From Methanoregula boonei 6A8 (GTDB taxonomy: Archaea > Halobacteriota > Methanomicrobia > Methanomicrobiales > Methanospirillaceae): DNA of 64,000 nt. Below the pieces are notes generated by a model. It saw only the letters and a list, made by a program, of their open reading frames with translations, was not told where the DNA came from and did no database searches. Location of the stretch: assembly GCF_000017625.1 (NCBI RefSeq), contig NC_009712.1:2108001-2172000 (forward strand). The letters run 5' to 3'. Every line of letters starts with the position of its first letter. Position 1 is the stretch's first letter. Position numbers and translations under genes: made by a program. This document shows, piece after piece, positions 1-64,000 of this stretch.

Positions 1-963
1 AGGATGCTTGCCACTACGCTGAAGATCCCGGTCATCTTTGTCACTGCAAACTTTGACAAGGAGATCCTGGAACGGGTAAAGATGCCCACCACGTTTGGCT
101 TCCTCACAAAACCGTTTACCATAAAAGACCTGGTCGCAACCATCGAGATCGCCCTTTTTAATTTCAAAATGCGGGGAGGAACTCCCCACCTTGCCGAGCC
201 AAAAACACACACCCCGGCACTCCCAAAAGAGCCCGTTGCGGTATCTGCGGCCCGTGCGGCAGATACCGTAAAGCACAAAAAAGAGACCAGGAAAACGCTC
301 AAAGACCTCTACACCTATGGTCTGGACCACCAGGCAAAGGGCAATTACGACGCGGCCCTGCAGTACTTCACCGAGATCCTCAAAAACAACCCCTCCGATG
401 TTGCCATCTGGGCGGAGAAAGGAGATGTGCTCTACAAGCTCGGGAAGAGCGAAGATGCGCTTTGCGCTGTGGACACCGCCCTTGGGATAGAACCGGCAAA
501 CGAGTACGCCATCTGCAAGAAATGCCGTATTTTAAGCGACATGGGAAAGAACATGGAGGCGCTTGTCCTCATCGAGAACGCCCTTAAGGTGATCCCCGAC
601 AAGTACGCCACCATGGTGGAAAAAGGCAACATACTCCATGGAATGGGAAGGGAAGAGGATGCCTTCCAGACCCTGGACGCAGCGATCGCGATGGACAAGA
701 AGTCCGGGTACGCCCTTGGCGCAAAAGGGAGGATCCAGGGCGAGCTCGGGATGGACAAGGAAGCGCTTGCCACCTTCGGGCGGGCGCTCAACCGGGAGCC
801 AAAGAACGTCTCCCTCTGGCTTGACCTTATCCGGATCTTCGAGCAGAAGAAGAACAGCCACCTGGCGTTAAACATCCTGCAGCGGGCGCTCGAACAGAAC
901 CCCGAAAACGAGATCCTGGCCGCAAAACGGGAGAAGATCCTCCACAGCAGCATCCCCGGCTAA
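1..963 (+). CDS. Response regulator receiver / TPR protein (5' end outside window)
   Basis: The reading frame is open from the first base, so the N-terminus lies outside the window. The first 55 or so residues are the C-terminal half of a receiver domain: a beta strand ending in VTA, and the LTKPF stretch holding the conserved Lys and cis-Pro. The phosphoacceptor Asp would lie upstream. After a Pro/Ala-rich linker come about six TPR units (from roughly residue 98 to 310), with the usual small-residue/Tyr pattern and Pro at the repeat ends. TPR arrays bind partner proteins, so this is probably a phosphorylation-controlled adaptor; there is no DNA-binding output domain. The partner is unknown. 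A gap of about 90 bp follows before the next gene. Confidence 0.85.
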   Translation, partial: RMLATTLKIPVIFVTANFDKEILERVKMPTTFGFLTKPFTIKDLVATIEIALFNFKMRGGTPHLAEPKTHTPALPKEPVAVSAARAADTVKHKKETRKTLKDLYTYGLDHQAKGNYDAALQYFTEILKNNPSDVAIWAEKGDVLYKLGKSEDALCAVDTALGIEPANEYAICKKCRILSDMGKNMEALVLIENALKVIPDKYATMVEKGNILHGMGREEDAFQTLDAAIAMDKKSGYALGAKGRIQGELGMDKEALATFGRALNREPKNVSLWLDLIRIFEQKKNSHLALNILQRALEQNPENEILAAKREKILHSSIPG

Positions 964-1054
964 AAAGGGGATCCCCTCCCTTGCACGGTTCTCAAGCAAA
1001 TTTTACCTGTTCCATTACCCCTTTATCCCTGCACATCCCCCGGGGTGATGGATC

Positions 1055-1465
1055 ATGAAGCTCCTGATGTTCGACACCAACGAGTTCTGGTATAAACCGT
1101 TCCAAAAGACCCTGGAGACCGCACAGACCGCAGTAGACGAGGCTGCGTTTGCCGACTCGCTCGTGATATTTGTCAACGTGGAAGAAGAAGACGAACTCCA
1201 GAAGGACAAGAGCATCAGGAAGGCAGCAGAAAATATCCTGTGGCTTGCAAAAAAGACCGGACGGACAAAGGTAGTGCTCCACTCGTTTGCCCATCTCTCC
1301 GAGAGCAAGTCCGGCATTGGATTTGCCGAGGCAGCGCTCCAGGGGATCCGGGACCGGCTGGCGGCAAAGGGGCTTACGGTCGCCATCACCCCGTTTGGCT
1401 ATTTCCTCGAATTTAAGATCCACGTGAAAGGCGAGTCTCTGGCAAAGGTCTGGAAATCGGTTTAG
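1055..1465 (+). CDS. Free-standing archaeal ThrRS editing domain
   Basis: This 136-residue protein matches the N-terminal editing domain of archaeal threonyl-tRNA synthetase (a D-aminoacyl-tRNA-deacylase-like fold). It starts with MKLLMFDTNEF, has the SFAHLSESK segment near residue 95, and ends with PFGYFLEFKIHVKGESLA, which are the family's conserved blocks. In archaeal ThrRS this domain removes serine wrongly attached to tRNA-Thr. No catalytic or anticodon-binding domain follows, so it would act in trans on Ser-tRNA-Thr, or it is a specialised paralogue. GGGGTGATGG just ahead of the ATG can serve as ribosome binding site. Its stop codon overlaps the stop of the convergent membrane-protein gene by 4 bp. 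Confidence 0.8.
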   Translation: MKLLMFDTNEFWYKPFQKTLETAQTAVDEAAFADSLVIFVNVEEEDELQKDKSIRKAAENILWLAKKTGRTKVVLHSFAHLSESKSGIGFAEAALQGIRDRLAAKGLTVAITPFGYFLEFKIHVKGESLAKVWKSV

Positions 1466-2478
1466 GGCTGCCGGGGCAAAAAGGGTCCGTCTTTTGTTTT
1501 CAGGATCACGTTTGGTCCGCGCCGGGCAAGGAGCGGGACGCATGCGGTAAACCAGAGACCGGCCACCAAAGCCGGGACAACCAGCACCACCGGGGCCGGG
1601 AGAAGGGGCCCGGCCCGGGCAAGGGCTGACTCGGCAAGCCCGTACAGGGCAAGCGTGGAGATCACCCCGAAAACAGCGATAGTACCCCGGTGCAGGGAAC
1701 TCGCCGGCGGGATCCACCCGCCCTGCCGGCGCAGGAACTCGTACCCGAGCAGGCTCCCAAGGACAAGGCCGGCCGACTGCCACGCGGTGATCACCTGGAC
1801 CGGGTTGATCGGGACTCCCGTCTGGCTCATGGCGGTTGCCGCCCATTCCTGAGGGAGCTGCCAGCCGGCAAGGGAATAGTACGCAGGAAGTGCACAAAGA
1901 AGCGGCAGGGCAGAAAGAACGAGGATCCCAACCATCCTCCCCCGCGGGCTGAGCCCGGCAACAAAAGCATCAATTTTCGGCGAGAAGTACAGGAACAGGA
2001 GCAGGACAAGCGCCCCGAATGCAAGTCCCCCCACCACGTCGAGGACAAAGTGGACACCGGCAAAGATCCGGGCAGACACCGTCAGGCCTGCAAGCACCAC
2101 GCAGGCAAGGACGATCCAGTACCTCCGGACCGTGGCTGCCATATAGCCGTACACCACCGTGCTGCACATCGCACCTCCTGAGGGAAACCCAAACGAGGGC
2201 AGGGAGGAGTAGGCCTTTACTGCCAGGGAGACCCAGTACGGGCGGGGAAGATGGAAGAAGAGCTTGAGGGCCTCGTTAAGGCCAGAGGCAAACCCGAAGA
2301 GCACGGCAAGCCGGATGCCGTACTTCGGGTGGAAGCCCAGGTACAGCAGGACCACCACCGTAAGGTATACGGGCGCAGAGTCCAGGAACTTTCCTGCCGC
2401 AAGAATGGTGGTCAGGAGGGGCGAGAAGTGCTGTGCGGCAACATTGAGGCCGGGATCGAGAAGCAAAAAGGGGGCCAT
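1462..2478 (-). CDS. PAP2-superfamily membrane protein with altered active site
   Basis: A 338-residue integral membrane protein with about eight hydrophobic segments. PAP2 (type 2 phosphatidic acid phosphatase) landmarks are present: KLFFHLPRP at residues 72-80 (the KX6RP motif) and SARxxxxxHxxxD at 135-147, with the nucleophile His143 and Asp147. The central PSGH motif reads PSGG (99-102), so the His that acts as general acid is missing. Family members remove phosphate from lipid phosphates or polyprenyl diphosphates at the membrane. With this change the protein may be slow, use another acid, or have a non-catalytic role. About four extra C-terminal transmembrane segments follow the PAP2 core. 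No neighbour suggests a substrate. Confidence 0.75.
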   Translation of the reverse strand: MAPFLLLDPGLNVAAQHFSPLLTTILAAGKFLDSAPVYLTVVVLLYLGFHPKYGIRLAVLFGFASGLNEALKLFFHLPRPYWVSLAVKAYSSLPSFGFPSGGAMCSTVVYGYMAATVRRYWIVLACVVLAGLTVSARIFAGVHFVLDVVGGLAFGALVLLLFLYFSPKIDAFVAGLSPRGRMVGILVLSALPLLCALPAYYSLAGWQLPQEWAATAMSQTGVPINPVQVITAWQSAGLVLGSLLGYEFLRRQGGWIPPASSLHRGTIAVFGVISTLALYGLAESALARAGPLLPAPVVLVVPALVAGLWFTACVPLLARRGPNVILKTKDGPFLPRQP

Positions 2479-2607
2479 GGGTCAGTACTCCGTATGCCGG
2501 GAAAACCGTATGCGCCGCCCCGGTCCGTTATACCCTTTATCTTTCGGGGAACTCATTAAGCATACCCTTGTGTGCAGGCATTTTTGCACAAAAACCATCC
2601 CGGCGGG

Positions 2608-2618
2608 TTTCATATACC
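2608..2618 (+). promoter_or_regulatory. Putative TATA box for the ureohydrolase gene
   Basis: TTTCATATACC is a plausible archaeal TATA box about 47 bp ahead of the ATG at 2660. A start of transcription about 25 bp downstream would give a leader of roughly 20-25 nt containing GGGAGGG (2648-2654), a good ribosome binding site. Confidence 0.45.
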
Positions 2619-2659
2619 ATCGCTCCCCCGTATTCCTATAGGAGAACGGGAGGGCACAG

Positions 2660-3634
2660 ATGGATAACGACCTGGAGAAGATGGCGGCGCAGTGCAGGAC
2701 TTTTACCAAAGAGATGGTGGACAACCCGTACCGGGGGCTTGCCACGTTCTTTGGCCTGCCGTACACCGAATCGCTCGACAACCTCGACATTGCGCTCATC
2801 GGGGTTCCCATAGATCTGGGAGTCACCGACCGGAGCGGAACCCGGATGGGCCCGAGGGCATTGCGCAACGAGTCCCGGGGCGTCGGAGCCTACAACCACT
2901 GCACCCGTTCGACCCCCTGCACGGCACACCGGATCGCTGATGTCGGAGACGTGCCCTTCCGTTCGGTGTACCGGATCGAAGAAGCGCTGGACGATATCTC
3001 CGCGTACTACCGCGGGATTGCGGCAGCCGGAGTCACCCCCGTGACCGCGGGAGGGGATCACTCGATCACCTTCCCGATCTTACAGGGCCTTGCCCCAAAA
3101 GAGAAGGTCTGCCTGGTCCACTTCGATTCCCACTGCGACACCGCCCCACCGATCCATGGCTGCGGGTACACCCACGGTTCCCCGATGAAAAACACGGTGG
3201 AGGCAGGGCTTGTGGACGCTGAACACTCCCTCCAGATCGGGATACGGGGCTCAAGCGAACCACTCTGGGAATTCTCCTCTGCAAGCGGTATGCGGGTGAT
3301 CCACATCGAGGAGTTCTACGAGATGGGCTGGAAAGGCGCAGTAAAAGAGATCCACGACCTTGTCGGTGACAGCCCGGTGTACCTCTCTTTTGATATCGAC
3401 TGCCTTGACCCGGCCTTTGCCCCGGGCACTGGGACACCGGTCGCCGGCGGCATGTCCACGTTTGAAGCGCTCCAGATGGTGAGGGGAATGCAGGGCCTGG
3501 ATGTCATCGGCGGCGACCTCGTGGAGGTCTCCCCACCCTACGATCATGCGGGTATCACCGCCCTTGCCGGGGCGACCCTCCTCTTTGAGATTCTCTGCCG
3601 TGCGGCCGAGGCACGGGAACGCCGGGGGGCCTGA
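2660..3634 (+). CDS. Agmatinase/guanidinobutyrase-type ureohydrolase
   Basis: A 324-residue member of the arginase/agmatinase family, which hydrolyses guanidino groups to an amine plus urea at a two-manganese centre. Metal ligands are visible: GGDHS at 131-135, FDSHCD at 155-160, and the SFDIDCLDP block followed by GTGTP. The N-terminal stretch GLATFFGLP and the GVPIDLGVTDRSGTRMGPRALRN block resemble guanidinobutyrase, proclavaminate amidinohydrolase and guanidine hydrolase relatives more than classical SpeB. The substrate (agmatine, guanidinobutyrate or another guanidine) cannot be settled here. GGGAGGG 5 nt before the ATG supports the start. No polyamine gene adjoins it; the next gene is convergent. 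Confidence 0.85.
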   Translation: MDNDLEKMAAQCRTFTKEMVDNPYRGLATFFGLPYTESLDNLDIALIGVPIDLGVTDRSGTRMGPRALRNESRGVGAYNHCTRSTPCTAHRIADVGDVPFRSVYRIEEALDDISAYYRGIAAAGVTPVTAGGDHSITFPILQGLAPKEKVCLVHFDSHCDTAPPIHGCGYTHGSPMKNTVEAGLVDAEHSLQIGIRGSSEPLWEFSSASGMRVIHIEEFYEMGWKGAVKEIHDLVGDSPVYLSFDIDCLDPAFAPGTGTPVAGGMSTFEALQMVRGMQGLDVIGGDLVEVSPPYDHAGITALAGATLLFEILCRAAEARERRGA

Positions 3635-3695
3635 AAAAACCTTTTTTGCCGGTAGCAATACGGGCAGAAAATGCCTCCGCCGGCACATTCTGCAC

Positions 3696-4037
3696 TTATG
3701 CCAGCGTGAGCGCCCGGTTCATGACAACTGCTGCCACAAGCCAGACCGAAAATGCCCCGCCGAAACTGGGGGCCAGCGGATAGCGGCCCATAAGGAAGTA
3801 GAGAGCAAGCAGGAAGAGCAGGGTGGGGATCGCAAACCAGAATGCCCCGATTGCAAGCTGCCGGCCAACCTCCTGCCCGGCCCCGGTGGAGGTAAAGAGG
3901 ATGGCAAGCGTTGTGATGATAGGGGCGGCGGCCAAAAGCCCACCGTATTTTGGGTCAAGATGCTCGGCAAGGACAGTCACCCCTACAATAACGCTTCCTC
4001 CGATGATGAACTTCAGGGCAAGGTAGAGGTAGTCCAT
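3696..4037 (-). CDS. Small four-helix membrane protein (DUF3147/GlpM-like)
   Basis: A 113-residue protein almost wholly made of four hydrophobic segments. The first helix with ILGG-like spacing, then a KYGGLLAAAPIITT block and an FWFAIPTLLF block, resemble DUF3147/GlpM-type membrane proteins. The function of that family is not known. The start is well supported: GGAGGT (minus strand, about 4044-4049) lies 6-7 nt ahead of the ATG, and an AT-rich TATA-like element is at 4064-4073. It stands alone between a convergent ureohydrolase gene and the DsbA-like gene. Confidence 0.6.
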   Translation of the reverse strand: MDYLYLALKFIIGGSVIVGVTVLAEHLDPKYGGLLAAAPIITTLAILFTSTGAGQEVGRQLAIGAFWFAIPTLLFLLALYFLMGRYPLAPSFGGAFSVWLVAAVVMNRALTLA

Positions 4038-4063
4038 GGATATACCTCCATTGATCGGCCAAA

Positions 4064-4073
4064 AAGATATATC
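4064..4073 (-). promoter_or_regulatory. TATA box of the DUF3147-like gene
   Basis: Reading leftward, GGATATATCTT is centred about 32-35 bp ahead of the ATG at 4037, with GGAGGT between them. This is the expected archaeal layout of TATA box, short leader, ribosome binding site and start. Confidence 0.5.
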
Positions 4074-4215
4074 CGTCGAAATGCGGGAGGCCGGCCCACA
4101 CCCCGGCCTGATCCGCCATCATCCCTTTTCAGTCGTATTTCCTAATGAGAGCCGGGTTCCGGCACCGGATCAAACAGCAGACCAGGAAGCCACCCCTTCT
4201 CTAATGCATCCATGA

Positions 4216-5244
4216 TCATCTGCACCCCCCGGCAGCGGGAGCGGTGTCTGAGGCAAGCGTGGTGTTACAGGCAGCCGGCGGGGCGGTAAAACTGTTGCAG
4301 ATCGCTTCCTTATACGCTTCGGGTGTACGGGCACCGTTGTACGTGACCCCGTTGATGACCAGCGTCGGCGACCCCTGTGCACCGGCAGCATCTGCTGCAG
4401 CCTCATCGGAGGCAAGGGTGCCAACCGATGCGTTCCCGGCAGCGCACGAGGTTATAGCCCCGTCATCCATCCCGAGCGATGTCGTCAGGTTCTGGCGGCA
4501 GGCCGAAAGTGCTGCGCTGTTCCCGGCAAGGGGATAGCACTGTTCATCAAAGCGCTCCAGGTACACCCAGTACTGCGCTGGGTACTGCTGGTTGATGCAG
4601 ACCTGCCGCAGGTCTTCCTGTACTTCGGCGGGGCCATGCAGGGACTGGACCGAAGCAGGGGTGGAACCGGTCACCGAAGAAATATACCGCACATGGAAGT
4701 CAGCATCGGAACCCAGCAGATCGGCCACCGGCTTCATGGCAGTCTCTGCCTGCGTACCGTACGGGCAGAAGGACATCACGTACAGGTCAACCTCCGGCCG
4801 GGCAGATTTGCTGGCCGCTGCCGGGGAGGCTGATCCGGAGGACCCGGGCAGGGGCGCACTCATATTGATCGCGTCGGTAAAAAGGAGGCCGCAGTCGCCC
4901 GAGGCATAGACGGTCACATTCTCCGAGGAGTAGGTGATATCCACCGAGTACACACCGTGGTTTTCCCGGACACCCACGAGACTCGCGGTATTCCCGGGCG
5001 TGATCTGGTTTGCGTTGATGTACTGGACAATCTTCTCGCCGCAGGCCGTCGGGGAGATCCCCGGGGAAGCAGCAGCCGTGCCGGCAGGTACGAAGATACC
5101 GGAGCCGGCCAGGAGGAGTGCCACAAGGACTCCTGCAACAAAAGCCACTACGGCAAGGGTCTTTGGTCCAAAAAAAGTGGTATGGGGGGTATCCCGGGGA
5201 GATCCCCCGGCGTGAGGTGATGCCTGACCTGGTTCCTGTGGCAT
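4216..5244 (-). CDS. Membrane-anchored DsbA/thioredoxin-fold protein
   Basis: A 342-residue protein. Residues 29-50 form one transmembrane anchor, and the rest should face outward. A first domain (about 60-130) has two Cys and is not recognised. The second (about 150-310) is DsbA-like: a strand leading to SFCPYG (Cys160), a helical insert, then the cis-proline loop GSPTLVINGVTYNG. The active site is CPYG, with the second cysteine of CxxC replaced by Gly, so it cannot form the classical disulfide there. Other cysteines (in QVCIN, EQCYP, ACRQN, SCAAG, ICNSF and the tail) may be structural disulfides. Probable role: thiol-disulfide exchange or a monothiol function at the cell surface. Confidence 0.7.
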   Translation of the reverse strand: MPQEPGQASPHAGGSPRDTPHTTFFGPKTLAVVAFVAGVLVALLLAGSGIFVPAGTAAASPGISPTACGEKIVQYINANQITPGNTASLVGVRENHGVYSVDITYSSENVTVYASGDCGLLFTDAINMSAPLPGSSGSASPAAASKSARPEVDLYVMSFCPYGTQAETAMKPVADLLGSDADFHVRYISSVTGSTPASVQSLHGPAEVQEDLRQVCINQQYPAQYWVYLERFDEQCYPLAGNSAALSACRQNLTTSLGMDDGAITSCAAGNASVGTLASDEAAADAAGAQGSPTLVINGVTYNGARTPEAYKEAICNSFTAPPAACNTTLASDTAPAAGGCR

Positions 5245-5411
5245 GGCTGATTCCGGAATAGCATTTCCCAGCGCATCAGATAAACTGTGACCTTTTCATA
5301 AAATGCCGGGATCTGCCATGTAACCCCAAAAGAGCAAAAAAGGTAGTACCGGACTTTAATAGTGTCTCTCGATAGTGCCCGGACCAGCCCCGCGCAGACA
5401 AGGACCGTCCC

Positions 5412-5972
5412 TCATTCCCGGTGAAGCACGTACTGGAATATCCACGCCGCACAAACCGCCACCGAGCTCCCGATGATCACCTCAACAAACCGGTCAGCCG
5501 CGTTGATCACCGGGGGGATTGCGGGATTGAGCGCCGAGATCACCATCACGATACCGACCGTTAAGGCCGCAAGCCGGAGGTGGTCGGGGATCCTAAGGAG
5601 AACACAGACAAAGACCACGATCCCGATGAGAATGCCCATGCCTGCAAGGGAAAACGGGAAAAACGTGAGGTACACGGCAGAGAATACGGCGCCGATAAAG
5701 GACCCGAATATCCGCAGCCACGCCGTTTTTATCGTGGATGACCTGGTGTCCTGCAGAACTACGATGGCAGAGATCAGCGCCCACAGGGCCCCGATCATCA
5801 CCGAATCCGAAGACCCGGGGAAGTGCGTGGAAATGATGAGGGCAATCGAGAACGAGATGGCCGCAACCAGGGCAAACTGGACTGCAGTCAGGAGCGCGGC
5901 CGCACATTCCCGCAGATATCCGGCCACCCTGCCGGGGTTTCCTGCACTGCTTTTGCTGCCGGACATATTCAT
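5412..5972 (-). CDS. FUSC / aromatic-acid-exporter-like membrane domain protein
   Basis: A 186-residue integral membrane protein with about six hydrophobic segments. The block ALWALISAIVVLQDTRSSTIKTAWLRIFGSFIGA (about residues 63-96) is the hallmark of the ArAE/FUSC family, whose bacterial members export aromatic acids. Only one membrane module is present, with no second half or cytoplasmic domain, so it would have to oligomerise. Transport substrate unknown. It lies divergent to the secreted Ser-rich protein and separate from the DsbA-like gene by about 165 bp. Confidence 0.65.
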   Translation of the reverse strand: MNMSGSKSSAGNPGRVAGYLRECAAALLTAVQFALVAAISFSIALIISTHFPGSSDSVMIGALWALISAIVVLQDTRSSTIKTAWLRIFGSFIGAVFSAVYLTFFPFSLAGMGILIGIVVFVCVLLRIPDHLRLAALTVGIVMVISALNPAIPPVINAADRFVEVIIGSSVAVCAAWIFQYVLHRE

Positions 5973-6378
5973 CGTCCCTAGATGGGGAACGGGAGAATAC
6001 TAATGTTTCTCCCCGAAGGGATGGCAACTGCCGGCTGTTCCCGCCTGGAAATCCATTTTTTTATCGTGTCCGTAACGCGGAAGTGTAGGTTTTAAATGAC
6101 AATAAGTAAAATATATATTACATAATCCCGAGAAAGGCCGGATCCGTCTCTGCCGGTGCTCTCCCCCGAGTACAGCAATGCAGGGAAAAAGGAAGGAGAC
6201 CCGGAGGGATCAACGACAGGCGCATCCAGGATTCCCAAAAGGAGAGGAGTGCCGAGTCATGCCCGGATCCGGAACAACACGTTCTCCGGTTTAGTAACGG
6301 GTGGAGAGAAATACAGTGAATCCCCGTGGTGCCACCATGCGTTCAACTATAGTTTCCCCGGGAAGGGGTTATAAGAAG
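5973..6378. other. Divergent intergenic region, no convincing gene
   Basis: About 400 bp between divergent genes. The right half has an AT-rich element (6091-6120) that looks like a promoter for the rightward gene. A 72-codon open frame at 6156-6374 has no recognisable content and is not called. In the frame of the next gene, an upstream GTG at 6301 and an ATG at 6337 are possible but less likely starts. Confidence 0.5.
6108..6118 (+). promoter_or_regulatory. Putative TATA box for the secreted protein / permease operon
   Basis: AAATATATATT lies in the most AT-rich stretch of the divergent intergenic region. If used, the transcript would carry a leader of about 240 nt before the chosen ATG at 6379. 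Confidence 0.4.
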
Positions 6379-7770
6379 ATGCGATGGGTGCTTGCAGGTA
6401 TACTCCTGTTGCTGCTCATAGCGGGCGCGTATGCAGACAATTCAGGCAGTTCCAGCAGTACCTCAGGCATTTCCGGCAGCAGTTCGTCAGGTACTTCCAG
6501 CAGTTCGTCAACGAGCACGTCTGCCTCCACGGTCGATCAGGCAGCGCTGGTCTATGTCTCCAATGTGACCACGGACAGCGGGTCGTATTTCCCCGGCGAT
6601 TCCGGGACGGTCTCGGTCACCCTGACCAATGGCGGGACAACGGCAATCGGGCTGGAGGATCCGACCCTGATCAGTCCCCACCTCGATATCCAGAAAAGCG
6701 ACTGGGAGGGCATGACCTATGTGGGTGCCGGGGATACCATCACGTATTCCATCCGGTTCACGGTTCTGCCGCCGGATGGGACGTACGACGCCCTGTTTAC
6801 GGTCGGGACACAGGGAGGCAACGCCATCCACTATCCGGTCGAAATCAACGTAGACTCCAATAGCCTTCTTGCCGCGGTTACCTCCCAGCCTACCTCATTT
6901 GCACCCGAGGCAGAGCAGAACGTGACGCTCACCCTGATGAACACCCGCTGCGGCGCGATCAACAACATCGTGATCACACCCGAAGGGACCGGTATTGTTG
7001 CCGACCCGGCCATGTACCTCATCCCCGCTCTTGCGTCCTCCAGTTCGTACTCGGACACCTTCGGCATCACCTCCCACCAGGCATCAAACCTCACGTTTAA
7101 CATCAGTTACCAGGATGGCGACAACACCCATTACACGGACGTGGTGCTGCCGATCAATATCGGTGAGGACAAGACTGCCGCGGTTCCCGTCCTTAACGAT
7201 GTGGCACTCACCACCTCAGGATCGGGATATGACATCACCGGGGATATCACCAATGCCGGGATCTCGGATGCCTACGGGGTGATCGTAAACGTTGCTTCCC
7301 CGGCAACCGGCACCGGGACCTATCCGGTCTATGCCATTGGCAGCATCGCCTCCGACGATTCCGGGACCTTCGAGCTGACCTTTACGACAAGCGATCTCTC
7401 CGCCGTGCCCGTGGTCATTACCTGGAAGGATGCTGCGGGCAACGATTACAGCCTCACCAAGACCCTCAACCTTGGTTCGTCTGCCGGAGCAGCCAACGTA
7501 ACGGCGGGCAGTGGCTCGCGGGTGACTTCAGGAACCGGAACGGGCGGGAACTTTAATGGCGGTACCGGAGGCACGAGTCGTGGCGGCTATGGCGGAAGTT
7601 ATGGCGGGCGCAGCAGCAGCAACAGCCTCTTTGGCGGGATCACCAGCGGCAGGGGCGCCGGGATTGCGGCATTCTATCCCCTCATTGCCGGTGTCGTGTT
7701 CCTGATTGCAGCGATCGTCCTGTGGACCAAGCGGAAATGGATCATGATCAAGCTGAAAAAACAGCAGTAG
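6379..7770 (+). CDS. Secreted, membrane-anchored protein with Ser-rich stalk (COG1361-like)
   Basis: Start chosen at ATG 6379, because this gives a clean signal peptide (MRWVLAGILLLLLIAGAYA) and GGAAGGGG lies about 10 nt upstream. A GTG at 6301 and an ATG at 6337 would put a long charged tail ahead of it. After the signal comes a Ser/Thr-rich segment, then three immunoglobulin-like beta domains of the kind found in archaeal S-layer-related proteins (VSVTLTNGG, NVTLTLMN, DITGDITNAG strands). A Gly-rich stretch and a C-terminal transmembrane helix with a basic tail (KRKWIMIKLKK) follow. It is likely anchored outside the cell. The permease downstream suggests the two act together in cell-envelope export or maintenance. 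Confidence 0.75.
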   Translation: MRWVLAGILLLLLIAGAYADNSGSSSSTSGISGSSSSGTSSSSSTSTSASTVDQAALVYVSNVTTDSGSYFPGDSGTVSVTLTNGGTTAIGLEDPTLISPHLDIQKSDWEGMTYVGAGDTITYSIRFTVLPPDGTYDALFTVGTQGGNAIHYPVEINVDSNSLLAAVTSQPTSFAPEAEQNVTLTLMNTRCGAINNIVITPEGTGIVADPAMYLIPALASSSSYSDTFGITSHQASNLTFNISYQDGDNTHYTDVVLPINIGEDKTAAVPVLNDVALTTSGSGYDITGDITNAGISDAYGVIVNVASPATGTGTYPVYAIGSIASDDSGTFELTFTTSDLSAVPVVITWKDAAGNDYSLTKTLNLGSSAGAANVTAGSGSRVTSGTGTGGNFNGGTGGTSRGGYGGSYGGRSSSNSLFGGITSGRGAGIAAFYPLIAGVVFLIAAIVLWTKRKWIMIKLKKQQ

Positions 7771-7924
7771 CGGGGCCGGAGATGACCGGTATCCTCTGTC
7801 GCCGAAATGCCTGCAGAACGGAGACTGATAACCGGGAGAGCAGCAGCGCCGGCACTGGGACAGGACCTGCCCTCATTCCCGGGAGGACGCCCGCATCCGG
7901 CCGGTGCCCGGCGGGAGGCAGGGT

Positions 7925-9157
7925 ATGATCAAAGGGGACATCTTCTTTAACCTCGCAGTACGAAGCGTCCGCATCAATTTCCTGCGGTCGATGCTTGCCG
8001 CGATTGGCATTGTGATCGGCGTTGTTGCCATCTCCTCCATGGGGATGCTGGGCACCAACATGCAGCTGGAAGTAAAAGACCAGCTCTCGGCAAGCGCAAA
8101 TACCATTGTCATTACCCCGGATGTGGTCCGTCTGGGGCCAACGGGTTTTGTCCCGGGCTCATCGTCATCATCCTCAACCGGGATCGATAAAGACGATCTG
8201 GCAAAAATCACCATGGCCACCGGGTCGAACGGCACGGTAATTCCCATCTACTCGACCAATACCGAGTTTACGATCAATTCAGTGGCGGGAAGGGGTTCGG
8301 TGTACGGGCTTAACCCGCTGGATATCCCCAAATTCCTCTCCTTAAACCAGTCGTATGGCAACGGGACCACCGATATCGGGGCAGGCGAGGTCCTTGTCGG
8401 GGCGGAAATCGCGCAGAACTTCAACCTTAAGGTCGGCACCCGCATCAGGATCGGCTCGTTTAATTCCGCATCCCGGCCCGAGCTCCGCATTGCCGGCGTG
8501 CTCCAGCCCCGGGGGACCGTCGCCGACGGTGTCTCAACCGATAACGGGATTGTGGTGAACAATAACTGGTATACCAACCAGTACGGCGGGGAGGACGAGT
8601 GGAGCCAGGTCAATGTGATCGTCAACGATGTGGACAACATCAGCGACATTGAATCAATGATCAGTGCGAAAGTGAACACCAATGAAAAAACGCCGGTCAT
8701 CCGGATCCGGGACGCCACCTCGCAGCTCGCCACCGAGACCTCAGCCCTGAGTACCGTTACGACCTTTATCATGGCCATCGGCGGGATCTCGCTTTTGGTC
8801 GCTGCCGTGAGCATCTTCAACGTGATGATGATGTCGGTCTCGGAGCGGATCCAGGAGATCGGCATCCTTCTCTCGATTGGGACCGAGAAAGGGGAGGTAC
8901 GGAGGATGTTTTTGTACGAAGCATTTATCCTTGGACTCCTTGGGGCCGGGGTGGGCGGTGCATGCAGCCTTGCCATCGGCTATACCGTCGTAGAAGCGAT
9001 GATCGGGACAACCGCATATTTCTTCGAGCCTGCAAGTATCCTGTATGTCCCGGCAGCCATGCTCATCGGCGTAGTGGTCTGTGTCATCTCGGGCATGTAC
9101 CCGGCCTGGCGGGCGTCCAACATGGATCCCATTGATGCGATACGGAGCGAAGAATAA
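7925..9157 (+). CDS. MacB/FtsX-type ABC transporter permease
   Basis: About 410 residues from the ATG at 7925; GGGAGG 6 nt upstream supports it over the GTG at 7904. Topology is that of MacB permeases: one transmembrane helix at about 18-40, a large outer MacB-PCD domain of about 220 residues with a Ser run, then three C-terminal helices. The family-typical block SVSERIQEIGILLSIGTEKGEVRRMFLYEA is present and the end reads ASNMDPIDAIRSEE. Such permeases work as dimers with an ATPase to move lipoproteins, drugs or cell-wall material by mechanotransmission. No ATPase gene is next to it, so that subunit must be encoded elsewhere. It is likely co-transcribed with the secreted protein upstream. Confidence 0.85.
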   Translation: MIKGDIFFNLAVRSVRINFLRSMLAAIGIVIGVVAISSMGMLGTNMQLEVKDQLSASANTIVITPDVVRLGPTGFVPGSSSSSSTGIDKDDLAKITMATGSNGTVIPIYSTNTEFTINSVAGRGSVYGLNPLDIPKFLSLNQSYGNGTTDIGAGEVLVGAEIAQNFNLKVGTRIRIGSFNSASRPELRIAGVLQPRGTVADGVSTDNGIVVNNNWYTNQYGGEDEWSQVNVIVNDVDNISDIESMISAKVNTNEKTPVIRIRDATSQLATETSALSTVTTFIMAIGGISLLVAAVSIFNVMMMSVSERIQEIGILLSIGTEKGEVRRMFLYEAFILGLLGAGVGGACSLAIGYTVVEAMIGTTAYFFEPASILYVPAAMLIGVVVCVISGMYPAWRASNMDPIDAIRSEE

Positions 9158-9205
9158 GAAGCCCTGCTGCGGGTCACCGGGGTGTAACTTCGTGCCGGTT
9201 TGGGA

Positions 9206-9799
9206 TCACCGGAGAAGCACCCCGGCTTTTTTCCCGCCGGGGATCACTGCCTCTTCGCGTACCCGGTCTGCCGGCCGGTTTCCGTCCAGGTTCTCAATCT
9301 TGGCCTGGATATACGGGGAAAAATGGCCCCGGTAGCGTTCCTGCAGCTCGGGAAGCATCCAGTCCTGTTCCGTTATCGTCTTCCTGCACCGGGGAGAACC
9401 ACATGAACAGTCCATAGAAAAGACCATATCGCTTCCCACCGATTCCGAGACAGTCATGGCATAATCAAAGGTGATCTCCTCCCCGGCACGGATATCCCGC
9501 AGGGCAACCAGGAAGACCTGTCCCGAAAAACCGGCATTGGGATCGCAGCTGTGGTTAAAAAAATCCGTGTCTTCTGCCATGTCACCGGTCGGGCCAAGGA
9601 CAAAGCGTTCCTCGATCTGCATGGTAAACCTCTGCATACCGGGGGGGATCTGGTACATCTCATCGATCAGCATGACCTTCCCCCCGAAGATCGCCAGTCT
9701 CTCGCCTTTTTTGATCTCCTCCCGGGCAAATATCCCGGAGCCTTCGGTATCGGAACTGCGTTTTTCAAGAAGGGGATTGAGCCAGCTGTTCGTATTCAT
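9206..9799 (-). CDS. SET-domain protein lysine methyltransferase
   Basis: About 197 residues from the ATG at 9799 (a GTG at 9805 is also in frame). SET landmarks, numbered from the GTG: GxGIFA near residue 22, FFNHSCDPNAG with the NHSC motif at 84-87, EEITFDYA at 109-116 with the catalytic-site Tyr, and a post-SET type cluster CSCGSPRC at 133-140 that should bind zinc. SET proteins transfer methyl from S-adenosylmethionine to protein lysines. In archaea, chromatin proteins have been reported as substrates for one such enzyme. It lies downstream of thiI on the same strand, separated by about 170 bp, so it is probably its own unit. Confidence 0.85.
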   Translation of the reverse strand: MNTNSWLNPLLEKRSSDTEGSGIFAREEIKKGERLAIFGGKVMLIDEMYQIPPGMQRFTMQIEERFVLGPTGDMAEDTDFFNHSCDPNAGFSGQVFLVALRDIRAGEEITFDYAMTVSESVGSDMVFSMDCSCGSPRCRKTITEQDWMLPELQERYRGHFSPYIQAKIENLDGNRPADRVREEAVIPGGKKAGVLLR

Positions 9800-9971
9800 G
9801 GGCACGCTCTTTTTTTAGGTACGTAGGAATGCATAGGAGACTGATCTTTCTTATCGGTTGTGGTAAAACGGCGTTATAGGGGAGCAAAAGAGGAGCCCGG
9901 ATGCGTGGACTGCATCAGGGAACAATTCCCACCAGGCCGGATCGAAAAAATATGACGGGATAAGGGAGATC

Positions 9972-11084
9972 TTACACCGGCAGCGGGATCTTTGTTGCTT
10001 CCAGCGCACTTTCGATCGCAAGGATCTCGTCAAGCTGGGCCCTGGTGGACGGCCCGTTGGGTACCGCCTTGCAGCCGGATGCCTTACTGGTGGACTCTTC
10101 AAAGGTTCCGATCTCGCGGGCAAGCGCAATGGCATCTGCCTTGTCAAACCCGATAAGCGGACGGTACACCGGGATCTCCGCCACATCGGAGAGGACAACA
10201 AGGTTGTCGAGAGTCTGGCTGGCTACCTGCCCGAGCGACTCCCCGTTCACGATACCTTTTGCCCCCACTTCCTGGGCTACGGCCTGCGCAATCCGGTACA
10301 TACGTCGTTTGCAGAAGAGACAGGTATACTTCTCCTGGTGGTTCCGGATCAGTTCCTCTTTTGCAGCTGCCAGGTACGAATCATGGATCACCCGGAGCTT
10401 CAGGTCCGGCTGGTACTGCCGCAGGATCTCTACCACCCGCTCGGCCCGGGCAAGCACGGTCTCGTCAAGGAAGGTCTCGAGTGCTACATAGATGGGGACG
10501 ATCTTACAGCCCCGCTTCATCATCATGTACGTTGCAACAGGAGAATCGATCCCGCCCGAGACAAGGGCAACAAGCGTTCCCTCTACCCCGAGGGGAAGAC
10601 CGCCCGCCCCCTTGATCACGGTATCGTACAGGTAGCACTCATCCTGCCGGATCTCGACATGGATCTCCACATCGGGAGTGGCGAGGTTTACCTTGAGATG
10701 CGGGAAGGCCTTTCTTACCTGGTCACCCAGTTCGATGGCCTTGTCGTTTGAGGAGAAATCGTGTTTTCCCACCCGTTTTATCCGGAGTGCAAAGGTCTTT
10801 GCCAGGGACAGTCCATGGGCCCGGCCATACTCGATAAGGGCCTCTTCGAGGGTAACCTCGCGGGGAACATGCTCAACCTCGGAGAACGAGACAATCCCAA
10901 AGATGTGCCGCAGTTTTACCGGGTCTGCATCACCGGTCAGCCAGATCCGGCCGCGTTCGTTCTTGATCCTGACGTCCGGCATCAGCTGCCGGATGTTGTT
11001 CATCAAAACGCGCTCCCAGTGCCGGCGCACCGGATCCGATTTTAAGAAGATCTCCGAGTACCTGACCAGCCATTTTTTCGTCAT
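9972..11084 (-). CDS. thiI: tRNA 4-thiouridine synthase ThiI (no rhodanese domain)
   Basis: 370 residues from the ATG at 11084 (MTKKWLVRYSEIFLKS); an in-frame ATG six codons upstream is less likely. Order: N-terminal ferredoxin-like region, THUMP domain (about 60-165), and PP-loop adenylation domain with SGGIDS at 176-181. A CxxC pair (CLFCKRR) and a further Cys (SGCKAVP) follow. ThiI activates U8 of tRNA with ATP and inserts sulfur to give 4-thiouridine. Like other archaeal forms it lacks the rhodanese domain of E. coli ThiI, so the sulfur donor must be another persulfide or sulfide. It is the last gene of the leftward pscS-metY-metX-thiI run, 46 bp after metX. Confidence 0.9.
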   Translation of the reverse strand: MTKKWLVRYSEIFLKSDPVRRHWERVLMNNIRQLMPDVRIKNERGRIWLTGDADPVKLRHIFGIVSFSEVEHVPREVTLEEALIEYGRAHGLSLAKTFALRIKRVGKHDFSSNDKAIELGDQVRKAFPHLKVNLATPDVEIHVEIRQDECYLYDTVIKGAGGLPLGVEGTLVALVSGGIDSPVATYMMMKRGCKIVPIYVALETFLDETVLARAERVVEILRQYQPDLKLRVIHDSYLAAAKEELIRNHQEKYTCLFCKRRMYRIAQAVAQEVGAKGIVNGESLGQVASQTLDNLVVLSDVAEIPVYRPLIGFDKADAIALAREIGTFEESTSKASGCKAVPNGPSTRAQLDEILAIESALEATKIPLPV

Positions 11085-11130
11085 TGTAGTATCCCCCGGC
11101 AAACGCTTACCGGATCCTGGCCCGCCCTCA

Positions 11131-12612
11131 TCACGGGTTCTGTCTCCCTACAAGGGTACTGATCGCATCGCTTGTAATAAGACCGATCACGTGCGAGTCG
11201 CCATCGATCACCGGAAGCGCGGAGATCGAGTGGGCCTCCATCTTGCGCGCCGCCTCGTCAACGGGCTCGTTCTCGGTGGTCGTGACCACGTTCCGGCTCA
11301 TAATCTCGTCAAGCCACAGGAAATTGGAAGCCACCGCCTTTGCAATGTCCCACGAGGTCACGATTCCCACGAGCTGGCCGGCAGGGGAGAGAACCGGCAG
11401 GTGATTGACACCACTGGTGATCATCCGCCGGGCGGTAACCGCGATCGTGGTACCTTCCTCGATGCACTCCACGTTCCTCGCCATCACGTCACCTACGACA
11501 GTATGGGAGAGGAACCGGGAGATCAGGTAGTTGAGCTGCCCGGATTCAAGGAGGAACGCATCATGGCCGTAGTTGGACCGGATCTCGCAGTACTGTACCT
11601 CGCGCTCGTTCGTGGTAAGGGCGGTAACAATCTCCTGCGACTGGTAAGGAGGGTACAGCCAGTCCGAGGTAACGGAGATAACAAAGAACGCAGCCTTTGC
11701 CGCTGCAAGGCCGGTGGTCAGGGACCCGTCTTTGGTGAGATCAAAGTAATCGATGGCCTTGGTGATGTAGAGATACGAGTTTGCATCGAACCTTTTTGTG
11801 AACGTATCACCCTGGTGGTGGAGGTAGCTCTCGATGGCAAACTCGGTGGAGAAATCAAAGCCCACCTGCGCCTTTCCCTGGAGCGAGCGCCCGAACTTCG
11901 CGTGCATCGATTCATCGGAGAGGTAGGTGATGTGGCCCACCATCCGGGCAAGGGCGAGGCCATGGGCAGGGGTCTTTTTCCCGTAATAGTCCCCGCCACT
12001 CCAGTCGGGATCGGAGAGAATCGCCTTCCGGCCCACCTCGTTAAAGGCGATCTGCTGGGGGGTGGAGTAGCCGGTCGTGGCGATGATGACCGCCTTTTTT
12101 ATAAGATCCGGGTAGGAGACAGTCCACTGGAGCGCCTGCATCCCCCCCATCGAGCCGCCTGCAACCGCATAGAGTTCGGGAATACCAAGGCTGTCAAGAA
12201 GAAGTTTCTGGGCGTTAACCATGTCCCGGATGGTCACCACCGGGAAGGTTGCGCCATAGGGTTTGCCCGTTTCGGGGTTGATGGTGGAAGGGCCGGTCGA
12301 GCCCTTACACCCCCCAAGCACGTTACTGCAGATAACAAAGTAACGCTCGGTATCAAACGCCTTTCCCGGCCCTACCACTGCGTCCCACCAGCCGGGTTTT
12401 GTTTCCCCGTTATGGAACCCGGCTACGTGAGCGTCGCCCGAGAGGGCATGGCAGAGAAGGATCGCGTTGCTCTTTTCCTTGTTGAGCCTGCCGTAGGTCT
12501 CGTAGGCAATCCTTATTTCGGGCAGCACCGCCCCGCTCTCCAGGGTAAAGGGACCGGGGAGGTCTGCGTACTGGGTCGTAACGATGCCTAGCGAGCCACG
12601 AAGCATACTCAT
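11131..12612 (-). CDS. metX: Homoserine O-acetyltransferase with C-terminal CBS pair
   Basis: 493 residues. Residues 1-365 form the alpha/beta-hydrolase MetX: nucleophile Ser154 in GGSMGG, an Asp in SDWLYP and the His in YGHDAF complete the triad. It acylates homoserine from acetyl-CoA for methionine synthesis. Two CBS domains occupy about 374-429 and 433-490; these usually bind adenine nucleotides or S-adenosylmethionine and control the enzyme, so feedback by a methionine-pathway nucleotide is a fair guess. It begins only 3 bp after the stop of metY, the enzyme that uses its product, so the two are surely co-transcribed. Start chosen at the first ATG; one at codon 3 is possible. Confidence 0.9.
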
Positions 12613-12615
12613 ACC

Positions 12616-13932
<1,317 letters not shown>

Positions 13933-13984
13933 TTAGCTGTTTTTTTTTAATGAGGGGAAATGGTGGTATTCCAGGCTCACCGGT

Positions 13985-15349
13985 TTATTTTGTTACCGGG
14001 AGCTCGAACTTTTCTGCGATCTCAGTGAAGGCGTCGGCAAGGTAGTGGACCTGCTTCTCCGACAGGCCGTAGGTGTTGAGTTTCCAGGTGCGGGTGGCAC
14101 CGGCAAACTCTCCCACGATCCCGCGGGATGAGAGCTCGTCGCTGAAGTAGAATCCCCGGCGCTTATGGGTCTTTGCCACCGTATCAAAACTCCCGGTGGT
14201 GTCGACCTTGGTGAGCGTGTGCCTGCGCGGGTACTCGGAAAGCACCCTGCTACCGGAGATTTTGAGGAGCCGGTCGATGAAGTAGTTCGAGCGCTTCACC
14301 TGCTCGTCCCAGTGCAGCACCCGTTCCTTGACCGCGGGGAACGAAGCAATCATGGAGAGCAGGGTCCCGCCCATCAGCGTACACCCGAGCAGCTCCACTT
14401 CCTTGATGCCGAATTTCCTTTTGGTGAGGTCTCCGACAATGGCAGTGGTACGAAGCGCCTTTGGCGCCCATTCTTTGGTCGTTGCAAGTACCCCGGACGG
14501 CGCGACCGATGCCATACTCTTGTGTCCGGAGCCTACCACAAAGTCGGCCCCGATCTTCTTGCCATCCACCGGCTGGACACCGACGGTGTAGGCGCCGTTG
14601 TAGAGGAAGGGGATATCATACTGGTGAGCCACTTTCCCGATCTCGCGGATCTCGTGCTCGTTTGCAAACTGGTAATCGAAGTGGTCGATCATCACCAGCA
14701 CCGGGAGTTTCCCGGTCTCAGTTTTGACCTCTTCGATCTTTTGTGCCGTTGCCTCACCGGTAACGATGTTTTTGGCATTCAGCGGCACTTCTTTTATCAC
14801 CCCTCCTGCATTTTCCACCGAGAGAAATTCGGTGTAATGGGCAAGTGCCGAGACAATCACGGAATCGCCCTTGTTTACGAGCGTCCCGGTAACCGCCTGG
14901 AACCCGCGGCGGGCGCCGGGCACGACCCGGGCATGGTCCATGTTGAGCCATTTGGCAAGGTCGGCATGGAATTCCGCGATTCCCGGTTTTGAGATCTTGT
15001 CCAGCCGGAACGGTTTCCGGCAGGCATCACAGGTGGAATAGCCATCCCCATAGGAGATGATCGCCTTACGGGCTTCGGTCGTCAACCGTCCGGCGGCCTG
15101 GATGGGGTGGATGTTGATGTACTGCTCCTCGCGGGAACGGACATCAAGGGTACCTGCGATCTTGGTTACTTTCGGTGTCCCGGTGCCGGCTTCAAGATCC
15201 GCAACAATCGCCTTGAGATTGCCGATCCTCTGCCGGAACGCCGCCTCCTCCTCGGCCGAGAGGCCGGTGGGAAGGGAATCGCGGAAGATCCCGCGGATCT
15301 CTTCAAGTTCGAAGAGGGCCTCGAATGTTTTCTGGACTCTGATACTCAT
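13985..15349 (-). CDS. pscS: O-phosphoseryl-tRNA:Cys-tRNA synthase (SepCysS)
   Basis: 454 residues. It converts phosphoserine on tRNA-Cys to cysteine with a sulfur donor, the second step of tRNA-dependent cysteine synthesis in methanogens. The core starts at about residue 77 (YINIHPIQAAGRLT). The cysteines known to matter in this family are present as Cys107 and Cys110 (YSTCDAC) and Cys323 (LLGCTLMGG); the PLP lysine is Lys277 in GSGHKSMAS. Residues 1-75 are an N-terminal extension with a helical, acidic character; in this family such extensions may aid complex formation with SepRS, but I cannot assign this one. GAGGT lies 7 nt before the ATG, in a 16-nt gap that separates it from the 3' end of a tRNA-Cys gene. 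Confidence 0.95.
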   Translation of the reverse strand: MSIRVQKTFEALFELEEIRGIFRDSLPTGLSAEEEAAFRQRIGNLKAIVADLEAGTGTPKVTKIAGTLDVRSREEQYINIHPIQAAGRLTTEARKAIISYGDGYSTCDACRKPFRLDKISKPGIAEFHADLAKWLNMDHARVVPGARRGFQAVTGTLVNKGDSVIVSALAHYTEFLSVENAGGVIKEVPLNAKNIVTGEATAQKIEEVKTETGKLPVLVMIDHFDYQFANEHEIREIGKVAHQYDIPFLYNGAYTVGVQPVDGKKIGADFVVGSGHKSMASVAPSGVLATTKEWAPKALRTTAIVGDLTKRKFGIKEVELLGCTLMGGTLLSMIASFPAVKERVLHWDEQVKRSNYFIDRLLKISGSRVLSEYPRRHTLTKVDTTGSFDTVAKTHKRRGFYFSDELSSRGIVGEFAGATRTWKLNTYGLSEKQVHYLADAFTEIAEKFELPVTK

Positions 15350-15365
15350 GAATATACCTCGGAAA

Positions 15366-15436
15366 AGCCAGGACCCGGAATCGAACCGGGATACGCTGAT
15401 CTGCAGTCAGCCGCGTAGCCTTTCCGCCATCCTGGC
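15366..15436 (-). tRNA. tRNA-Cys (GCA), copy 1
   Basis: 71 nt on the minus strand. Acceptor stem GCCAGGA pairs with TCCTGGC; anticodon stem GCTGA/TCAGC closes loop CTGCAGA with anticodon GCA; T arm is CCGGG TTCGATT-type with GGTTCGATTCC. The discriminator is U73, as expected for tRNA-Cys. No CCA is encoded. It is identical to the copy at 16744-16814 and sits 16 nt ahead of the gene for SepCysS, the enzyme that acts on it. Confidence 0.95.
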
Positions 15437-15441
15437 ATCAC

Positions 15442-15457
15442 ATTCACGATTGTGAAT
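15442..15457. promoter_or_regulatory. Palindrome ahead of tRNA-Cys copy 1 (site A)
   Basis: ATTCACGATTGTGAAT: 6-bp inverted arms around GATT, 5 bp upstream of the tRNA 5' end and about 40 bp downstream of the TATA-like element. It shares the 14-bp core TTCACRATTGTGAW with two other sites (16823-16836 and 18127-18140). Likely an operator; a leader hairpin is the alternative. Confidence 0.6.
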
Positions 15458-15485
15458 CTGACTATACAAGATAACAACCGTGATT

Positions 15486-15494
15486 ATTTATATG
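15486..15494 (-). promoter_or_regulatory. TATA box of tRNA-Cys copy 1 / pscS unit
   Basis: On the minus strand CATATAAAT, about 50 bp ahead of the tRNA 5' end. The predicted transcription start (about 15465) lies before palindrome A, so a repressor bound there would block the polymerase. No other promoter-like element lies between it and pscS. Confidence 0.5.
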
Positions 15495-15689
15495 TTCTCC
15501 ATTCGGCGGCTTTTTCCTGATGGCATTTTACCGACGTAAAATCGCTTTTTTGTCCCCGGATTTCTATGCAGTAGAGGGATAAATCACGCGCACAACATAT
15601 ACGCTGTGGTAATGAAACTAAAGATTCCACACAATACCCGGGTATGCAAAAAAAAGCCGAAAATAAAAGGGGTACCGGGGACCGGGCGA

Positions 15690-16685
15690 TCAGAGATCCC
15701 GGTGAGGAGTAAGATCGCAGCCCGTGCAGGGCAGGCACATGGTCTGCGCAAGACGCACGTCAAGATCGTGCCGATCCAGGGCTGCACGGTTGATCCGGGC
15801 CAGTTTGATGAGCCGGTCAGATGACGGGCGGACAACCTCAAGCTGGCCCTTTCTCAGCGGATGCGGGGAGATGGGGCGGAGGTTGGGGATGACCCCCATG
15901 CCGGTAAGGATCTCGACACCCTGTTCCACGCACTCATCCGACTCCCCCAGACCAAGGATGAAATTTGAGGAGACGTGGTTTTTCCCAAAGACTTCAACGG
16001 CCTCAGGAAGAGCCGCAAGAATATCATCAAGGGAGAGGTTCGGGCAGACTCTGGTGAAGATTTCGCGATCCATGGTCTCGACATTGTACTTGATCTCGAT
16101 GGCACCGGCCTCACGGAGATCTCTGGTGGATGTGGCGGTGGGATAGAGGGAAACCCCGATGGGATACTCGTAACGGGAGGCAAGGTGCCTGACAACCCGG
16201 ACCAGGTACTCTGCCTCTTTTTCCGGTGATTCGGCAACGCCGCTTGTGAGCGAGATCGCCTTAAGATCCCCCCGTGAGGCTGCAGCGGCCACCATGTCAT
16301 CGATCTCCCCGATGGTCTTTACCCTTCCGTTCTGGATCGGCACCGGGCAGAACTTGCAGTCAAAGATGCAGCGTTCGCTGACCGTGATGTAGGCCTGGTC
16401 AGGGCAGTGACAGAGGGGCAGTTCGAGCTGGCCTGAAGCAATGATCTGCCCGTCCATCCTGACCGCTACCCCGTTTTTCCAGGGGATCACCTTCAGGGGA
16501 GACTCTTTTTTTATGGAGAGCCGGACCCGGCGGCTGCCGGACCGGATGAAAAATGAGGAGCCGCCTGCACCCGGCCCTGCGGTTGCCGTTGTTTTCATGC
16601 TCTCAGGCAAAAGGGATGCATCGATATCGGCACCCCCGATATTTATCAGGATAGCTTTTGTTTGTGCAGTAAGTCCCGGATCCAT
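15690..16685 (-). CDS. Radical SAM protein of unknown role, linked to tRNA-Cys
   Basis: About 331 residues from the ATG at 16685 (GGTGA 6 nt upstream; a GTG at 16688 is also in frame). The radical SAM core has CIFDCKFC (Cys106, 110, 113) that binds the 4Fe-4S cluster used to cleave S-adenosylmethionine. A CHC motif lies just before it (92-94). The C-terminus ends with CLPCTGC, a CxxCxxC group that could hold a second cluster. It resembles biotin-synthase-related radical SAM proteins of archaea (COG2516-like), but no substrate can be named. It follows tRNA-Cys copy 2 by about 58 bp on the same strand and lies upstream of the tRNA-Cys/pscS unit, so a role in cysteine or tRNA-Cys biology is a reasonable inference. 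Confidence 0.8.
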   Translation of the reverse strand: MDPGLTAQTKAILINIGGADIDASLLPESMKTTATAGPGAGGSSFFIRSGSRRVRLSIKKESPLKVIPWKNGVAVRMDGQIIASGQLELPLCHCPDQAYITVSERCIFDCKFCPVPIQNGRVKTIGEIDDMVAAAASRGDLKAISLTSGVAESPEKEAEYLVRVVRHLASRYEYPIGVSLYPTATSTRDLREAGAIEIKYNVETMDREIFTRVCPNLSLDDILAALPEAVEVFGKNHVSSNFILGLGESDECVEQGVEILTGMGVIPNLRPISPHPLRKGQLEVVRPSSDRLIKLARINRAALDRHDLDVRLAQTMCLPCTGCDLTPHRDL

Positions 16686-16743
16686 CACATATCACCTGGA
16701 AAAACAGCTCCGTCAGGGGCATCTTATTCCCTGATAACAGGAA

Positions 16744-16814
16744 AGCCAGGACCCGGAATCGAACCGGGATACGCTGATCTGCAGTCAGCCGCGTAGCCTT
16801 TCCGCCATCCTGGC
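16744..16814 (-). tRNA. tRNA-Cys (GCA), copy 2
   Basis: 71 nt, identical base for base to copy 1, including anticodon GCA and discriminator U73; no encoded CCA. Same strand as copy 1, 1.3 kb upstream of it. It precedes the radical SAM gene. Confidence 0.95.
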
Positions 16815-16822
16815 ACGGGCGG

Positions 16823-16836
16823 TTCACAATTGTGAT
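16823..16836. promoter_or_regulatory. Palindrome ahead of tRNA-Cys copy 2 (site B)
   Basis: TTCACAATTGTGAT; the inner 12 bp TCACAATTGTGA (16824-16835) are a perfect palindrome. It lies 8 bp upstream of the tRNA, at nearly the same place as site A, and about 36 bp downstream of its TATA box. Confidence 0.6.
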
Positions 16837-16860
16837 GCGTATTTTCCTTATAGGTACCTT

Positions 16861-16871
16861 CTTTATATAAA
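16861..16871 (-). promoter_or_regulatory. TATA box of tRNA-Cys copy 2 / radical SAM unit
   Basis: CTTTATATAAA is an almost ideal archaeal TATA box, centred about 50 bp ahead of the tRNA 5' end. The spacing of TATA box, palindrome and tRNA mirrors copy 1. Confidence 0.6.
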
Positions 16872-17206
16872 ATCTGTCGTTCGGGCAGGTTTTGCCGCAA
16901 ATTTTAAAGAAAACGCAGGAAAATAGTGAGTTTTGCTTAATTATAATTATATAAATTTGTTTTTCTGCCATCTATGTACAGGCAGATGGACACCCTATTC
17001 CGGACCGCCGGGTACGGTACAGGATCGCTTATTGCCGAGGTGTGAACCCTCATATGGTTCCACGTGCGAAAAGGTAAGTAGCAGCCCTCCGGGAAAGCCG
17101 TGGTCGGCGGTATTGTACTCGATAGTAATGGGCGTCTTCACAGAGGAGGTAAAGAAGGGTGGAAACGCAGGCAGGGTTTTTCCGGAAAGCGGAAACCTAT
17201 CGGATC

Positions 17207-17446
17207 ATGATAGATCCGGAGGGTGTCGGCCATATCCGGATCATTAAAAGAATGAATTTCCGGACCGTGCTTGCCCTGTTCAAAGAGCTGTACCTGGAGC
17301 TCCGGAAACGGCCGGAAGGCAGACCCTATATCATCATTCACGTCTCCCGTTCACTCAGCGACGAGATGTCGGAGAACCTCAAGGCATTCCTGATGTTCTG
17401 TTCTACCTGCCTTGACGGCACGTTCGAACTGTCCGTAGTGGAATAG
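17207..17446 (+). CDS. Small hypothetical protein
   Basis: 79 residues from the ATG at 17207; the frame opens at a GTG at 17159 (95 residues). Not recognised. The sequence looks like a real small alpha/beta protein: a strand-like start, a basic helix (NFRTVLALFKELYLELRKR), a YIIIHVSR strand, and a final helix with two cysteines (MFCSTCLDG). No clear ribosome binding site. It lies about 250 bp after a strong TATA box. Could be a spurious frame. Confidence 0.4.
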   Translation: MIDPEGVGHIRIIKRMNFRTVLALFKELYLELRKRPEGRPYIIIHVSRSLSDEMSENLKAFLMFCSTCLDGTFELSVVE

Positions 17447-18170
17447 CCCGGAAAAGTCCTGAGGGTACAGGATCCCTCCCCCCCTTGGCTTGCCCCGTAA
17501 CCGCTTCAGCCGGAAAAAAGGATAGTCCGGCATTCGTTCCGCGAGATTATCCCGGGAAAAGACACCCCCCACTCCCATCTCTTAGTATCTAAGCGCAGCG
17601 GATAACCCGTTGCCGCGATCTGTATATAATGTGCAGGTTCCGGAGGATTTTGCTCAATTGCAGGATTTCATATGGAATCCCTGCTCACCAGTAATCGTGC
17701 CCCTGCGATCCGTTTCCCGGAAATATTCACGCCGGAACCGTATGGCCCGTCTTGCATTTCAGGACCGGACAACCGTGTACTGCAACCAGTGTTACTGCCA
17801 TAATCCCCGCCGCTGTTTCCAGCAGGCAAATCGCAATCCACTCTTCCGTTAGGTATCCATTTTTCCCGGATACCTGCGGGCTTCCCTTCTTGGTATATTG
17901 TGCCGCACCCCCTTTCCCAACGCATCCGAAAGAGGATTTTATGTGCAGATCTCATGCGCGGAGATAATGAGCCACCAAATGTAATATGCTTCAGAAGCAT
18001 ATTTACCGGAATCCGGATTTATCCAAAATAACGATTTATTGCTGTTAAAAACAAAATATGGTCAAATTTATAAGATATTTTACCTCCCCGCACCGGGACA
18101 AGGCTGAGGAAATTGATCCGAAAGACTTAACAATTGTGAATTCAACCTTGGTATGGTGATCCAACTATGA
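17447..18170. other. Long intergenic region, no convincing gene
   Basis: About 720 bp. Short open frames on both strands (17610-17852 plus, 17668-18000 minus) lack recognisable content and overlap each other. The last 170 bp are AT-rich, contain a TATA-like AATTTATAAG at about 18065-18074 and lead to the winged-HTH gene. Confidence 0.5.
18127..18140. promoter_or_regulatory. Palindrome ahead of the winged-HTH gene (site C)
   Basis: TTAACAATTGTGAA, matching sites A and B at 12 or 13 of 14 positions. It lies in the upstream region of a small DNA-binding protein gene, which fits an autoregulated repressor that also controls the tRNA-Cys units. A second palindrome, GTTGTA-AA-TACAAC, is at 18183-18196. 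Confidence 0.5.
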
Positions 18171-18251
18171 GGGATCGTCTTTGTTGTAAATACAACCGAA
18201 ACTGATAGACCCGCAGCCGGGATCGGGCATCTGCCCCCTTCGGCAAAACTC

Positions 18252-18458
18252 GTGTATAAAGTGCTGGAAACCAACGGCAAACTGACACAGAAAGATCTCA
18301 TCCGTGAGACCTCACTGCCGTCCAGAACCGTGCGGTATGCATTGAACAGGCTCAAGAGCGAGAAGTTCTTAATCGAGCATTATTACTTCATCGATGCCCG
18401 GCAGAGCCTGTACGGCCTCAACCCGCAACCGTCCCAGGAAGAGGTGGTACCTGTATGA
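18252..18458 (+). CDS. Small winged-HTH regulator, start unclear
   Basis: The frame reads through a winged helix-turn-helix of the archaeal MarR-like type: LPPSAKLVYKVLE, TQKDLIRETSLPSRTVRYALNRLKSE, and a YFIDARQSLYGL end. The first usual start codon in frame is GTG 18252, but this would cut the conserved LPPSAK helix that begins at about 18231. The frame stays open back to a TGA at 18168-18170, just after an in-frame ATG at 18153, and has no ATG, GTG or TTG between. So either an unusual start is used, or the gene is broken by the TGA, or a frameshift joins it to the ATG at 18167. If expressed, it is probably a DNA-binding repressor and a candidate to bind palindromes A-C. Confidence 0.6.
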   Translation: MYKVLETNGKLTQKDLIRETSLPSRTVRYALNRLKSEKFLIEHYYFIDARQSLYGLNPQPSQEEVVPV

Positions 18459-18764
18459 TGCGTCCCATGCGATTACAAACCGGCACGTTCCTCCCATAAC
18501 CCGGCCACGCGGTACGCATCCGCCACCGGCCGGATACCATTTTCCACCGTCTGAGCACACGCACAACAGCCAACCCTCACCCCCCTGCCCCCCCATCCCC
18601 ATAGGGGGGGGGGCCACTTTTTATCCTGATAAACCGGTACTGCAGGTCCCTGCCCACTCCGTAATCTATATGCCTTTAAGGGGCCCACTATCCTCCCGAT
18701 CTTCACCCGAATCCTGCGACGAGGTCTGCAGGACACAACCATCTCACCAGGGAGTTAGCCGGCT
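18459..18764. other. Intergenic region with C/G-tract hairpin
   Basis: About 300 bp without a gene. At 18579-18615 runs of C face a run of ten G, which can form a 7-bp all-GC hairpin; it is followed by a short T tract (CACTTTTTA). It could end the wHTH transcript or form a G-quadruplex on the plus strand. Confidence 0.4.
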
Positions 18765-19682
18765 ATGGATCTTCTCACTATCATTGTCGCTCTGGTCTCC
18801 CTCTTTTGCATCATTGGTATCGGGTTTGCCGCCCGGAAGTACGGCATCCTCAACGGCAACCGCGTCCATCTCATCTCCCATATTCTCGTGAGTGTCTCAC
18901 TGCCGGCCCTCTCCATCACCAGCCTGCAGGTACCAGAGACCGCAAAGACCATGGGTATCGTTGATCACATGCTCGTGGTTGCCATCGCGTACTACCTTGC
19001 AGCACTTGTCATTGGCATCCTCCTCTTCCGGTTTATCCCGTGTGCCCCGGATGAAAAAGGGGTTTTCCAGTTCATGCTGGTCTTTCCCAACTCCATGTTC
19101 ATGGGTATTCCGGTAGCGCTTGCGGTGCTTGGTCCAGGCTCTCTCTTCTATGTGATCCTCTTCAACGTGCCCTTTTATTTCCTGGTCTTCACGCTTGGGG
19201 TATGGCTGCTTGCCCGGGGCCGGCCCGGGAAGATCGACCCAAAGGTCCTTCTCTCCCCGGGTCTTGTGGCGGCCATCGTGGGCCTTGTCCTCTTCATGAT
19301 GCAGTACACGATCCCGGCCCCGGTTGAGTACGGGCTTGACCTTGTAGGATCGGCAACCACACCGCTTGCCATGCTCGTGGTGGGTGCGATGCTTGCAACC
19401 CTTCCCCTGCAGCAGCTGGCCGGGGACTGGAGGGTGTACCTGGTTGCCGCACTCCGTCTTCTCGTCTTCCCAATCGTGGCGTTCCTCGTGCTTTCGCCTT
19501 TTGTGACCGATCGGCTCCTTCTTGGGACTGCAGTGCTCCTGATTGCCATGCCTGTGGCAGCAAACACCGTGCTGCTCTGTGAGGAGTATAACGTGGATGC
19601 CAAGCTTGGTTCGCAGGGCGTGTTTATCTCCACGGTCCTATGTCTGGTAACGATTCCGGTCCTCGCCCTTCTTTTCTTGTAA
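18765..19682 (+). CDS. AEC-family permease (auxin efflux carrier family)
   Basis: 305 residues with about ten hydrophobic segments in two similar halves, each with a polar break: FPNSMFMGIPVALAVLG near residue 107 and AMPVAANTVLLCEEYNVD near 265. These blocks are diagnostic for AEC transporters, which move small organic anions such as malate or amino acids in prokaryotes. The substrate cannot be told. It is preceded by an intergenic region with a hairpin and followed by a small CMD protein, so it is probably transcribed alone or with that gene. Confidence 0.85.
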   Translation: MDLLTIIVALVSLFCIIGIGFAARKYGILNGNRVHLISHILVSVSLPALSITSLQVPETAKTMGIVDHMLVVAIAYYLAALVIGILLFRFIPCAPDEKGVFQFMLVFPNSMFMGIPVALAVLGPGSLFYVILFNVPFYFLVFTLGVWLLARGRPGKIDPKVLLSPGLVAAIVGLVLFMMQYTIPAPVEYGLDLVGSATTPLAMLVVGAMLATLPLQQLAGDWRVYLVAALRLLVFPIVAFLVLSPFVTDRLLLGTAVLLIAMPVAANTVLLCEEYNVDAKLGSQGVFISTVLCLVTIPVLALLFL

Positions 19683-19758
19683 ATGCTACAGGGACCGGGA
19701 CAGCTTTGCCCCTGAGCATATATTCCCTGTACACCTCATGATACCTGAGGCATATCCC

Positions 19759-20064
19759 ATGGCAACAAACACTATGGAACTTTTCAATGAAGAGGCACCC
19801 GAGGTCGCAGCAGCGTTCAACAACCTGATCATGGCGGTCGTGAAACGTCCTGCACTCGATGCAAAGACCAAACAGCTCATCTATATTGCAATGAAAGCAG
19901 CGATGGGGGACGATACAGCAGTAAAGGCCCACATCCCCATGGCAAAGGCCGCCGGGGCAACCCGGGATGAAGTGATCGATGCGATCCTCATGACCGTGAC
20001 GGTGGCAGGGATCCGGGGCGTTGCACACTGCCTGCCGGACGCAGTTGCGCAGTTTGAGAAATAA
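19759..20064 (+). CDS. Carboxymuconolactone decarboxylase (AhpD-like) family protein
   Basis: About 101 residues from the ATG at 19759, which has GAGG 8 nt upstream; an ATG at 19738 lacks one. The all-helical CMD pattern is seen: KTKQLIYIAMKAAMGDDTAVKAHIPMAKAAGATRDEVIDAILMTVTVAGI. AhpD members have a CxxC redox pair and a His at the start of the second helix; here the cysteines are absent (AAMGDD) while the His remains. A peroxidase-reductase role is therefore unlikely; another CMD-type reaction or a structural role is open. Confidence 0.75.
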   Translation: MATNTMELFNEEAPEVAAAFNNLIMAVVKRPALDAKTKQLIYIAMKAAMGDDTAVKAHIPMAKAAGATRDEVIDAILMTVTVAGIRGVAHCLPDAVAQFEK

Positions 20065-20108
20065 CTGCGGCAAAACAGATTTACTCCCTTGATGAGTAAC
20101 CGGCTCAC

Positions 20109-20732
20109 GTGAAGATCATGACCTGCACTTTCCAATCCTACGAAGATGCCGTTGCCTTCCACGGCCACACCTGCCCCGGTCTTGCCCTCGGGTACCGGGC
20201 CGCAACGCACGCTCTTGTAACACTCCATGCCGGAAGGTCTTCAGATGAGGACCTGGTTGCCATTGTCGAAAACGATGCCTGTGGTGTCGACGCGGTACAG
20301 GCCATTGCCGGGTGTTCGGTAGGGAAGGGAAACCTGATCCTGCGCGACCTGGGCAAGCATGCGTACACCTTTATCAACCGGAAGACCGGTTCTGCCATCC
20401 GTCTTGTCCAGCGCCCGGAACCACTAACCGAAAGGCTCGATCCCGGAGCATCAGCCCTCCGCACGAAAGTGATGGCCGGGAAAGCTACCCCTACCGAGGA
20501 GAAGGAGTTCCACGAGCGGCAGGCCGCGCTCATTAAAAAGATCCTCACTATCCCTATTGGCGAACTCTTCATAGAAAAAGAGGCACGGTCGGAGATCCCG
20601 GAGCATGCCCGGATCTCTGCCTCGGTGCAGTGCGCCTCCTGCGGTGAGACTGTGGCCGAGCACCGCGCCCGGGTGAAAAGCGGAAAAGTTGTCTGCATCC
20701 CCTGCGCCGGTGAGTACAGCCGCAGTGGGTAA
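20109..20732 (+). CDS. FmdE-family protein with C-terminal zinc ribbon
   Basis: 207 residues from GTG 20109 (an ATG lies three codons in). FmdE domain at about 1-150: FHGHTCPGLALGYRA, and NDACGVDAVQAIAGCSVGKGNL, with His and Cys residues that could bind metal. The C-terminus has CASCGE and CIPC, a four-cysteine zinc ribbon (about residues 177-200). FmdE was first seen with molybdenum formylmethanofuran dehydrogenase but is not a core subunit of it; its exact job is unclear. No formylmethanofuran dehydrogenase genes are nearby. Confidence 0.8.
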   Translation: MKIMTCTFQSYEDAVAFHGHTCPGLALGYRAATHALVTLHAGRSSDEDLVAIVENDACGVDAVQAIAGCSVGKGNLILRDLGKHAYTFINRKTGSAIRLVQRPEPLTERLDPGASALRTKVMAGKATPTEEKEFHERQAALIKKILTIPIGELFIEKEARSEIPEHARISASVQCASCGETVAEHRARVKSGKVVCIPCAGEYSRSG

Positions 20733-20812
20733 TATCTCCGTTATTAGGAACCGGCTTCTGGTACTTTTATCTTTCTTCCGGATCCACTACTGTTGTTCTT
20801 AGGTGAAATCTG

Positions 20813-21055
20813 ATGGGCGCAATGGACGGTATTCAGGGAATGGTTGCATCATACCTTGCCTCTCCCCGGGGGCAGGAGGCCATACGATCTTTCCTCTCTT
20901 CCCCGCAGGGAAAAGAGGCGATCGATGCATACCTTTCAACTCATGAGGGCCAGCAGATGGCCCGGCTGCTGCTGGGTCGTGCGCTGGACAGCCTGAATAT
21001 CCCCGAGCAGGTCAAGGACCAGATCCGCACAGCCCTTGCCGAGGCAGAGGCCTGA
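20813..21055 (+). CDS. Small protein with three internal repeats
   Basis: 80 residues; AGGTGA about 6 nt before the ATG gives firm support. Not recognised as a family. It contains three tandem copies of a 13-residue unit, approximately SPxGxEAIxxFL: ASPRGQEAIRSFL, SSPQGKEAIDAYL and STHEGQQMARLLL (about residues 16-54), followed by a charged helix. All helical and soluble by appearance. Function unknown. Confidence 0.65.
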   Translation: MGAMDGIQGMVASYLASPRGQEAIRSFLSSPQGKEAIDAYLSTHEGQQMARLLLGRALDSLNIPEQVKDQIRTALAEAEA

Positions 21056-21149
21056 TGGGCTCCCTCGGCCGTATACCTATTCTCTTATACTCTCCCCGAT
21101 CCAAGGCTTCTCTCATATTTCCAAATCTGCTTATATCCGGTGTATTTTT

Positions 21150-23132
21150 ATGACATTCCGTCTCCCCCTCTCCCCGTTAAAGACCAGCTACCGGCCCGGC
21201 GAGATCACTGTTCTGTGCGATACTGCAATCAGAACCGCCACCACAGCCCTTGACCGGATTGCCGTCCTTCCGCCGGAAACGCGATCTGTAGAAACCACCC
21301 TGCTCGCGTTTGAGACCGCGATGGCGGATTTTTCGGACGCAACCCTGCCCCTGACCCTTATGGGTTACGTGTATCCCGACCCGGGAGTGGCAGCAGAAGG
21401 ATCGGCAAGCGAGGAGAAAACAGGAAAGTTTGCCATTGGCGTCTTTACCCGGCGGGATCTCTATGATGCAATCCGCGGAGTTGTCCCGCGGAATCCTGCA
21501 GAGACACGCCTCCTCTCAGAAACGCTGCGGCAGTTCAAAAAGAACGGGCTTGCGCTTTCCAATGAGGGCCTTGCCCGGGTCCGGGCCTTAAAAGAGCAGA
21601 TCACCGGACTGGAAGTGAAGTTCTCTGCAAACCTCAACAACGATACCACCACTTTGGATTTTTCTGCAGAGGAACTGGGGGGTGTCCCGCAGGAAGTGCT
21701 TGCCACCTTTGCGCAGACCCCCGACGGGAAATACCGGGTCACGACCAAGTACCCGGACTACATCCCGGTGATGCAGAACGCTGAAAGTGCGGCGACAAGA
21801 AAACAGCTGTACGCCGCGTTTGTGAACCGGCAGGCCGTTCCCAACACGGCGCTTCTCGAGGAGGCGATCCGGGTGCGGCAGGAGTGTGCCCGGGAGCTGG
21901 GCTATGCAAGCTGGGCAGACTACCGGCTCGATGGCCGGATGGCACAGGACACCGCCACCGTCCGTTCGTTTCTCTCAAGGCTTGAAGCGCCGGTCAAAGA
22001 GAAGATCCGATCTGACCTGGCCATGCTCCTTACCCTCAAGCAGGAACTCGTACCGGGAGCAGATCGGGTCGATCCATGGGATCTCGCGTTCCTTTCAGAA
22101 CGGGAAAGGAAACAGAAATTTGCGCTCGACAACGAGGAGATCCGTAAGTATTTCCCGTTCGATCTCGTCCTTGAAGGAATGTTCCGTTGCTTCGGCCCGC
22201 TCTTTGGGGCCCGGTTTGCCGTGGTACCTGAAGCCCCGGCCTGGGCACCGGGGGTCCGGCTGATCCGCATCTTTGATCAGGATGACGATCGAACCCTCGC
22301 ATACCTCTACCTTGATATGTTTCCCCGGGACGGCAAGTACGGGCATATGATGATGTCCCCCCTGATCGCAGGCAGGGAAAGAGAAGGAGGATATTCCGTG
22401 CCGGTCACCGCCATCGTGGGGAACTTCCGGGCACCTTCGGGTGACATCCCCTCGCTTCTCACCCATGACGATGTCGAGGGTCTCTTCCACGAGTTCGGCC
22501 ACGCGCTCCATGGCTGCCTTACCAAAGCCCCCTATGCCAGCCTTGCCGGATCGAGCGTGGAGTGGGACTTTGTCGAGACCCCTTCGCAGGCGCTGGAGAG
22601 CTGGGTCTGGGAGCCGGAGGTGCTCGATGCGATCTCCGGCCACTATGCACATCCTGCAGAAAAACTCCCGGCCCCGCTCCGGGACCGGATCATCGCGGCA
22701 CGCGACCTCGGCGCCGGGCTGAGGTACACCCGGATGCTCGTGATCTCGACCGAGGACATGGAATTCCATACCGCAAAAGGGCCGGTTGATGTGACCGCGA
22801 CTGCCAACCGTATCTACCGGGAGCTCATGGGCATCTCGCCACTCGAAGGGGACCACGAGCCGGCCACCATCGGCCATTTCATGGGGGGATACGATGCCGG
22901 TTACTACAGTTACCTCTGGGCCGAAGTCTACGCCCTGAATATCTTTGCCCGGTTCAAAAAAGACGGCCTGTTCAATGCTGCCACCGGGGCCGCGTACCGT
23001 CACTGGATCCTCGAACAGGGAAACATGCAGGATGGAAAGGCGCTCCTTGCAGGATTCCTGGGAAAAGAGCCCGGCATGGATGTCTTCTACGAGAGGCTCC
23101 ATATCCACCCACCCTCACCCACATCCCCGTAA
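21150..23132 (+). CDS. M3-family oligopeptidase
   Basis: About 660 residues from the ATG at 21150; the frame is open further left, but that part is the shadow of the previous gene. The zinc site HEFGHALHG (HExxH, at about 22490-22505) with the downstream Glu of the M3 pattern (ETPSQALESWVWE) is clear, as is the surrounding FHEFGH block of thimet oligopeptidase/Dcp-like enzymes. These are cytosolic enzymes that cut short peptides of up to about 20 residues after bulk proteolysis. The N-terminal helical cap (about 1-200) is present, so the length is normal. Confidence 0.88.
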   Translation: MTFRLPLSPLKTSYRPGEITVLCDTAIRTATTALDRIAVLPPETRSVETTLLAFETAMADFSDATLPLTLMGYVYPDPGVAAEGSASEEKTGKFAIGVFTRRDLYDAIRGVVPRNPAETRLLSETLRQFKKNGLALSNEGLARVRALKEQITGLEVKFSANLNNDTTTLDFSAEELGGVPQEVLATFAQTPDGKYRVTTKYPDYIPVMQNAESAATRKQLYAAFVNRQAVPNTALLEEAIRVRQECARELGYASWADYRLDGRMAQDTATVRSFLSRLEAPVKEKIRSDLAMLLTLKQELVPGADRVDPWDLAFLSERERKQKFALDNEEIRKYFPFDLVLEGMFRCFGPLFGARFAVVPEAPAWAPGVRLIRIFDQDDDRTLAYLYLDMFPRDGKYGHMMMSPLIAGREREGGYSVPVTAIVGNFRAPSGDIPSLLTHDDVEGLFHEFGHALHGCLTKAPYASLAGSSVEWDFVETPSQALESWVWEPEVLDAISGHYAHPAEKLPAPLRDRIIAARDLGAGLRYTRMLVISTEDMEFHTAKGPVDVTATANRIYRELMGISPLEGDHEPATIGHFMGGYDAGYYSYLWAEVYALNIFARFKKDGLFNAATGAAYRHWILEQGNMQDGKALLAGFLGKEPGMDVFYERLHIHPPSPTSP

Positions 23133-23178
23133 CGTTTTCCTCCAAGCGTTTCTCTTATCTCCCCTGCGCCCCTATCAT

Positions 23179-25821
23179 GTGAATGTGACGCACGAGCCGC
23201 CGGTAAAAAAGATCCTGTACTGGTGCGACCGGTGCAATGTCCCGCTGATCGGCCGGACCTGCGCCTGCGGTGCGGAGGGGCGCGAGATCGAACTTCTCCA
23301 GCCGTACGATGTACGCCCGGCGCTTGCTGCGGACATGGCGCTCATCATAAGGCTCGTACGGGAGCGCTTTGGGAACGTCCCTGTCCCCGCCGTGCTCCTC
23401 CTCAACAAGACCGGCGGGGTGGACCGGGCAGATCTCGTACTGGCTCACGGCCACCGGTTCGGCTGGCTCTCTTTTGACCCCGTGGCCCGGAAGTTCGTGT
23501 TCGATCTCGCGCCCGAGGCGCTTCCCTTTATCCTCAGGCATGTGACAAGCGGCATCATCGATCTTGAAACCGGCATTGAACCCGGCCAGGGACAGGGCCG
23601 GATGGGGGGAAAGAAGTTCCGGCTCACCACTCCCCACCCTGACGGGACAGCAATCGTGAAACTGAAAAACCGGTTCGGAACCGGGACGGTCCGGGACGGG
23701 CAGGTCCGGGTCCGGGAACTCGCCACTGTCGAGCCCCGCACGGGTAAGAACCCGGACTGGGCACAGGTGGTCCAGCAGAACCGGTACCACTTAAAAAACC
23801 TCGAACGCAGCGCCGTCCGCATGATCAAGCAGCACATCCACGACCGCCCGGTCTGCAATGTCTCGTTCTCCGGGGGAAAGGACAGCACCGCGGTGCTCAC
23901 CCTTGCCCGGAAAGCCGGTGTGACCGCTGCGTTCTTCCTCGATACCGGCATTGAGTTTCCCGAAACCGTGGCGTTTGTGCGCTCGCAGGGCGTACCCGTG
24001 ATCGAAAAGGCCGGGGACTTCTTTTCGGCGGTCGAAAAAGCCGGGCCGCCGGGCAAGGATAACCGGTGGTGCTGCAAGCTCCTCAAGCTCCGCCCTCTCC
24101 AGATCCATCTCGCAGAGGTCGGTCCCTGTGTGACTGTCCAGGGCAACCGCTGGTACGAATCATGGAACCGGGCAGCGCTCGAAGAGACCAGCCAGAACCC
24201 GGCCAATCCCCTCCAGCTCAATATCTCACCGATCCGGAACTGGCGGGCGCTTGAAGTCTTCCTCTACCTCTGGTGGCAGAAGGCAGAGATTAATCCTCTC
24301 TACGAAAAAGGAGTCGAACGGATCGGGTGCTGGGTCTGCCCCTCCATGCTCGAAAGCGAGTATGAAGTGCTCCGGGCCATGCACCCGGCATATGCAGAAC
24401 GCTGGGACGCGTTCCTTACTGCCTATGCCAAAAAGAAAGGGTTGCCCGAAGCGTTCCACCGCTGGGGGCTCTGGCGCTGGAAGGCCCTCCCCCCCAAGAT
24501 GAGGGAGCTCTGCCGGGACCGGGGAATCCCGGTGCGGGAAGATTACACGCTCCAGGCAGAGCCGCCGGATGAGCACGAAGAGACGGTTGAAATAGCAGGA
24601 GAAAGAACCTTGGAACCGGATATGGCAGCAGGAACTGATGGGGGATATGATGTGGAGGCAATCCGCCGGGACTTTCCTATCCTTGGCGATCTCATCTACC
24701 TTGATAATGCTGCCACCAGTTTCTCGCCCGAGCCCGTGATCGCGGCCATGGTCGAGTTCGAGCACCGGTACCGGGCGAACGTTGGCCGGGGCATTCACCG
24801 GCTCACGGGTATTGCCAGCCAGCGCTACTGGCATGCTCACGAGAAGGTAGCAGATTTTATCGGCGGGAAAGACGGGGTAGTGGTCTTTACCAGGAATACT
24901 ACCGAATCGGTGAACATGGTGGCACAGGGCCTGCCCTGGAAGGCCGGGGACCGGGTCATCACCACGATCCTCGAACACCACTCGAACCTGCTCCCGTGGC
25001 GGAGGCTGGCCCGGCAGGGTGTGACAACAGAGATCGTCGGTATTGGGCCGGATTACCAGCCCGATCTTGCGGCCCTTGAACGGGCGGTTACGGAGAACAC
25101 CCGGCTTGTTGCACTTACGCAGGCATCGAACGTGCTTGGTGTCGTGACCCCCATACGCGAGATCGCAAAGATCTGTCACGATCACGGAGCCCTCCTTCTG
25201 GTGGACGGGGCACAGGCGGTCCCGCACATGCCGGTCAATACAGAAGACCTCGGGTGCGATTTCTACTGCTTCTCGGGGCACAAGATGTCCGGGCCCACCG
25301 GCACCGGTGTGCTCTGGATGAAGGAAGCCTGCATCGAACCGGCCATGCTCGGCGGTGGGATGATCGAGACCGTGACTGCTGACGGATATACACTGTCGCC
25401 GGGTTATCAGCAGTACGAGGCGGGGACACCGAACATCGCTGGGGGCATCGGCCTTGGCGCCGCGGTGAGTTACCTCCAGGCAATCGGGATGGAGCGCATC
25501 CACCGGTACGAGGCAGGCCTTACGGACCGGCTGATTGCAGCTCTCTCCAAAAACAACCGGATCCATGTGTATGCCCCGCCAGACCCCGCCCGCCGTATCG
25601 GGGTAGTCTCCTTTACGGTCGATGGTTTCCACCCCCACGAGGTAGCCCTGCAGCTCGACGAGGCAGCCGATATCATGGTGCGGTCCGGCCACCACTGCTG
25701 CCAGCCACTTGTGGAAAGCCTCGGGCTTCCCGAGGGTACCGTGCGGGCAAGTCTTGCATACTACAATACCCGGCAGGAGATTGACCTGCTCGTGGCAACC
25801 CTTGACGAGATCACCCGGTAA
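23179..25821 (+). CDS. Fusion of PP-loop (PAPS-reductase-like) ATPase and SufS-like cysteine desulfurase
   Basis: 880 residues from GTG 23179 (another GTG two codons on; the frame opens earlier inside the peptidase gene, which is ignored). Order: a zinc ribbon near residues 15-32 (CDRC, CACG); a PUA-like or regulatory region to about 200; a PAPS-reductase-type PP-loop domain with SGGKDST at 231-237, WCCKLLK and GCWVCPS cysteines; an acidic linker; then, from about 489, a complete class V PLP cysteine desulfurase with Lys702 in FSGHKMSG and the catalytic Cys840 in GHHCCQP. The first part resembles methanogen PAPS-reductase-like proteins that likely adenylate and thiolate a substrate. The second strips sulfur from cysteine to form a persulfide. 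The fusion implies direct sulfur hand-over, perhaps to tRNA or a cofactor. thiM and thiE follow. Confidence 0.85.
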
Positions 25822-25907
25822 CGGTGACCCTGAAATATCCTTTTTGCCGCTCTCCCACGGTTTATTACGCGTCCCGCCCTATACCCGGTAAGGAAAGAGT
25901 GAGCGCT

Positions 25908-26708
25908 ATGGACAACCAGGTCTTTTCGGGCATTTTTGCCCGGGCAAGGGAACAGCACCCCCTTGTCCACCACATCACCAATTACGTGACCGTGAACGAC
26001 TGCGCCAACATCACCATCGGTGCCGGGGGAGCGCCCGTGATGGCGGATGCCCGCGAGGAAGCAGGGGAGATGACAGGCTTTGCCGGTGCCCTTGTCCTCA
26101 ACATCGGGACGCTGAACTCCGGGATCATCGAGAGCATGATCCTTGCCGGGAAGGTGGCAAACGAGCGGAAGATTCCTATAATCCTCGATCCGGTGGGGGC
26201 AGGGGCCACCCGGCTCAGGACGGATAGCACCCGTCGCCTGCTGGATGAGCTGACCATTTCCATCATCAAGGGCAATGCCGGGGAGATCGGGGTTCTTGCC
26301 GGTGCGGAAGCAAAGGTGCGGGGCGTGGATTCCGCGGGGATCAGCGGAGATCCGGTGACCATCACCCGGACTTTTGCCCGCGAGACCGGTATAACGGTAG
26401 TGATGAGCGGGGCCACCGACATCATTTCTGACGGGAATAAGGTCCTGCTGGTAGATAATGGCCACCCACTCATGGGCAGGATCTCAGGCACCGGCTGCAT
26501 GGCGTCGGCGGTGACCGGGGTTATTGCAGCGGTGGAAAAAGACCGGTTGATCGCAGCAGCAACGGCCCTTGCCGCCTTTGGGCTTGCCGGGGAGCGGGCA
26601 GCGGCAGCCAGCCGGGGGCCCGGCTCTTTTAAGCCGGCACTCTTCGATGCAATGGCTGAACTGGGTCCGCAGGACCTTGCTGCGGACGCCCGGGTAAGAT
26701 CGGCGTGA
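25908..26708 (+). CDS. thiM: Hydroxyethylthiazole kinase
   Basis: 266 residues from ATG 25908; the frame upstream is open but lacks family content. ThiM blocks: [48 protein letters not shown] and the ATP/catalytic loop [10 protein letters not shown]. It phosphorylates the thiazole alcohol so that it can be joined to the pyrimidine to form thiamine phosphate. thiE follows 10 bp later, so the two steps are co-expressed. AAGGA ahead of the start can serve as binding site. No TPP riboswitch is seen in the 86 bp upstream. Confidence 0.95.
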
Positions 26709-26718
26709 ACAGGAACGT

Positions 26719-27369
26719 ATGCGGCTCGATCTCTACGTGATCACGGACGGGGCGATTGGAGGCGGGCGGAGCCATGCGGAGATCGCACGGTTTGCCTGCG
26801 CCGGGGGAGCCGATGCGATCCAGCTCCGGGACAAGGCCTGCGGGCCTGATGCACTTTGCCGGATCGGCCGGGAGATCCGTGCGATCACGAGGGATACCGG
26901 GACGCTCTTCATCGTGAACGACCGACTGGATGTGGCGCTGGCCTGCGGGGCGGACGGCGTCCATCTCGGGCAGGGGGATCTTCGCGTGGACACGGCACGC
27001 AGGCTCGCCCCCCGCCCCTTTATGATCGGTGTCTCGGTCGGGAATGCAGAGGAAGCTATCTCGGCTGTGGTAGCCGGGGCAGACTACGTAGCGGCAAGTC
27101 CGATCTTTGCCACCAGTTCCAAAGACGATGCCGGCCCGGGCTGCGGCATTTCCGGCCTCCGGGAGATCCGGGCCGCGGTCGCGGTACCGGTGGTTGCCAT
27201 CGGCGGCATCACCCGGGATAACGTTGCGGAGGTGATCGCCGGGGGAGCGGACAGCATTGCCGTGATCTCTGCGGTGGTCGGCCAGCCGGATATCGTGGCC
27301 GCCGCACGGGACCTACGGGAGCGGATCACAACGGCAAAAGAACAGTACAGGGAGAAAAGAGATGCCTGA
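26719..27369 (+). CDS. thiE: Thiamine-phosphate synthase
   Basis: 216 residues, a TIM barrel. ThiE motifs: AIQLRDK, FIVNDRLDVALACGADGVHLGQGDL, GVSVGNAEEA, YVAASPIFATSSKDDA and VVAIGGITRDN. It couples hydroxymethylpyrimidine diphosphate and thiazole phosphate. It follows thiM by 10 bp and overlaps the next gene by 8 bp, so all three share a transcript. Confidence 0.95.
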   Translation: MRLDLYVITDGAIGGGRSHAEIARFACAGGADAIQLRDKACGPDALCRIGREIRAITRDTGTLFIVNDRLDVALACGADGVHLGQGDLRVDTARRLAPRPFMIGVSVGNAEEAISAVVAGADYVAASPIFATSSKDDAGPGCGISGLREIRAAVAVPVVAIGGITRDNVAEVIAGGADSIAVISAVVGQPDIVAAARDLRERITTAKEQYREKRDA

Positions 27370-27748
27370 CAGATTACTGCACTTTGTACTCCACGAGCAT
27401 TTCTCCAGGCACCACCATTTCGATTTCCGGCTGGAACATGACGGGGTGCTCGCGAGCTGGGCAGTTCCCAAGGGACTGCCGGAGAAACCCGGCGAACGCC
27501 GGCTTGCCATCCAGGTAGAAGACCATGCTCTCTCGTACGGGGACTTCGAGGGAACGATCCCGGAGGGGGAGTACGGGGCAGGCGAGGTAAAAATTGCAGA
27601 TGAAGGCACGTACGAGACCATTGTGTGGGGCGATGAACGCATCGAGATCCTGCTCCACGGCAGGCAGTTCTCGGGCAAGTATGTCCTCCTCCGGTTTAAA
27701 AAAGCCGGGGAGAAAAACTGGATCGTGCTGAAGGGAAAAGAGGGTTGA
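27362..27748 (+). CDS. Free-standing LigD-type 3'-phosphoesterase domain
   Basis: 128 residues. It matches the phosphoesterase domain of bacterial LigD: LHFVLHEHFSRHHHFDFRLEHDGVLASWAVPKG holds the catalytic His/Asp/Arg set, then HALSYGDFEGTIPEGEYGAGEV and FSGKYVLLRFK. In LigD this domain trims 3' ends (ribonucleotides, 3'-phosphates) before ligation. Archaeal single-domain forms are known. No Ku, ligase or polymerase gene is near; instead it overlaps thiE by 8 bp. It may be co-transcribed with thiamine genes only by chance. Confidence 0.88.
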   Translation: MPDRLLHFVLHEHFSRHHHFDFRLEHDGVLASWAVPKGLPEKPGERRLAIQVEDHALSYGDFEGTIPEGEYGAGEVKIADEGTYETIVWGDERIEILLHGRQFSGKYVLLRFKKAGEKNWIVLKGKEG

Positions 27749-28008
27749 CCGGCAGCAGCACCGGGACAGGGCACGCCACATCTTCCCAAATCCCGGTCAT
27801 CATTGCGGGAATTTTTGCGGTTATCGCTGTGTATTCCTCAGGCACAGAGACAGGAAGGTACGCAGCGGGTAATCGATTACTCGGGGAAAAACACCCCTTC
27901 AGCCGTCAACTTACCGGAACTAAGGCACCTCTCGTTGGATCTTGCAATCCATCAGAACGCATTTTCTTTTTTAAACGGGTGTTCAACCGGGCCAAAAAAA
28001 GGGAAACG

Positions 28009-28659
28009 CTATTCGCTGTCCTGTGGCGCCTGCTCGAGATAGAATACATCGGTTGCAAACGAATGGAAAGTGCCGTTTGCCGTGGCTGCATCCACATCAG
28101 CCTGTTCGTAGCTGCTGACCAGGTGCTGCGGGAGAGCAGAGTACTGCGGAACAAGGGAGTAATCCCGGATTATGTCGGGAGCGCCCGAATTGCCGGTGTA
28201 CCATACCTTCACAAGGTAATCCGTGCTGCCTATTTTCGACCATGACCCTGATCCTGAAATATTCGGCGATGGCATCTTGAGATTACTGTTCACGGTGACG
28301 ATTGTTCCCAGTTTATAGATAACCGTGCCATCAGGATAAAACTGGAATTCATAACCGGAGCCTCCGCCGGGGTACTGCCGGATCCAGCGGTGAAGGATGG
28401 GATCGGGCGCAGCTGTAGTCGTGGCTGTCGTGGTGACTGTGGTTGGGGGGGGAGTGTACGGCTGGTCGGAACAGGACATAGTCTGCGGGTTCCAGTAGCA
28501 GTGGGTGGCAGTTGGCGTCGGGGTAACGGTCACGGTGACATAGATGACTTCAGGGGTCGGTGTGGGTTGCAGGCCTGATGATCCCGTACCAGTACACCCG
28601 GCCACAAGGATCGCTGCTGCACAGGCAACAAGGAGGACGAGAACAGGGGATATTTTCAT
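28009..28659 (-). CDS. Lipoprotein with Thr/Pro-rich linker
   Basis: 216 residues from the ATG at 28659, which has AAGGAAACG upstream; the frame is open further but that part is non-coding in look. The N-terminus MKISPVLVLLVACAAAILVAGC is a lipoprotein signal with lipobox VAGC. A Thr/Pro-rich linker with one CYWNPQTMSC loop follows, then a globular domain of about 110 residues with WIRQYPGGGSGYEFQFYPDGTVIY near its start and SWSKIGSTDYLVKVW, a beta-rich pattern seen in many uncharacterised methanogen surface lipoproteins. Function unknown. Confidence 0.75.
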   Translation of the reverse strand: MKISPVLVLLVACAAAILVAGCTGTGSSGLQPTPTPEVIYVTVTVTPTPTATHCYWNPQTMSCSDQPYTPPPTTVTTTATTTAAPDPILHRWIRQYPGGGSGYEFQFYPDGTVIYKLGTIVTVNSNLKMPSPNISGSGSWSKIGSTDYLVKVWYTGNSGAPDIIRDYSLVPQYSALPQHLVSSYEQADVDAATANGTFHSFATDVFYLEQAPQDSE

Positions 28660-28690
28660 ACGTTTCCTTGAGGGGTGAATACGATAATTA

Positions 28691-28708
28691 TTGTGATTTG
28701 ATTCACAA
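28691..28708. promoter_or_regulatory. Inverted repeat upstream of the lipoprotein gene
   Basis: TTGTGA and TCACAA face each other across 6 bp, 32 bp ahead of the lipoprotein start. The half-sites equal those of palindromes A-C but in the opposite order. A possible binding site for the same or a related regulator; evidence is weak. Confidence 0.3.
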
Positions 28709-28881
28709 GCAGGGTAAAACCTGCGACCAGCCACAATGCAACAGGACTCTTTTGCGGTACGAAACGCAGCAGGCACCTGCTTTGAGTATATATCGTCGTC
28801 AAGGCACTTCGGTTACCGGGAAAAGGGGAACGGTTAACCCAAAACGCAGATTCTTTAAGGGATTTCAACCTGCGCAAAAGA

Positions 28882-28953
28882 AGCCGCCGGAGGGACTTGA
28901 ACCCTCGACCTGCTGATTACGAATCAGCCGCTATGCCGCTAAGCCACGGCGGC
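28882..28953 (-). tRNA. tRNA-Thr (CGU)
   Basis: 72 nt on the minus strand. Acceptor GCCGCCG pairs with CGGCGGC-type 3' arm; anticodon stem GCTGA/TCAGC closes loop TTCGTAA, anticodon CGU; T arm GAGGG TTCAAGT CCCTC. Discriminator U73, no encoded CCA. A TTTATT element about 30 bp upstream (near 28983-28990) may be its promoter. Confidence 0.93.
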
Positions 28954-29013
28954 GCACTGCCTCACAATATCGACCCGTACGCTAATAAAATCTGTGTTTG
29001 GAGGGGAGGGGTT

Positions 29014-29319
29014 TTATGAGTACCCGCGAAGGGTCGTCACGCTGTCCGGGGCATGGGGTTCCTTTGCCGGTGATATCGTCCCGAACTTTCCTTCATAGTC
29101 GGCAATGGTCTTCTGGAGAACGGCAAGCAGGTTCTTTGCATGCGCCGGCGTGATCGAGACAATCGCCTTTGCCCGGGCCTGATTGACCTGCGGGAGCTGG
29201 TGGAGGAAGACAAACGTGAACTCATCGTCCTTATACGCGATCTGGATCATATTGCTGTATACAGGATCCAGTGTCGGCGGGATATTAACGGAGATTTCCT
29301 GTCCGGTCATACTGATCAC
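29014..29319 (-). CDS. DUF3467 family protein
   Basis: 101 residues. The family pattern is clear: PVYSNMIQIAYKDDEFTFVFLHQLP, then AKAIVSITPAHAKNLLAVLQKTIADYEGKFG. DUF3467 proteins are small, soluble and of unknown function; they occur in many bacteria and archaea. It stands alone, between tRNA-Thr and a divergently placed Cas4-like gene. Confidence 0.8.
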   Translation of the reverse strand: MISMTGQEISVNIPPTLDPVYSNMIQIAYKDDEFTFVFLHQLPQVNQARAKAIVSITPAHAKNLLAVLQKTIADYEGKFGTISPAKEPHAPDSVTTLRGYS

Positions 29320-29389
29320 GTTTACCGTTCTGGTATGAATAGTTGGTCAATGGGCCGGTGCGGGGATCCGTGCCCTACCATAAGTATAT

Positions 29390-30100
29390 GTGGCAGGTTT
29401 TCCTCGATTCTTTAGAGGAATTATTCTGGCAGACCAGGAGCGGCATGTCACAATCTCCGAGCTGGTGCGGGTGCACGCCTGCCCGGTCCGGTTTTACTAC
29501 GAGAAAGACGAGCCGGTCACCGAGTCGGACCGGCATGCGATCTGCAAGCAGCTCTCGTACCATCTTGGGAATCCTCTGGAAGCGAATGTCATCTGGGACG
29601 AGGTGCTCATTGTCCGCCCAAAGACAGACCCGGTGCTCCGCGAGTTCCTGGATATCTGCATTGCTTCCTGTAAAAAACACGAGTGGAAACCGGCCGTCCA
29701 GACCGATGTGACCGTGGTCTCGAAAAAGCACGGGATCGCCGGTATGATCGACCGGGTGGCAGCGGACGGGACGTTCTCGATCGTGCGGGCGGCAGGGGCA
29801 ATGCCCTTTGGCACCTATGCGGCCGACCGGCTCCGGATTGCGGGGATCGCCTTCTGCCTGGAAGAGATGACCGGGAAAGAGGTGGACGGGGGATTTGTGG
29901 AATATATCCCGGACGGTCTCTCCCGCTACCATGCGGTCCAGCCCCGGGACCGGCGCCAGCTCCTTGCCACGCTCCACAAACTCCGGGCCATCCACCGGGG
30001 CGAGGCCCCCGCCCACCCGCTGAATGCTCCCTGCAACCGGTGCAAGTACAAGGAGCGGTGCGAGTCAAGCGGGGGGCACCGGCTGAGTGAGCTCTTGTAA
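29390..30100 (+). CDS. Cas4-like (RecB-family) iron-sulfur protein, altered nuclease motif
   Basis: 236 residues from GTG 29390; the start is uncertain, and the recognisable part begins near residue 20 (TISELVRVHACPVRFYY). The cysteine layout is that of Cas4 and related iron-sulfur nucleases: Cys31, then Cys215, Cys218 and Cys224 (CNRCKYKERC), which would hold a 4Fe-4S cluster. The PD-(D/E)XK centre keeps the Asp of AGMIDRV but the usual E/D-x-K strand reads FSIVRAAG, so the catalytic Glu and Lys appear lost. No cas gene or repeat array is in the window, so a CRISPR role is unlikely; DNA repair or a structural role is open. Confidence 0.7.
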   Translation: MAGFPRFFRGIILADQERHVTISELVRVHACPVRFYYEKDEPVTESDRHAICKQLSYHLGNPLEANVIWDEVLIVRPKTDPVLREFLDICIASCKKHEWKPAVQTDVTVVSKKHGIAGMIDRVAADGTFSIVRAAGAMPFGTYAADRLRIAGIAFCLEEMTGKEVDGGFVEYIPDGLSRYHAVQPRDRRQLLATLHKLRAIHRGEAPAHPLNAPCNRCKYKERCESSGGHRLSELL

Positions 30101-30132
30101 AGGTCAGCTGGCCCGAACCCCACCTGTCCTCC

Positions 30133-31935
30133 TCATTTCCCGGTGGTCGGCCGGAACTTGAACGCTCCGGCCGGGATCCTGATCTCAAACCGGACCCCCG
30201 TACCGGGGATGCCGGTCTCCCGGATCGTCATCCCGGTAATGGAGAGGATCTCGCGGATAAGAAACATCCCAAGGCCGGTGTGCTTCCCAAACCCTTTTAA
30301 AAAGATCTTATCCTTCTCCTCGGGAGCCACACCAATGCCGTTGTCCTCGTACACAAGGATGAGATCCGGATCGGCCTTTTCAAGGAACAACCGTATGGCA
30401 GATACATACCCGCCGTGCCGGATCGAATTGTCGATCATATTGTAGAATACCCGTCCGATCAGGGCATCCGCGTAGCATTCGAGCGCGCCGGTATCGCAGG
30501 AAAACGTAATATTCCGGTTGGCAAACGGTTCTGCAGCTGCAAGAAACACCTGGCAGATATCCTGCCAGACAGGTTCTTTCTGCCCGAGATCCTGGTAGTC
30601 GCTGGTGAACTCTACCTGAAGACGGATCACCTCGATCGTCTTCTCCATGAGATCAAGGTAACCAGGGACTGCACGATCTTCAGGATTTTCTTTCATGAGA
30701 TCAATGCAGGCATGAAGAGCGGTCAGCTGGTTGAGGATATCATGCCGGGTGATACTGGAGAGCAGGATCAGCTTATTGTTGGCGGAACGGAGTGCCTCCT
30801 CGGCCATGCGCTGTTCAGTGATATCGTGGAGGCTCCAGACACGGCCGATGATCTGATTGCCAATCTCCTGCGGGTGGACGTAGAGCTCAAACTGGCCGCC
30901 GCCGGTAAATTTGACATCGGTTGTGACCACCTGTCCTGACGACGCTGCCAGTTCTGCAAAATGCCGGATTACTTTTTCGGGTTCGGACAGGGAAGCAACG
31001 ATCTGATCTGTATATCTCCTGCTCTCCCCGGCATCCTGCGGGGGGCTTTCGGGAAGATTCAGGATCCGCGCAGCCTTCCGGTTGTACCCACGGATCACAT
31101 CTTCCGTATCTGTAACAACGATCCCGTCCGCTGTGGCCTCGAATGCAGCTTTTAAAAGTGAGTTTGCCTGCCGGAGCTCGGTTGTCCGCTCCTTAACGAG
31201 GCCTTCGAGACGATCCCGGTAATCACGGATCTCCTTTTCCGCCTGTTTCTTCCGGTCGATAAATCCGACAATGAGCCCGAGAATGATGATACCGACACAA
31301 CAAATCACAAATGATGGCAAGGTGAGGGGAAGCGTTCCGGGGCCTGTTGAAGCCTGATCCTGGGATCTGATTACCAGAAGAACCGAATCCATAAGGGCAA
31401 ATCCCGCTCCAAGAAGGATAACCTGCACCAGATAGGATCGGGGGAACCTGTCCCATGTCCGGCACCAGTAAAAGAGAGCACCGAGAAGAATACCCAGTAC
31501 GAGAGTTATGATATCCATAGGCTGGGGAGGTCCTCCTGCTGCAAGACTCCCGAGAAGGAGTGCGCCGGCCACAATGACGGCCGATACCGGGCCGGCAATA
31601 AACCCGGAGAGGGGAACAAGAATGACGTTAATGCCAAGGATCCGGTTTCCAAGATCCTGCAGGGGTGCACCAGCAGTCGGGCCGGCAAGGGAAAGCGGGT
31701 CAAAACCCAGGAGCGGGGCTGCAGGGGCCGCGCCCAGGGCCTGCCAGAGTGCAGGGATGGTGATAAACGCGATAAAACCGAAAATCAGGCCGACACAAAG
31801 GGAGAAGAGCAGTTTTGACCGCGAACGAACAGTATCCGGAATAAAGTAATAGAGAAGAAGCAGGGCCACGATAACGGCAAAGTTCTCTACCGCGGACTTT
31901 ACCATGTCAATCGGGATAAAGGGCAGATCGATCAT
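30133..31935 (-). CDS. Membrane histidine kinase with PAS domain
   Basis: 600 residues. Residues 1-230 hold about six to seven transmembrane segments of a LytS-like sensor type. A coiled coil (KKQAEKEIRDYRDRLEGLVKERTTELRQANSLL) leads to a PAS domain at about 265-380. The dimerisation/phosphoacceptor helix has His398 in TRHDILNQL, the form common in methanogen kinases, and the ATPase domain shows DNSIRHG (502-508), DNGIG (531-535) and KHTGLGMFL (553-560). It should sense a membrane or small-molecule signal and pass phosphate to a receiver protein. No response regulator is next to it. Confidence 0.88.
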   Translation of the reverse strand: MIDLPFIPIDMVKSAVENFAVIVALLLLYYFIPDTVRSRSKLLFSLCVGLIFGFIAFITIPALWQALGAAPAAPLLGFDPLSLAGPTAGAPLQDLGNRILGINVILVPLSGFIAGPVSAVIVAGALLLGSLAAGGPPQPMDIITLVLGILLGALFYWCRTWDRFPRSYLVQVILLGAGFALMDSVLLVIRSQDQASTGPGTLPLTLPSFVICCVGIIILGLIVGFIDRKKQAEKEIRDYRDRLEGLVKERTTELRQANSLLKAAFEATADGIVVTDTEDVIRGYNRKAARILNLPESPPQDAGESRRYTDQIVASLSEPEKVIRHFAELAASSGQVVTTDVKFTGGGQFELYVHPQEIGNQIIGRVWSLHDITEQRMAEEALRSANNKLILLSSITRHDILNQLTALHACIDLMKENPEDRAVPGYLDLMEKTIEVIRLQVEFTSDYQDLGQKEPVWQDICQVFLAAAEPFANRNITFSCDTGALECYADALIGRVFYNMIDNSIRHGGYVSAIRLFLEKADPDLILVYEDNGIGVAPEEKDKIFLKGFGKHTGLGMFLIREILSITGMTIRETGIPGTGVRFEIRIPAGAFKFRPTTGK

Positions 31936-32372
31936 CGCATGTGTAACCCCACGGTCCTCTGGAAAAACCGGGCACCTGTACTACCTCATTCGCATTCCCG
32001 TGCAGGAACTGCGGAATGATATGTACAGCGAATCTCTCCTGGGAGTATCAGTAAGTCCGTATATGCCTGTATAAAAAAGTACCGGCCGCTTCGGGTTTTA
32101 ATAATCCAAAGAAGGTGCACTGAATAAGGGGTCCGGGGAATACCCCTTTGTTTTCAAACCGGGGAGAGGGGGTACCCTCCACATGCCCGGGCACACGGGT
32201 AGGGGGGTGACTCCTGCTTTGAATAAAAGAAGGGGAGGGGGGTGGGGGTCACCGCCCCCCCCCAACCGGATGTTTCGTACCGTATCGCCATGATGAACAA
32301 AAAAAGGATGAGCCCGGCTTTTATCAAGAAGGGTTTTGAATCCCCATAACGAATGTAATACGCATACTTTTC
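31936..32372. other. Intergenic region with G-rich tracts
   Basis: About 440 bp with no gene. Between 32158 and 32275 it has repeated G runs (GGGGAGAGGGGG, GGGTAGGGGGG, GGGGAGGGGGGTGGGGG) and a matching C run, so it can form strong hairpins or a G-quadruplex. An A/T-rich stretch at 32325-32372 is the likely promoter area for the radical SAM gene. Confidence 0.45.
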
Positions 32373-33398
32373 ATGACCGTTCCCTCCCACCCGGCTGAGG
32401 TTCCCGCGAACCTTGCCAAAGGCTGCGTGCTCTGCTACCAGGGCGCAAAGATGGTGCTCTTTATTACGGGACGCTGCCGCCGCTCCTGCTGGTACTGCCC
32501 GCTCTCGGAAGAGCGCAAGGGAAACGACGTGATATTCGCAAACGAGCACCGGATCGAAAGCCCGGCACAGGCAGTCGCGATCGCTGAACGCATGAGTGCG
32601 CTCGGGACCGGGATCACCGGCGGCGAACCGCTCCTCTGCCTCGATCGGGTCGCGGAGTACGGCAGGTCGCTCAAGGAGCACTTCGGGCCGGAACACCAGA
32701 TCCACATCTACACCGCGCAGGCCCCGGCAAAAGCGGATCTGGAGAAACTCAAAGGCGTGGTTGACGAGATACGGCTCCACCCGCCTCATGAATGCTGGAA
32801 CCATATTTCCGACACGGATTTTATCGCGTCTGCAATGCTTGCAAAGGAGATGGGCTTTGACATAGGGATTGAGGTGCCGGCACTGCCCGGCCTCGATTTG
32901 CTCGTCCCGGCCCTTCCCTTCCTCGACTTTCTCAACATCAACGAACTGGAGTGGGGCGAGACCAATGCCGACGAGATGAGGGGACGGGGATACGAACCGG
33001 CCGACGGGGTTCACAACGCTATTGCCGGAGCCCGCGATTGGGCAGCAGAGCTGGTAAAGTATGAGAAGGTCCACTGGTGCGCCTCATCCTTCAAGGACTC
33101 GGTCCAGCTCCGGGAGCGTTTAAAGCGCATTGCGGAGAACACTGCCCGACCGTTCGATGAAGTGACCGAAGACGGAACGATTGTGTACGGCGTGCTCAAC
33201 CTCCACCCGGGCACCCGGGACGAGGTTGTTGCCCGGTGCCGGAAGTTCCTTGCCGAGGACGAATTTGCCGATTGCGGCGACCGGGTCGAGACCGCATGGT
33301 GGCTGCTCGAAGAGTACAAGGACAGGATCCCCGGCAAAAAATCGGTGGTTGAGCGTTATCCCGATGGCGGCATGATCGTCGAGGTGACGCCGCTGTGA
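32373..33398 (+). CDS. Radical SAM protein (COG2108-like)
   Basis: 341 residues. The cluster motif is CRRSCWYCPL (Cys35, 39, 42) with a further CxxC (Cys18, Cys21) just before it. GTGITGGEPLLC is the usual SAM-binding Gly-rich strand. It resembles an uncharacterised archaeal group (COG2108). The reaction is unknown. Its TGA overlaps the GTG of uppS by 4 bp, so the two are translated together, which hints at a link to isoprenoid or lipid metabolism. Confidence 0.8.
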   Translation: MTVPSHPAEVPANLAKGCVLCYQGAKMVLFITGRCRRSCWYCPLSEERKGNDVIFANEHRIESPAQAVAIAERMSALGTGITGGEPLLCLDRVAEYGRSLKEHFGPEHQIHIYTAQAPAKADLEKLKGVVDEIRLHPPHECWNHISDTDFIASAMLAKEMGFDIGIEVPALPGLDLLVPALPFLDFLNINELEWGETNADEMRGRGYEPADGVHNAIAGARDWAAELVKYEKVHWCASSFKDSVQLRERLKRIAENTARPFDEVTEDGTIVYGVLNLHPGTRDEVVARCRKFLAEDEFADCGDRVETAWWLLEEYKDRIPGKKSVVERYPDGGMIVEVTPL

Positions 33399-34162
33399 CC
33401 CTCCGCGGGCTCCTCGAACCCCTGTACGAGCGCTACCTCCTGATGCAGTGCACGCAGATCCCCACCCATGTGGCTATCATCCAGGACGGCAACCGGCGGT
33501 TTGCCAAAGAGATCGGTATCGATACGGCCCAGGGGCACCGGGCCGGGGCGGACAAGACCGAGGAGATGCTGGACTGGGCCCATGAGTTAGGTATACGGTT
33601 TGTGACCATCTACTCGTTCTCCACGGAAAACTTCCACCGCACCGAAGAGGAGATACGGGAGCTCTTCCGGCTCTTCAAAGAGAAGTTCATCAGCACAATC
33701 TCAGATGAAAGGGTGCACCGGTATAAGATCCGCGTCCAGATGCTGGGTGACCGCTCGCTTCTTCCCGAAGACCTGCGGGCCGCTGTCGAGGCCGCAGAGG
33801 AGGCCACAAAGGATTACGACGGGTTTACCCTTAATGTGGCGCTTGCGTACGGCGGGAGAAATGAGATCGTGCTTGCCGCCCGGGAGATTGTTTCGGCCGT
33901 CCGTGAGGGAAAGATCGCTCCTGATACTATAGACCAAAAGATGGTAGAATCCCACCTCCACGAGGGAAAGGAGATCCCGCCGGTGGATCTTATCATCCGG
34001 ACCGGGAACGAATACCGCACCTCCAACTTCTTGCCCTGGCTTGCAAACGGCCATGAATCCGCGGTCTACTTCTGCGCCCCGTACTGGCCGCTCTTTCGCA
34101 AAATTGACCTTCTCCGCGCTATCCGTATCTATGATCAGCGGGTGAGCGCGAAGGCACACTGA
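33395..34162 (+). CDS. uppS: cis-Prenyltransferase (polyprenyl diphosphate synthase)
   Basis: 255 residues. All family blocks are present: HVAIIQDGNRRFA with the catalytic Asp31, GHRAGADKTEEMLDWAHELGI, YSFSTENFHR, LNVALAYGGRNEI and DLIIRTGNEYRTSNFLPW. It adds isopentenyl units in cis to make the long polyprenyl phosphate carrier for glycans; archaeal members are annotated as tritrans,polycis-undecaprenyl diphosphate synthase. GTG start overlapping the radical SAM gene by 4 bp. A degenerate paralogue lies 0.7 kb downstream on the other strand. Confidence 0.93.
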   Translation: MTLRGLLEPLYERYLLMQCTQIPTHVAIIQDGNRRFAKEIGIDTAQGHRAGADKTEEMLDWAHELGIRFVTIYSFSTENFHRTEEEIRELFRLFKEKFISTISDERVHRYKIRVQMLGDRSLLPEDLRAAVEAAEEATKDYDGFTLNVALAYGGRNEIVLAAREIVSAVREGKIAPDTIDQKMVESHLHEGKEIPPVDLIIRTGNEYRTSNFLPWLANGHESAVYFCAPYWPLFRKIDLLRAIRIYDQRVSAKAH

Positions 34163-34232
34163 TCCGGTATCGGCTGTTTTTGCTTTCGCGAACTATATTT
34201 CCCGGAAGATACCATCGGGAATATGGTGAACC

Positions 34233-34883
34233 ATGGGTGCGGGAAAGATAACAAAACCCGGGTGGCAGCAGGTACCGGTCCTGCTCCGGTCCGACATTGT
34301 GGCGGCAGCAGAAGGAAAACATCTGGATATCGGCGATGAGTGCAACCGGGCACTTGCCGCGCGCCTGGGGATGACATATCGTGCCCCGGTACAGGTTCCT
34401 GCCCTGACAGCACCGCGGGTGATTGTTGCCCCGGACCCAGCGCCGGCCAGCCATCCGGCCCCTGCGGTAAGGGAACCCGTGATCAATGCCGAAGATCCCA
34501 CGGTGCCAGGAAAAGTGCTCCGGGAGAAAAAAGAGAGAAAAGCCCCGCAGCCTCGGGAGCCGGCGCCTTCCAAATCCCCTGCTCCCACCCCGCAGGAAAC
34601 TCCCCCCGCAAAACCCGCAGCAAAGGGTAAAGGGAGGGGACGCAAAGGGGACGCCATCCAGCGCTTCGTGAGTACCCGGATCGTCCGGGAGGCCGAGGAA
34701 GGCCCGGATGCGATCATGGCAAAGGACGAACTCTACGAGCGCTTCGAACGCTGGTGCCGGGACCAGGATTATGCAGCAATCCCCGAACGCCGTGTCTTCT
34801 CTGTTGCCCTCAAAAACAAGTACGCCTTTACTGAACGTACCGTGGGCGGGATCCCGACCTGGGTAGGCCTCCGGCTCAAATAA
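34233..34883 (+). CDS. RHH-like N-terminus joined to primase-type winged-helix tail
   Basis: 216 residues in three parts. Residues 10-48 (QVPVLLRSDIVAAAEGKHLDIGDECNRALAARLGM) resemble a CcdA-type ribbon-helix-helix DNA-binding segment. Residues 50-135 are a Pro/Ala/Lys-rich flexible linker. Residues 137-216 (DAIQRFVSTRIV, DELYERFERWC, RVFSVALKNKYAF, WVGLRLK) resemble the winged helix found at the end of D5/phage-type primase helicases. Both ends look DNA-binding. No toxin gene adjoins it, so a toxin-antitoxin role is not supported. Its stop is 3 bp from the end of the convergent gene. Confidence 0.65.
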   Translation: MGAGKITKPGWQQVPVLLRSDIVAAAEGKHLDIGDECNRALAARLGMTYRAPVQVPALTAPRVIVAPDPAPASHPAPAVREPVINAEDPTVPGKVLREKKERKAPQPREPAPSKSPAPTPQETPPAKPAAKGKGRGRKGDAIQRFVSTRIVREAEEGPDAIMAKDELYERFERWCRDQDYAAIPERRVFSVALKNKYAFTERTVGGIPTWVGLRLK

Positions 34884-34886
34884 CAG

Positions 34887-35528
34887 TTATTTCCCGAACC
34901 GACGGATGCGGGCCTGGTAATCGCGCAGCACCCGCAGGAAATCCACGCGCCGGAAATACTTCCAGTTCACATCGGAAAAGAAGAGTTCCGAGTACACCGA
35001 CTGCCAGATAAGAAAATCGGTCAGGTGATCGCCGCCGGTCTTCACCACAATATCCGGGTCATAGCGGAAGGTCAGGCAGGATTCAAGCATCTTCTCATCG
35101 ATCTCCGTGGGCTGCACACCCTCCTGTGCCAGCCTGCGGATACAGTCGGTGATCTCCTCGCGCCCGCTTTTTCCTATCGCTACCACAACTCCAAGACCGG
35201 TGCCCAGGACTTCCTCGGTCGTGCCGTGGTGCAATTCGAGCCGGGCCATGGAGGCAATATCTCTAAGCTTCGGCAGGATCCGGTTAAGCTCGACGGAAGA
35301 GAGCTCGTTGATATGGAAGGTAATGCCCTGAATGGCGGGAGGAGCGGCTGTACCAGGCGAACGGGGTCGGCGTGCGATGATGGCATTGAAATCAGAGCAC
35401 CAGCCGGTCACCTCCCTGCATTTTCCCGGTTCTGCGGCAAGGTCTGCCCCGCTGATCATAAAACAGATGTGCCGGGGAAGGACCTGTATCCGCGAAAGAA
35501 TCAGCCGCTCATAGAGCCAGTAGAACAT
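34887..35528 (-). CDS. Degenerate cis-prenyltransferase paralogue (probable partner subunit)
   Basis: 213 residues, alignable with UppS from end to end: LPRHICFMISG replaces HVAIIQDG, so the DGNRR catalytic motif is gone; a shortened middle follows; then LGVVVAIGKSGREEI; and DIVVKTGGDHLTDFLIWQSVYSELFFSDVNWKYFRRVDFLRVLRDY matches the RxG/FLPW end that binds the substrate. This resembles the non-catalytic subunit of heteromeric cis-prenyltransferases (the eukaryotic NgBR/Nus1 type; heteromeric enzymes have also been reported in archaea). It probably pairs with the UppS encoded at 33395-34162. Confidence 0.78.
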   Translation of the reverse strand: MFYWLYERLILSRIQVLPRHICFMISGADLAAEPGKCREVTGWCSDFNAIIARRPRSPGTAAPPAIQGITFHINELSSVELNRILPKLRDIASMARLELHHGTTEEVLGTGLGVVVAIGKSGREEITDCIRRLAQEGVQPTEIDEKMLESCLTFRYDPDIVVKTGGDHLTDFLIWQSVYSELFFSDVNWKYFRRVDFLRVLRDYQARIRRFGK

Positions 35529-35622
35529 CTGGCCTAATCTTAGGGTCGGAAAGATTATCAGGCTTTATGTTCCCCGGCAGCGGGAGAGACCCGGCACAAG
35601 CCCTTATAAGCCTCCCTGTGAA

Positions 35623-36345
35623 ATGATCCAGAAAGAGATGTACTCCTATAAGACGGGCATTCCCCAGATCGATCAGGCAACCGGAGGGTTCGATGCGGGG
35701 ACAAACCTCCTTATCCTGGCACCCTCCCTCAGTCTGGGAGAGGAACTGGCCTATATCCTGACAAAACCCCTCCCGGGGGAGTACTCGGTCATGCTTTCCA
35801 CCAACGAACGCGCCTCGGAAGTGATCAACCAGTTCAAAGCCATCGGGGCCGACAAATCCTTTGTTGGCGTGATCGATGCGATCACCAAAAGCTCGACACC
35901 CACGATCACGGATACCGGGCGATTCATGTTCGTCACCAACCCAACCGACCTTACCGGTATCGGGATCAAGTTCTCGCAGATGGTGGAGGCCATTTTCGAC
36001 GGCACTTTCTCCGGGAAAGAGACCGGCCTTTTCCCGCCCCCGATCCGGTTCTGTGTCAACTCGGTCTCTACCCTCCTGATGTACCGTAAACTTGAGGTGC
36101 TGTACCAGTTCCTCCACGTGATGACGGCAAAACTCAAGAAAATAGAGGGTTTTGGGATCTATACCCTTAACAGCGAGGCCTTTGACGAGAAAACGGTCTC
36201 ACTGATCAAGCAGCTGATGACTATCGTGATCGAGATCAAGGTGGAGCGGTCGGACAACTACTTCCGGGTCATGGGCATCCATGGGATCAACGCCGACTGG
36301 CACAAGTTCACGCTCAACCGGGGGGAGGTGGTCATGGCCCTATGA
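35623..36345 (+). CDS. RAD55/KaiC-like protein without Walker A
   Basis: 240 residues with the RecA-fold pattern of the KaiC/RAD55 group: SYKTGIPQIDQATGGFDAGTNLLILAPS at the start and an IRFCVNSVSTLL strand in the middle. The P-loop position reads APSLSLGEEL, with no GxxxxGK(S/T), so ATP binding is doubtful. Such degenerate members act as regulators or scaffolds. The ATG of the next gene overlaps its stop by 4 bp, so the two are made together and probably interact. Confidence 0.7.
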   Translation: MIQKEMYSYKTGIPQIDQATGGFDAGTNLLILAPSLSLGEELAYILTKPLPGEYSVMLSTNERASEVINQFKAIGADKSFVGVIDAITKSSTPTITDTGRFMFVTNPTDLTGIGIKFSQMVEAIFDGTFSGKETGLFPPPIRFCVNSVSTLLMYRKLEVLYQFLHVMTAKLKKIEGFGIYTLNSEAFDEKTVSLIKQLMTIVIEIKVERSDNYFRVMGIHGINADWHKFTLNRGEVVMAL

Positions 36346-37505
36346 TCTCAACCGGGATGTACGGCATCGACGATATGCTGGGGGGAGGGATTCCGGAAGG
36401 CAGCCGGGTCCTTTACAGCCTTGATCCGGGCGTAGACGGGCAGCTTTTTATGATCTCCACGCTCTTTTCCGCGCTGGAGAGGGGGCAGTCGTGCCTTGCG
36501 ATCATCCCGCACACGACCGTTGATGCATTTTTGCACGACATCGGGCAGCTCCGGGAAAAGGAGATCCGGGCAGCGGATCACCGGATGGTCTTTCTGGACA
36601 GCGTGGATCGAGAGCGGATCCAGCGCAGTGCCCCGAACCGGGCAGCTGCTGAAAAGGAATGGCAGACACGGATCCAAAGGCTTTGTACGGATAACGATGT
36701 CGAAGTTATTTTCGGGTACTTCGATATTATCTACGAGGACTTCGGTCTGGAAAAAGGTCTTCGGCTCCTCTCCCGGGACTGCTGCCCGCCAAAGTCTACT
36801 ATTATTATCGAACATCTGAATTTTGAAGGGGACACCTTCTTAGAGTCGCTTGCGGTGCGGAAATCCTTTGATCTTATCCTTACCATCAAGTCATCATTCA
36901 GGCCGCTGCCCCACTTCAATTACTTCACCATCCTGTACACCTCATGGTCCACCCAGCTGCGCCGGTCTGTCCCGTTCCTGGTCAAAAACGGCCATATCGT
37001 ACCCTACATCCCCAAGATCGTGGTGACCGGGCCGCCCGAATCCGGGAAATCCCGGTTTGTGACAAGCGCAACCGAACTGGGGGTCTCGGTTGACCGGGCC
37101 GGGCCGGGCCGGGATGCAACTACGGTGGCCATGGACTTTGGATGGCTGCACTGGCAGGACTTTGAGATCACCCTTTATGGCACCCCCGGCCAACCCCGGT
37201 TCGATCCGATGCTGCCGGTTATCTTAAACAATGCAATGGGGGTCATCCTGCTCGTGGATGCTACCGATCACGGGCAGCTGGCACGGGCACGCCACCTGTA
37301 TAAGATCGTTGCAAAAATGCACGTACCCGTCGTTGTCGCGGCAAACAAAAAAGACCTGCCGGGACAGATGAGCGAGGAGGAGATCCGAAAAGAGATCGGG
37401 ATAGGAAAGAGCATCCCGATCTTTTTGATCTCCGCACACCGGAAAGACGATGTGCGTGCGGTGCTTGAATCACTTGTTGATTCCATCACCCGGTTCATCT
37501 ACTAG
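36342..37505 (+). CDS. RAD55-like domain fused to a small Ras-like GTPase
   Basis: 387 residues. The first 220 are a second RAD55-like domain ([27 protein letters not shown]), again without a P-loop Lys. From residue 225 there is a complete small GTPase of the MglA/COG2229 type: GPPESGKS (230-237), TTVAMDFG (260-267), YGTPGQPRF (279-287), AANKKDLP (333-340) and SAH (364-366). The GTPase should act as a switch, with the RAD55-like part as a sensor or platform, and the partner upstream. A role in signalling or motility control is possible but not shown. The diphthine synthase gene follows after about 50 bp. Confidence 0.8.
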
Positions 37506-37557
37506 AGCACCGGGGCCGGGCGGCCTTGCCTGCTGCCTGCCTTTTAAAGAGGATAAC

Positions 37558-38310
37558 ATGCTTACCTTCATCGGCCTTGGGTTGTACGATAAAACCGACG
37601 TTTCGGAGAAAGGGCTTGCCATGATCCGGAGTGCGGATTACGTTTTCCTCGAAGGTTACACTTCCCGGCTTATGGGGACAAACATAACAGAACTGGAAGC
37701 GTTCTACAAAAAACCCGTCCGGCTGCTCCTGCGGGCTGATGTCGAGCAGCACCCGGACGAACTGCTGGACTGCGCGGCGCGGGGAAACACGGTCTTTCTC
37801 TGCGCGGGTGACCCGATGGTCTCGACCACGCATGCGGATCTCCGGATCCGGGCAGCGGAACGGGGCATTCCTACCGCCATCATTCATGGATCGTCCATCG
37901 TGAGCGCAGTCTGCGGGCTTTCCGGTCTGCAGAACTACCGGTTCGGCAAGTCCTGCTCAGTGCCGTTCCCGCAAGGGAACTGGGCACCGAGCTCTCCGCT
38001 CGATGTGATCCTGGAGAACCGGACTAACCGGCTCCATACTCTGGTGTACCTCGATATCCAGGATGACCGGTATATGACGGTAAACGAGGGGATCTGCCTG
38101 CTGGAGGCAATGGCACAGAAAAAACAGGTGGCGATTCCGTTCTATGTCGGTGTTGCCCGGGCCGGTTCGGAAACCTCGTTGGTGCGGGCCGGTACTGCCG
38201 AGACCCTCCGTTCCGCTGACTTTGGCCCGCCGCTCCATATCCTGATCGTACCCGGTGAACTCCACGATATGGAGCGGGAGTACCTTGCGAGGTTTGCAGG
38301 ATTATGCTGA
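37558..38310 (+). CDS. dphB: Diphthine synthase
   Basis: 250 residues from ATG 37558; the frame upstream is in the GTPase gene's shadow. Motifs: [42 protein letters not shown] and [28 protein letters not shown]. It methylates the modified histidine of elongation factor 2 with S-adenosylmethionine. The next gene overlaps by 7 bp, so both share a transcript. Confidence 0.95.
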
Positions 38311-38879
38311 TTGCCGGGTGCGGGAGCCTCCTATCCCGTGAACTGGAGGAGACCCGGATTCCACAGTCACCGGAAACCCCTCTTTTTGCGCTTGCCATAA
38401 CCGCACAGGAGATGGCCCGGGCCTATGCAGAGGACGGTGCCACATTCTTTTCCCGCGATGATCCGGTCAATGCGCTGGCCGCGTATTATTATGGCTTTGG
38501 CTGGCTGCATTTTGGCATTGCCTATGGCCTGCTTTCCCGTTCGGGAAAACCAGCCTGTCCTTTTGACGGGCAGCACGAGACCCTGCCATTGTCCCAAACT
38601 GCCCGGCTCGATGAGAAGGTACAGCGGTATGCCAGGCTGCTTGATACTGCCTGTGCTTCGGTTGTCCCCGCCCCGGAACCTGAGACCGCGGCCGGTGCGT
38701 TTGCCCGGAAAGTCATCGTGATCGGGACCAGTTACGCGCGGGGAGGGCGATCAAGCCTTGCCGCAGGTGAGCGGGAGGCTGCACTCGCACGGTTCAGTTA
38801 CGGCCATGGCTGGGTAGATGCCGGGGCACGGGCCGGCCTTCTCGCACTTACGGGCAACCGTGAGATATTTACGGTATAA
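38304..38879 (+). CDS. DUF357 family protein
   Basis: 191 residues. Two related helical units: [42 protein letters not shown] (about 33-74) and [38 protein letters not shown] (about 145-182). The second carries the YGHGWxDAG signature of archaeal DUF357. Function unknown. It overlaps dphB by 7 bp; this pairing may point to a link with EF2 modification. Confidence 0.75.
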
Positions 38880-38910
38880 TGAAGGGAAAGGAGCTAAAAT
38901 AATAAAAAAT

Positions 38911-38919
38911 GTTTATACT
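38911..38919 (+). promoter_or_regulatory. TATA box of the UPF0104 gene
   Basis: GTTTATACT in an A/T-rich stretch, about 65 bp ahead of the ATG at 38981. It is the only promoter-like element in the 100-bp gap after the DUF357 gene. Confidence 0.45.
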
Positions 38920-38980
38920 ATGCATCATAACCTTTTAAGGTAAAACAAGGCAGGCCCCACCTGCCGGGATCGAACGGGAC

Positions 38981-39997
38981 ATGGAGCGATCGCAGAAGAA
39001 GTGGCTGTATATTTCCATTGGATTCTCCCTTACGGTCCTGATCGTAATCCTGTACCTCACCATCAACGCTAATACCATCCAGTACCTCAAGAAGATCAAC
39101 CCCTGGTTTTTGCTCCTTGCATTTCTCACCCATGTCCTGACCATGTGTTTCTGGGCAATGCGGGTCAAGAAGATGTCAGGATCCCTTGGGTATCCCATCA
39201 AATTTTTTTACTCGCTTAACCTCGTCTTTGCCAACCTTCTTGCCGCAGCAATCACCCCGGCCCAGGCCGGTGGCGAACCTGTCCGGGTGCATGAATTGTA
39301 CAAAGCAAATGTCCCGCTGGGTGATGCAACCGCGATCGTGATTATGGAGCGGGTGCTCGATGGTATCGCCCTTGCCGGCCTGGCCGCTTTTGCGATGTTT
39401 GCCCTTTCAGAGCAATGGCACAGCCTTGGGGCGATCTCGAATGTTATGGTCTACATCACGTGGATCTTTGTGGCCGGCTGCCTCTTCCTCTTCTACCTGG
39501 CCATCCGCCGGCCCGATGTGATGAAGAGGATGGCTGACCGGGCTGCACGGTTCTTTACCCGGAAATGGGAGCCTGCCCGGACAGAAGCCATCCTTGTCCG
39601 GATCGATACAGAGATCGTAAACTTCCACGCGGCAGTTTTGAGATTTGTACGGACTGCAAAATCAGGCCTTGCCTGGGGTATGCTCTTTACCCTCCTCTAC
39701 TGGGTCTCGGAGATCGTCACTGCGTCCCTGATCCTCATGGGCCTTGGCCAGCCGCCGCTCTTCTTTGAATCGTTTGTGATCCAGCTTATTCTCGCCATCT
39801 TAATGATGCTTCCCTTAACCCCGGGGAGTTCTGTTATCGCCGAGGTTGCTGCCACCTCCATGTACGCGCTCTTCATCCCCGCGGCTATTGTAGGTGTTTT
39901 TGTCGTTATCTGGAGAATCGTGCTATATTACTTCAATATAGCGCTTGGGATTGTCTCCAGTCTCATCATTGTCCGGCGCGAATCAGGGAAAACCTGA
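38981..39997 (+). CDS. UPF0104 / flippase-like integral membrane protein
   Basis: 338 residues with about eight transmembrane segments. The family pattern includes ITPAQAGGEPVRVHELYKANVPLGDATAIVIMERVLD, the block shared with lysylphosphatidylglycerol synthase membrane domains (AglD-like). Relatives in archaea are thought to help glycan or lipid transfer across the membrane. The soluble synthase domain of MprF is absent. Substrate unknown. Confidence 0.8.
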   Translation: MERSQKKWLYISIGFSLTVLIVILYLTINANTIQYLKKINPWFLLLAFLTHVLTMCFWAMRVKKMSGSLGYPIKFFYSLNLVFANLLAAAITPAQAGGEPVRVHELYKANVPLGDATAIVIMERVLDGIALAGLAAFAMFALSEQWHSLGAISNVMVYITWIFVAGCLFLFYLAIRRPDVMKRMADRAARFFTRKWEPARTEAILVRIDTEIVNFHAAVLRFVRTAKSGLAWGMLFTLLYWVSEIVTASLILMGLGQPPLFFESFVIQLILAILMMLPLTPGSSVIAEVAATSMYALFIPAAIVGVFVVIWRIVLYYFNIALGIVSSLIIVRRESGKT

Positions 39998-40065
39998 CGA
40001 GGTTCTTGCGCTTCCCCGGACCAACCTCAACTCTTATCATACAGCAGGGTGATCTCTTCACCGGT

Positions 40066-40515
40066 ATGGAACAGGTCAGATGCGCGGTCCGGGGGGTCTT
40101 TGTTGCCGTAAGTGACGCGGCCACCGTACCAGCAGTGGTACTGGCCGATGAGGCCGGCCGCCTTCTGCCAATCTATGTCGGCCTCTGGGAGGCACTTGCC
40201 ATCAACCGTGCACACGAGGGGGATGTACCGCCTCGTCCCTTCACCCACGACCTCTTCCTGGATCTCATGGCAAAATATGGGATCTCTGTTGACCGGCTCA
40301 GTATCGATTATGTCGAGGATGGTGTGTACTATGCACACCTGGTGCTTTTATCCGGTGGTAGGGAAGAGACCCTTGACTGCCGGCCCAGCGATGGGATCGC
40401 AGTTGCGCTGCGCGCCAAAGCCCCCCTTTTTGCCAGTGAGGCGTTGCTGAACAGTAACGGGGGAGAAAACAACCTTTCCGACATGGTCGAACTCCCGGTA
40501 TTTCTCCAGAAATAA
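40066..40515 (+). CDS. Bifunctional nuclease (DUF151) family protein
   Basis: 149 residues from ATG 40066. DUF151 blocks: VVLADEAGRLLPIYVGLWEALAINRA, HDLFLDLMAKYGISVDRLSIDYVEDGVYYAHLVL, and the DCRPSDGIAVALRAKAPLFASEALL signature. Plant and bacterial relatives have been described as DNase/RNase, but this is poorly proved. It sits alone, 70 bp after the UPF0104 gene. Confidence 0.85.
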   Translation: MEQVRCAVRGVFVAVSDAATVPAVVLADEAGRLLPIYVGLWEALAINRAHEGDVPPRPFTHDLFLDLMAKYGISVDRLSIDYVEDGVYYAHLVLLSGGREETLDCRPSDGIAVALRAKAPLFASEALLNSNGGENNLSDMVELPVFLQK

Positions 40516-40544
40516 AAAAAAAGATTACCTGACGGGAACAGCCT

Positions 40545-40859
40545 CTATTTTCGCCTGCGCTCGAGTTCGCGGATGACCCCGGACAGGTCGACGTCCGCTG
40601 CCCGGAGCGCGACAAGAACATGGAAGAAGAGATCGGCTGCCTCTTCAGTTGTCCGTTCGGGCACGCCGTTTTTTACTGCAAGGATGAATTCGGTGGACTC
40701 CTCCCCTACTTTCTCAAGCACTTTATCGATCCCTTTTACATCCTGCAGCAGCCGGCTGGTGTATGAGTTCTCATCCGGGCAGTCTGCCCTCTCGCAGATG
40801 ACCCCCCAGAGTTCCCGGATTACCCGGAGATCTACCGGTTCTTTACCCTCATGTGTCAT
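40545..40859 (-). CDS. hisE: Phosphoribosyl-ATP pyrophosphatase
   Basis: 104 residues, the usual length. The MazG-like fold carries EKVGEESTEFILAVKN and EEAADLFFHVLVAL, the metal-binding Glu/Asp set. It removes diphosphate from phosphoribosyl-ATP in the second step of histidine synthesis. Its start overlaps the end of the nusA-like gene by 4 bp; no other his gene is in the window. Confidence 0.93.
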   Translation of the reverse strand: MTHEGKEPVDLRVIRELWGVICERADCPDENSYTSRLLQDVKGIDKVLEKVGEESTEFILAVKNGVPERTTEEAADLFFHVLVALRAADVDLSGVIRELERRRK

Positions 40860-41299
40860 TCCGATCCCTCCGCAAGCAGGACCTCGCCAATCTCAAGATT
40901 ACAGAACCGCCGGCAAAGGATACGTGCCTTCTCGATATTGCAGCCTGCCTTTCCTATGGCGATCCCAAGATCGCTTTTCTTGTTCACCAGCACGTTGACC
41001 GGGCCCTCCTCTGCCCCGCGCTCAATTCCGATCACTTCTGCAGGTTTGAAAATATTGGTGATAAAAAGCACCGGGTCCTCAGCATACTCTACCATTTCGA
41101 TGCGCCGGCCCAGAACATTCTGGAGCCTTTTGATGTTTTCGCCTTTTTTTCCGATGGCAAGACCCATGTCACCCTGGCGGATAACGTAGATCACCCGATC
41201 GAACCGGTCATCGATCACACAGTCAAGCGCTGTTGCCCGGGTGAGGATTCGCAGTTCTTCAATATAGCGTCGTTCCTTAAAGCCGATATTGCGCTCCAT
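40856..41299 (-). CDS. nusA: NusA-like KH-domain protein
   Basis: 147 residues with two KH domains, each with its GxxG loop: GLAIGKKGENIKRL (about 47-60) and GIAIGKAGCNIEKA (about 112-125). This is the short archaeal NusA, which binds RNA and is linked to transcription or ribosome assembly; the bacterial N-terminal and S1 domains are absent, as is normal in archaea. Usually found near RNA polymerase and S12 genes; here it is joined to hisE by a 4-bp overlap. A paralogue elsewhere cannot be excluded. Confidence 0.85.
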   Translation of the reverse strand: MERNIGFKERRYIEELRILTRATALDCVIDDRFDRVIYVIRQGDMGLAIGKKGENIKRLQNVLGRRIEMVEYAEDPVLFITNIFKPAEVIGIERGAEEGPVNVLVNKKSDLGIAIGKAGCNIEKARILCRRFCNLEIGEVLLAEGSE

Positions 41300-41458
41300 G
41301 TCAAAATCAATCCTATTGTATCCGCAATTTTCCGGTATTCGATGCTTGAATATATGCCGGCCTGACTGGCCAGATGGATATGCGTGATTATGAAATGATC
41401 ACACGCTGCATATGTAAAAAAGTTTGGAAAAAAAACAGGGGGTGCCCTCAAGGAGGGA

Positions 41459-42187
41459 TCAGCGGATCGTATAGGTAACCGACACCTGGGCAGTAACCGT
41501 GATGTCCCCGGATTGGATTGGAGTTGGTGCTGTTGCCGCTTTCGCGGACATCATTGTCGTGTCGTAATTGCTGTACACTACAGGTGTGTATCCCTGGCTG
41601 ACGTCGGCCTCCTGGGTCCCGGTAATAGTCACGTTGAGGGCGTCGGCTACGGCATCGGCATCGGCTCTCGCGTTTGTAATGGCCTTAGTCAGAGCCTGGC
41701 TCCGAAGGGCCTGAGCCTGTTCGTCGGAAAGCATGAACTGGATGGAGTTTACCTGGTTTGCCCCGGCATTGACCGCGGTATCGATGATCTGGCCGGTGGT
41801 ATTGGTATCCTTGAGGGTCAACAGGAGGGTGTTTGTCACCTGGTAGGTCGCCGCCGGACCGGAAAGGATACCATTGTCGTCCTGCTGGTTGATCTGGGTG
41901 ATCGTGTAACCGGTGGTCTTCATCTGGTCGCGGGGAACCCCCGCTGCCGCGAGCGCATCCATGACATTGTTCATTGCAAGCGCGTTACTGGACTGTGCAA
42001 TCTTGACATCTGCGTTCTGGGTCTGGACGGCGAAACTGATCTGAACCCGGTCCGGGGTGCCCGTGACCGTGCCGCTCCCACTCACAGAGATCACATGATC
42101 CATGCTGGTGTCTGCAGCCGCCACACAACCGATCATTGCCATGGCGAAAAGCACCAGGGCACACACAACAAGTCTCATCTTCTGCAT
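41459..42187 (-). CDS. SIMPL (DUF541) domain exported protein
   Basis: 242 residues. Signal peptide at 1-24 (ending CVAAAD), then a SIMPL domain: ISVSGSGTVTGTPDRVQISFAVQTQ, AALAAAGVPRDQMKTTGYTI, and ALTKAITNARADADAVADALNV. The family is widespread, periplasmic or cell-surface in bacteria, with an oligomeric barrel structure and unclear role. An ATG at codon 4 is an alternative start. Confidence 0.85.
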   Translation of the reverse strand: MQKMRLVVCALVLFAMAMIGCVAAADTSMDHVISVSGSGTVTGTPDRVQISFAVQTQNADVKIAQSSNALAMNNVMDALAAAGVPRDQMKTTGYTITQINQQDDNGILSGPAATYQVTNTLLLTLKDTNTTGQIIDTAVNAGANQVNSIQFMLSDEQAQALRSQALTKAITNARADADAVADALNVTITGTQEADVSQGYTPVVYSNYDTTMMSAKAATAPTPIQSGDITVTAQVSVTYTIR

Positions 42188-42343
42188 GGTTTATCCGGCC
42201 AATACTTGGAGATAAGGAAGATTAAAGATTGCTTTAACTGCGAAATTATTCGTAATTATCGGAAAACAGCGGTTCAACTGTCCCGGATTGCCATCCCCCA
42301 AACTAAATGTGCATAGAGAGCACAACAGTACAGGAGACAGAGC

Positions 42344-43594
42344 ATGGGATCAACAATCGTAGAGAAGATCTTCTCACGGAAATGCGGCAGCGATATTAAA
42401 GCAGGCGAAGTCGTCATGGCACCCATTGACGGGGCCATGATCCACGACATTACCGGCCCGCTTGCCATCCGGAAGTTCTACGAGATGGGCGGAAAACAGG
42501 TCTTTGACCCAAAAAGCGTCATCATGCTCTTTGACCACCAGATACCGGCCGACTCGCTTGAGGCTGCGGAGAACCATGTCTTCATGCGGAAGTTTGCCGC
42601 AGAGCAGGGTATCCACAACTATGATATCAACGAGGGCGTCTGCCACCAGGTGGTCCTGGAGAAGGGCAGGGCAGCGCCCGGCGAGATCGTGGTCGGGGCA
42701 GATTCCCACACCTGCATGTACGGGGCGGTGGGGGCATTTGCCACCGGTATCGGGTCTACAGACATGGGCTTTGCGCTCAAGTTCGGGGCCCTGTACTTCA
42801 AGGTGCCGGAGACTGTTCGGGCGGAGATTTCGGGAAAGTTCCAGAAACGTGTTGGCGCAAAGGATCTGATCCTCTCAATTGCGGCAGATATCGGAGCTGA
42901 CGGCGCGACCTACCAGGCAATCGAGTTTACCGGTAAAACTATCTCTAAAATGGACATGGCCGGACGGATGACCTGCTGCAACATGGCCATCGAGATGGGG
43001 GCAAAGGCAGGAATAGTCCCTCCCGACAAGGTGACCTGGGAGTACATGAAGGGCCGGCGGAAGATAACGCCGTTTGCGCTTGCAAGTGACGACGATGCAA
43101 AGTTCGCAGAGAAGCGGACATACAATGTCGCGGATCTCGAACCACAGGTTGCGGTCCCCCACAACGTTGATCAGGGAATCCCGGTAGGTAAGGTTGAAGG
43201 AACCCACATCGACCAGGTCTTCATCGGCTCGTGTACGAACGGCCGGTACGAGGATCTCGTGGAGGCAGCAGAGGTGCTGGGCAAAAAGAAATTCGACCCG
43301 AAGGTCCGGGTGCTTGTCATCCCCGCGTCCCGGGACGAGTATCTCAAGGCGCTTGAAGCGGGGCTCGTTGAACGGTTCGTCAGAGCCGGGGCCCTTGTCG
43401 AGGCCCCCTGCTGCGGACCCTGCATGGGCGGATCGTTTGGCCTGATAGCAGCTGGCGAGGTTTCGCTTGCCACCTCAAATCGGAACTTCCGGGGCCGGCA
43501 GGGAAGCACGGAGGGGAAAGTATACCTCTGCTCGCCGGCTACGGCTGCTGCAAGTGCAATAAAGGGTGAAATCACCGATCCAAGGGAGGTGTAA
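42344..43594 (+). CDS. 3-Isopropylmalate/homoaconitate dehydratase, large subunit
   Basis: 416 residues of the archaeal LeuC/HacA type. Cluster cysteines: one in GSCTNGRYEDL and two in CCGPCMGG; substrate motifs GADSHTCMYGAVGAFATGIGSTD. With the small subunit it hydrates and dehydrates an isomalate: either isopropylmalate (leucine) or homoaconitate-type acids (2-oxosuberate for coenzyme B). Sequence alone does not decide. GGAG 9 nt before the ATG supports the start. First gene of a three-gene operon. Confidence 0.92.
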   Translation: MGSTIVEKIFSRKCGSDIKAGEVVMAPIDGAMIHDITGPLAIRKFYEMGGKQVFDPKSVIMLFDHQIPADSLEAAENHVFMRKFAAEQGIHNYDINEGVCHQVVLEKGRAAPGEIVVGADSHTCMYGAVGAFATGIGSTDMGFALKFGALYFKVPETVRAEISGKFQKRVGAKDLILSIAADIGADGATYQAIEFTGKTISKMDMAGRMTCCNMAIEMGAKAGIVPPDKVTWEYMKGRRKITPFALASDDDAKFAEKRTYNVADLEPQVAVPHNVDQGIPVGKVEGTHIDQVFIGSCTNGRYEDLVEAAEVLGKKKFDPKVRVLVIPASRDEYLKALEAGLVERFVRAGALVEAPCCGPCMGGSFGLIAAGEVSLATSNRNFRGRQGSTEGKVYLCSPATAAASAIKGEITDPREV

Positions 43595-43596
43595 CC

Positions 43597-44094
43597 ATGA
43601 GGGTATGGAAGTTCGGGGACAATATCGATACGGACGCGATCATCCCGGGCCGGTTTCTGACGCTTAACGATGCAAAAGATCTGGCAAAGCATGCATTCGA
43701 GGGCACCCGTGACGAATTTGCAAAAAAGGTGAAGGCCGGTGACGTGGTGGTAGGCGGGAAGAACTTCGGGTGCGGCTCTTCACGGGAGCACGCGCCGCTT
43801 GCCCTTCTCGGGAACGGCGTGACAGTCGTGCTTGCCCAGTCTTTTGCCCGGATCTTTTTCCGGAATGCTATCAACACAGGTGTTCTCCCGATCGTCTGCC
43901 CTGAAACGGACAGGATTGCCGACGGGGCAAAGATAACCGTCAACATCAAGAAAGGCTACATAGAGGCAGATGGCGAACGGTTCGCCATCGAGCCGGTGCC
44001 CCCCTTCATGCAGGGGATCATCGATGCGGGCGGTCTTGTGGAGTACGCGAAGAATTTAAAGGAGGTGCCGGTATGTACAAAGTCGCGGCAATAG
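43597..44094 (+). CDS. 3-Isopropylmalate/homoaconitate dehydratase, small subunit
   Basis: 165 residues. [36 protein letters not shown] and [17 protein letters not shown] are family blocks. The short loop that sets specificity in the archaeal enzymes reads GRFLTLN here, neither the YLRT of known homoaconitases nor the YLVY of the Methanocaldococcus isopropylmalate form. It therefore may serve either pathway or both. It begins 2 bp after the large subunit and overlaps the dehydrogenase gene by 22 bp. Confidence 0.92.
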
Positions 44095-45188
44095 GCGGGG
44101 ACGGGATCGGCCCGGAGATAGTTGCAGAAGGAAAGAAGGTGCTTGAAGCCGCCGGGGAGCGGTACCGCTTTGATATTGACTGGACGGATTTTGATATCGG
44201 GGCGGACAGGTATCTCGCTACAAAGAAACTCCTCACCGAAGACGACCTTGCCGAACTCAAAAAATTCAAGGCGATCTACTTTGGTGCCATCGGCGACCCC
44301 CGGGTTCCACCGGGCATCCTTGAGAAGGGGATCCTTCTTGCCCTCCGGTTCTCGTTTGATCAGTACGTGAACCTGCGGCCGATCCGGCTTCTTGAGGGCG
44401 TTGAAACACCGCTTGCCAACAAGACCCCAAAGGACATCGATTTTGTCGTTGTCCGTGAGAATACCGAGGATTTCTATGTCGGGATCGGTTCCCGGTTCAA
44501 GAAACACCAGAAGACCGAGCTTGCCGTTGTCCGCGACCTCTACAACGTGAAGTTCGGGCTCGACATCGAGACCGATGCCGAGGAACTCGCGTACCAGATC
44601 GGGGTCGTGACCCGGGAAGGTTCGCGCCGGGTCCAGACCTATGCCTTTGACCTCGCCACAAAACGCCGCAAAAAGCTCACTTCGGTTGACAAGGCAAACG
44701 TCCTCTCAGACGTATACGGGCTCTGGCGGGACGTGTTTACCGAGACCGCAAAGAAGTATCCCGAAGTTGTCACCGACTTTAACTTCGTTGACGCGGTTAC
44801 GATGTGGTTTGTGAAAAACCCCGAGTGGTTCGATGTCGTGGTCACACCCAACATGTTCGGCGATATCATCACCGATCTCGGCGCCATGATCCAGGGCGGC
44901 CTCGGCCTTGCCCCGGGCGGGAACATCAACCCGAAGGGCACCTCCATGTTTGAGCCGATCCACGGATCGGCGCCGAAGTACAAGGGCATGGACGTTGCAA
45001 ACCCGATAGCAACCGTCTGGGCCGGTTCGCTTCTCCTTGATCACTTGGGAGAGCACGCGGCGGCGGCGGCTGTTGTTTCGGCCATAGAGAGAAGCATAAA
45101 GGACGGTATGGTCACCAAGGACCTCGGCGGGACTGTGGGGACAAAGAAGGCTGGCAGTTATATTGCGGATTGTGTCCGCCGTGGCTGA
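44073..45188 (+). CDS. Isopropylmalate/isohomocitrate-type dehydrogenase
   Basis: 371 residues of the beta-decarboxylating dehydrogenase family. [10 protein letters not shown] at the start, [47 protein letters not shown], and the Mg-binding [28 protein letters not shown] block. It oxidises and decarboxylates 3-isopropylmalate or isohomocitrate with NAD(P). The long form with PPGILEKG is like tartrate dehydrogenase/LeuB-type proteins. Same operon as the dehydratase subunits, so the three catalyse consecutive steps. Confidence 0.9.
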
Positions 45189-45208
45189 CCAAAACCAACC
45201 TCTTTTTT

Positions 45209-45895
45209 ATGCCCCTCGGTATCCCGGATCTCCTGATCGATACGCTTCTTGTCGGCATTCGCTCTGCATATAAGGATCCCTCCTGCGTCGGCATCGATCT
45301 CACCGGTTCCGAGCGCCGGCCCACGGGCCTCTGTGTGCTTCGGGGCAAAAATGCCTCCCTTTCCCTTGCATGGACCGACGCGGAGATCCTCTCGGCCATC
45401 GACGCCGCCGGGACCGGCCTTGTTGCCATCGACTCTTCCCTCGGGCTCCCAGCCGGGAGATGCTGTGCCGAGGATACCTGCGAGTGCAGGAAGTATGGGA
45501 TCATGCGGGACTGCGAGCGCACCCTCCGCAGGCGCGGGATACGCGTGTACCCGACGCTGATTAAAAGTTTGCAGAAGCTGACGGTGAGAGGCATACATCT
45601 GGCAGGTCAGCTCCGGGAATGGGGTTACGAGGTAATCGAGAGCTACCCGGGGGCAATCCAGGACATCCTTTCTATCCACAGAAAAAAGGTTGATCCTGCC
45701 CTGCTCCGGGCAGGTCTTGATAAGACCGGCATCCGGATTCATAACGAGGGGGATCACGTGACCCACGATGAACTTGATGCCCTGACCGCGGCGCTGGGCG
45801 GGTATTTTTACCTTGCCGGCTGGTACGAGGCGATCGGGAATGCAGATGAGGGGTACCTGATTCTCCCCGATCTCACTAGGATCCCTGAAGAATAA
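45209..45895 (+). CDS. DUF429 family protein (RNase H-like fold)
   Basis: 228 residues from ATG 45209 (a GTG at 45170 is in frame but overlaps the dehydrogenase gene). CVGIDLTGSERRPTGLCVL is the first strand and Asp of an RNase H-like fold; AIDSSLGLP, GIRVYPTLIKSLQKLTVRGI, VIESYPGAIQDIL and HDELDALTAAL complete the DUF429 pattern. Predicted nuclease, no known substrate. Confidence 0.78.
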   Translation: MPLGIPDLLIDTLLVGIRSAYKDPSCVGIDLTGSERRPTGLCVLRGKNASLSLAWTDAEILSAIDAAGTGLVAIDSSLGLPAGRCCAEDTCECRKYGIMRDCERTLRRRGIRVYPTLIKSLQKLTVRGIHLAGQLREWGYEVIESYPGAIQDILSIHRKKVDPALLRAGLDKTGIRIHNEGDHVTHDELDALTAALGGYFYLAGWYEAIGNADEGYLILPDLTRIPEE

Positions 45896-46013
45896 GTGAA
45901 CAAAAAAATTCTCACAATGAGGGGTACCGGCAATCCTGTTACGCTGGTCGAAACGGGAGTTCAGGCCGACGGTTGTCATTGCAGAAAAATGGGAGAATGG
46001 ACCACCAACTGAT

Positions 46014-46943
46014 TTACTTCAGGTTTTCAGGTATATCGAGCGGGATATCCTCCTCATCGGTGGATTTTTTGGATGAGAAGATGGAGCGGAGAGCGGCAAA
46101 CGGTCCCGCGCTGCTCTCTCCTGCCGGGTCTTTTTCTCCTTTTTTTGCACTCCCGTAGTTCTTTAAGAGGATCTCCGCTTCAATAAGCCCCTCCTCGACC
46201 CGCTTCTTTTCCGTCACGTCCACCAGAGACCCGGCGATCGCCACGGTAACGCGGTTCTTTACCACCGGGATCTCATTTATCTCTACCCAGATTTTTGTAT
46301 TGTTGCGACCGTAAAATTCCAGCCGGTAGGGGGGTTCGCGGCGGCCGGTGGCAATCGCTTTTAACGTTCTTTCCAGTCCCTTTGCATTGAGCGGGTGGTC
46401 AGTGAGATAATCGATCCACATCCGTTTACCTGATTTCTGCCCGGTCCCCAGAAGTGCCCGGATCCGGGGACTGACATAGCGAAGGGTATGGTCGGAGCTG
46501 TGTGTGAAGTACATCGGCGTACCGCTCTCCAGAAGGAGCATCAGTTCCTCATCGCGTTTCCGGATCGAGCGCTGCTCCCGCTGGAGCCGGGTAACGTCCC
46601 GACCGGAGGCCACAATTGCAGTCACCCCTCCCTTTCCGTCGGTAATCGAACGGGCAGACCAGCTGATACAGCGCGGGCCCTGCGGGGAAGAGATCCATTG
46701 CTCTACCTGGCAGGTATAGGGCGGCCGGAAAAGCCTGGTCATCTGGGTAGCCATCACCTCAGAATACTTCTGATCGGTTGCGGGCATGAAAATGCTCCCT
46801 CCCAGTTCTTCTTTTGTCTTCCCTAATGCTTCGCAGTATGCCGTATTGACAAAAAGAAGGCGTCCCTCAGTGCTGAACTTGACCAGCAGATCCTGCTGGT
46901 TCTCTACCAGTTCCCGGTAGGGATTTTCATCACTGGTATCCAT
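46014..46943 (-). CDS. Protein with two PAS domains, no kinase
   Basis: 309 residues. PAS 1 at about 8-125 (LVKFSTEGRLLFVNTAYCEALGKTKEELGG) and PAS 2 at about 133-255 (FTHSSDHTLRYVSPRIRALLG), each with the C-terminal strand that ends in DVT. A short helix and a low-complexity Ser/Glu tail follow; there is no histidine kinase, cyclase or output domain. It may sense a ligand and act through another protein. No receiver gene is adjacent. Confidence 0.8.
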   Translation of the reverse strand: MDTSDENPYRELVENQQDLLVKFSTEGRLLFVNTAYCEALGKTKEELGGSIFMPATDQKYSEVMATQMTRLFRPPYTCQVEQWISSPQGPRCISWSARSITDGKGGVTAIVASGRDVTRLQREQRSIRKRDEELMLLLESGTPMYFTHSSDHTLRYVSPRIRALLGTGQKSGKRMWIDYLTDHPLNAKGLERTLKAIATGRREPPYRLEFYGRNNTKIWVEINEIPVVKNRVTVAIAGSLVDVTEKKRVEEGLIEAEILLKNYGSAKKGEKDPAGESSAGPFAALRSIFSSKKSTDEEDIPLDIPENLK

Positions 46944-47100
46944 GCTGCTGCTCCATTATCATGAGTAATGACAGTCCCCGGGAACACCCTTTGTTCAGTA
47001 CACGTCTCCCTTCGGGACTATTAATGTTGTACACTGGTGCGCCCGCAAGTCACCGGAAATGGGGAAAAAGAATATGTTAACGGCATAAACCCGAAGGCCA

Positions 47101-47520
47101 TCAGACCAGTGCGCTGATCTGTTGCTGGCCGGTGAGCCTGCGATCTTTCCATACAGGAGAAGACGGCTGTTCGGGGATGCGTGCAATGGGAGCCAGTTTA
47201 TCCCGCCCATAGAGCGTTGCCCTGAGGGTTGCAAGGGACAAGGTAAATGTACCAGCTTCGAAAAGTTCAAGATTAAGGGCCTTTCCGGATGCAGACATCT
47301 GCGCAAGGCCGCAGGTTGCCCCAAGATAATAGTCCCACTCTCGGGCAAGAGCCTCGATCTGGATAACCACCTGCCGCCCGGATATCCCCTTTGCGAGATC
47401 CGCAAGCCGGATGGCATACCGGGTACCCATGATATGCAGTTCCACAACTTCCTGGAGCCTGCCCTCGCGGTCAATTGCCCTGCACCCTGTTCTTCGGAGA
47501 TATCCTGCCTTTTGCATCAT
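47101..47520 (-). CDS. Hypothetical protein downstream of the nitrogenase-like genes
   Basis: 139 residues, not recognised. It is beta-rich and soluble: VVELHIMGTRYAIRLADLAKGISGRQVVIQIEALAREWDYYLGATCGLAQMSASGKALNLELF-type alternation of hydrophobic and polar residues. Cys at about residues 13 and 70. It is on the same strand as the H-D-K genes, 110 bp after the last of them, so it might belong to that system; a separate promoter is equally possible. Confidence 0.5.
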   Translation of the reverse strand: MMQKAGYLRRTGCRAIDREGRLQEVVELHIMGTRYAIRLADLAKGISGRQVVIQIEALAREWDYYLGATCGLAQMSASGKALNLELFEAGTFTLSLATLRATLYGRDKLAPIARIPEQPSSPVWKDRRLTGQQQISALV

Positions 47521-47630
47521 ACACGACCACCTTCTGTCGTAATACTGCGTCTTTCCCGGGCTGTATATAACCCGGGACCGTGCGCGGGGTGAAAGTGAAA
47601 GATACCTATCTCAGGAATATAAGCGGGGGG

Positions 47631-48761
47631 TTATGGTGCCCGGTCCATGCAGGCATTCAGGACATTTTCGACAAAATAAAGGGAGCCTCCCAGACCTGCA
47701 AGGGGGTAATGGGCAAGCCTGACCTGTCCGCGGAATGGCGGTATAATTCCTACAAATGCCCGGTCCGGGCATAAAGAACGTTCAAATGAGGAGCCGATCA
47801 CAAGATCCGGATCAGATTCCGTAATCCTGCGACCAACCGCTTCGAGCCCGGCCAGTTTCTCCACCCGGTACTGACCCCCCGGTTGTTCCGGCAGGTCGTT
47901 GCGTGTGCCGACAATGAGAATCTCCGCATCAAGATACCGTTTCAGGGTATCTGCCGCAAAAAGGGCATAGGCTGCACCGGCAAAGATCGCAACACGGGGA
48001 GGCTCGTACCGGCGCAGGAACTTATCGCCGGCATGAATCAATCGTTCTTCCTGCAGATCTAGCTCTTTTAATACCGGATCCGTATCTGCATGGTCAAAAA
48101 TTCCGGCGAGCTTTCCTAAGGTTGTGCGGAGTGAAGGTATACCCAGAGTACCCCCCAGGGAGGTCCCGACCCCGGATCCAAAATCCTCATTTGTACCGAT
48201 GGTAAAAGGCGAAGCCGTTTTTACCTTATCTGCCCGGTCCCGGCAAAATACTGTTCCGACAGGGATACCGGCCCGATAGAGCAGACGGGTGATTTCCTGG
48301 ATATTTCCCTCATGGAACGGATCTGCAAGGGAAATGCCATCGATATTTACCCCTGATTGCTCCGGGTTGACTGAAGGTCCAAGCGCGGCAAGTGCTGCCT
48401 GGTACCCGGCCTCCAGATCCCCGGCAAAACCGGGGCTGTCCACAACAATGAGCTCGCTTCCGCTCACCATTTCACGAATATCCTCGCCCAGCGCGGAGGG
48501 AACGCAGGTGGTGACAACCGCAATCCGGTCACCCTTCCCGGAGAGATCGCTGATCACCTCTCTAAGCCTGTCGCCTGATCCAAAAATCACCTCGTTTTCA
48601 AGGATAAACGTCCCGTACAGGTGTGTGTTGAGGAGTGTGGCCGGGTAGTAATAACACCCGCTGGATCCATGGATCACCACGGATATCCCGTCAAAACCGG
48701 CAAGGCATGCAGCAGCCCCGGTCATGGCGCAGGGCCACAGCGGAGTCCCGCACTCATGCAT
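47631..48761 (-). CDS. Nitrogenase-like component 1, K-type subunit
   Basis: 376 residues. Three cysteines at P-cluster spacing: Cys11 (PLWPCAMTG), Cys36 (HGSSGCYYY) and Cys86 (TTCVPSALGED). The Rossmann-like repeats and a SGSELIVVDSPGF segment follow the NifD/NifK/BchN/BchB plan. The size is smaller than NifK (about 520). It would pair with the D-type protein upstream to hold a 4Fe-4S or P-cluster-like centre fed by the NifH-like reductase. Its start overlaps the D gene by 8 bp. Neither CfbD nor a true nitrogenase by look; substrate unknown. Confidence 0.78.
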   Translation of the reverse strand: MHECGTPLWPCAMTGAAACLAGFDGISVVIHGSSGCYYYPATLLNTHLYGTFILENEVIFGSGDRLREVISDLSGKGDRIAVVTTCVPSALGEDIREMVSGSELIVVDSPGFAGDLEAGYQAALAALGPSVNPEQSGVNIDGISLADPFHEGNIQEITRLLYRAGIPVGTVFCRDRADKVKTASPFTIGTNEDFGSGVGTSLGGTLGIPSLRTTLGKLAGIFDHADTDPVLKELDLQEERLIHAGDKFLRRYEPPRVAIFAGAAYALFAADTLKRYLDAEILIVGTRNDLPEQPGGQYRVEKLAGLEAVGRRITESDPDLVIGSSFERSLCPDRAFVGIIPPFRGQVRLAHYPLAGLGGSLYFVENVLNACMDRAP

Positions 48762-49797
48762 GAATTGCCCTCCTCCAGCGGTGAAGCATTCGTCGTACCC
48801 CGGCGATACCGACAGGGGGTGTTACCGGTACCGGTACCGGCTTTCCCGAAGGTATGACATCCAGCCTGAATGCATATGCAATATTCCGCAATACCCGTTC
48901 CCCGTCATGTGTCGGAAAGAGTGTGGAGAAGGAGATCTCACGACCTGCGATATCGGCAAAATCACTGAGTGTGTCCTGCTCAAAACCGCGCTCTTTCTCA
49001 ATCGCCGGTCGGGGATCGATACCGCAGGCGGCGCCAACTGATTCAAGGAACGTGATAGTGCCAGACAAACCCAGGGGAAATCCCGAAATATAGGGTGTTT
49101 TGAAGTGTTCCTTAAGGTACTCGCCAACCGGAATGAGCGCGGGATCGCGGAGCACGTTAAGCCGGGCTGCCCCAACGGAATCAATCTGTCCGTAGGTAAG
49201 ATTATGGACAAACCGGGTGTTAACCGAAAGGCCCAGCAGGGAGAGCAGCCGGGCTACCTCGGCGAAATTCTCGTCAACTTCATATTCGAGATTCTTTTCA
49301 CCGATAATATTTACCCCCCCGTTCATCCCCGGGGAAGGTTCTGCCATGCCGGCAAGGGCCACGAGCGCATTATTGACCCCGGTCTGGAACGAACCTCCAA
49401 GAAATCCGGCAGTCGGGATCATGATGACGGGAACACCGGCTTTTGCATCGCAGACCGCAGCCACATCGTCTCCGATGGTTTCTACGATACAAGTGGAAAG
49501 AACGAATATGGCTGCAGGATTGCAGGAAATTGCCCGATCCAGGATCCGGTCGAGTGCGCCTTCGCCGCCGAATATTACCTCGGTTTCCGAGAGCCCGCTC
49601 GAAATAAGCGGGGGAAGCACAACGCGATCATTCTCAACGCTGGTTGCATGCAGAAGGGAAAAATTGTGGTGCGTACATCCCGGCGGACCATGCACAACTG
49701 TGATCGCATCGCGGATCTGGGTGGTCACCGACAACGCACCGGTCAGGGTACAGCCTTCGGTTCTACACGAACTGGCGGGCAAGTGATTCAAGCTCAT
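48754..49797 (-). CDS. Nitrogenase-like component 1, D-type subunit
   Basis: 347 residues from the ATG at 49797, inside the end of the NifH-like gene (35-bp overlap); the frame opens further left but that is the NifH shadow. Cysteines at the NifD P-cluster positions: Cys16 (EGCTLTGA), Cys41 (HGPPGCTHH) and Cys103 ([11 protein letters not shown]), with spacings 25 and 62 against 26 and 66 in NifD. A long insert with [28 protein letters not shown] follows the standard fold. It is about 130 residues shorter than NifD; I see no obvious equivalents of the FeMo-cofactor Cys and His ligands. Unknown substrate. Confidence 0.8.
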
Positions 49798-50575
49798 CGA
49801 TCTCAAGGGGGGTGGGTATGGTAAAGCGCGTGTTTTCCATAACCCGGGCTGCAAGGTCCCTGTACCTCTGTGCCTGTTCAGATGACGGCTCGTACTCAAG
49901 CACGGTCTTGCGGTCCAGTTCTGCCAGCTGGACCGTGCGATCACGCGGGATATACTGGAGAAGATGGCTGTTGACCCGGCGGGCAAACTCTGCCACCAGC
50001 TCCTCTTCCCGGGGCAGGTTCTTGGCGTTGCAGATAACCCCGGCCAAGCGGCACATGCTCCTCGGGCGGGCACTCAGCCTCTGTACAGCCTTGCAGATGT
50101 TGTTTGCCGCATACAGGGACATAAGTTCTCCCGAAGTTACAAGGTACACTTCCTGGGCGTACCCTTCCCGCATCGGCATGGCAAACCCGCCACAGACCAC
50201 ATCGCCCAGCACATCGTACACGATCACATCTCCCGTGAGCGTACCGAATTTTTCCAGCAGCTGGAACGTGGCGATAATCCCCCGCCCGGCGCAACCAACG
50301 CCAGGTTCCGGCCCTCCGGCTTCAACGCAGCGGATGCCATTAAAACCGGTATAGACTACATCCGCCGGGGTTACTGATGCCGCTCCCCGTTCGCGCACCA
50401 GATCCATAACTGTAGGAATCAACCGTCCCTGCATCAGCATCCTGGTACTATCGCGCTTGGGATCGCAACCAATCTGGAGAACGTTGTACCCTGAAAGGGA
50501 AAGGGCTGCAGACAGGTTCGCAGAAGTCGTGGACTTTCCGATACCGCCTTTTCCGTACAGGGCGATCTGCTTCAT
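49763..50575 (-). CDS. NifH/BchL-like iron protein
   Basis: 270 residues. P-loop GKGGIGKST (8-16), GCDPKRDST, cluster cysteines Cys95 ([10 protein letters not shown]) and Cys128 ([12 protein letters not shown]) that bridge a 4Fe-4S cluster at the dimer face. It is the ATP-driven electron donor for component 1. It lies first in a three-gene leftward operon. A TATA box is centred 27 bp ahead of its ATG and no ribosome binding site is seen, so the mRNA is probably leaderless. Confidence 0.92.
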
Positions 50576-50597
50576 TACCGTACTATGGGAGGGCAGT

Positions 50598-50606
50598 TTA
50601 TATTAG
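50598..50606 (-). promoter_or_regulatory. TATA box of the nitrogenase-like operon
   Basis: TTTATATTA (plus strand) centred 27 bp ahead of the NifH-like ATG at 50575. Archaeal transcription starts about 25 bp after the TATA centre, so the transcript should begin at or next to the start codon. Confidence 0.6.
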
Positions 50607-50654
50607 ATCTTCTGAAGTTAACAAAAGTACATTTGTGTTTTATTTCCTACTCTG

Positions 50655-52115
50655 CTAATCAGAACCCCGGAAGAGTGCCATAAACAGGACTATCACCGGG
50701 ATCACCTCAAGCCTTCCCAGCCACATCACGATAATAAAAACCCATTTCGAGACAAGCGGCATATCCGGAGAGACATATCCCGAGGTGATCCCGCAGGTAG
50801 AAAATGCGGACGTGACATCAAAGAGGATGTCATTGAGGGGAGCAGATGCCTGCTGGAACTGGAGGACGACGAGGGTGGCAACAAAGATAAGGATAACGGA
50901 AAGGATGATGACAAGCAGGGTCTTTGCGGTTTCCAGCTCGGCAGTTGCACGCGGGATAATCCGGCCTTCACTCCGGAAAGGGATCAGAACCTTCCCGCTC
51001 ACGAACAACCGGTGGAACCACCAGATCAGGGCACGGAACCCCAGCACCACCCGGTTCAGCTTGATCCCCCCTGCCGAACTCCCGGAACAACCGCCAACGA
51101 AGACGAGCATCGTCAAAAAGAAAAGCGTCACACTTGCCCATGTCTGGAGGTCCGCGATCTGGAACCCGGTGGTGGTAAGGGCAGAGACCGCCATGAAGAC
51201 CCCTTCGAAAAGGGCTGCAGGCAAATCCGCATTCCCGAAATAGACCAGATCATACGTAAGAACCGCAGTACCGATGGCCGCAACAACAAAAAAGAGTTTG
51301 ACCTGTTCATCACCGAAAAGACTCCAGCGCCGGTTCTCTGCGATAAGATAGTACAGGCGGAAGGGCAGTGCTCCTGCAATCATGAGGGGAATGAGCAACA
51401 GTTCCAGGAACACATTGTGGTACGAAAGGATACCGCCGGTATGTGGAGTAAAACCTCCCGTGGAGATCGCGGTGAGCGCAAGGTTGACCGAATCCCAGAG
51501 GGATAGACCGGTAAAGAGGATGAGACCGATCGCGACAAACGTCAGGAGTCCGTAAATTTTCCAGATGGCCTTTCCTTTCGAGATGATACCGGGCATCAGC
51601 GGTTCCTCCCTGCTTTCAGGCCGGAAGAGTTTTCCCTGGAAAAGCCCGGTGCTGCTTGCAAGCGCAATGACAAAAGCGATCGTACCGATTCCCCCGATCC
51701 ATTGCATGAACGAGCGCCAGAAAAGAAGGGTATGGGGAGCGGTATCAAGAGAGGGAATCAGGGAAAATGCAGTTCCTGTCCACCCGGCCATTCCTTCGAA
51801 AACAGCATCGGTAAATCCCATGCGGAGGCCCAGCATGAAGGGAATTCCGCTTACTATGGCACAGGTAAACCAGAAAAGAGCAACTGAGCAGAGCGCAGTG
51901 GAAAGCCGGTTTTCACGCTCGTTTCGGGGCAGGCGTTTTAACAGGAATCCCAGGGTGAAGAGGAGGACCGGCACGGTTGCCATAGGTAAAAAGAGGTCCC
52001 ATTCCGAATAGAGCACGGTTACCACCAGGGGAATGGCCGTGACCGGGGCAATAAAGAAAAAAACCGCACCGAGATCGGCAAAGATGGTGGAAAGATAGAG
52101 CAACCGGCGCATCAC
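50655..52115 (-). CDS. trkH: TrkH-type potassium transporter
   Basis: 486 residues, with about ten transmembrane segments. The four pore loops of the TrkH/KtrB family are seen: EGMAGWTGTAFS, LTAISTGGFTPH, VSALTTTGFQIA and TSAFSTCGITSG, with the selectivity Gly in the last three and GT in the first. It takes up K+ with a TrkA-type NAD-binding gate protein, which is not encoded here. Its stop lies 80 bp from the nitrogenase-like operon on the same strand. Confidence 0.92.
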   Translation of the reverse strand: MMRRLLYLSTIFADLGAVFFFIAPVTAIPLVVTVLYSEWDLFLPMATVPVLLFTLGFLLKRLPRNERENRLSTALCSVALFWFTCAIVSGIPFMLGLRMGFTDAVFEGMAGWTGTAFSLIPSLDTAPHTLLFWRSFMQWIGGIGTIAFVIALASSTGLFQGKLFRPESREEPLMPGIISKGKAIWKIYGLLTFVAIGLILFTGLSLWDSVNLALTAISTGGFTPHTGGILSYHNVFLELLLIPLMIAGALPFRLYYLIAENRRWSLFGDEQVKLFFVVAAIGTAVLTYDLVYFGNADLPAALFEGVFMAVSALTTTGFQIADLQTWASVTLFFLTMLVFVGGCSGSSAGGIKLNRVVLGFRALIWWFHRLFVSGKVLIPFRSEGRIIPRATAELETAKTLLVIILSVILIFVATLVVLQFQQASAPLNDILFDVTSAFSTCGITSGYVSPDMPLVSKWVFIIVMWLGRLEVIPVIVLFMALFRGSD

Positions 52116-52172
52116 ATAGAAGATTGTCGCTGGGGATCTATTGAGCGTTTGCTAGAAAAAAAGCAAAAAAAA

Positions 52173-52553
52173 TTACACCCTGTTGGTCCAGAGCCCGTGT
52201 ACGCTGCAGAGCTCCCGGGCCTTTACACTGGTGTCGTGAACCGGGAACTCTGCTTCCGGCTTCTCACCGGGTTTGAGCCACTTGATATATGCATTGTCAC
52301 CGGAACGGACCTCAATCCACTGGATATAATGTTTCTCTTCCATAGGGTGGGGAATGGAGCCGACTTTCACCAGGATCCCGTTTGCTGTCTTTTCGATCAC
52401 CGGTACGTGTTTCTCTTTTCCCGGGTCTGCAGTTTTTTCCTGCTGGAGAGTCATGGGTTTCCCGCAGCACACCATCGTCCCACCGGAAGCACCGACAACC
52501 ATGACGGTATTCCCACAGACTTCGCACTTGTAAACCTCGAAGAGTTTTGTCAT
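52173..52553 (-). CDS. dfx: Desulfoferrodoxin (two-iron superoxide reductase)
   Basis: 126 residues. Centre I ligands Cys10, Cys13, Cys29, Cys30 (desulforedoxin type). Centre II: His49 (EKHVPV), His69 (SIPHPM), His75 (EKHYIQWIEV), Cys116 and His119 (CSVHGLW). It reduces superoxide to peroxide with electrons from rubredoxin or similar. It lies 23 bp downstream of the flavoprotein gene on the same strand, a natural oxygen-defence pair in anaerobes. Confidence 0.95.
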   Translation of the reverse strand: MTKLFEVYKCEVCGNTVMVVGASGGTMVCCGKPMTLQQEKTADPGKEKHVPVIEKTANGILVKVGSIPHPMEEKHYIQWIEVRSGDNAYIKWLKPGEKPEAEFPVHDTSVKARELCSVHGLWTNRV

Positions 52554-52576
52554 ATCCGCAAAAGACCTCCTTTCAC

Positions 52577-53761
52577 TTACACGATGTTAACTTCCTTATG
52601 CTTCTTTAAGATTTCGTCTGCCAGCCGATCCAGATCCTGCATGGCCGCCTCACCGGGTTCGCCGTTGACCATAACCGGCGGGAGGAGATCTACTTTCACA
52701 TGATCGAGCATCTTCGTAATCGTCTCTACGCTCTTACCTCCCCACCCATAGGATCCTATAACCGAGGCAAAACGTGTCTTGGGCCTGAGGATATTTGCAA
52801 GGTAGGTAGCTGAGACCACCGTGGGATGCGGCCCGAAAAGGACTGTCGGTGTCGCGAATACAACTGTAGCCGCATCGACAAGGGCCAGAGCAAGGTCCCC
52901 TGTATCCGTACGGGTCAGGTTGAAGGGTTTTACCACGATCCCCCGCGCGATGAGTGCCCCGGTAAGATGGTCCACCATCTTTGCCGTGCTGCCGTGCATT
53001 GAAACGTACGGTATAACCACCTCGTTTTTCACAGAATCCGATACCCACTCGGCATAAGCATCAAGGATTGACTTCGGGTTTTTATGGACCGGGCCATGGC
53101 TGGGTGCTATCATTACCGGGTCAAGCCCCCGGACTTTTTCTACATATCCCTTAATACTCCCCCGGAACGGCATCATGATCTCAGCATAATAGCGTTTTGC
53201 CGACCGGTAAGCCCAGGCCTCATCGGTAATGAACAGCTCGCTTGTTGCAGCATGGAACCCAAAAAGATCGCAGGAAAAGAGGATCTTATCTTCGACAAGG
53301 AAGGTAATCTGGGTCTCAGGCCAGTGTGTCCACGGGGTAAGGAAAAACCGGAGCGTCCGGTCCCCAAGTGACAGTGTCTCGCCCTCGGATATCACCATGA
53401 AGCGATCCGAAGGGATGTGCAAAAGGGCAATGAGGAGATCCCGGCATTTCGCATTGGTAACCACCCGTGCATCCGGGTAAAATTCGAGGATCATCGGAAG
53501 CGAGCCGGAATGATCCTGCTCCGCATGGTTGATCACGATGTAATCTATGCTCTCGATACCCATTTTTACCAGGTTCGAAATGAGATCATATTCCTTTGAG
53601 GGATCAACGGTATCGATCAGGACTGTTTTTTCGCTGCCCCGAATCAGGTATGCATTGTAGCTGGTCCCTTCCGGGAGTGGGATCAATTCATCGAATATCC
53701 GTCGGTCAAAATCAAATGCCCCGACTGAATAAACTCCTGCAACAAGTTCACGTGAGACCAT
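52577..53761 (-). CDS. fprA: Flavodiiron protein, F420H2 oxidase type
   Basis: 394 residues. A beta-lactamase-fold diiron domain has His79, Glu81, Asp83 and His84 (NHAEQDHSG), His146 (THWPET), Asp165 (SCDLFG) and a His in APSHGP; then, from about residue 250, a flavodoxin domain with the FMN loop SMHGSTAKM and SYGWGGKS. In methanogens this enzyme reduces O2 to water with reduced F420. The start GTG/ATG area: the first ATG has GGTGAT upstream. Same transcript as the superoxide reductase gene. Confidence 0.93.
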   Translation of the reverse strand: MVSRELVAGVYSVGAFDFDRRIFDELIPLPEGTSYNAYLIRGSEKTVLIDTVDPSKEYDLISNLVKMGIESIDYIVINHAEQDHSGSLPMILEFYPDARVVTNAKCRDLLIALLHIPSDRFMVISEGETLSLGDRTLRFFLTPWTHWPETQITFLVEDKILFSCDLFGFHAATSELFITDEAWAYRSAKRYYAEIMMPFRGSIKGYVEKVRGLDPVMIAPSHGPVHKNPKSILDAYAEWVSDSVKNEVVIPYVSMHGSTAKMVDHLTGALIARGIVVKPFNLTRTDTGDLALALVDAATVVFATPTVLFGPHPTVVSATYLANILRPKTRFASVIGSYGWGGKSVETITKMLDHVKVDLLPPVMVNGEPGEAAMQDLDRLADEILKKHKEVNIV

Positions 53762-54027
53762 GGAACATCACCAGTACTTTCCTTTGTATGCCTAAACCGG
53801 TCTTCCTGTGCGAAACAGATTCGGCCGATTCGGTTCTGTGACCGGGCTGCATCCCCGGCCACAGGTTTAGTGTCCTACCAGGCATTGCTTTTTTGGACAG
53901 GACGCCGGCCCACACAGCATAAACTGATTCTTGAGGCCACGCCTTTTCCGCAGGTAAATCTTGGACGATTCCAGCGAATAACCATTTCGTTTATCCGCGC
54001 ATATGCGAAAAACCGGTGTAGTTTAAT

Positions 54028-54537
54028 TTATGGGATAATTCCCCATGCCGGCAACCCTGCATTCAGTTCAACGATCATCAGGTTTGCATAGCCGATAATA
54101 ATCATCAGGATCAGGCATGGTACAATAAAAAATGCTGCGGTCACCGCCGATCGCAGGATCTGGGCAAGCGTGCACAGTATCATGGCAATAACCATCACCA
54201 TGATGACAAACGCAAAGAAGATTGCCTGAAGGAAAAAGAAAGAAGCAAACCAGAGCATAAGCAACGTGAGCGTGAAAACGAAGAACCTAAGGGCCGCTTT
54301 GACCTCGTTATGATCGAGCCCGGCACACCAGATGGAATACAGGGACAGTCCCAAAAGACAAAAGAGCAGGATGAGCGCGTAAAAAACCATAAGATCAGAG
54401 GGAAGAAAGCCGGGTTTTTTAAGGCCGGAGTACCATCCGGGTATCGATGTGGTAAAAAGGTAGAGCGCAATGTAGCCGGGAATAAGGCAAGCAATAAGGG
54501 ATATAATCAGCCTGCCGGTATGGTGATCCTGCTTCAT
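54028..54537 (-). CDS. TspO/MBR-family membrane protein
   Basis: 169 residues from the ATG at 54537; the GTG at 54558 is less likely because the TATA box at 54565-54573 would put transcription start near 54544. Five transmembrane segments and the family's WYSGLKKPGFLPSDLMVFYALILLFCLLGLSLYSIW block; the WFASFFF helix and the C-terminal NLMIVELN match too. TspO proteins bind porphyrins or sterol-like compounds and respond to oxygen or stress in bacteria. A link with the neighbouring oxygen-defence pair is possible. Confidence 0.75.
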   Translation of the reverse strand: MKQDHHTGRLIISLIACLIPGYIALYLFTTSIPGWYSGLKKPGFLPSDLMVFYALILLFCLLGLSLYSIWCAGLDHNEVKAALRFFVFTLTLLMLWFASFFFLQAIFFAFVIMVMVIAMILCTLAQILRSAVTAAFFIVPCLILMIIIGYANLMIVELNAGLPAWGIIP

Positions 54538-54564
54538 TGTATGGGGTACACTCTCCACAGAGGG

Positions 54565-54573
54565 GATATAAAT
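54565..54573 (-). promoter_or_regulatory. TATA box of the TspO-like gene
   Basis: Reading leftward ATTTATATC, centred about 32 bp ahead of the ATG at 54537, giving a leader of only some 7 nt. Confidence 0.5.
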
Positions 54574-54782
54574 GTTATCAATATGTGCCGAACGGATTTC
54601 CCATATGGATACCCTATAAAGTTAAAGAGATTCAGCCCTATCCTTCTTCTATGTGCAGCGTTTAACAATCACGCAGAGGTTGATTCCTGCTGTGAGATAG
54701 CCATTCCCTCCCCCGAAAAAAAGGCATGTGATTAACAAAGCGTTAACTATACAAGAGATCCTCTCTTTTGTTTCGAAAAAAA

Positions 54783-55754
54783 TTATGATGTGGCATTATT
54801 GACCGTAAATGAGGAGTTCATCCACCCTATTGTCCCGTCACTCGTGAGAGCCTCAACACTGTAAGCCCCAGTTTCCACCGAACTGGGGATCGCAAGAGAA
54901 CAGCTGACCGTGGTTGCAGCAGAAGAGGGACTAGAACATTGGATTTGGGAGGTCGCATCAGAGGACCACAGAGTTACCGCGGACACATCAGTAAATGTCT
55001 GACCGGTGAGGGTCAGGGTATATGAAGTACCAAGATTGCCACTGGTCGGACTGATGCTGCTGATCGTGGGTGGTGCCAGACCAATGGTAATCGCGCTGTA
55101 CAGGGATCCAACTCTGCCATCGGGATTGCTTACCTGAATATTTGCCGGCCCTGCATTCAGGCTGGCCAGGTTAAAGGTTCCGGTGATCTGCGTCGAAGTC
55201 ACCGAAACACTCGATGCCGTTACTGGCTGGAGTCCGGCTTGGATCAGGTACACTGTAGCCCCGTTCTGGAAATTGCTTCCGGTGATCGTAACAGAAAGAG
55301 TTGTACCTGTCGCACCTGTGGTGGGAGATACTGCAGAGACAATCGGCCCGCTTCCGGAAAGGGTGGTTTGAACCGTAGTGGGAACAGTCGGGGTCGCATA
55401 GGTGACTGATGAAACCGAAACCTGGGTAAGCAGAACCGGATACAGTTTCTCCACATCAATACGGGTATCAATCTCTGACTGGCCGGTCACCTGACTCCAG
55501 GAGCCAGCGGAAGTTTTCTGGACAAGTACCCGTGTGTATTGATCATTGGTGGAGTCATATGCGGTGATAAGCCAGAAGGCGGATGATGCATTATTTGTAA
55601 CAATATTCCCTGCCGTATATTTTGGCTGAGGTTGTGTTGTGATCTTTGCGATCGTAGTTGTTGAACCCGAACTCTGGCTCGAGCAGCCGGCAAGGAGCAC
55701 ACAAAAGACAAGAATCAGACCCAGCAGGAGTCCACAATAAGGTTTTACGGACAT
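54783..55754 (-). CDS. Lipoprotein with two IPT/TIG domains
   Basis: 323 residues. Lipobox LLAGC at about 20-24. A Thr-rich linker and a small N-terminal domain (about 48-105) are followed by two immunoglobulin-like IPT/TIG repeats, at about 137-226 (IVSAVSPTTGATGTTLSVTITGSNF) and 228-318 (TISSISPTSGNLGTSYTLTLTGQTF). These stack as cell-surface modules. Ligand unknown. Confidence 0.8.
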   Translation of the reverse strand: MSVKPYCGLLLGLILVFCVLLAGCSSQSSGSTTTIAKITTQPQPKYTAGNIVTNNASSAFWLITAYDSTNDQYTRVLVQKTSAGSWSQVTGQSEIDTRIDVEKLYPVLLTQVSVSSVTYATPTVPTTVQTTLSGSGPIVSAVSPTTGATGTTLSVTITGSNFQNGATVYLIQAGLQPVTASSVSVTSTQITGTFNLASLNAGPANIQVSNPDGRVGSLYSAITIGLAPPTISSISPTSGNLGTSYTLTLTGQTFTDVSAVTLWSSDATSQIQCSSPSSAATTVSCSLAIPSSVETGAYSVEALTSDGTIGWMNSSFTVNNATS

Positions 55755-55892
55755 ATCATAGCGTTCTGCATAAAGACGGATAAAAATTTGGTTAGGTGGG
55801 AATCAATCAGGTATGTCAGCCATTCTGAATACGTCTTCACGATTCTTTTCACGTGTGGGATGACCACTCTCCCGGAAGGGATACGATCCCGT

Positions 55893-56738
55893 CTACTGCT
55901 GTGGCAGCAGAATGGTTGTATAATGCCGGGCAAAGTACCAGTGTACGGCCACGAGGGACAGGACCACCGCAGACCCGCAGGATATGCCCACAGGACTTAG
56001 CGGAACTAGATATGCCGGATCGATAAGAGAGCTCAGCGCAGTTGAAAGGCAGAATGTGACCACGATTACAGTCGCGTAGATATCCCGTACGGCAAAGAAA
56101 AAAAGTGCAGAGATACAGCCAACCCCAAAAAAAGCACTGATGAAAGTCTTGAGATCCGGGCCGGCAAACAGTGCAGAAAGGGCAAGCGCAAAAATAACTG
56201 ATGTCACTATAACCCCGGCTATGACAGAGACCGTTATACCTTCACGCCGTACGTATGCCTGGATGTGGGTTCCAACAAGTCCCCAGCAGATCATAACTGC
56301 TGCAACAGTAACCGGAAGCATGAGGAAAAAAAGTGCCACACTCTCCGTTGTTTCAGGCCCGCTCCCAGGAAGACCGGTAAACAGAGAGACAATGACGCAT
56401 GTTATTGCAGTAAAGCCTACGGCAATTATCGTGCGGCGCGCAGAGCGGAATCCAATCTGGAACATATTAACCGCTCCTGAGAGGAAGGTGGCCCGGATAC
56501 GTACAACCGGTACGACAATCCCCACAAGAATACCGGCAAGTACCGTGTACAGGACAAGAACCAAGGGGTTGGCATGCTGGAAAAGGTGGGTTGTGCCCGC
56601 AAGGAGAAAATTTTCCAGCAGCCAAATAAGAACAATCACAAGCGGGATAAGAACCAGGCTGACAGGAGAAGACTGCCGGGAGCCCGGTTGGATCACGTTT
56701 GCAGGATCGGGTTTTGAAGTGTCCATGCTCCTCGCCAT
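55893..56738 (-). CDS. Integral membrane protein, unknown
   Basis: 281 residues with about eight hydrophobic segments and a short polar N-terminus; no recognisable motif. It is leucine-, valine- and isoleucine-rich and may be a channel or a membrane scaffold. It lies 45 bp beyond the end of the oxidoreductase operon on the same strand, so it may be the last gene of that transcript, though this is not certain. Confidence 0.6.
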   Translation of the reverse strand: MARSMDTSKPDPANVIQPGSRQSSPVSLVLIPLVIVLIWLLENFLLAGTTHLFQHANPLVLVLYTVLAGILVGIVVPVVRIRATFLSGAVNMFQIGFRSARRTIIAVGFTAITCVIVSLFTGLPGSGPETTESVALFFLMLPVTVAAVMICWGLVGTHIQAYVRREGITVSVIAGVIVTSVIFALALSALFAGPDLKTFISAFFGVGCISALFFFAVRDIYATVIVVTFCLSTALSSLIDPAYLVPLSPVGISCGSAVVLSLVAVHWYFARHYTTILLPQQ

Positions 56739-56784
56739 TAGGTGAGCACCCGGTGCCTGATGTGGTGCCGTGCAGGAATAAAAA

Positions 56785-57636
56785 TCACTTCGCAGCCTCG
56801 AAAAGGTCTCGGACCCGGTTCATACGCTCATCCTGTAGAATATGGTGCCAGACGGGAAGGCGCTCATCGAAGGTGGGAAGGACCTGCTCATAGAATGTCC
56901 CCAACGCAATTGGGGCATCAAGATTATAATCCCACTCCCTCGCCCTGGTGCATGCCTTCCCAAAATCACGGGTGTCATGACCTGCGAGATCATACACATG
57001 GGACTGGTAATACTCGGTCATGTTAAAGAAACTCGCGCAGATCTGGAGAACATCAATGAAGGCGAACCCCTTGTGTGCGATCCCCTGCCGGATCAGCTGT
57101 CCCAGTTGCGACATCTTTCTTGTATATCCCCGTGCGATGTAGGTGGCACCGCTTGCAAACATCAGCTCCAGGGGATTAAATGGATATTCGGCGGTCCCTG
57201 AAGGGGTGGATTTCCCTTTAAAGCCGAGTGGGGATGTAGGGGTATACTGGCCGGTAGTAAGGCCGTAGACCCGGTTGTTGTGTACTATCATCGTGAGATC
57301 GATGTTTCGCTTGGCTGCAAAAATCAGGTGATCAAGCCCTTCCGCATACGCGTCCCCATCGCCAGCACAGCAGATCACAGTGAGGTCCGGGTTTGCAAGT
57401 TTTAGGCCTGTTGCTACCGGGATCGTCCGCCCATGGAGGGTGTAGACGGTATTGATGTTGAGGTAATCGGCAATCTTCGCATGGCAGCCGATACCGGAGA
57501 CAAGCACCACATCGTCAAGGGATCTGCCCTCCTTCTCCATGTCGGTAAGGATATCCTTGAGCGTGTGCTGGATCGAGAAGTTCCCGCAGCCCGGGCACCA
57601 GGTGTTCTGCACCGGGGTGATCAGATTCCGGGTCAT
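56785..57636 (-). CDS. 2-Oxoacid:ferredoxin oxidoreductase, beta subunit
   Basis: 283 residues. Thiamine-diphosphate domain: WCPGCGNFSI at the start, SGIGCHAKI, TVICCAGDGDAYAEGLDHLI (the Mg-binding GDG) and HNNRVYGLTTGQYTPTSP. It forms the catalytic core with the alpha subunit and oxidises a 2-oxoacid to an acyl-CoA, reducing ferredoxin; in methanogens it works mostly in the reductive direction for biosynthesis. It overlaps the gamma-alpha gene by 4 bp. Substrate: 2-oxoglutarate or a branched 2-oxoacid are both likely; not decided. Confidence 0.9.
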   Translation of the reverse strand: MTRNLITPVQNTWCPGCGNFSIQHTLKDILTDMEKEGRSLDDVVLVSGIGCHAKIADYLNINTVYTLHGRTIPVATGLKLANPDLTVICCAGDGDAYAEGLDHLIFAAKRNIDLTMIVHNNRVYGLTTGQYTPTSPLGFKGKSTPSGTAEYPFNPLELMFASGATYIARGYTRKMSQLGQLIRQGIAHKGFAFIDVLQICASFFNMTEYYQSHVYDLAGHDTRDFGKACTRAREWDYNLDAPIALGTFYEQVLPTFDERLPVWHHILQDERMNRVRDLFEAAK

Positions 57637-59294
57637 AACGTGAGAACCTCCTGTACCCGCCGCTTCAGTTCTTCCGGGGAGAATGGTCGGCCGTCATATT
57701 TGAGGATCGTATCGTCCAGGTTCCTGCCATGTTCTTTCACCAGCGACACCAGCTGCCCGGTTGCGTTCTCTTCGACAGCGATCAGGCGCTCTACCCCAGC
57801 GCAGGCATCAGCGAACTGCCGGTCCGGGAACGGGGAGAGTACCACTGGCCGGATCACCCGGAGACCCAGATCAGTGGCCACTTCGCCACAGGCATTCCCG
57901 ACCGATCCCCAACAAAGGAGTGCAACCGGAGCATCCTTCTTCCCCCCGGTACTAATGCAGGGGAGCCGGTTCAGCTCTTCCCTGAGCTCCTCACCTTTGC
58001 GTGCACGCTTGTCTGCCATCTTTGCTACAAGGGCGGCCTCTTCTGTGGTAATCCCGTCCTCATCGTGGGCATAGCTGTTTATCTTGACCGTGGCGTTTTT
58101 CCTGCCCGTGAATGCCAGCGGGGAAATTCCCCCCTTCGGCGCATCAAGATACCTCCGATAGGTTCCCTGGCCGTCCCAGAGAGCAGGCTCGGAGACTTGG
58201 AGATCGGGAAGCCGGTCCGGATCGACACTATAGGATCCCTCGGAAAGTGTCTTGTCCACAAGAATAAATGCCGGGATCTGGTATTTCCACGCCAGGCGGA
58301 GCGCGGCTGTCGACCAGAGGTAGGCTTCACCGGGATCGGCAGGTGCCGCAACCAGCCGGGGAAACTCTCCCTGGCCGGCATGGAGCACGAACCGGAGATC
58401 GGCCTGCCCGGTGTAGGTAGGGAGACCGGTGGAGGGCCCGGTTCTCTGGGAGACCACGATCACGATGGGGATCTCGGCCATCCCGGCAAACGAGAGCCCT
58501 TCCGTCATCAGGCAGAACCCGCCGCCCGATGTGCCGACAGCGGTTTTTGCCCCGGCGATTGCGCTTCCCAGTCCCATCAGGATGACCGCGATCTCGTTTT
58601 CCGGGTGAATAACCCGCATCCCGAGCTGCTCTGCATTGCCTGCAAGGAAGTGGAGAAGGGTAGACGATGGCGTCATCGGGTAGGCAATATATGTATCCAA
58701 GCCGCCTGCCGCAAGACCAAGCCCGATGGCCTCGTTCCCGGAGAGCAGGCTGCATGCCGGGCCGGAAAGCAGGGGGATCGGACGGAAGGTCTGCACCAGC
58801 GTGTAGGCCCTTTTGGCAACCCGGAGATTCTCATCTGCCGCCTTCTGCATATGCCGGTGGAAGACCTTTTCGACGATCTCCCAGGGAATCCCGGCGGCTT
58901 TGGCAAATGCCCCGATCATCGCAGAGTTCCCGGTGATGGGCGGTGCAGCCTCCTCTTTGAGGATTGCATTTACAGGAACAGCTTGACCCCGGGGAAGCGA
59001 TTTTACCATATCCTCATTTGCCACGAACGTGCAGTCCGGGCACTGCGGGAGGTGGAGGGCAACAGTTTCCTGGTTGAGCGCCACCAGGTAATCGATATGG
59101 TTGTTGCAGGCACCGACCGGCCTATCTGCAGCGCGTACCAGCGCATAATTGTGCCCGCCCCTGATGAGCGACGGGTAATCGGTGTACATATATACAAAAT
59201 AGCCCATGTGGTTGAAGAGCTGCGCAATCATTGCCCCGGCATTGCTGATACCGTCACCTGCCCTCCCCCCCACGAGCACGGATAGTTCCGTCAT
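57633..59294 (-). CDS. 2-Oxoacid:ferredoxin oxidoreductase, fused gamma-alpha subunit
   Basis: 553 residues. Gamma domain at about 1-175 (VGGRAGDGISNAGAMIAQLFNHMGYFVYMYTDYPSLIRGGHNYALV), then the alpha domain from about 185 (SGNEAIGLGLAAGGLDTYIAYPMTPSSTLLHFLA, IHPENEIAVILMGLGSAIAGAKTAVGTSGGGFCLMTEGLSFAGMAEIPIVIV). The gamma-alpha fusion is a common archaeal form. The delta (ferredoxin-like) subunit is not encoded here. Together with the beta gene it makes a two-gene operon. Confidence 0.9.
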   Translation of the reverse strand: MTELSVLVGGRAGDGISNAGAMIAQLFNHMGYFVYMYTDYPSLIRGGHNYALVRAADRPVGACNNHIDYLVALNQETVALHLPQCPDCTFVANEDMVKSLPRGQAVPVNAILKEEAAPPITGNSAMIGAFAKAAGIPWEIVEKVFHRHMQKAADENLRVAKRAYTLVQTFRPIPLLSGPACSLLSGNEAIGLGLAAGGLDTYIAYPMTPSSTLLHFLAGNAEQLGMRVIHPENEIAVILMGLGSAIAGAKTAVGTSGGGFCLMTEGLSFAGMAEIPIVIVVSQRTGPSTGLPTYTGQADLRFVLHAGQGEFPRLVAAPADPGEAYLWSTAALRLAWKYQIPAFILVDKTLSEGSYSVDPDRLPDLQVSEPALWDGQGTYRRYLDAPKGGISPLAFTGRKNATVKINSYAHDEDGITTEEAALVAKMADKRARKGEELREELNRLPCISTGGKKDAPVALLCWGSVGNACGEVATDLGLRVIRPVVLSPFPDRQFADACAGVERLIAVEENATGQLVSLVKEHGRNLDDTILKYDGRPFSPEELKRRVQEVLTL

Positions 59295-59388
59295 AGTCGT
59301 GTCCCTTTCACATCTCTGATCTTTCGGGGAATGGTATATAGGTTGGGATAGTGGCGGAGCCTCAGGGGGAGGGCAGATTAAAACAAAA

Positions 59389-59784
59389 CTACTTCTTCTG
59401 GATCATGCTTTCCAGGAGTGCCTTCATCTCATTGATCCGGTAGGGCTTGGTAAGCCTGCCGGAAAAACCGTATTTTGCATATTCCTGCATGACCGGGTCG
59501 TTGGTATAGCCGCTTGACACCACGGCTTTTACCTCCGGGTCGTAGCTGCGGAGTTTTTCTATGGTTTCCTGACCCCCGAGCCCTTCTGGAATCGTGAGAT
59601 CAATAATAACGAGATCAAAAGGCTGGCCTGATTCTTTGGCCTGCCTGTACATCTCAATTGCCGCACCGCCTTCCTTGGCAAAGGCTGCATCGTACCCAAG
59701 AAACCGGAGCACTTCGCGGGAAACATCCAGGATGATCTCCTCATCATCTACCAGAAGCACTTTTCCTTTACCTGCCACACACAC
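59389..59784 (-). CDS. Single-domain response regulator
   Basis: 131 residues: a receiver only. Acidic pair in VDDEE (Asp13, Asp14), phosphoacceptor Asp62 (VIIDLTIP), Ser in SSGYT and Lys in LTKPY. It passes or stores phosphate from a kinase, such as the PAS kinase of this window, but no kinase is next to it. About 95 bp separate it from the oxidoreductase genes. Confidence 0.9.
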   Translation of the reverse strand: MCVAGKGKVLLVDDEEIILDVSREVLRFLGYDAAFAKEGGAAIEMYRQAKESGQPFDLVIIDLTIPEGLGGQETIEKLRSYDPEVKAVVSSGYTNDPVMQEYAKYGFSGRLTKPYRINEMKALLESMIQKK

Positions 59785-59910
59785 TCCCTCTCGATGTATA
59801 CTTCACGCAGGCGTACTATATAGTTTCCCCCGTATGCAATACGCAAAAGGGCAATCTCCCGCACGTGGCTTTTTTATCTCATCTGTTCGGTGTACCGGGA
59901 CACCCGGCGG

Positions 59911-60192
59911 CTACCGGCTTTTTTTCAGGGCACGCAGACGCGTGGCCTCTTCTGCATCCTCCACCCGCAAGAGGAAGGTTCCGTGGCAGGGTTTGGTATA
60001 AGGAAAAATGACAAAGTTTCCATCGATGCCGACGGCGATTGGGGGTACTCCGATAGTGTGGACATCGAAGATCTTGAATCCCGGTTCGACATCGATCGAT
60101 TCGGAAAAGTGGCTCTTGATGTACTCCCGGCACTCCTTAAACGAAGCGTCCCTCATGATGACCTCGTAGGGAAGAGATTCTACGCAGCCCAT
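59911..60192 (-). CDS. DUF1894 family protein (methanogen-specific)
   Basis: 93 residues. The pattern SFKECREYIKSHF, then EPGFKIFDVHTIGVPPIAVGIDGNFVIFPYTKPCHGTFLLRV, fits DUF1894, a family seen in methanogens beside DUF1890. Function unknown. It overlaps the DUF1890 gene by 13 bp, so the two are co-expressed and probably interact. Confidence 0.75.
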   Translation of the reverse strand: MGCVESLPYEVIMRDASFKECREYIKSHFSESIDVEPGFKIFDVHTIGVPPIAVGIDGNFVIFPYTKPCHGTFLLRVEDAEEATRLRALKKSR

Positions 60193-60680
60193 GACGGTGC
60201 CACCTCGTCGATTATCTTCTTTATGGGCAGGGGATTGTGTACGGCCTTTACGGCAATCTTTGTGCAGGGGAAGGTGATCTGGGCAGCCATCTCCTCCCAG
60301 TGTTCGCCGTAGATCACCGGGAATATTTTCGCTTTCGAGATCGCTGCCATGGTCGCAGCATAACTTACCCCGGCATCGTTATGGATAAAAACAAAGCAGA
60401 GGTCAAAATCCCGTTTCTTGTCGGATATCTGGGCAATCGCACGATCAAGGTCCATGACCTCTTTTAAGTAATGCCTTTTCGGATCGGCAACCACAAGAAG
60501 GGTAATGGCCGCCTTGTTCCCGGCAATCACCGGGGCTATGCCAGCCACGGATAACTTATCTGCCAGGTACAGCGCAACACTCGTCTGCACCGGGACCTGC
60601 GGGCAACCGAGGACAAGGACTGCAGTCTTCTTTGTCTGCGGTGCTTCCCCGGCAATGGTATCGTTCCCTGCCATGCTCAC
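60180..60680 (-). CDS. DUF1890 family protein (methanogen-specific)
   Basis: 166 residues. VLVLGCPQVPVQTSVALYLADKLSVAGI is the DUF1890 start, and the FVFIHNDAGVSYAATMAAIS segment fits too. Rossmann-like; several cysteines. The family is confined to methanogens and relatives; no function known. Co-transcribed with the DUF1894 gene. Confidence 0.75.
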   Translation of the reverse strand: MSMAGNDTIAGEAPQTKKTAVLVLGCPQVPVQTSVALYLADKLSVAGIAPVIAGNKAAITLLVVADPKRHYLKEVMDLDRAIAQISDKKRDFDLCFVFIHNDAGVSYAATMAAISKAKIFPVIYGEHWEEMAAQITFPCTKIAVKAVHNPLPIKKIIDEVAPSWAA

Positions 60681-60739
60681 CTGTACAGCAATGTGCCGGG
60701 GGATGGAAAAACCTTCGCCTCGTGGCCATGCGGCCCCCG

Positions 60740-61054
60740 TTACTTTCTATCGGTTTCCGTGTACACCCAGTCGAGGTACAGCGCGTGGCCGGCGATAACC
60801 GGCAGCGCGATAATCTCCGGGACCTCGTACGGATGCTCTGCTTTTACCGCAGCAATAGTGGCCTGCACAAGGCCTTTCCTTGTCTTGAGGATAAGCAGGT
60901 CCTCTTTGTCGTCGCAGGATTCGCCTTTCCAGCGGTACAGGGAGCGTACCGGGGTGATATTGGCGCATGCGATAAGATGTTTTTCAAGCAGGCTCTTTGC
61001 CAGCGCTTCGGATTGTGACTGCGGAGCGGTCACGTACAGGACGCAGATCTCCAT
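60740..61054 (-). CDS. cutA: CutA-like protein
   Basis: 104 residues from ATG 61054, with GGAG a few nt upstream. CutA1 blocks: VLYVTAPQSQSEALAKSLLEKHLIACANI and SLYRWKG, then KTRKGLVQATIAAVKAEHPYEVPEI. Forms a trimer; linked to copper tolerance in bacteria, but a more general role is likely. About 60 bp ahead of the DUF1890 gene on the same strand. Confidence 0.9.
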   Translation of the reverse strand: MEICVLYVTAPQSQSEALAKSLLEKHLIACANITPVRSLYRWKGESCDDKEDLLILKTRKGLVQATIAAVKAEHPYEVPEIIALPVIAGHALYLDWVYTETDRK

Positions 61055-61185
61055 ATTTGTCTCCGTTCCGGGTCCGGCCTCCATGGGTGAGATGTTGCCA
61101 TTCCCGGCAGATAAGGGTATACGACCGGGCCCCGTAAGTCATCGGGATATCCCGTGAGAGTTACTTTCTAGTAGCGCCCGCTCCA

Positions 61186-62349
61186 ATGATAGGTACACGT
61201 ATGTACTCAGCACGCATGAGCAATCTCCCTCCGTACCTTTTTGCACGGATTGACGAGATGAAAGCAGAGCAGCAGAAAAAAGGCGTGGATATCATTGACT
61301 TGGGCGTCGGCGACCCGGATCTTCCCACCCCTCCCCATATTGTGGATGCCCTCTGCACCGCCGCACGTGATCCAAACAACCATCACTATCCCTCGTATGC
61401 CGGGATGCCGGCTTACCGCGAGGCCGTTGCCGGTTGGTACCATAAGCGGTTCGGTGTTAAGCTCGATGCATCACGTGAAACCCTTGCCCTGATGGGCTCC
61501 AAGGACGGGATCACCCATATTGGCGAGGCATTTGTAAATCCGGGCGATTACGTGCTTGCCCCGAGCCCCGGCTACCCGGGGTACTCGACCGGCACCCTCT
61601 TTTCAGAAGGGAAAGTCCACGAGATGCCACTGTTACAGAAAAATAATTTCCTCCCGGTCCTTGACGATATCCCGGAAAAGGTTGTCCGCACGGCAAAGCT
61701 CATGTTCATCAACTACCCCAACAACCCGACGGCTGCCATTGCCCCGCTCTCGTTCTATAAGGAGGTTGTGGATTTTGCTGCGGACAATAACATCGTTGTT
61801 GTCTCGGACAACCCCTATTCTGAAGTTGCCTTTGACGGCTACAAGGCCCCCTCGTTCCTGGAGGCAAGAGGCGCCATGGAAGTTGGGATCGAGATGCATT
61901 CACTCTCGAAAACCTACAACATGACCGGCTGGCGGATCGGCATGGCTGTCGGGAATCAGGAGATCCTCTCCGGTCTTGGCCGGGTCAAGACAAATGTCGA
62001 TTCCGGAGTTTTCAACGCCGTCCAGTATGCGGCGATAGCTGCCCTATCAGGCCCGCAGGACTGCGTGAAGGAGGCCTGTGCGATCTACCAGGAGCGCCGG
62101 GACGTGCTCGTTGCCGGGCTCCGCGACCTCGGCTTTGACGTGCCGGCCCCGAAGGCGACTTTCTATGTCTGGATGCCGGTAAAGGATTGCATGTCCTTTG
62201 CGGCAAAACTCCTCAATGAGGCCGGTATCGTGGTCACGCCGGGCATCGGTTTTGGCTCCGCGGGCGAGGGCTATGTCCGGTTTGCGATCACCCGACCGGT
62301 AGAAAGGATACACGAGGCCATAGAACGGATGCGGAGGCTTTCCCTGTGA
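61186..62349 (+). CDS. dapL: LL-Diaminopimelate aminotransferase
   Basis: 387 residues of the class I/II aminotransferases. DLGVGDPDLPTPPHI, MGSKDGITHIGEAFVNPGD, YPNNPTA and the PLP Lys242 in HSLSKTYNMTGWRIG. DapL makes LL-diaminopimelate from tetrahydrodipicolinate in one step, the lysine route of many methanogens. The ATG five codons later is an alternative start. It overlaps lysA by 4 bp. Confidence 0.9.
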   Translation: MIGTRMYSARMSNLPPYLFARIDEMKAEQQKKGVDIIDLGVGDPDLPTPPHIVDALCTAARDPNNHHYPSYAGMPAYREAVAGWYHKRFGVKLDASRETLALMGSKDGITHIGEAFVNPGDYVLAPSPGYPGYSTGTLFSEGKVHEMPLLQKNNFLPVLDDIPEKVVRTAKLMFINYPNNPTAAIAPLSFYKEVVDFAADNNIVVVSDNPYSEVAFDGYKAPSFLEARGAMEVGIEMHSLSKTYNMTGWRIGMAVGNQEILSGLGRVKTNVDSGVFNAVQYAAIAALSGPQDCVKEACAIYQERRDVLVAGLRDLGFDVPAPKATFYVWMPVKDCMSFAAKLLNEAGIVVTPGIGFGSAGEGYVRFAITRPVERIHEAIERMRRLSL

Positions 62350-63638
62350 AACTGCCATCGCACATTACAATCAGGGACGGACATCTGCACATAGGGAGCC
62401 ATGACTGCGTCACCCTCACGGCAAAGTACGGTACCCCGCTCTACGTGACAAGCGAGGACCGGATCTGCGAGCACTTTACGGCATACCAGTCAGCCCTCTC
62501 CAGGAGATACGCGAAGGTTCAGGTCCTCTTTGCAGCAAAGGCAAACGGTAACCTTGCGGTGATGAGGGCGCTCGCCCGGCTCGGCGCCGGGGCGGACGTC
62601 TTTTCCTCAGGTGAACTCGCGCTTGCCCTCGAAGCAGGGATGCCGGCGTCAAAACTGCTTTTTAACGGCAGCTCAAAAACTCCAGCCGACCTCGCCCTTG
62701 CGGTAAAACACGGTGTGAAGGTTTCGCTCGATTCTCTCGACGAACTTCACCAGCTCGATGCAATCGCTGCAAATGCAGGAAAAGTTGCAGAGATCTCATT
62801 TCGGGTCAACCCGGCGCTCGAAGTCCCGACTCACCCGAAGATCGCCACCGGCCTTGCGACAAGCAAGTTTGGGATCCCGCATGAGCAGATCCCGGCGGCA
62901 TACAAAGAAGCGCTTGCCTGCAAAAACGTAAAACCCGTCGGAATTCACTGCCATATCGGTTCGCAGATCCTCGATGTGGTGCCGTTTGCAAGGGCGGCCG
63001 AGGTCATGGTTAGGATCGCAAAAGAGATTTCTGACATAGGAGTGAAATTAGAGTTTCTCGACCTCGGGGGCGGACTGGGAATTCCATACCACCACGATAC
63101 AGACCCGGCACCGACTCCCGAGGACTACGCGGCTGCAGTCATGCCGGTTTTCCTTGAAGGGATCGAGAAAGCAGGCATCACCCCCTCGCTCTGGGTTGAG
63201 CCGGGCCGGTTCCTTGTCGCCGACTCGACCGTGCTTCTTACCCGGGTCAATTCGACAAAGGCCGCCCACAAGAGGTTTGCCAACGTTGATGCAGGGTTTA
63301 ACCTGCTTATCCGGCCCGCAATGTACGACTCCTATCACGAGATTATTGTCGCAAACCGTGCGGACGCCCCGCACACCACTGAGTACACCATAACCGGGCC
63401 GATCTGCGAGACCGGGGATATCCTTGCTGCCGACCGGAAACTCCCGGAGCTTGCGGCAGGAGATCTCATTGCGGTGCTGGATGCCGGTGCGTACGGGTAT
63501 GCGATGTCCTCGCAGTACAATGGCCGGCCCCGCTGCCCCGAGATACTCATCCACGGGAAGGAGGAGACGCTCATGCGGCGTCCCGAGACACTCGCTGACC
63601 TGACCAGCGCTATGGTACATCCCCCCTGGCAGCGGTAG
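62346..63638 (+). CDS. lysA: Diaminopimelate decarboxylase
   Basis: 430 residues. PLP Lys65 in LFAAKANGN, HCHIGSQI, GGGLGIPY, and CETGDIL in the C-terminal barrel. It decarboxylates meso-diaminopimelate to lysine. GTG start overlapping dapL by 4 bp. The epimerase (dapF) is not in the window. Confidence 0.95.
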   Translation: MKLPSHITIRDGHLHIGSHDCVTLTAKYGTPLYVTSEDRICEHFTAYQSALSRRYAKVQVLFAAKANGNLAVMRALARLGAGADVFSSGELALALEAGMPASKLLFNGSSKTPADLALAVKHGVKVSLDSLDELHQLDAIAANAGKVAEISFRVNPALEVPTHPKIATGLATSKFGIPHEQIPAAYKEALACKNVKPVGIHCHIGSQILDVVPFARAAEVMVRIAKEISDIGVKLEFLDLGGGLGIPYHHDTDPAPTPEDYAAAVMPVFLEGIEKAGITPSLWVEPGRFLVADSTVLLTRVNSTKAAHKRFANVDAGFNLLIRPAMYDSYHEIIVANRADAPHTTEYTITGPICETGDILAADRKLPELAAGDLIAVLDAGAYGYAMSSQYNGRPRCPEILIHGKEETLMRRPETLADLTSAMVHPPWQR

Positions 63639-63653
63639 GGCCGGGAGGCTGTT

Positions 63654-64000
63654 GTGGTACTCTTCCACTATGCGCTGGTCGACGACCTCATCAGCAAGGA
63701 AGAATTCGAACGGCGCGTAGAAGAAAAGATCGAGGAATGCGGTGACCTCCTTGATGAGCCGACTGCAGCAATGCTGGTTGTCGGGGCACTCGGGAGACAG
63801 CATGTCAAGATCCGGGCCCTCTCGGGAAAATCCAGTCTTTTTTGCTTTTTTGCACGGGTGATCGATAAGACCGAGCCCAAAGAATTTGACCGCAAGGATG
63901 GCGAGAAAGGATGGGTTGCCACGCTCCTTGTAGGCGACGAGACCGGGACCACGCGGGTCGTTCTCTGGGATGAACGGGCGGGGGCGGTACTTGAGATCGC
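63654..64000 (+). CDS. Replication protein A / ssDNA-binding protein (3' end outside window)
   Basis: The frame runs off the window after 115 codons. GTG start at 63654 with GGGAGG 5 nt upstream, 15 bp after lysA. A helical N-terminus (DDLISKEEFERRVEEKIEECGDLLDEPTAAMLVV) is followed by an OB fold: FARVIDKTEPKEFDRKDGEKGWVATLLVGDETGTTRVVLWDE. This is the pattern of archaeal RPA, which coats single-stranded DNA in replication and repair. Other OB folds should follow. Confidence 0.85.
   Translation, partial: MVLFHYALVDDLISKEEFERRVEEKIEECGDLLDEPTAAMLVVGALGRQHVKIRALSGKSSLFCFFARVIDKTEPKEFDRKDGEKGWVATLLVGDETGTTRVVLWDERAGAVLEI

Follow-up and report, generated by a model that had tools for sequence, protein, structure and literature searches.

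A radical SAM gene next to tRNA-Cys in Methanoregula boonei as a probable member of an operator-marked cysteine and sulfur regulon

Introduction

Two described systems come closest to the locus analysed here. The main text of Mukai et al. (2017; PMC5424206) describes loci of clade VII Sep-tRNA:Cys-tRNA synthases (SepCysS), at which an extended second SepCysS occurs with tRNA-Cys and sulfur-metabolism genes, and in that main text no radical SAM enzyme, common operator or regulon is named. The locus from Methanoregula boonei 6A8 shares with these the extended SepCysS, a tRNA-Cys 16 bp upstream, and MetY, MetX and ThiI downstream. As at the published loci, a gene for a tRNA-Thr editing domain is found in several sister genomes (L075, L076, L079 and L096). 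The match was judged on these features. In one of the sister loci (L076:16579-17601) a single open frame joins the tRNA-Thr editing domain to DUF1890.

The second system is the lipoyl synthase LipS2, a radical SAM enzyme that inserts sulfur at a terminal carbon. Its auxiliary [4Fe-4S] cluster is held by C85, C276, C279 and probably H178, with a CxxC motif at the C-terminus (PMC9585515). The protein described below has a radical SAM core and extra C-terminal cysteines in common with LipS2; here C95 and C318/C321/C324 are the conserved residues, and the gene has no lipoyl context. The literature searched holds no relevant description of the operator sequence reported below or of a radical SAM enzyme with SepCysS and tRNA-Cys. 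Relative to that literature, the radical SAM partner and the proposed operator control appear to be new, and the setting of tRNA-Cys with SepCysS is known in general terms.

The tRNA-Cys island of Methanoregula boonei

The stretch of DNA that was analysed, hereafter the window, comprises 64,000 nucleotides (NC_009712.1, positions 2,108,001 to 2,172,000) of a single-contig genome of 2.54 Mb. ARAGORN identifies two tRNA-Cys(GCA) genes of identical sequence on the (-) strand, copy 1 at 15366..15436 and copy 2 at 16744..16814, an island isodecoder with U73 and G37. Copy 1 is followed after 16 bp by the second SepCysS (13985..15349, (-); N-terminally extended, 454 aa, 629 bits) and then, on the same strand, by O-acetylhomoserine sulfhydrylase, MetY (12616..13911), homoserine O-acetyltransferase, MetX, with a C-terminal CBS pair (11131..12612), and a THUMP and PP-loop protein of the tRNA uracil 4-sulfurtransferase family, ThiI (9972..11102). 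Copy 2 is followed after 55 bp by the radical SAM gene (15690..16688, (-)), which encodes 332 aa from a GTG or 331 aa from the ATG directly after it, the latter being the likelier start, judging from the AGGTGAT Shine-Dalgarno sequence ahead of it. The original prediction that the radical SAM gene stands behind copy 2 as SepCysS stands behind copy 1 is confirmed.

Elsewhere the genome carries a third, housekeeping tRNA-Cys (2247201-2247272) with 79% identity to the island pair, and another SepCysS (1033370-1034551), of which the window copy is the longer and higher-scoring counterpart. SepRS is also present, and another operator-bearing stretch includes a CysRS gene.

Upstream of both tRNA-Cys genes of the window is the palindrome (T/A)TCACAAT(T/C)GTGAA, the general form of which is TTCACAATTGTGAA. 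The putative operator ATCACAATTGTGAA (16823..16836, unstranded) precedes copy 2 by approximately 9 bp, TTCACAATCGTGAA (15443..15456, unstranded) precedes copy 1 by approximately 7 bp, and an operator-like site, TTAACAATTGTGAA (18127..18140, unstranded), is located upstream of a divergent winged-helix gene. The 55 bp between copy 2 and the radical SAM gene contain no TATA-like element or obvious promoter; a sigma-70 promoter scan is inapplicable to archaea. Co-transcription of the gene with tRNA-Cys, as originally proposed, is well supported by the common strand, the 55 bp gap, the operator upstream of the tRNA and an arrangement that is kept in Methanoregula and its relatives. On these features tRNA-Cys copy 2 and the radical SAM gene, in that order, would form one transcription unit, and we regard such a common transcript as highly likely.

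A radical SAM subfamily associated with tRNA-Cys

The family was sought in 199 genomes of the order, and 109 family members were placed in a tree. Within the order they fall into two groups: sequences of the window type, and a paralogue with 44% identity that is found nearly everywhere. The window protein is placed among Methanomicrobiales sequences, close to the Methanosarcina and Methanotrichaceae groups and separate from ANME-2/Methanoperedens, ANME-1 and amidohydrolase-linked groups. For comparison we used a working set, termed A1, of 46 rows (28 from Methanomicrobiales, nine from Methanosarcina, one from Methanohalobium and eight from Methanotrichaceae), which is not one supported clade, as the Methanotrichaceae rows branch with ANME-type rows. 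Five more Methanoregulaceae rows from sulfur islands branch basally and were excluded. The distribution of A1 is patchy, with 27 of the 199 genomes carrying it.

A tRNA-Cys gene is located within approximately 10 kb of 34 of the 46 A1 members, compared with one of the 63 other family members, and no other type of tRNA is near A1. SepCysS2, called by score and frame length, is present in 25 of the 27 A1 genomes vs 20 of the 172 others (Fisher test, uncorrected for kinship), so that the co-occurrence that had been suggested as a check is found; the two exceptions are G096 and G109. Outside the order, SepCysS is present in all 12 A1-bearing genomes tested. The association with tRNA-Cys does not extend to the family as a whole: A1 is near tRNA-Cys, but the ANME-2, ANME-1 and amidohydrolase-linked members and the mmp11-linked paralogue are away from it.

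The genes found around A1 encode, besides tRNA-Cys and SepCysS2, MetY, MetX, ThiI, cysteine desulfurase, FdhD, LarE, MoeB and MoaD, together with CysE, CysK, NadA, an NcsA/TtuA-like protein, DUF1890 and DUF1894.

Several observations were made in passing on these loci. Methanosarcina sp. UBA5 has five tRNA-Cys genes in a row (L124:2919-6992), four of them with an exact operator approximately 10 bp upstream. More than one long, high-scoring SepCysS copy is present in each of G022, G124 and G064. Near the islands there is a further type of tRNA-Cys, with A37 and a G73 discriminator (L074:2202, L076:7358, L183:3941, L186:5729 and L188:887), in contrast to the U73/G37 copies; it is likely to be the G73 tRNA-Cys cited for Methanoregula in PMC8762117, and is perhaps read by CysRS only. 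In ten of 20 ANME-2/Methanoperedens loci (L139, L141, L144, L160 and others) a gene for a JAB/desampylase-like metalloprotease follows the family member.

An operator common to cysteine and sulfur genes

In the M. boonei genome the palindrome gives 19 strand-hits with at most one mismatch, compared with one for the reversed motif, and some of the one-mismatch sites are probably due to chance. Besides the sites before tRNA-Cys copy 1-SepCysS2 and before tRNA-Cys copy 2-radical SAM, the palindrome is found before cysK-cysE, before genes for a SufS-like protein and ThiF, before a ThiI-like gene, before CysK2-MetB-CysRS, and between HTH-LarE-FdhD and IscS-IscU-MoeB-MoaD-MoaE.

The same signal recurs in other genomes. 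In Methanomicrobiales, Methanosarcinaceae and Methanotrichaceae, TTCACAATTGTGAA immediately precedes island tRNA-Cys genes and the radical SAM unit. For Methanosarcina, Methanohalobium and the other Methanomicrobiales, most of the island tRNA-Cys copies have it approximately 10 bp upstream. Across 1.62 Mb of loci there are 250 sites with at most two mismatches, compared with six for the reversed motif; of the 199 genomes, 57 have the exact palindrome and none has the reversed control. An operator with at most two mismatches precedes the radical SAM unit by no more than 300 bp for 34 of the 46 A1 members and for none of the 63 other family members. Where no tRNA precedes the A1 gene, several genomes have an operator copy for the gene itself, approximately 26 bp upstream in G086 and approximately 90 bp upstream in G002. 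Operators are carried by SepCysS2 in 16 of 21 cases and by NadA in 11 of 18, and rarely or never by operon-internal genes. These associations of operator and context share ancestry and are uncorrected for kinship, and they were seen in several lineages and in different gene orders.

As sites of the palindrome mark cysteine and sulfur genes genome-wide, the radical SAM gene is very probably part of a cysteine and sulfur regulon, as judged from the sequences. A functional tie of the gene to sulfur and cysteine genes is strongly supported by the common operator. The same evidence bears on the notion that the linkage is incidental, the gene having come to lie between duplicated tRNA-Cys genes by insertion or duplication and hitch-hiking on the tRNA promoter: the two tRNA-Cys genes that flank it are identical and directly repeated, as a tRNA-gene insertion element would leave them, but in three lineages, and in differing orientations, A1 genes that do not follow a tRNA have the same operator, and no integrase was seen adjoining the gene, so that we consider this explanation very improbable.

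Candidate regulators

The best candidate for a regulator that binds the operator is probably a small HTH-like protein whose tail contains cysteine and which is encoded with LarE and FdhD (L208:7058-7402, (-); genome 2197057-2197401). It matches no Pfam family, and its HTH nature comes from a reading of the sequence. Homologues are found in 111 of the 199 genomes and in 56 of the 57 that bear the operator, and the operator lies upstream of the gene in all 14 loci. The island form of the winged-helix protein was also considered as the operator binder and was rejected because it is present in only 26 of the 57 operator-bearing genomes; by this comparison the LarE-linked protein is the better candidate.

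The divergent gene of the window for this small winged-helix regulator (18167..18458, (+)) has a peculiarity of its own. It begins ATG AGG GAT CGT CTT TGT, but its HTH body lies in the +1 frame, and there is a putative frameshift site at CTT (18179-18181) and TGT (18182-18184). Homologues (L073-L079, L092, L096, L102, L108, L111, L113, L115-L121, L123 and L181-L188) have a conserved start, ATG (xx) AGG GAT CGN (C/T)TT TG(T/C), which gives M-R-D-R-(F/L)-C in the zero frame ahead of an HTH body in the +1 frame. The cysteine codon is kept in all 24 island-type genes examined, most of which have no ATG, GTG or TTG in the HTH frame. The start is similar to the +1 site of bacterial RF2, except that a cysteine codon stands where RF2 has UGA; it is therefore possible that the regulator is made by +1 frameshifting at this codon in a manner dependent on Cys-tRNA. 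A 2021 review records one known programmed frameshift in archaea, which is of the -1 kind (PMC8211752).

Structure and relationships of the radical SAM protein

The protein is a member of the radical SAM superfamily (Radical_SAM, PF04055, 58.4 bits against a cut-off of 29.5), and this is the only family above its cut-off in NCBIfam, Pfam and PDB sequence searches. Residues C95, C107, C111, C114, C215, C318, C321 and C324, and also H94, are invariant in the family, C107, C111 and C114 in alignments of 28 and 49 sequences. The core CxxxCxxC (C107-C111-C114) and the C-terminal CxxCxxC (C318-C321-C324) are as originally described, but the CHC reported ahead of the core holds only in part, as C93 is not invariant. 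The core and the extra cysteines (C95, C215, C318, C321 and C324) are shared by the paralogue. In-frame TGA or TAA codons in several homologues were considered as possible recoding and dismissed as ordinary terminal stops after ...DLTP, with the exception of one Arg-to-TGA change (L018).

An AlphaFold model of the protein (mean pLDDT 94.4) has as its best solved match lipoyl synthase (5exi; Z 20.5, rmsd 3.1, 231 residues aligned), followed at Z 18-19 by HydE (7o1o, Z 19.0) and BioB (8vcw, Z 18.8); Z values within 1 of each other count as tied, the absence of other folds from the list is no evidence, and fold alone shows no function. With these nearest solved folds, those of LipA, BioB and HydE, identity is 16-20%, and the window protein is below the family cut-offs. 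By sequence, the best-matching family of tested function is LipS2, far under its cut-off (NF053743; 47.5 bits against 270, the paralogue reaching 65 bits). The BioB model gives 31.4 of the 225 bits of its cut-off, and the MSMEG_0568 family (TIGR04043) 77.3 bits against 303.7, aligned over residues 110-325. The N-terminal Cx4Cx5C and C-terminal RSSY of LipA are absent from the window protein, which has only C93/C95 before the core and CxxCxxC at its end, and the lipA models are under their cut-offs.

Possible functions of the radical SAM enzyme

Four invariant cysteines beyond the core and a fold of the lipoyl synthase/BioB type support the proposal of additional iron-sulfur chemistry. In sequence order, the pre-core cysteine and the C-terminal CxxCxxC fill the places of the auxiliary-cluster ligands of lipoyl synthase. 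The conserved cysteines would fit one auxiliary cluster, with C95 and the C-terminal motif coming together, as we infer. Together with co-transcription and the tie to sulfur and cysteine genes, this leaves the interpretation first given to the locus partly supported, the link of the family with tRNA-Cys applying to A1 only. The actions first suggested for the enzyme, modifying tRNA-Cys and supplying or sensing sulfur, are conjectural.

We put at about even the chance that the protein is a radical SAM enzyme of the lipoyl synthase, BioB and LipS2 kind that inserts sulfur, acting within the cysteine and sulfur regulon. In the proposed reaction a 5′-deoxyadenosyl radical arising at the C107/C111/C114 cluster would take hydrogen from an unactivated carbon of the substrate, and the resulting substrate radical would draw sulfur from an auxiliary [4Fe-4S] cluster that has C95 and C318/C321/C324 as its ligands. 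The sacrificed cluster would need to be rebuilt, a task for which the desulfurases and scaffold of the regulon (IscS, IscU and the SufS-like protein) would serve, and hence sulfur insertion is our best guess, one with roughly equal odds of being right or wrong. Expression would follow cysteine or sulfur status through a regulator that binds TTCACAATTGTGAA, probably the small LarE-linked protein. Two points weigh against sulfur insertion: the same fold occurs in HydE, ThiH, PylB and NosL, none of which inserts sulfur, and every family score is far under its curated cut-off. Moreover, ANME-2, ANME-1 and amidohydrolase-linked members occur without operator and without tRNA-Cys, and the reaction may therefore not be specific to the tRNA-Cys setting.

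Two other functions seem to us unlikely, to about the same degree. The enzyme could act on tRNA-Cys, or on Sep- or Cys-tRNA-Cys, for example in nucleoside thiolation or methylthiolation, and travel with the gene for its substrate. The most widespread partner of A1 is indeed tRNA-Cys, directly upstream on the same strand in 15 of the 46 rows and divergent within 300 bp in four; at four Methanothrix loci the A1 gene stands next to one for CysRS, a tRNA-Cys lies no more than 2 kb away and few other sulfur genes are near, and genes of the tRNA-thiolation type (ThiI, NcsA/TtuA-like) lie in the same islands. However, the protein has no RNA-binding domain, Radical_SAM being the only family reported by Pfam (E 0.01) and the UPF0004 and TRAM domains of MiaB and MtaB being absent; TIGR01579 and TIGR00089 match only the paralogue, far under cut-off. 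Several family groups are away from tRNA-Cys, the Methanosarcina A1 gene keeps company with Mmp16/HcyBio, ABC and HypB-like genes, and a regulon that includes tRNA-Cys accounts for the linkage without the tRNA being a substrate.

The Methanosarcina arrangement, in which the A1 gene precedes genes for an ABC ATPase, a HypB-like GTPase, an Fe-S protein and Mmp16, bears on the other function as well, as Mmp16 carries a homocysteine-biosynthesis sulfur-incorporation domain. The enzyme could serve a thiol cofactor or metallocofactor of methanogens (in making coenzyme B or M, or as a HydE/NifB-kind maturase) and belong to the sulfur regulon because its pathway uses sulfur. In this respect the paralogue, with its 44% identity and nearly universal occurrence, is suggestive: it has no tRNA-Cys near and no operator (0 of 8), and its neighbours are homocitrate/homoaconitase-type and methanogenesis marker genes. 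The chemistry of LipS2, a terminal thiol on an acyl chain, would also resemble 7-mercaptoheptanoyl formation. To our knowledge, cofactors of the coenzyme B and M type are required by all methanogens, yet A1 is carried by only 27 of the 199 genomes and the universal paralogue would suffice; nor was a gene for coenzyme B or M synthesis recognized in the window island. The paralogue operon itself (L045:2219-10837 and L046-L052) comprises two methanogenesis marker 11 genes and genes for an IorA-like TPP enzyme, a homocitrate-synthase-like protein, homoaconitase-like subunits and XcbA/DUF7714, adjoins Ftr, and looks like an operon for a thiol cofactor, possibly coenzyme B.

Less probable again is a circuit centred on the tRNA, in which one operator would switch the tRNA-Cys genes, SepCysS2 and the radical SAM gene, a shortage of Cys-tRNA would lead to production of the winged-helix regulator by +1 frameshifting at its invariant cysteine codon, and the substrate of the enzyme would be tRNA-Cys or a tRNA-Cys-bound intermediate.

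Implications

Archaeal tRNA genes are usually regarded as constitutively expressed. That a conserved operator stands between the promoter and the tRNA-Cys gene in several lineages of methanogens suggests a common regulation of tRNA-Cys supply, cysteine synthesis, iron-sulfur assembly and the radical SAM enzyme. An uncharacterized radical SAM family thereby gains a context and a role that can be tested, and experiments could now address why a second SepCysS and additional tRNA-Cys genes are retained by many methanogens.
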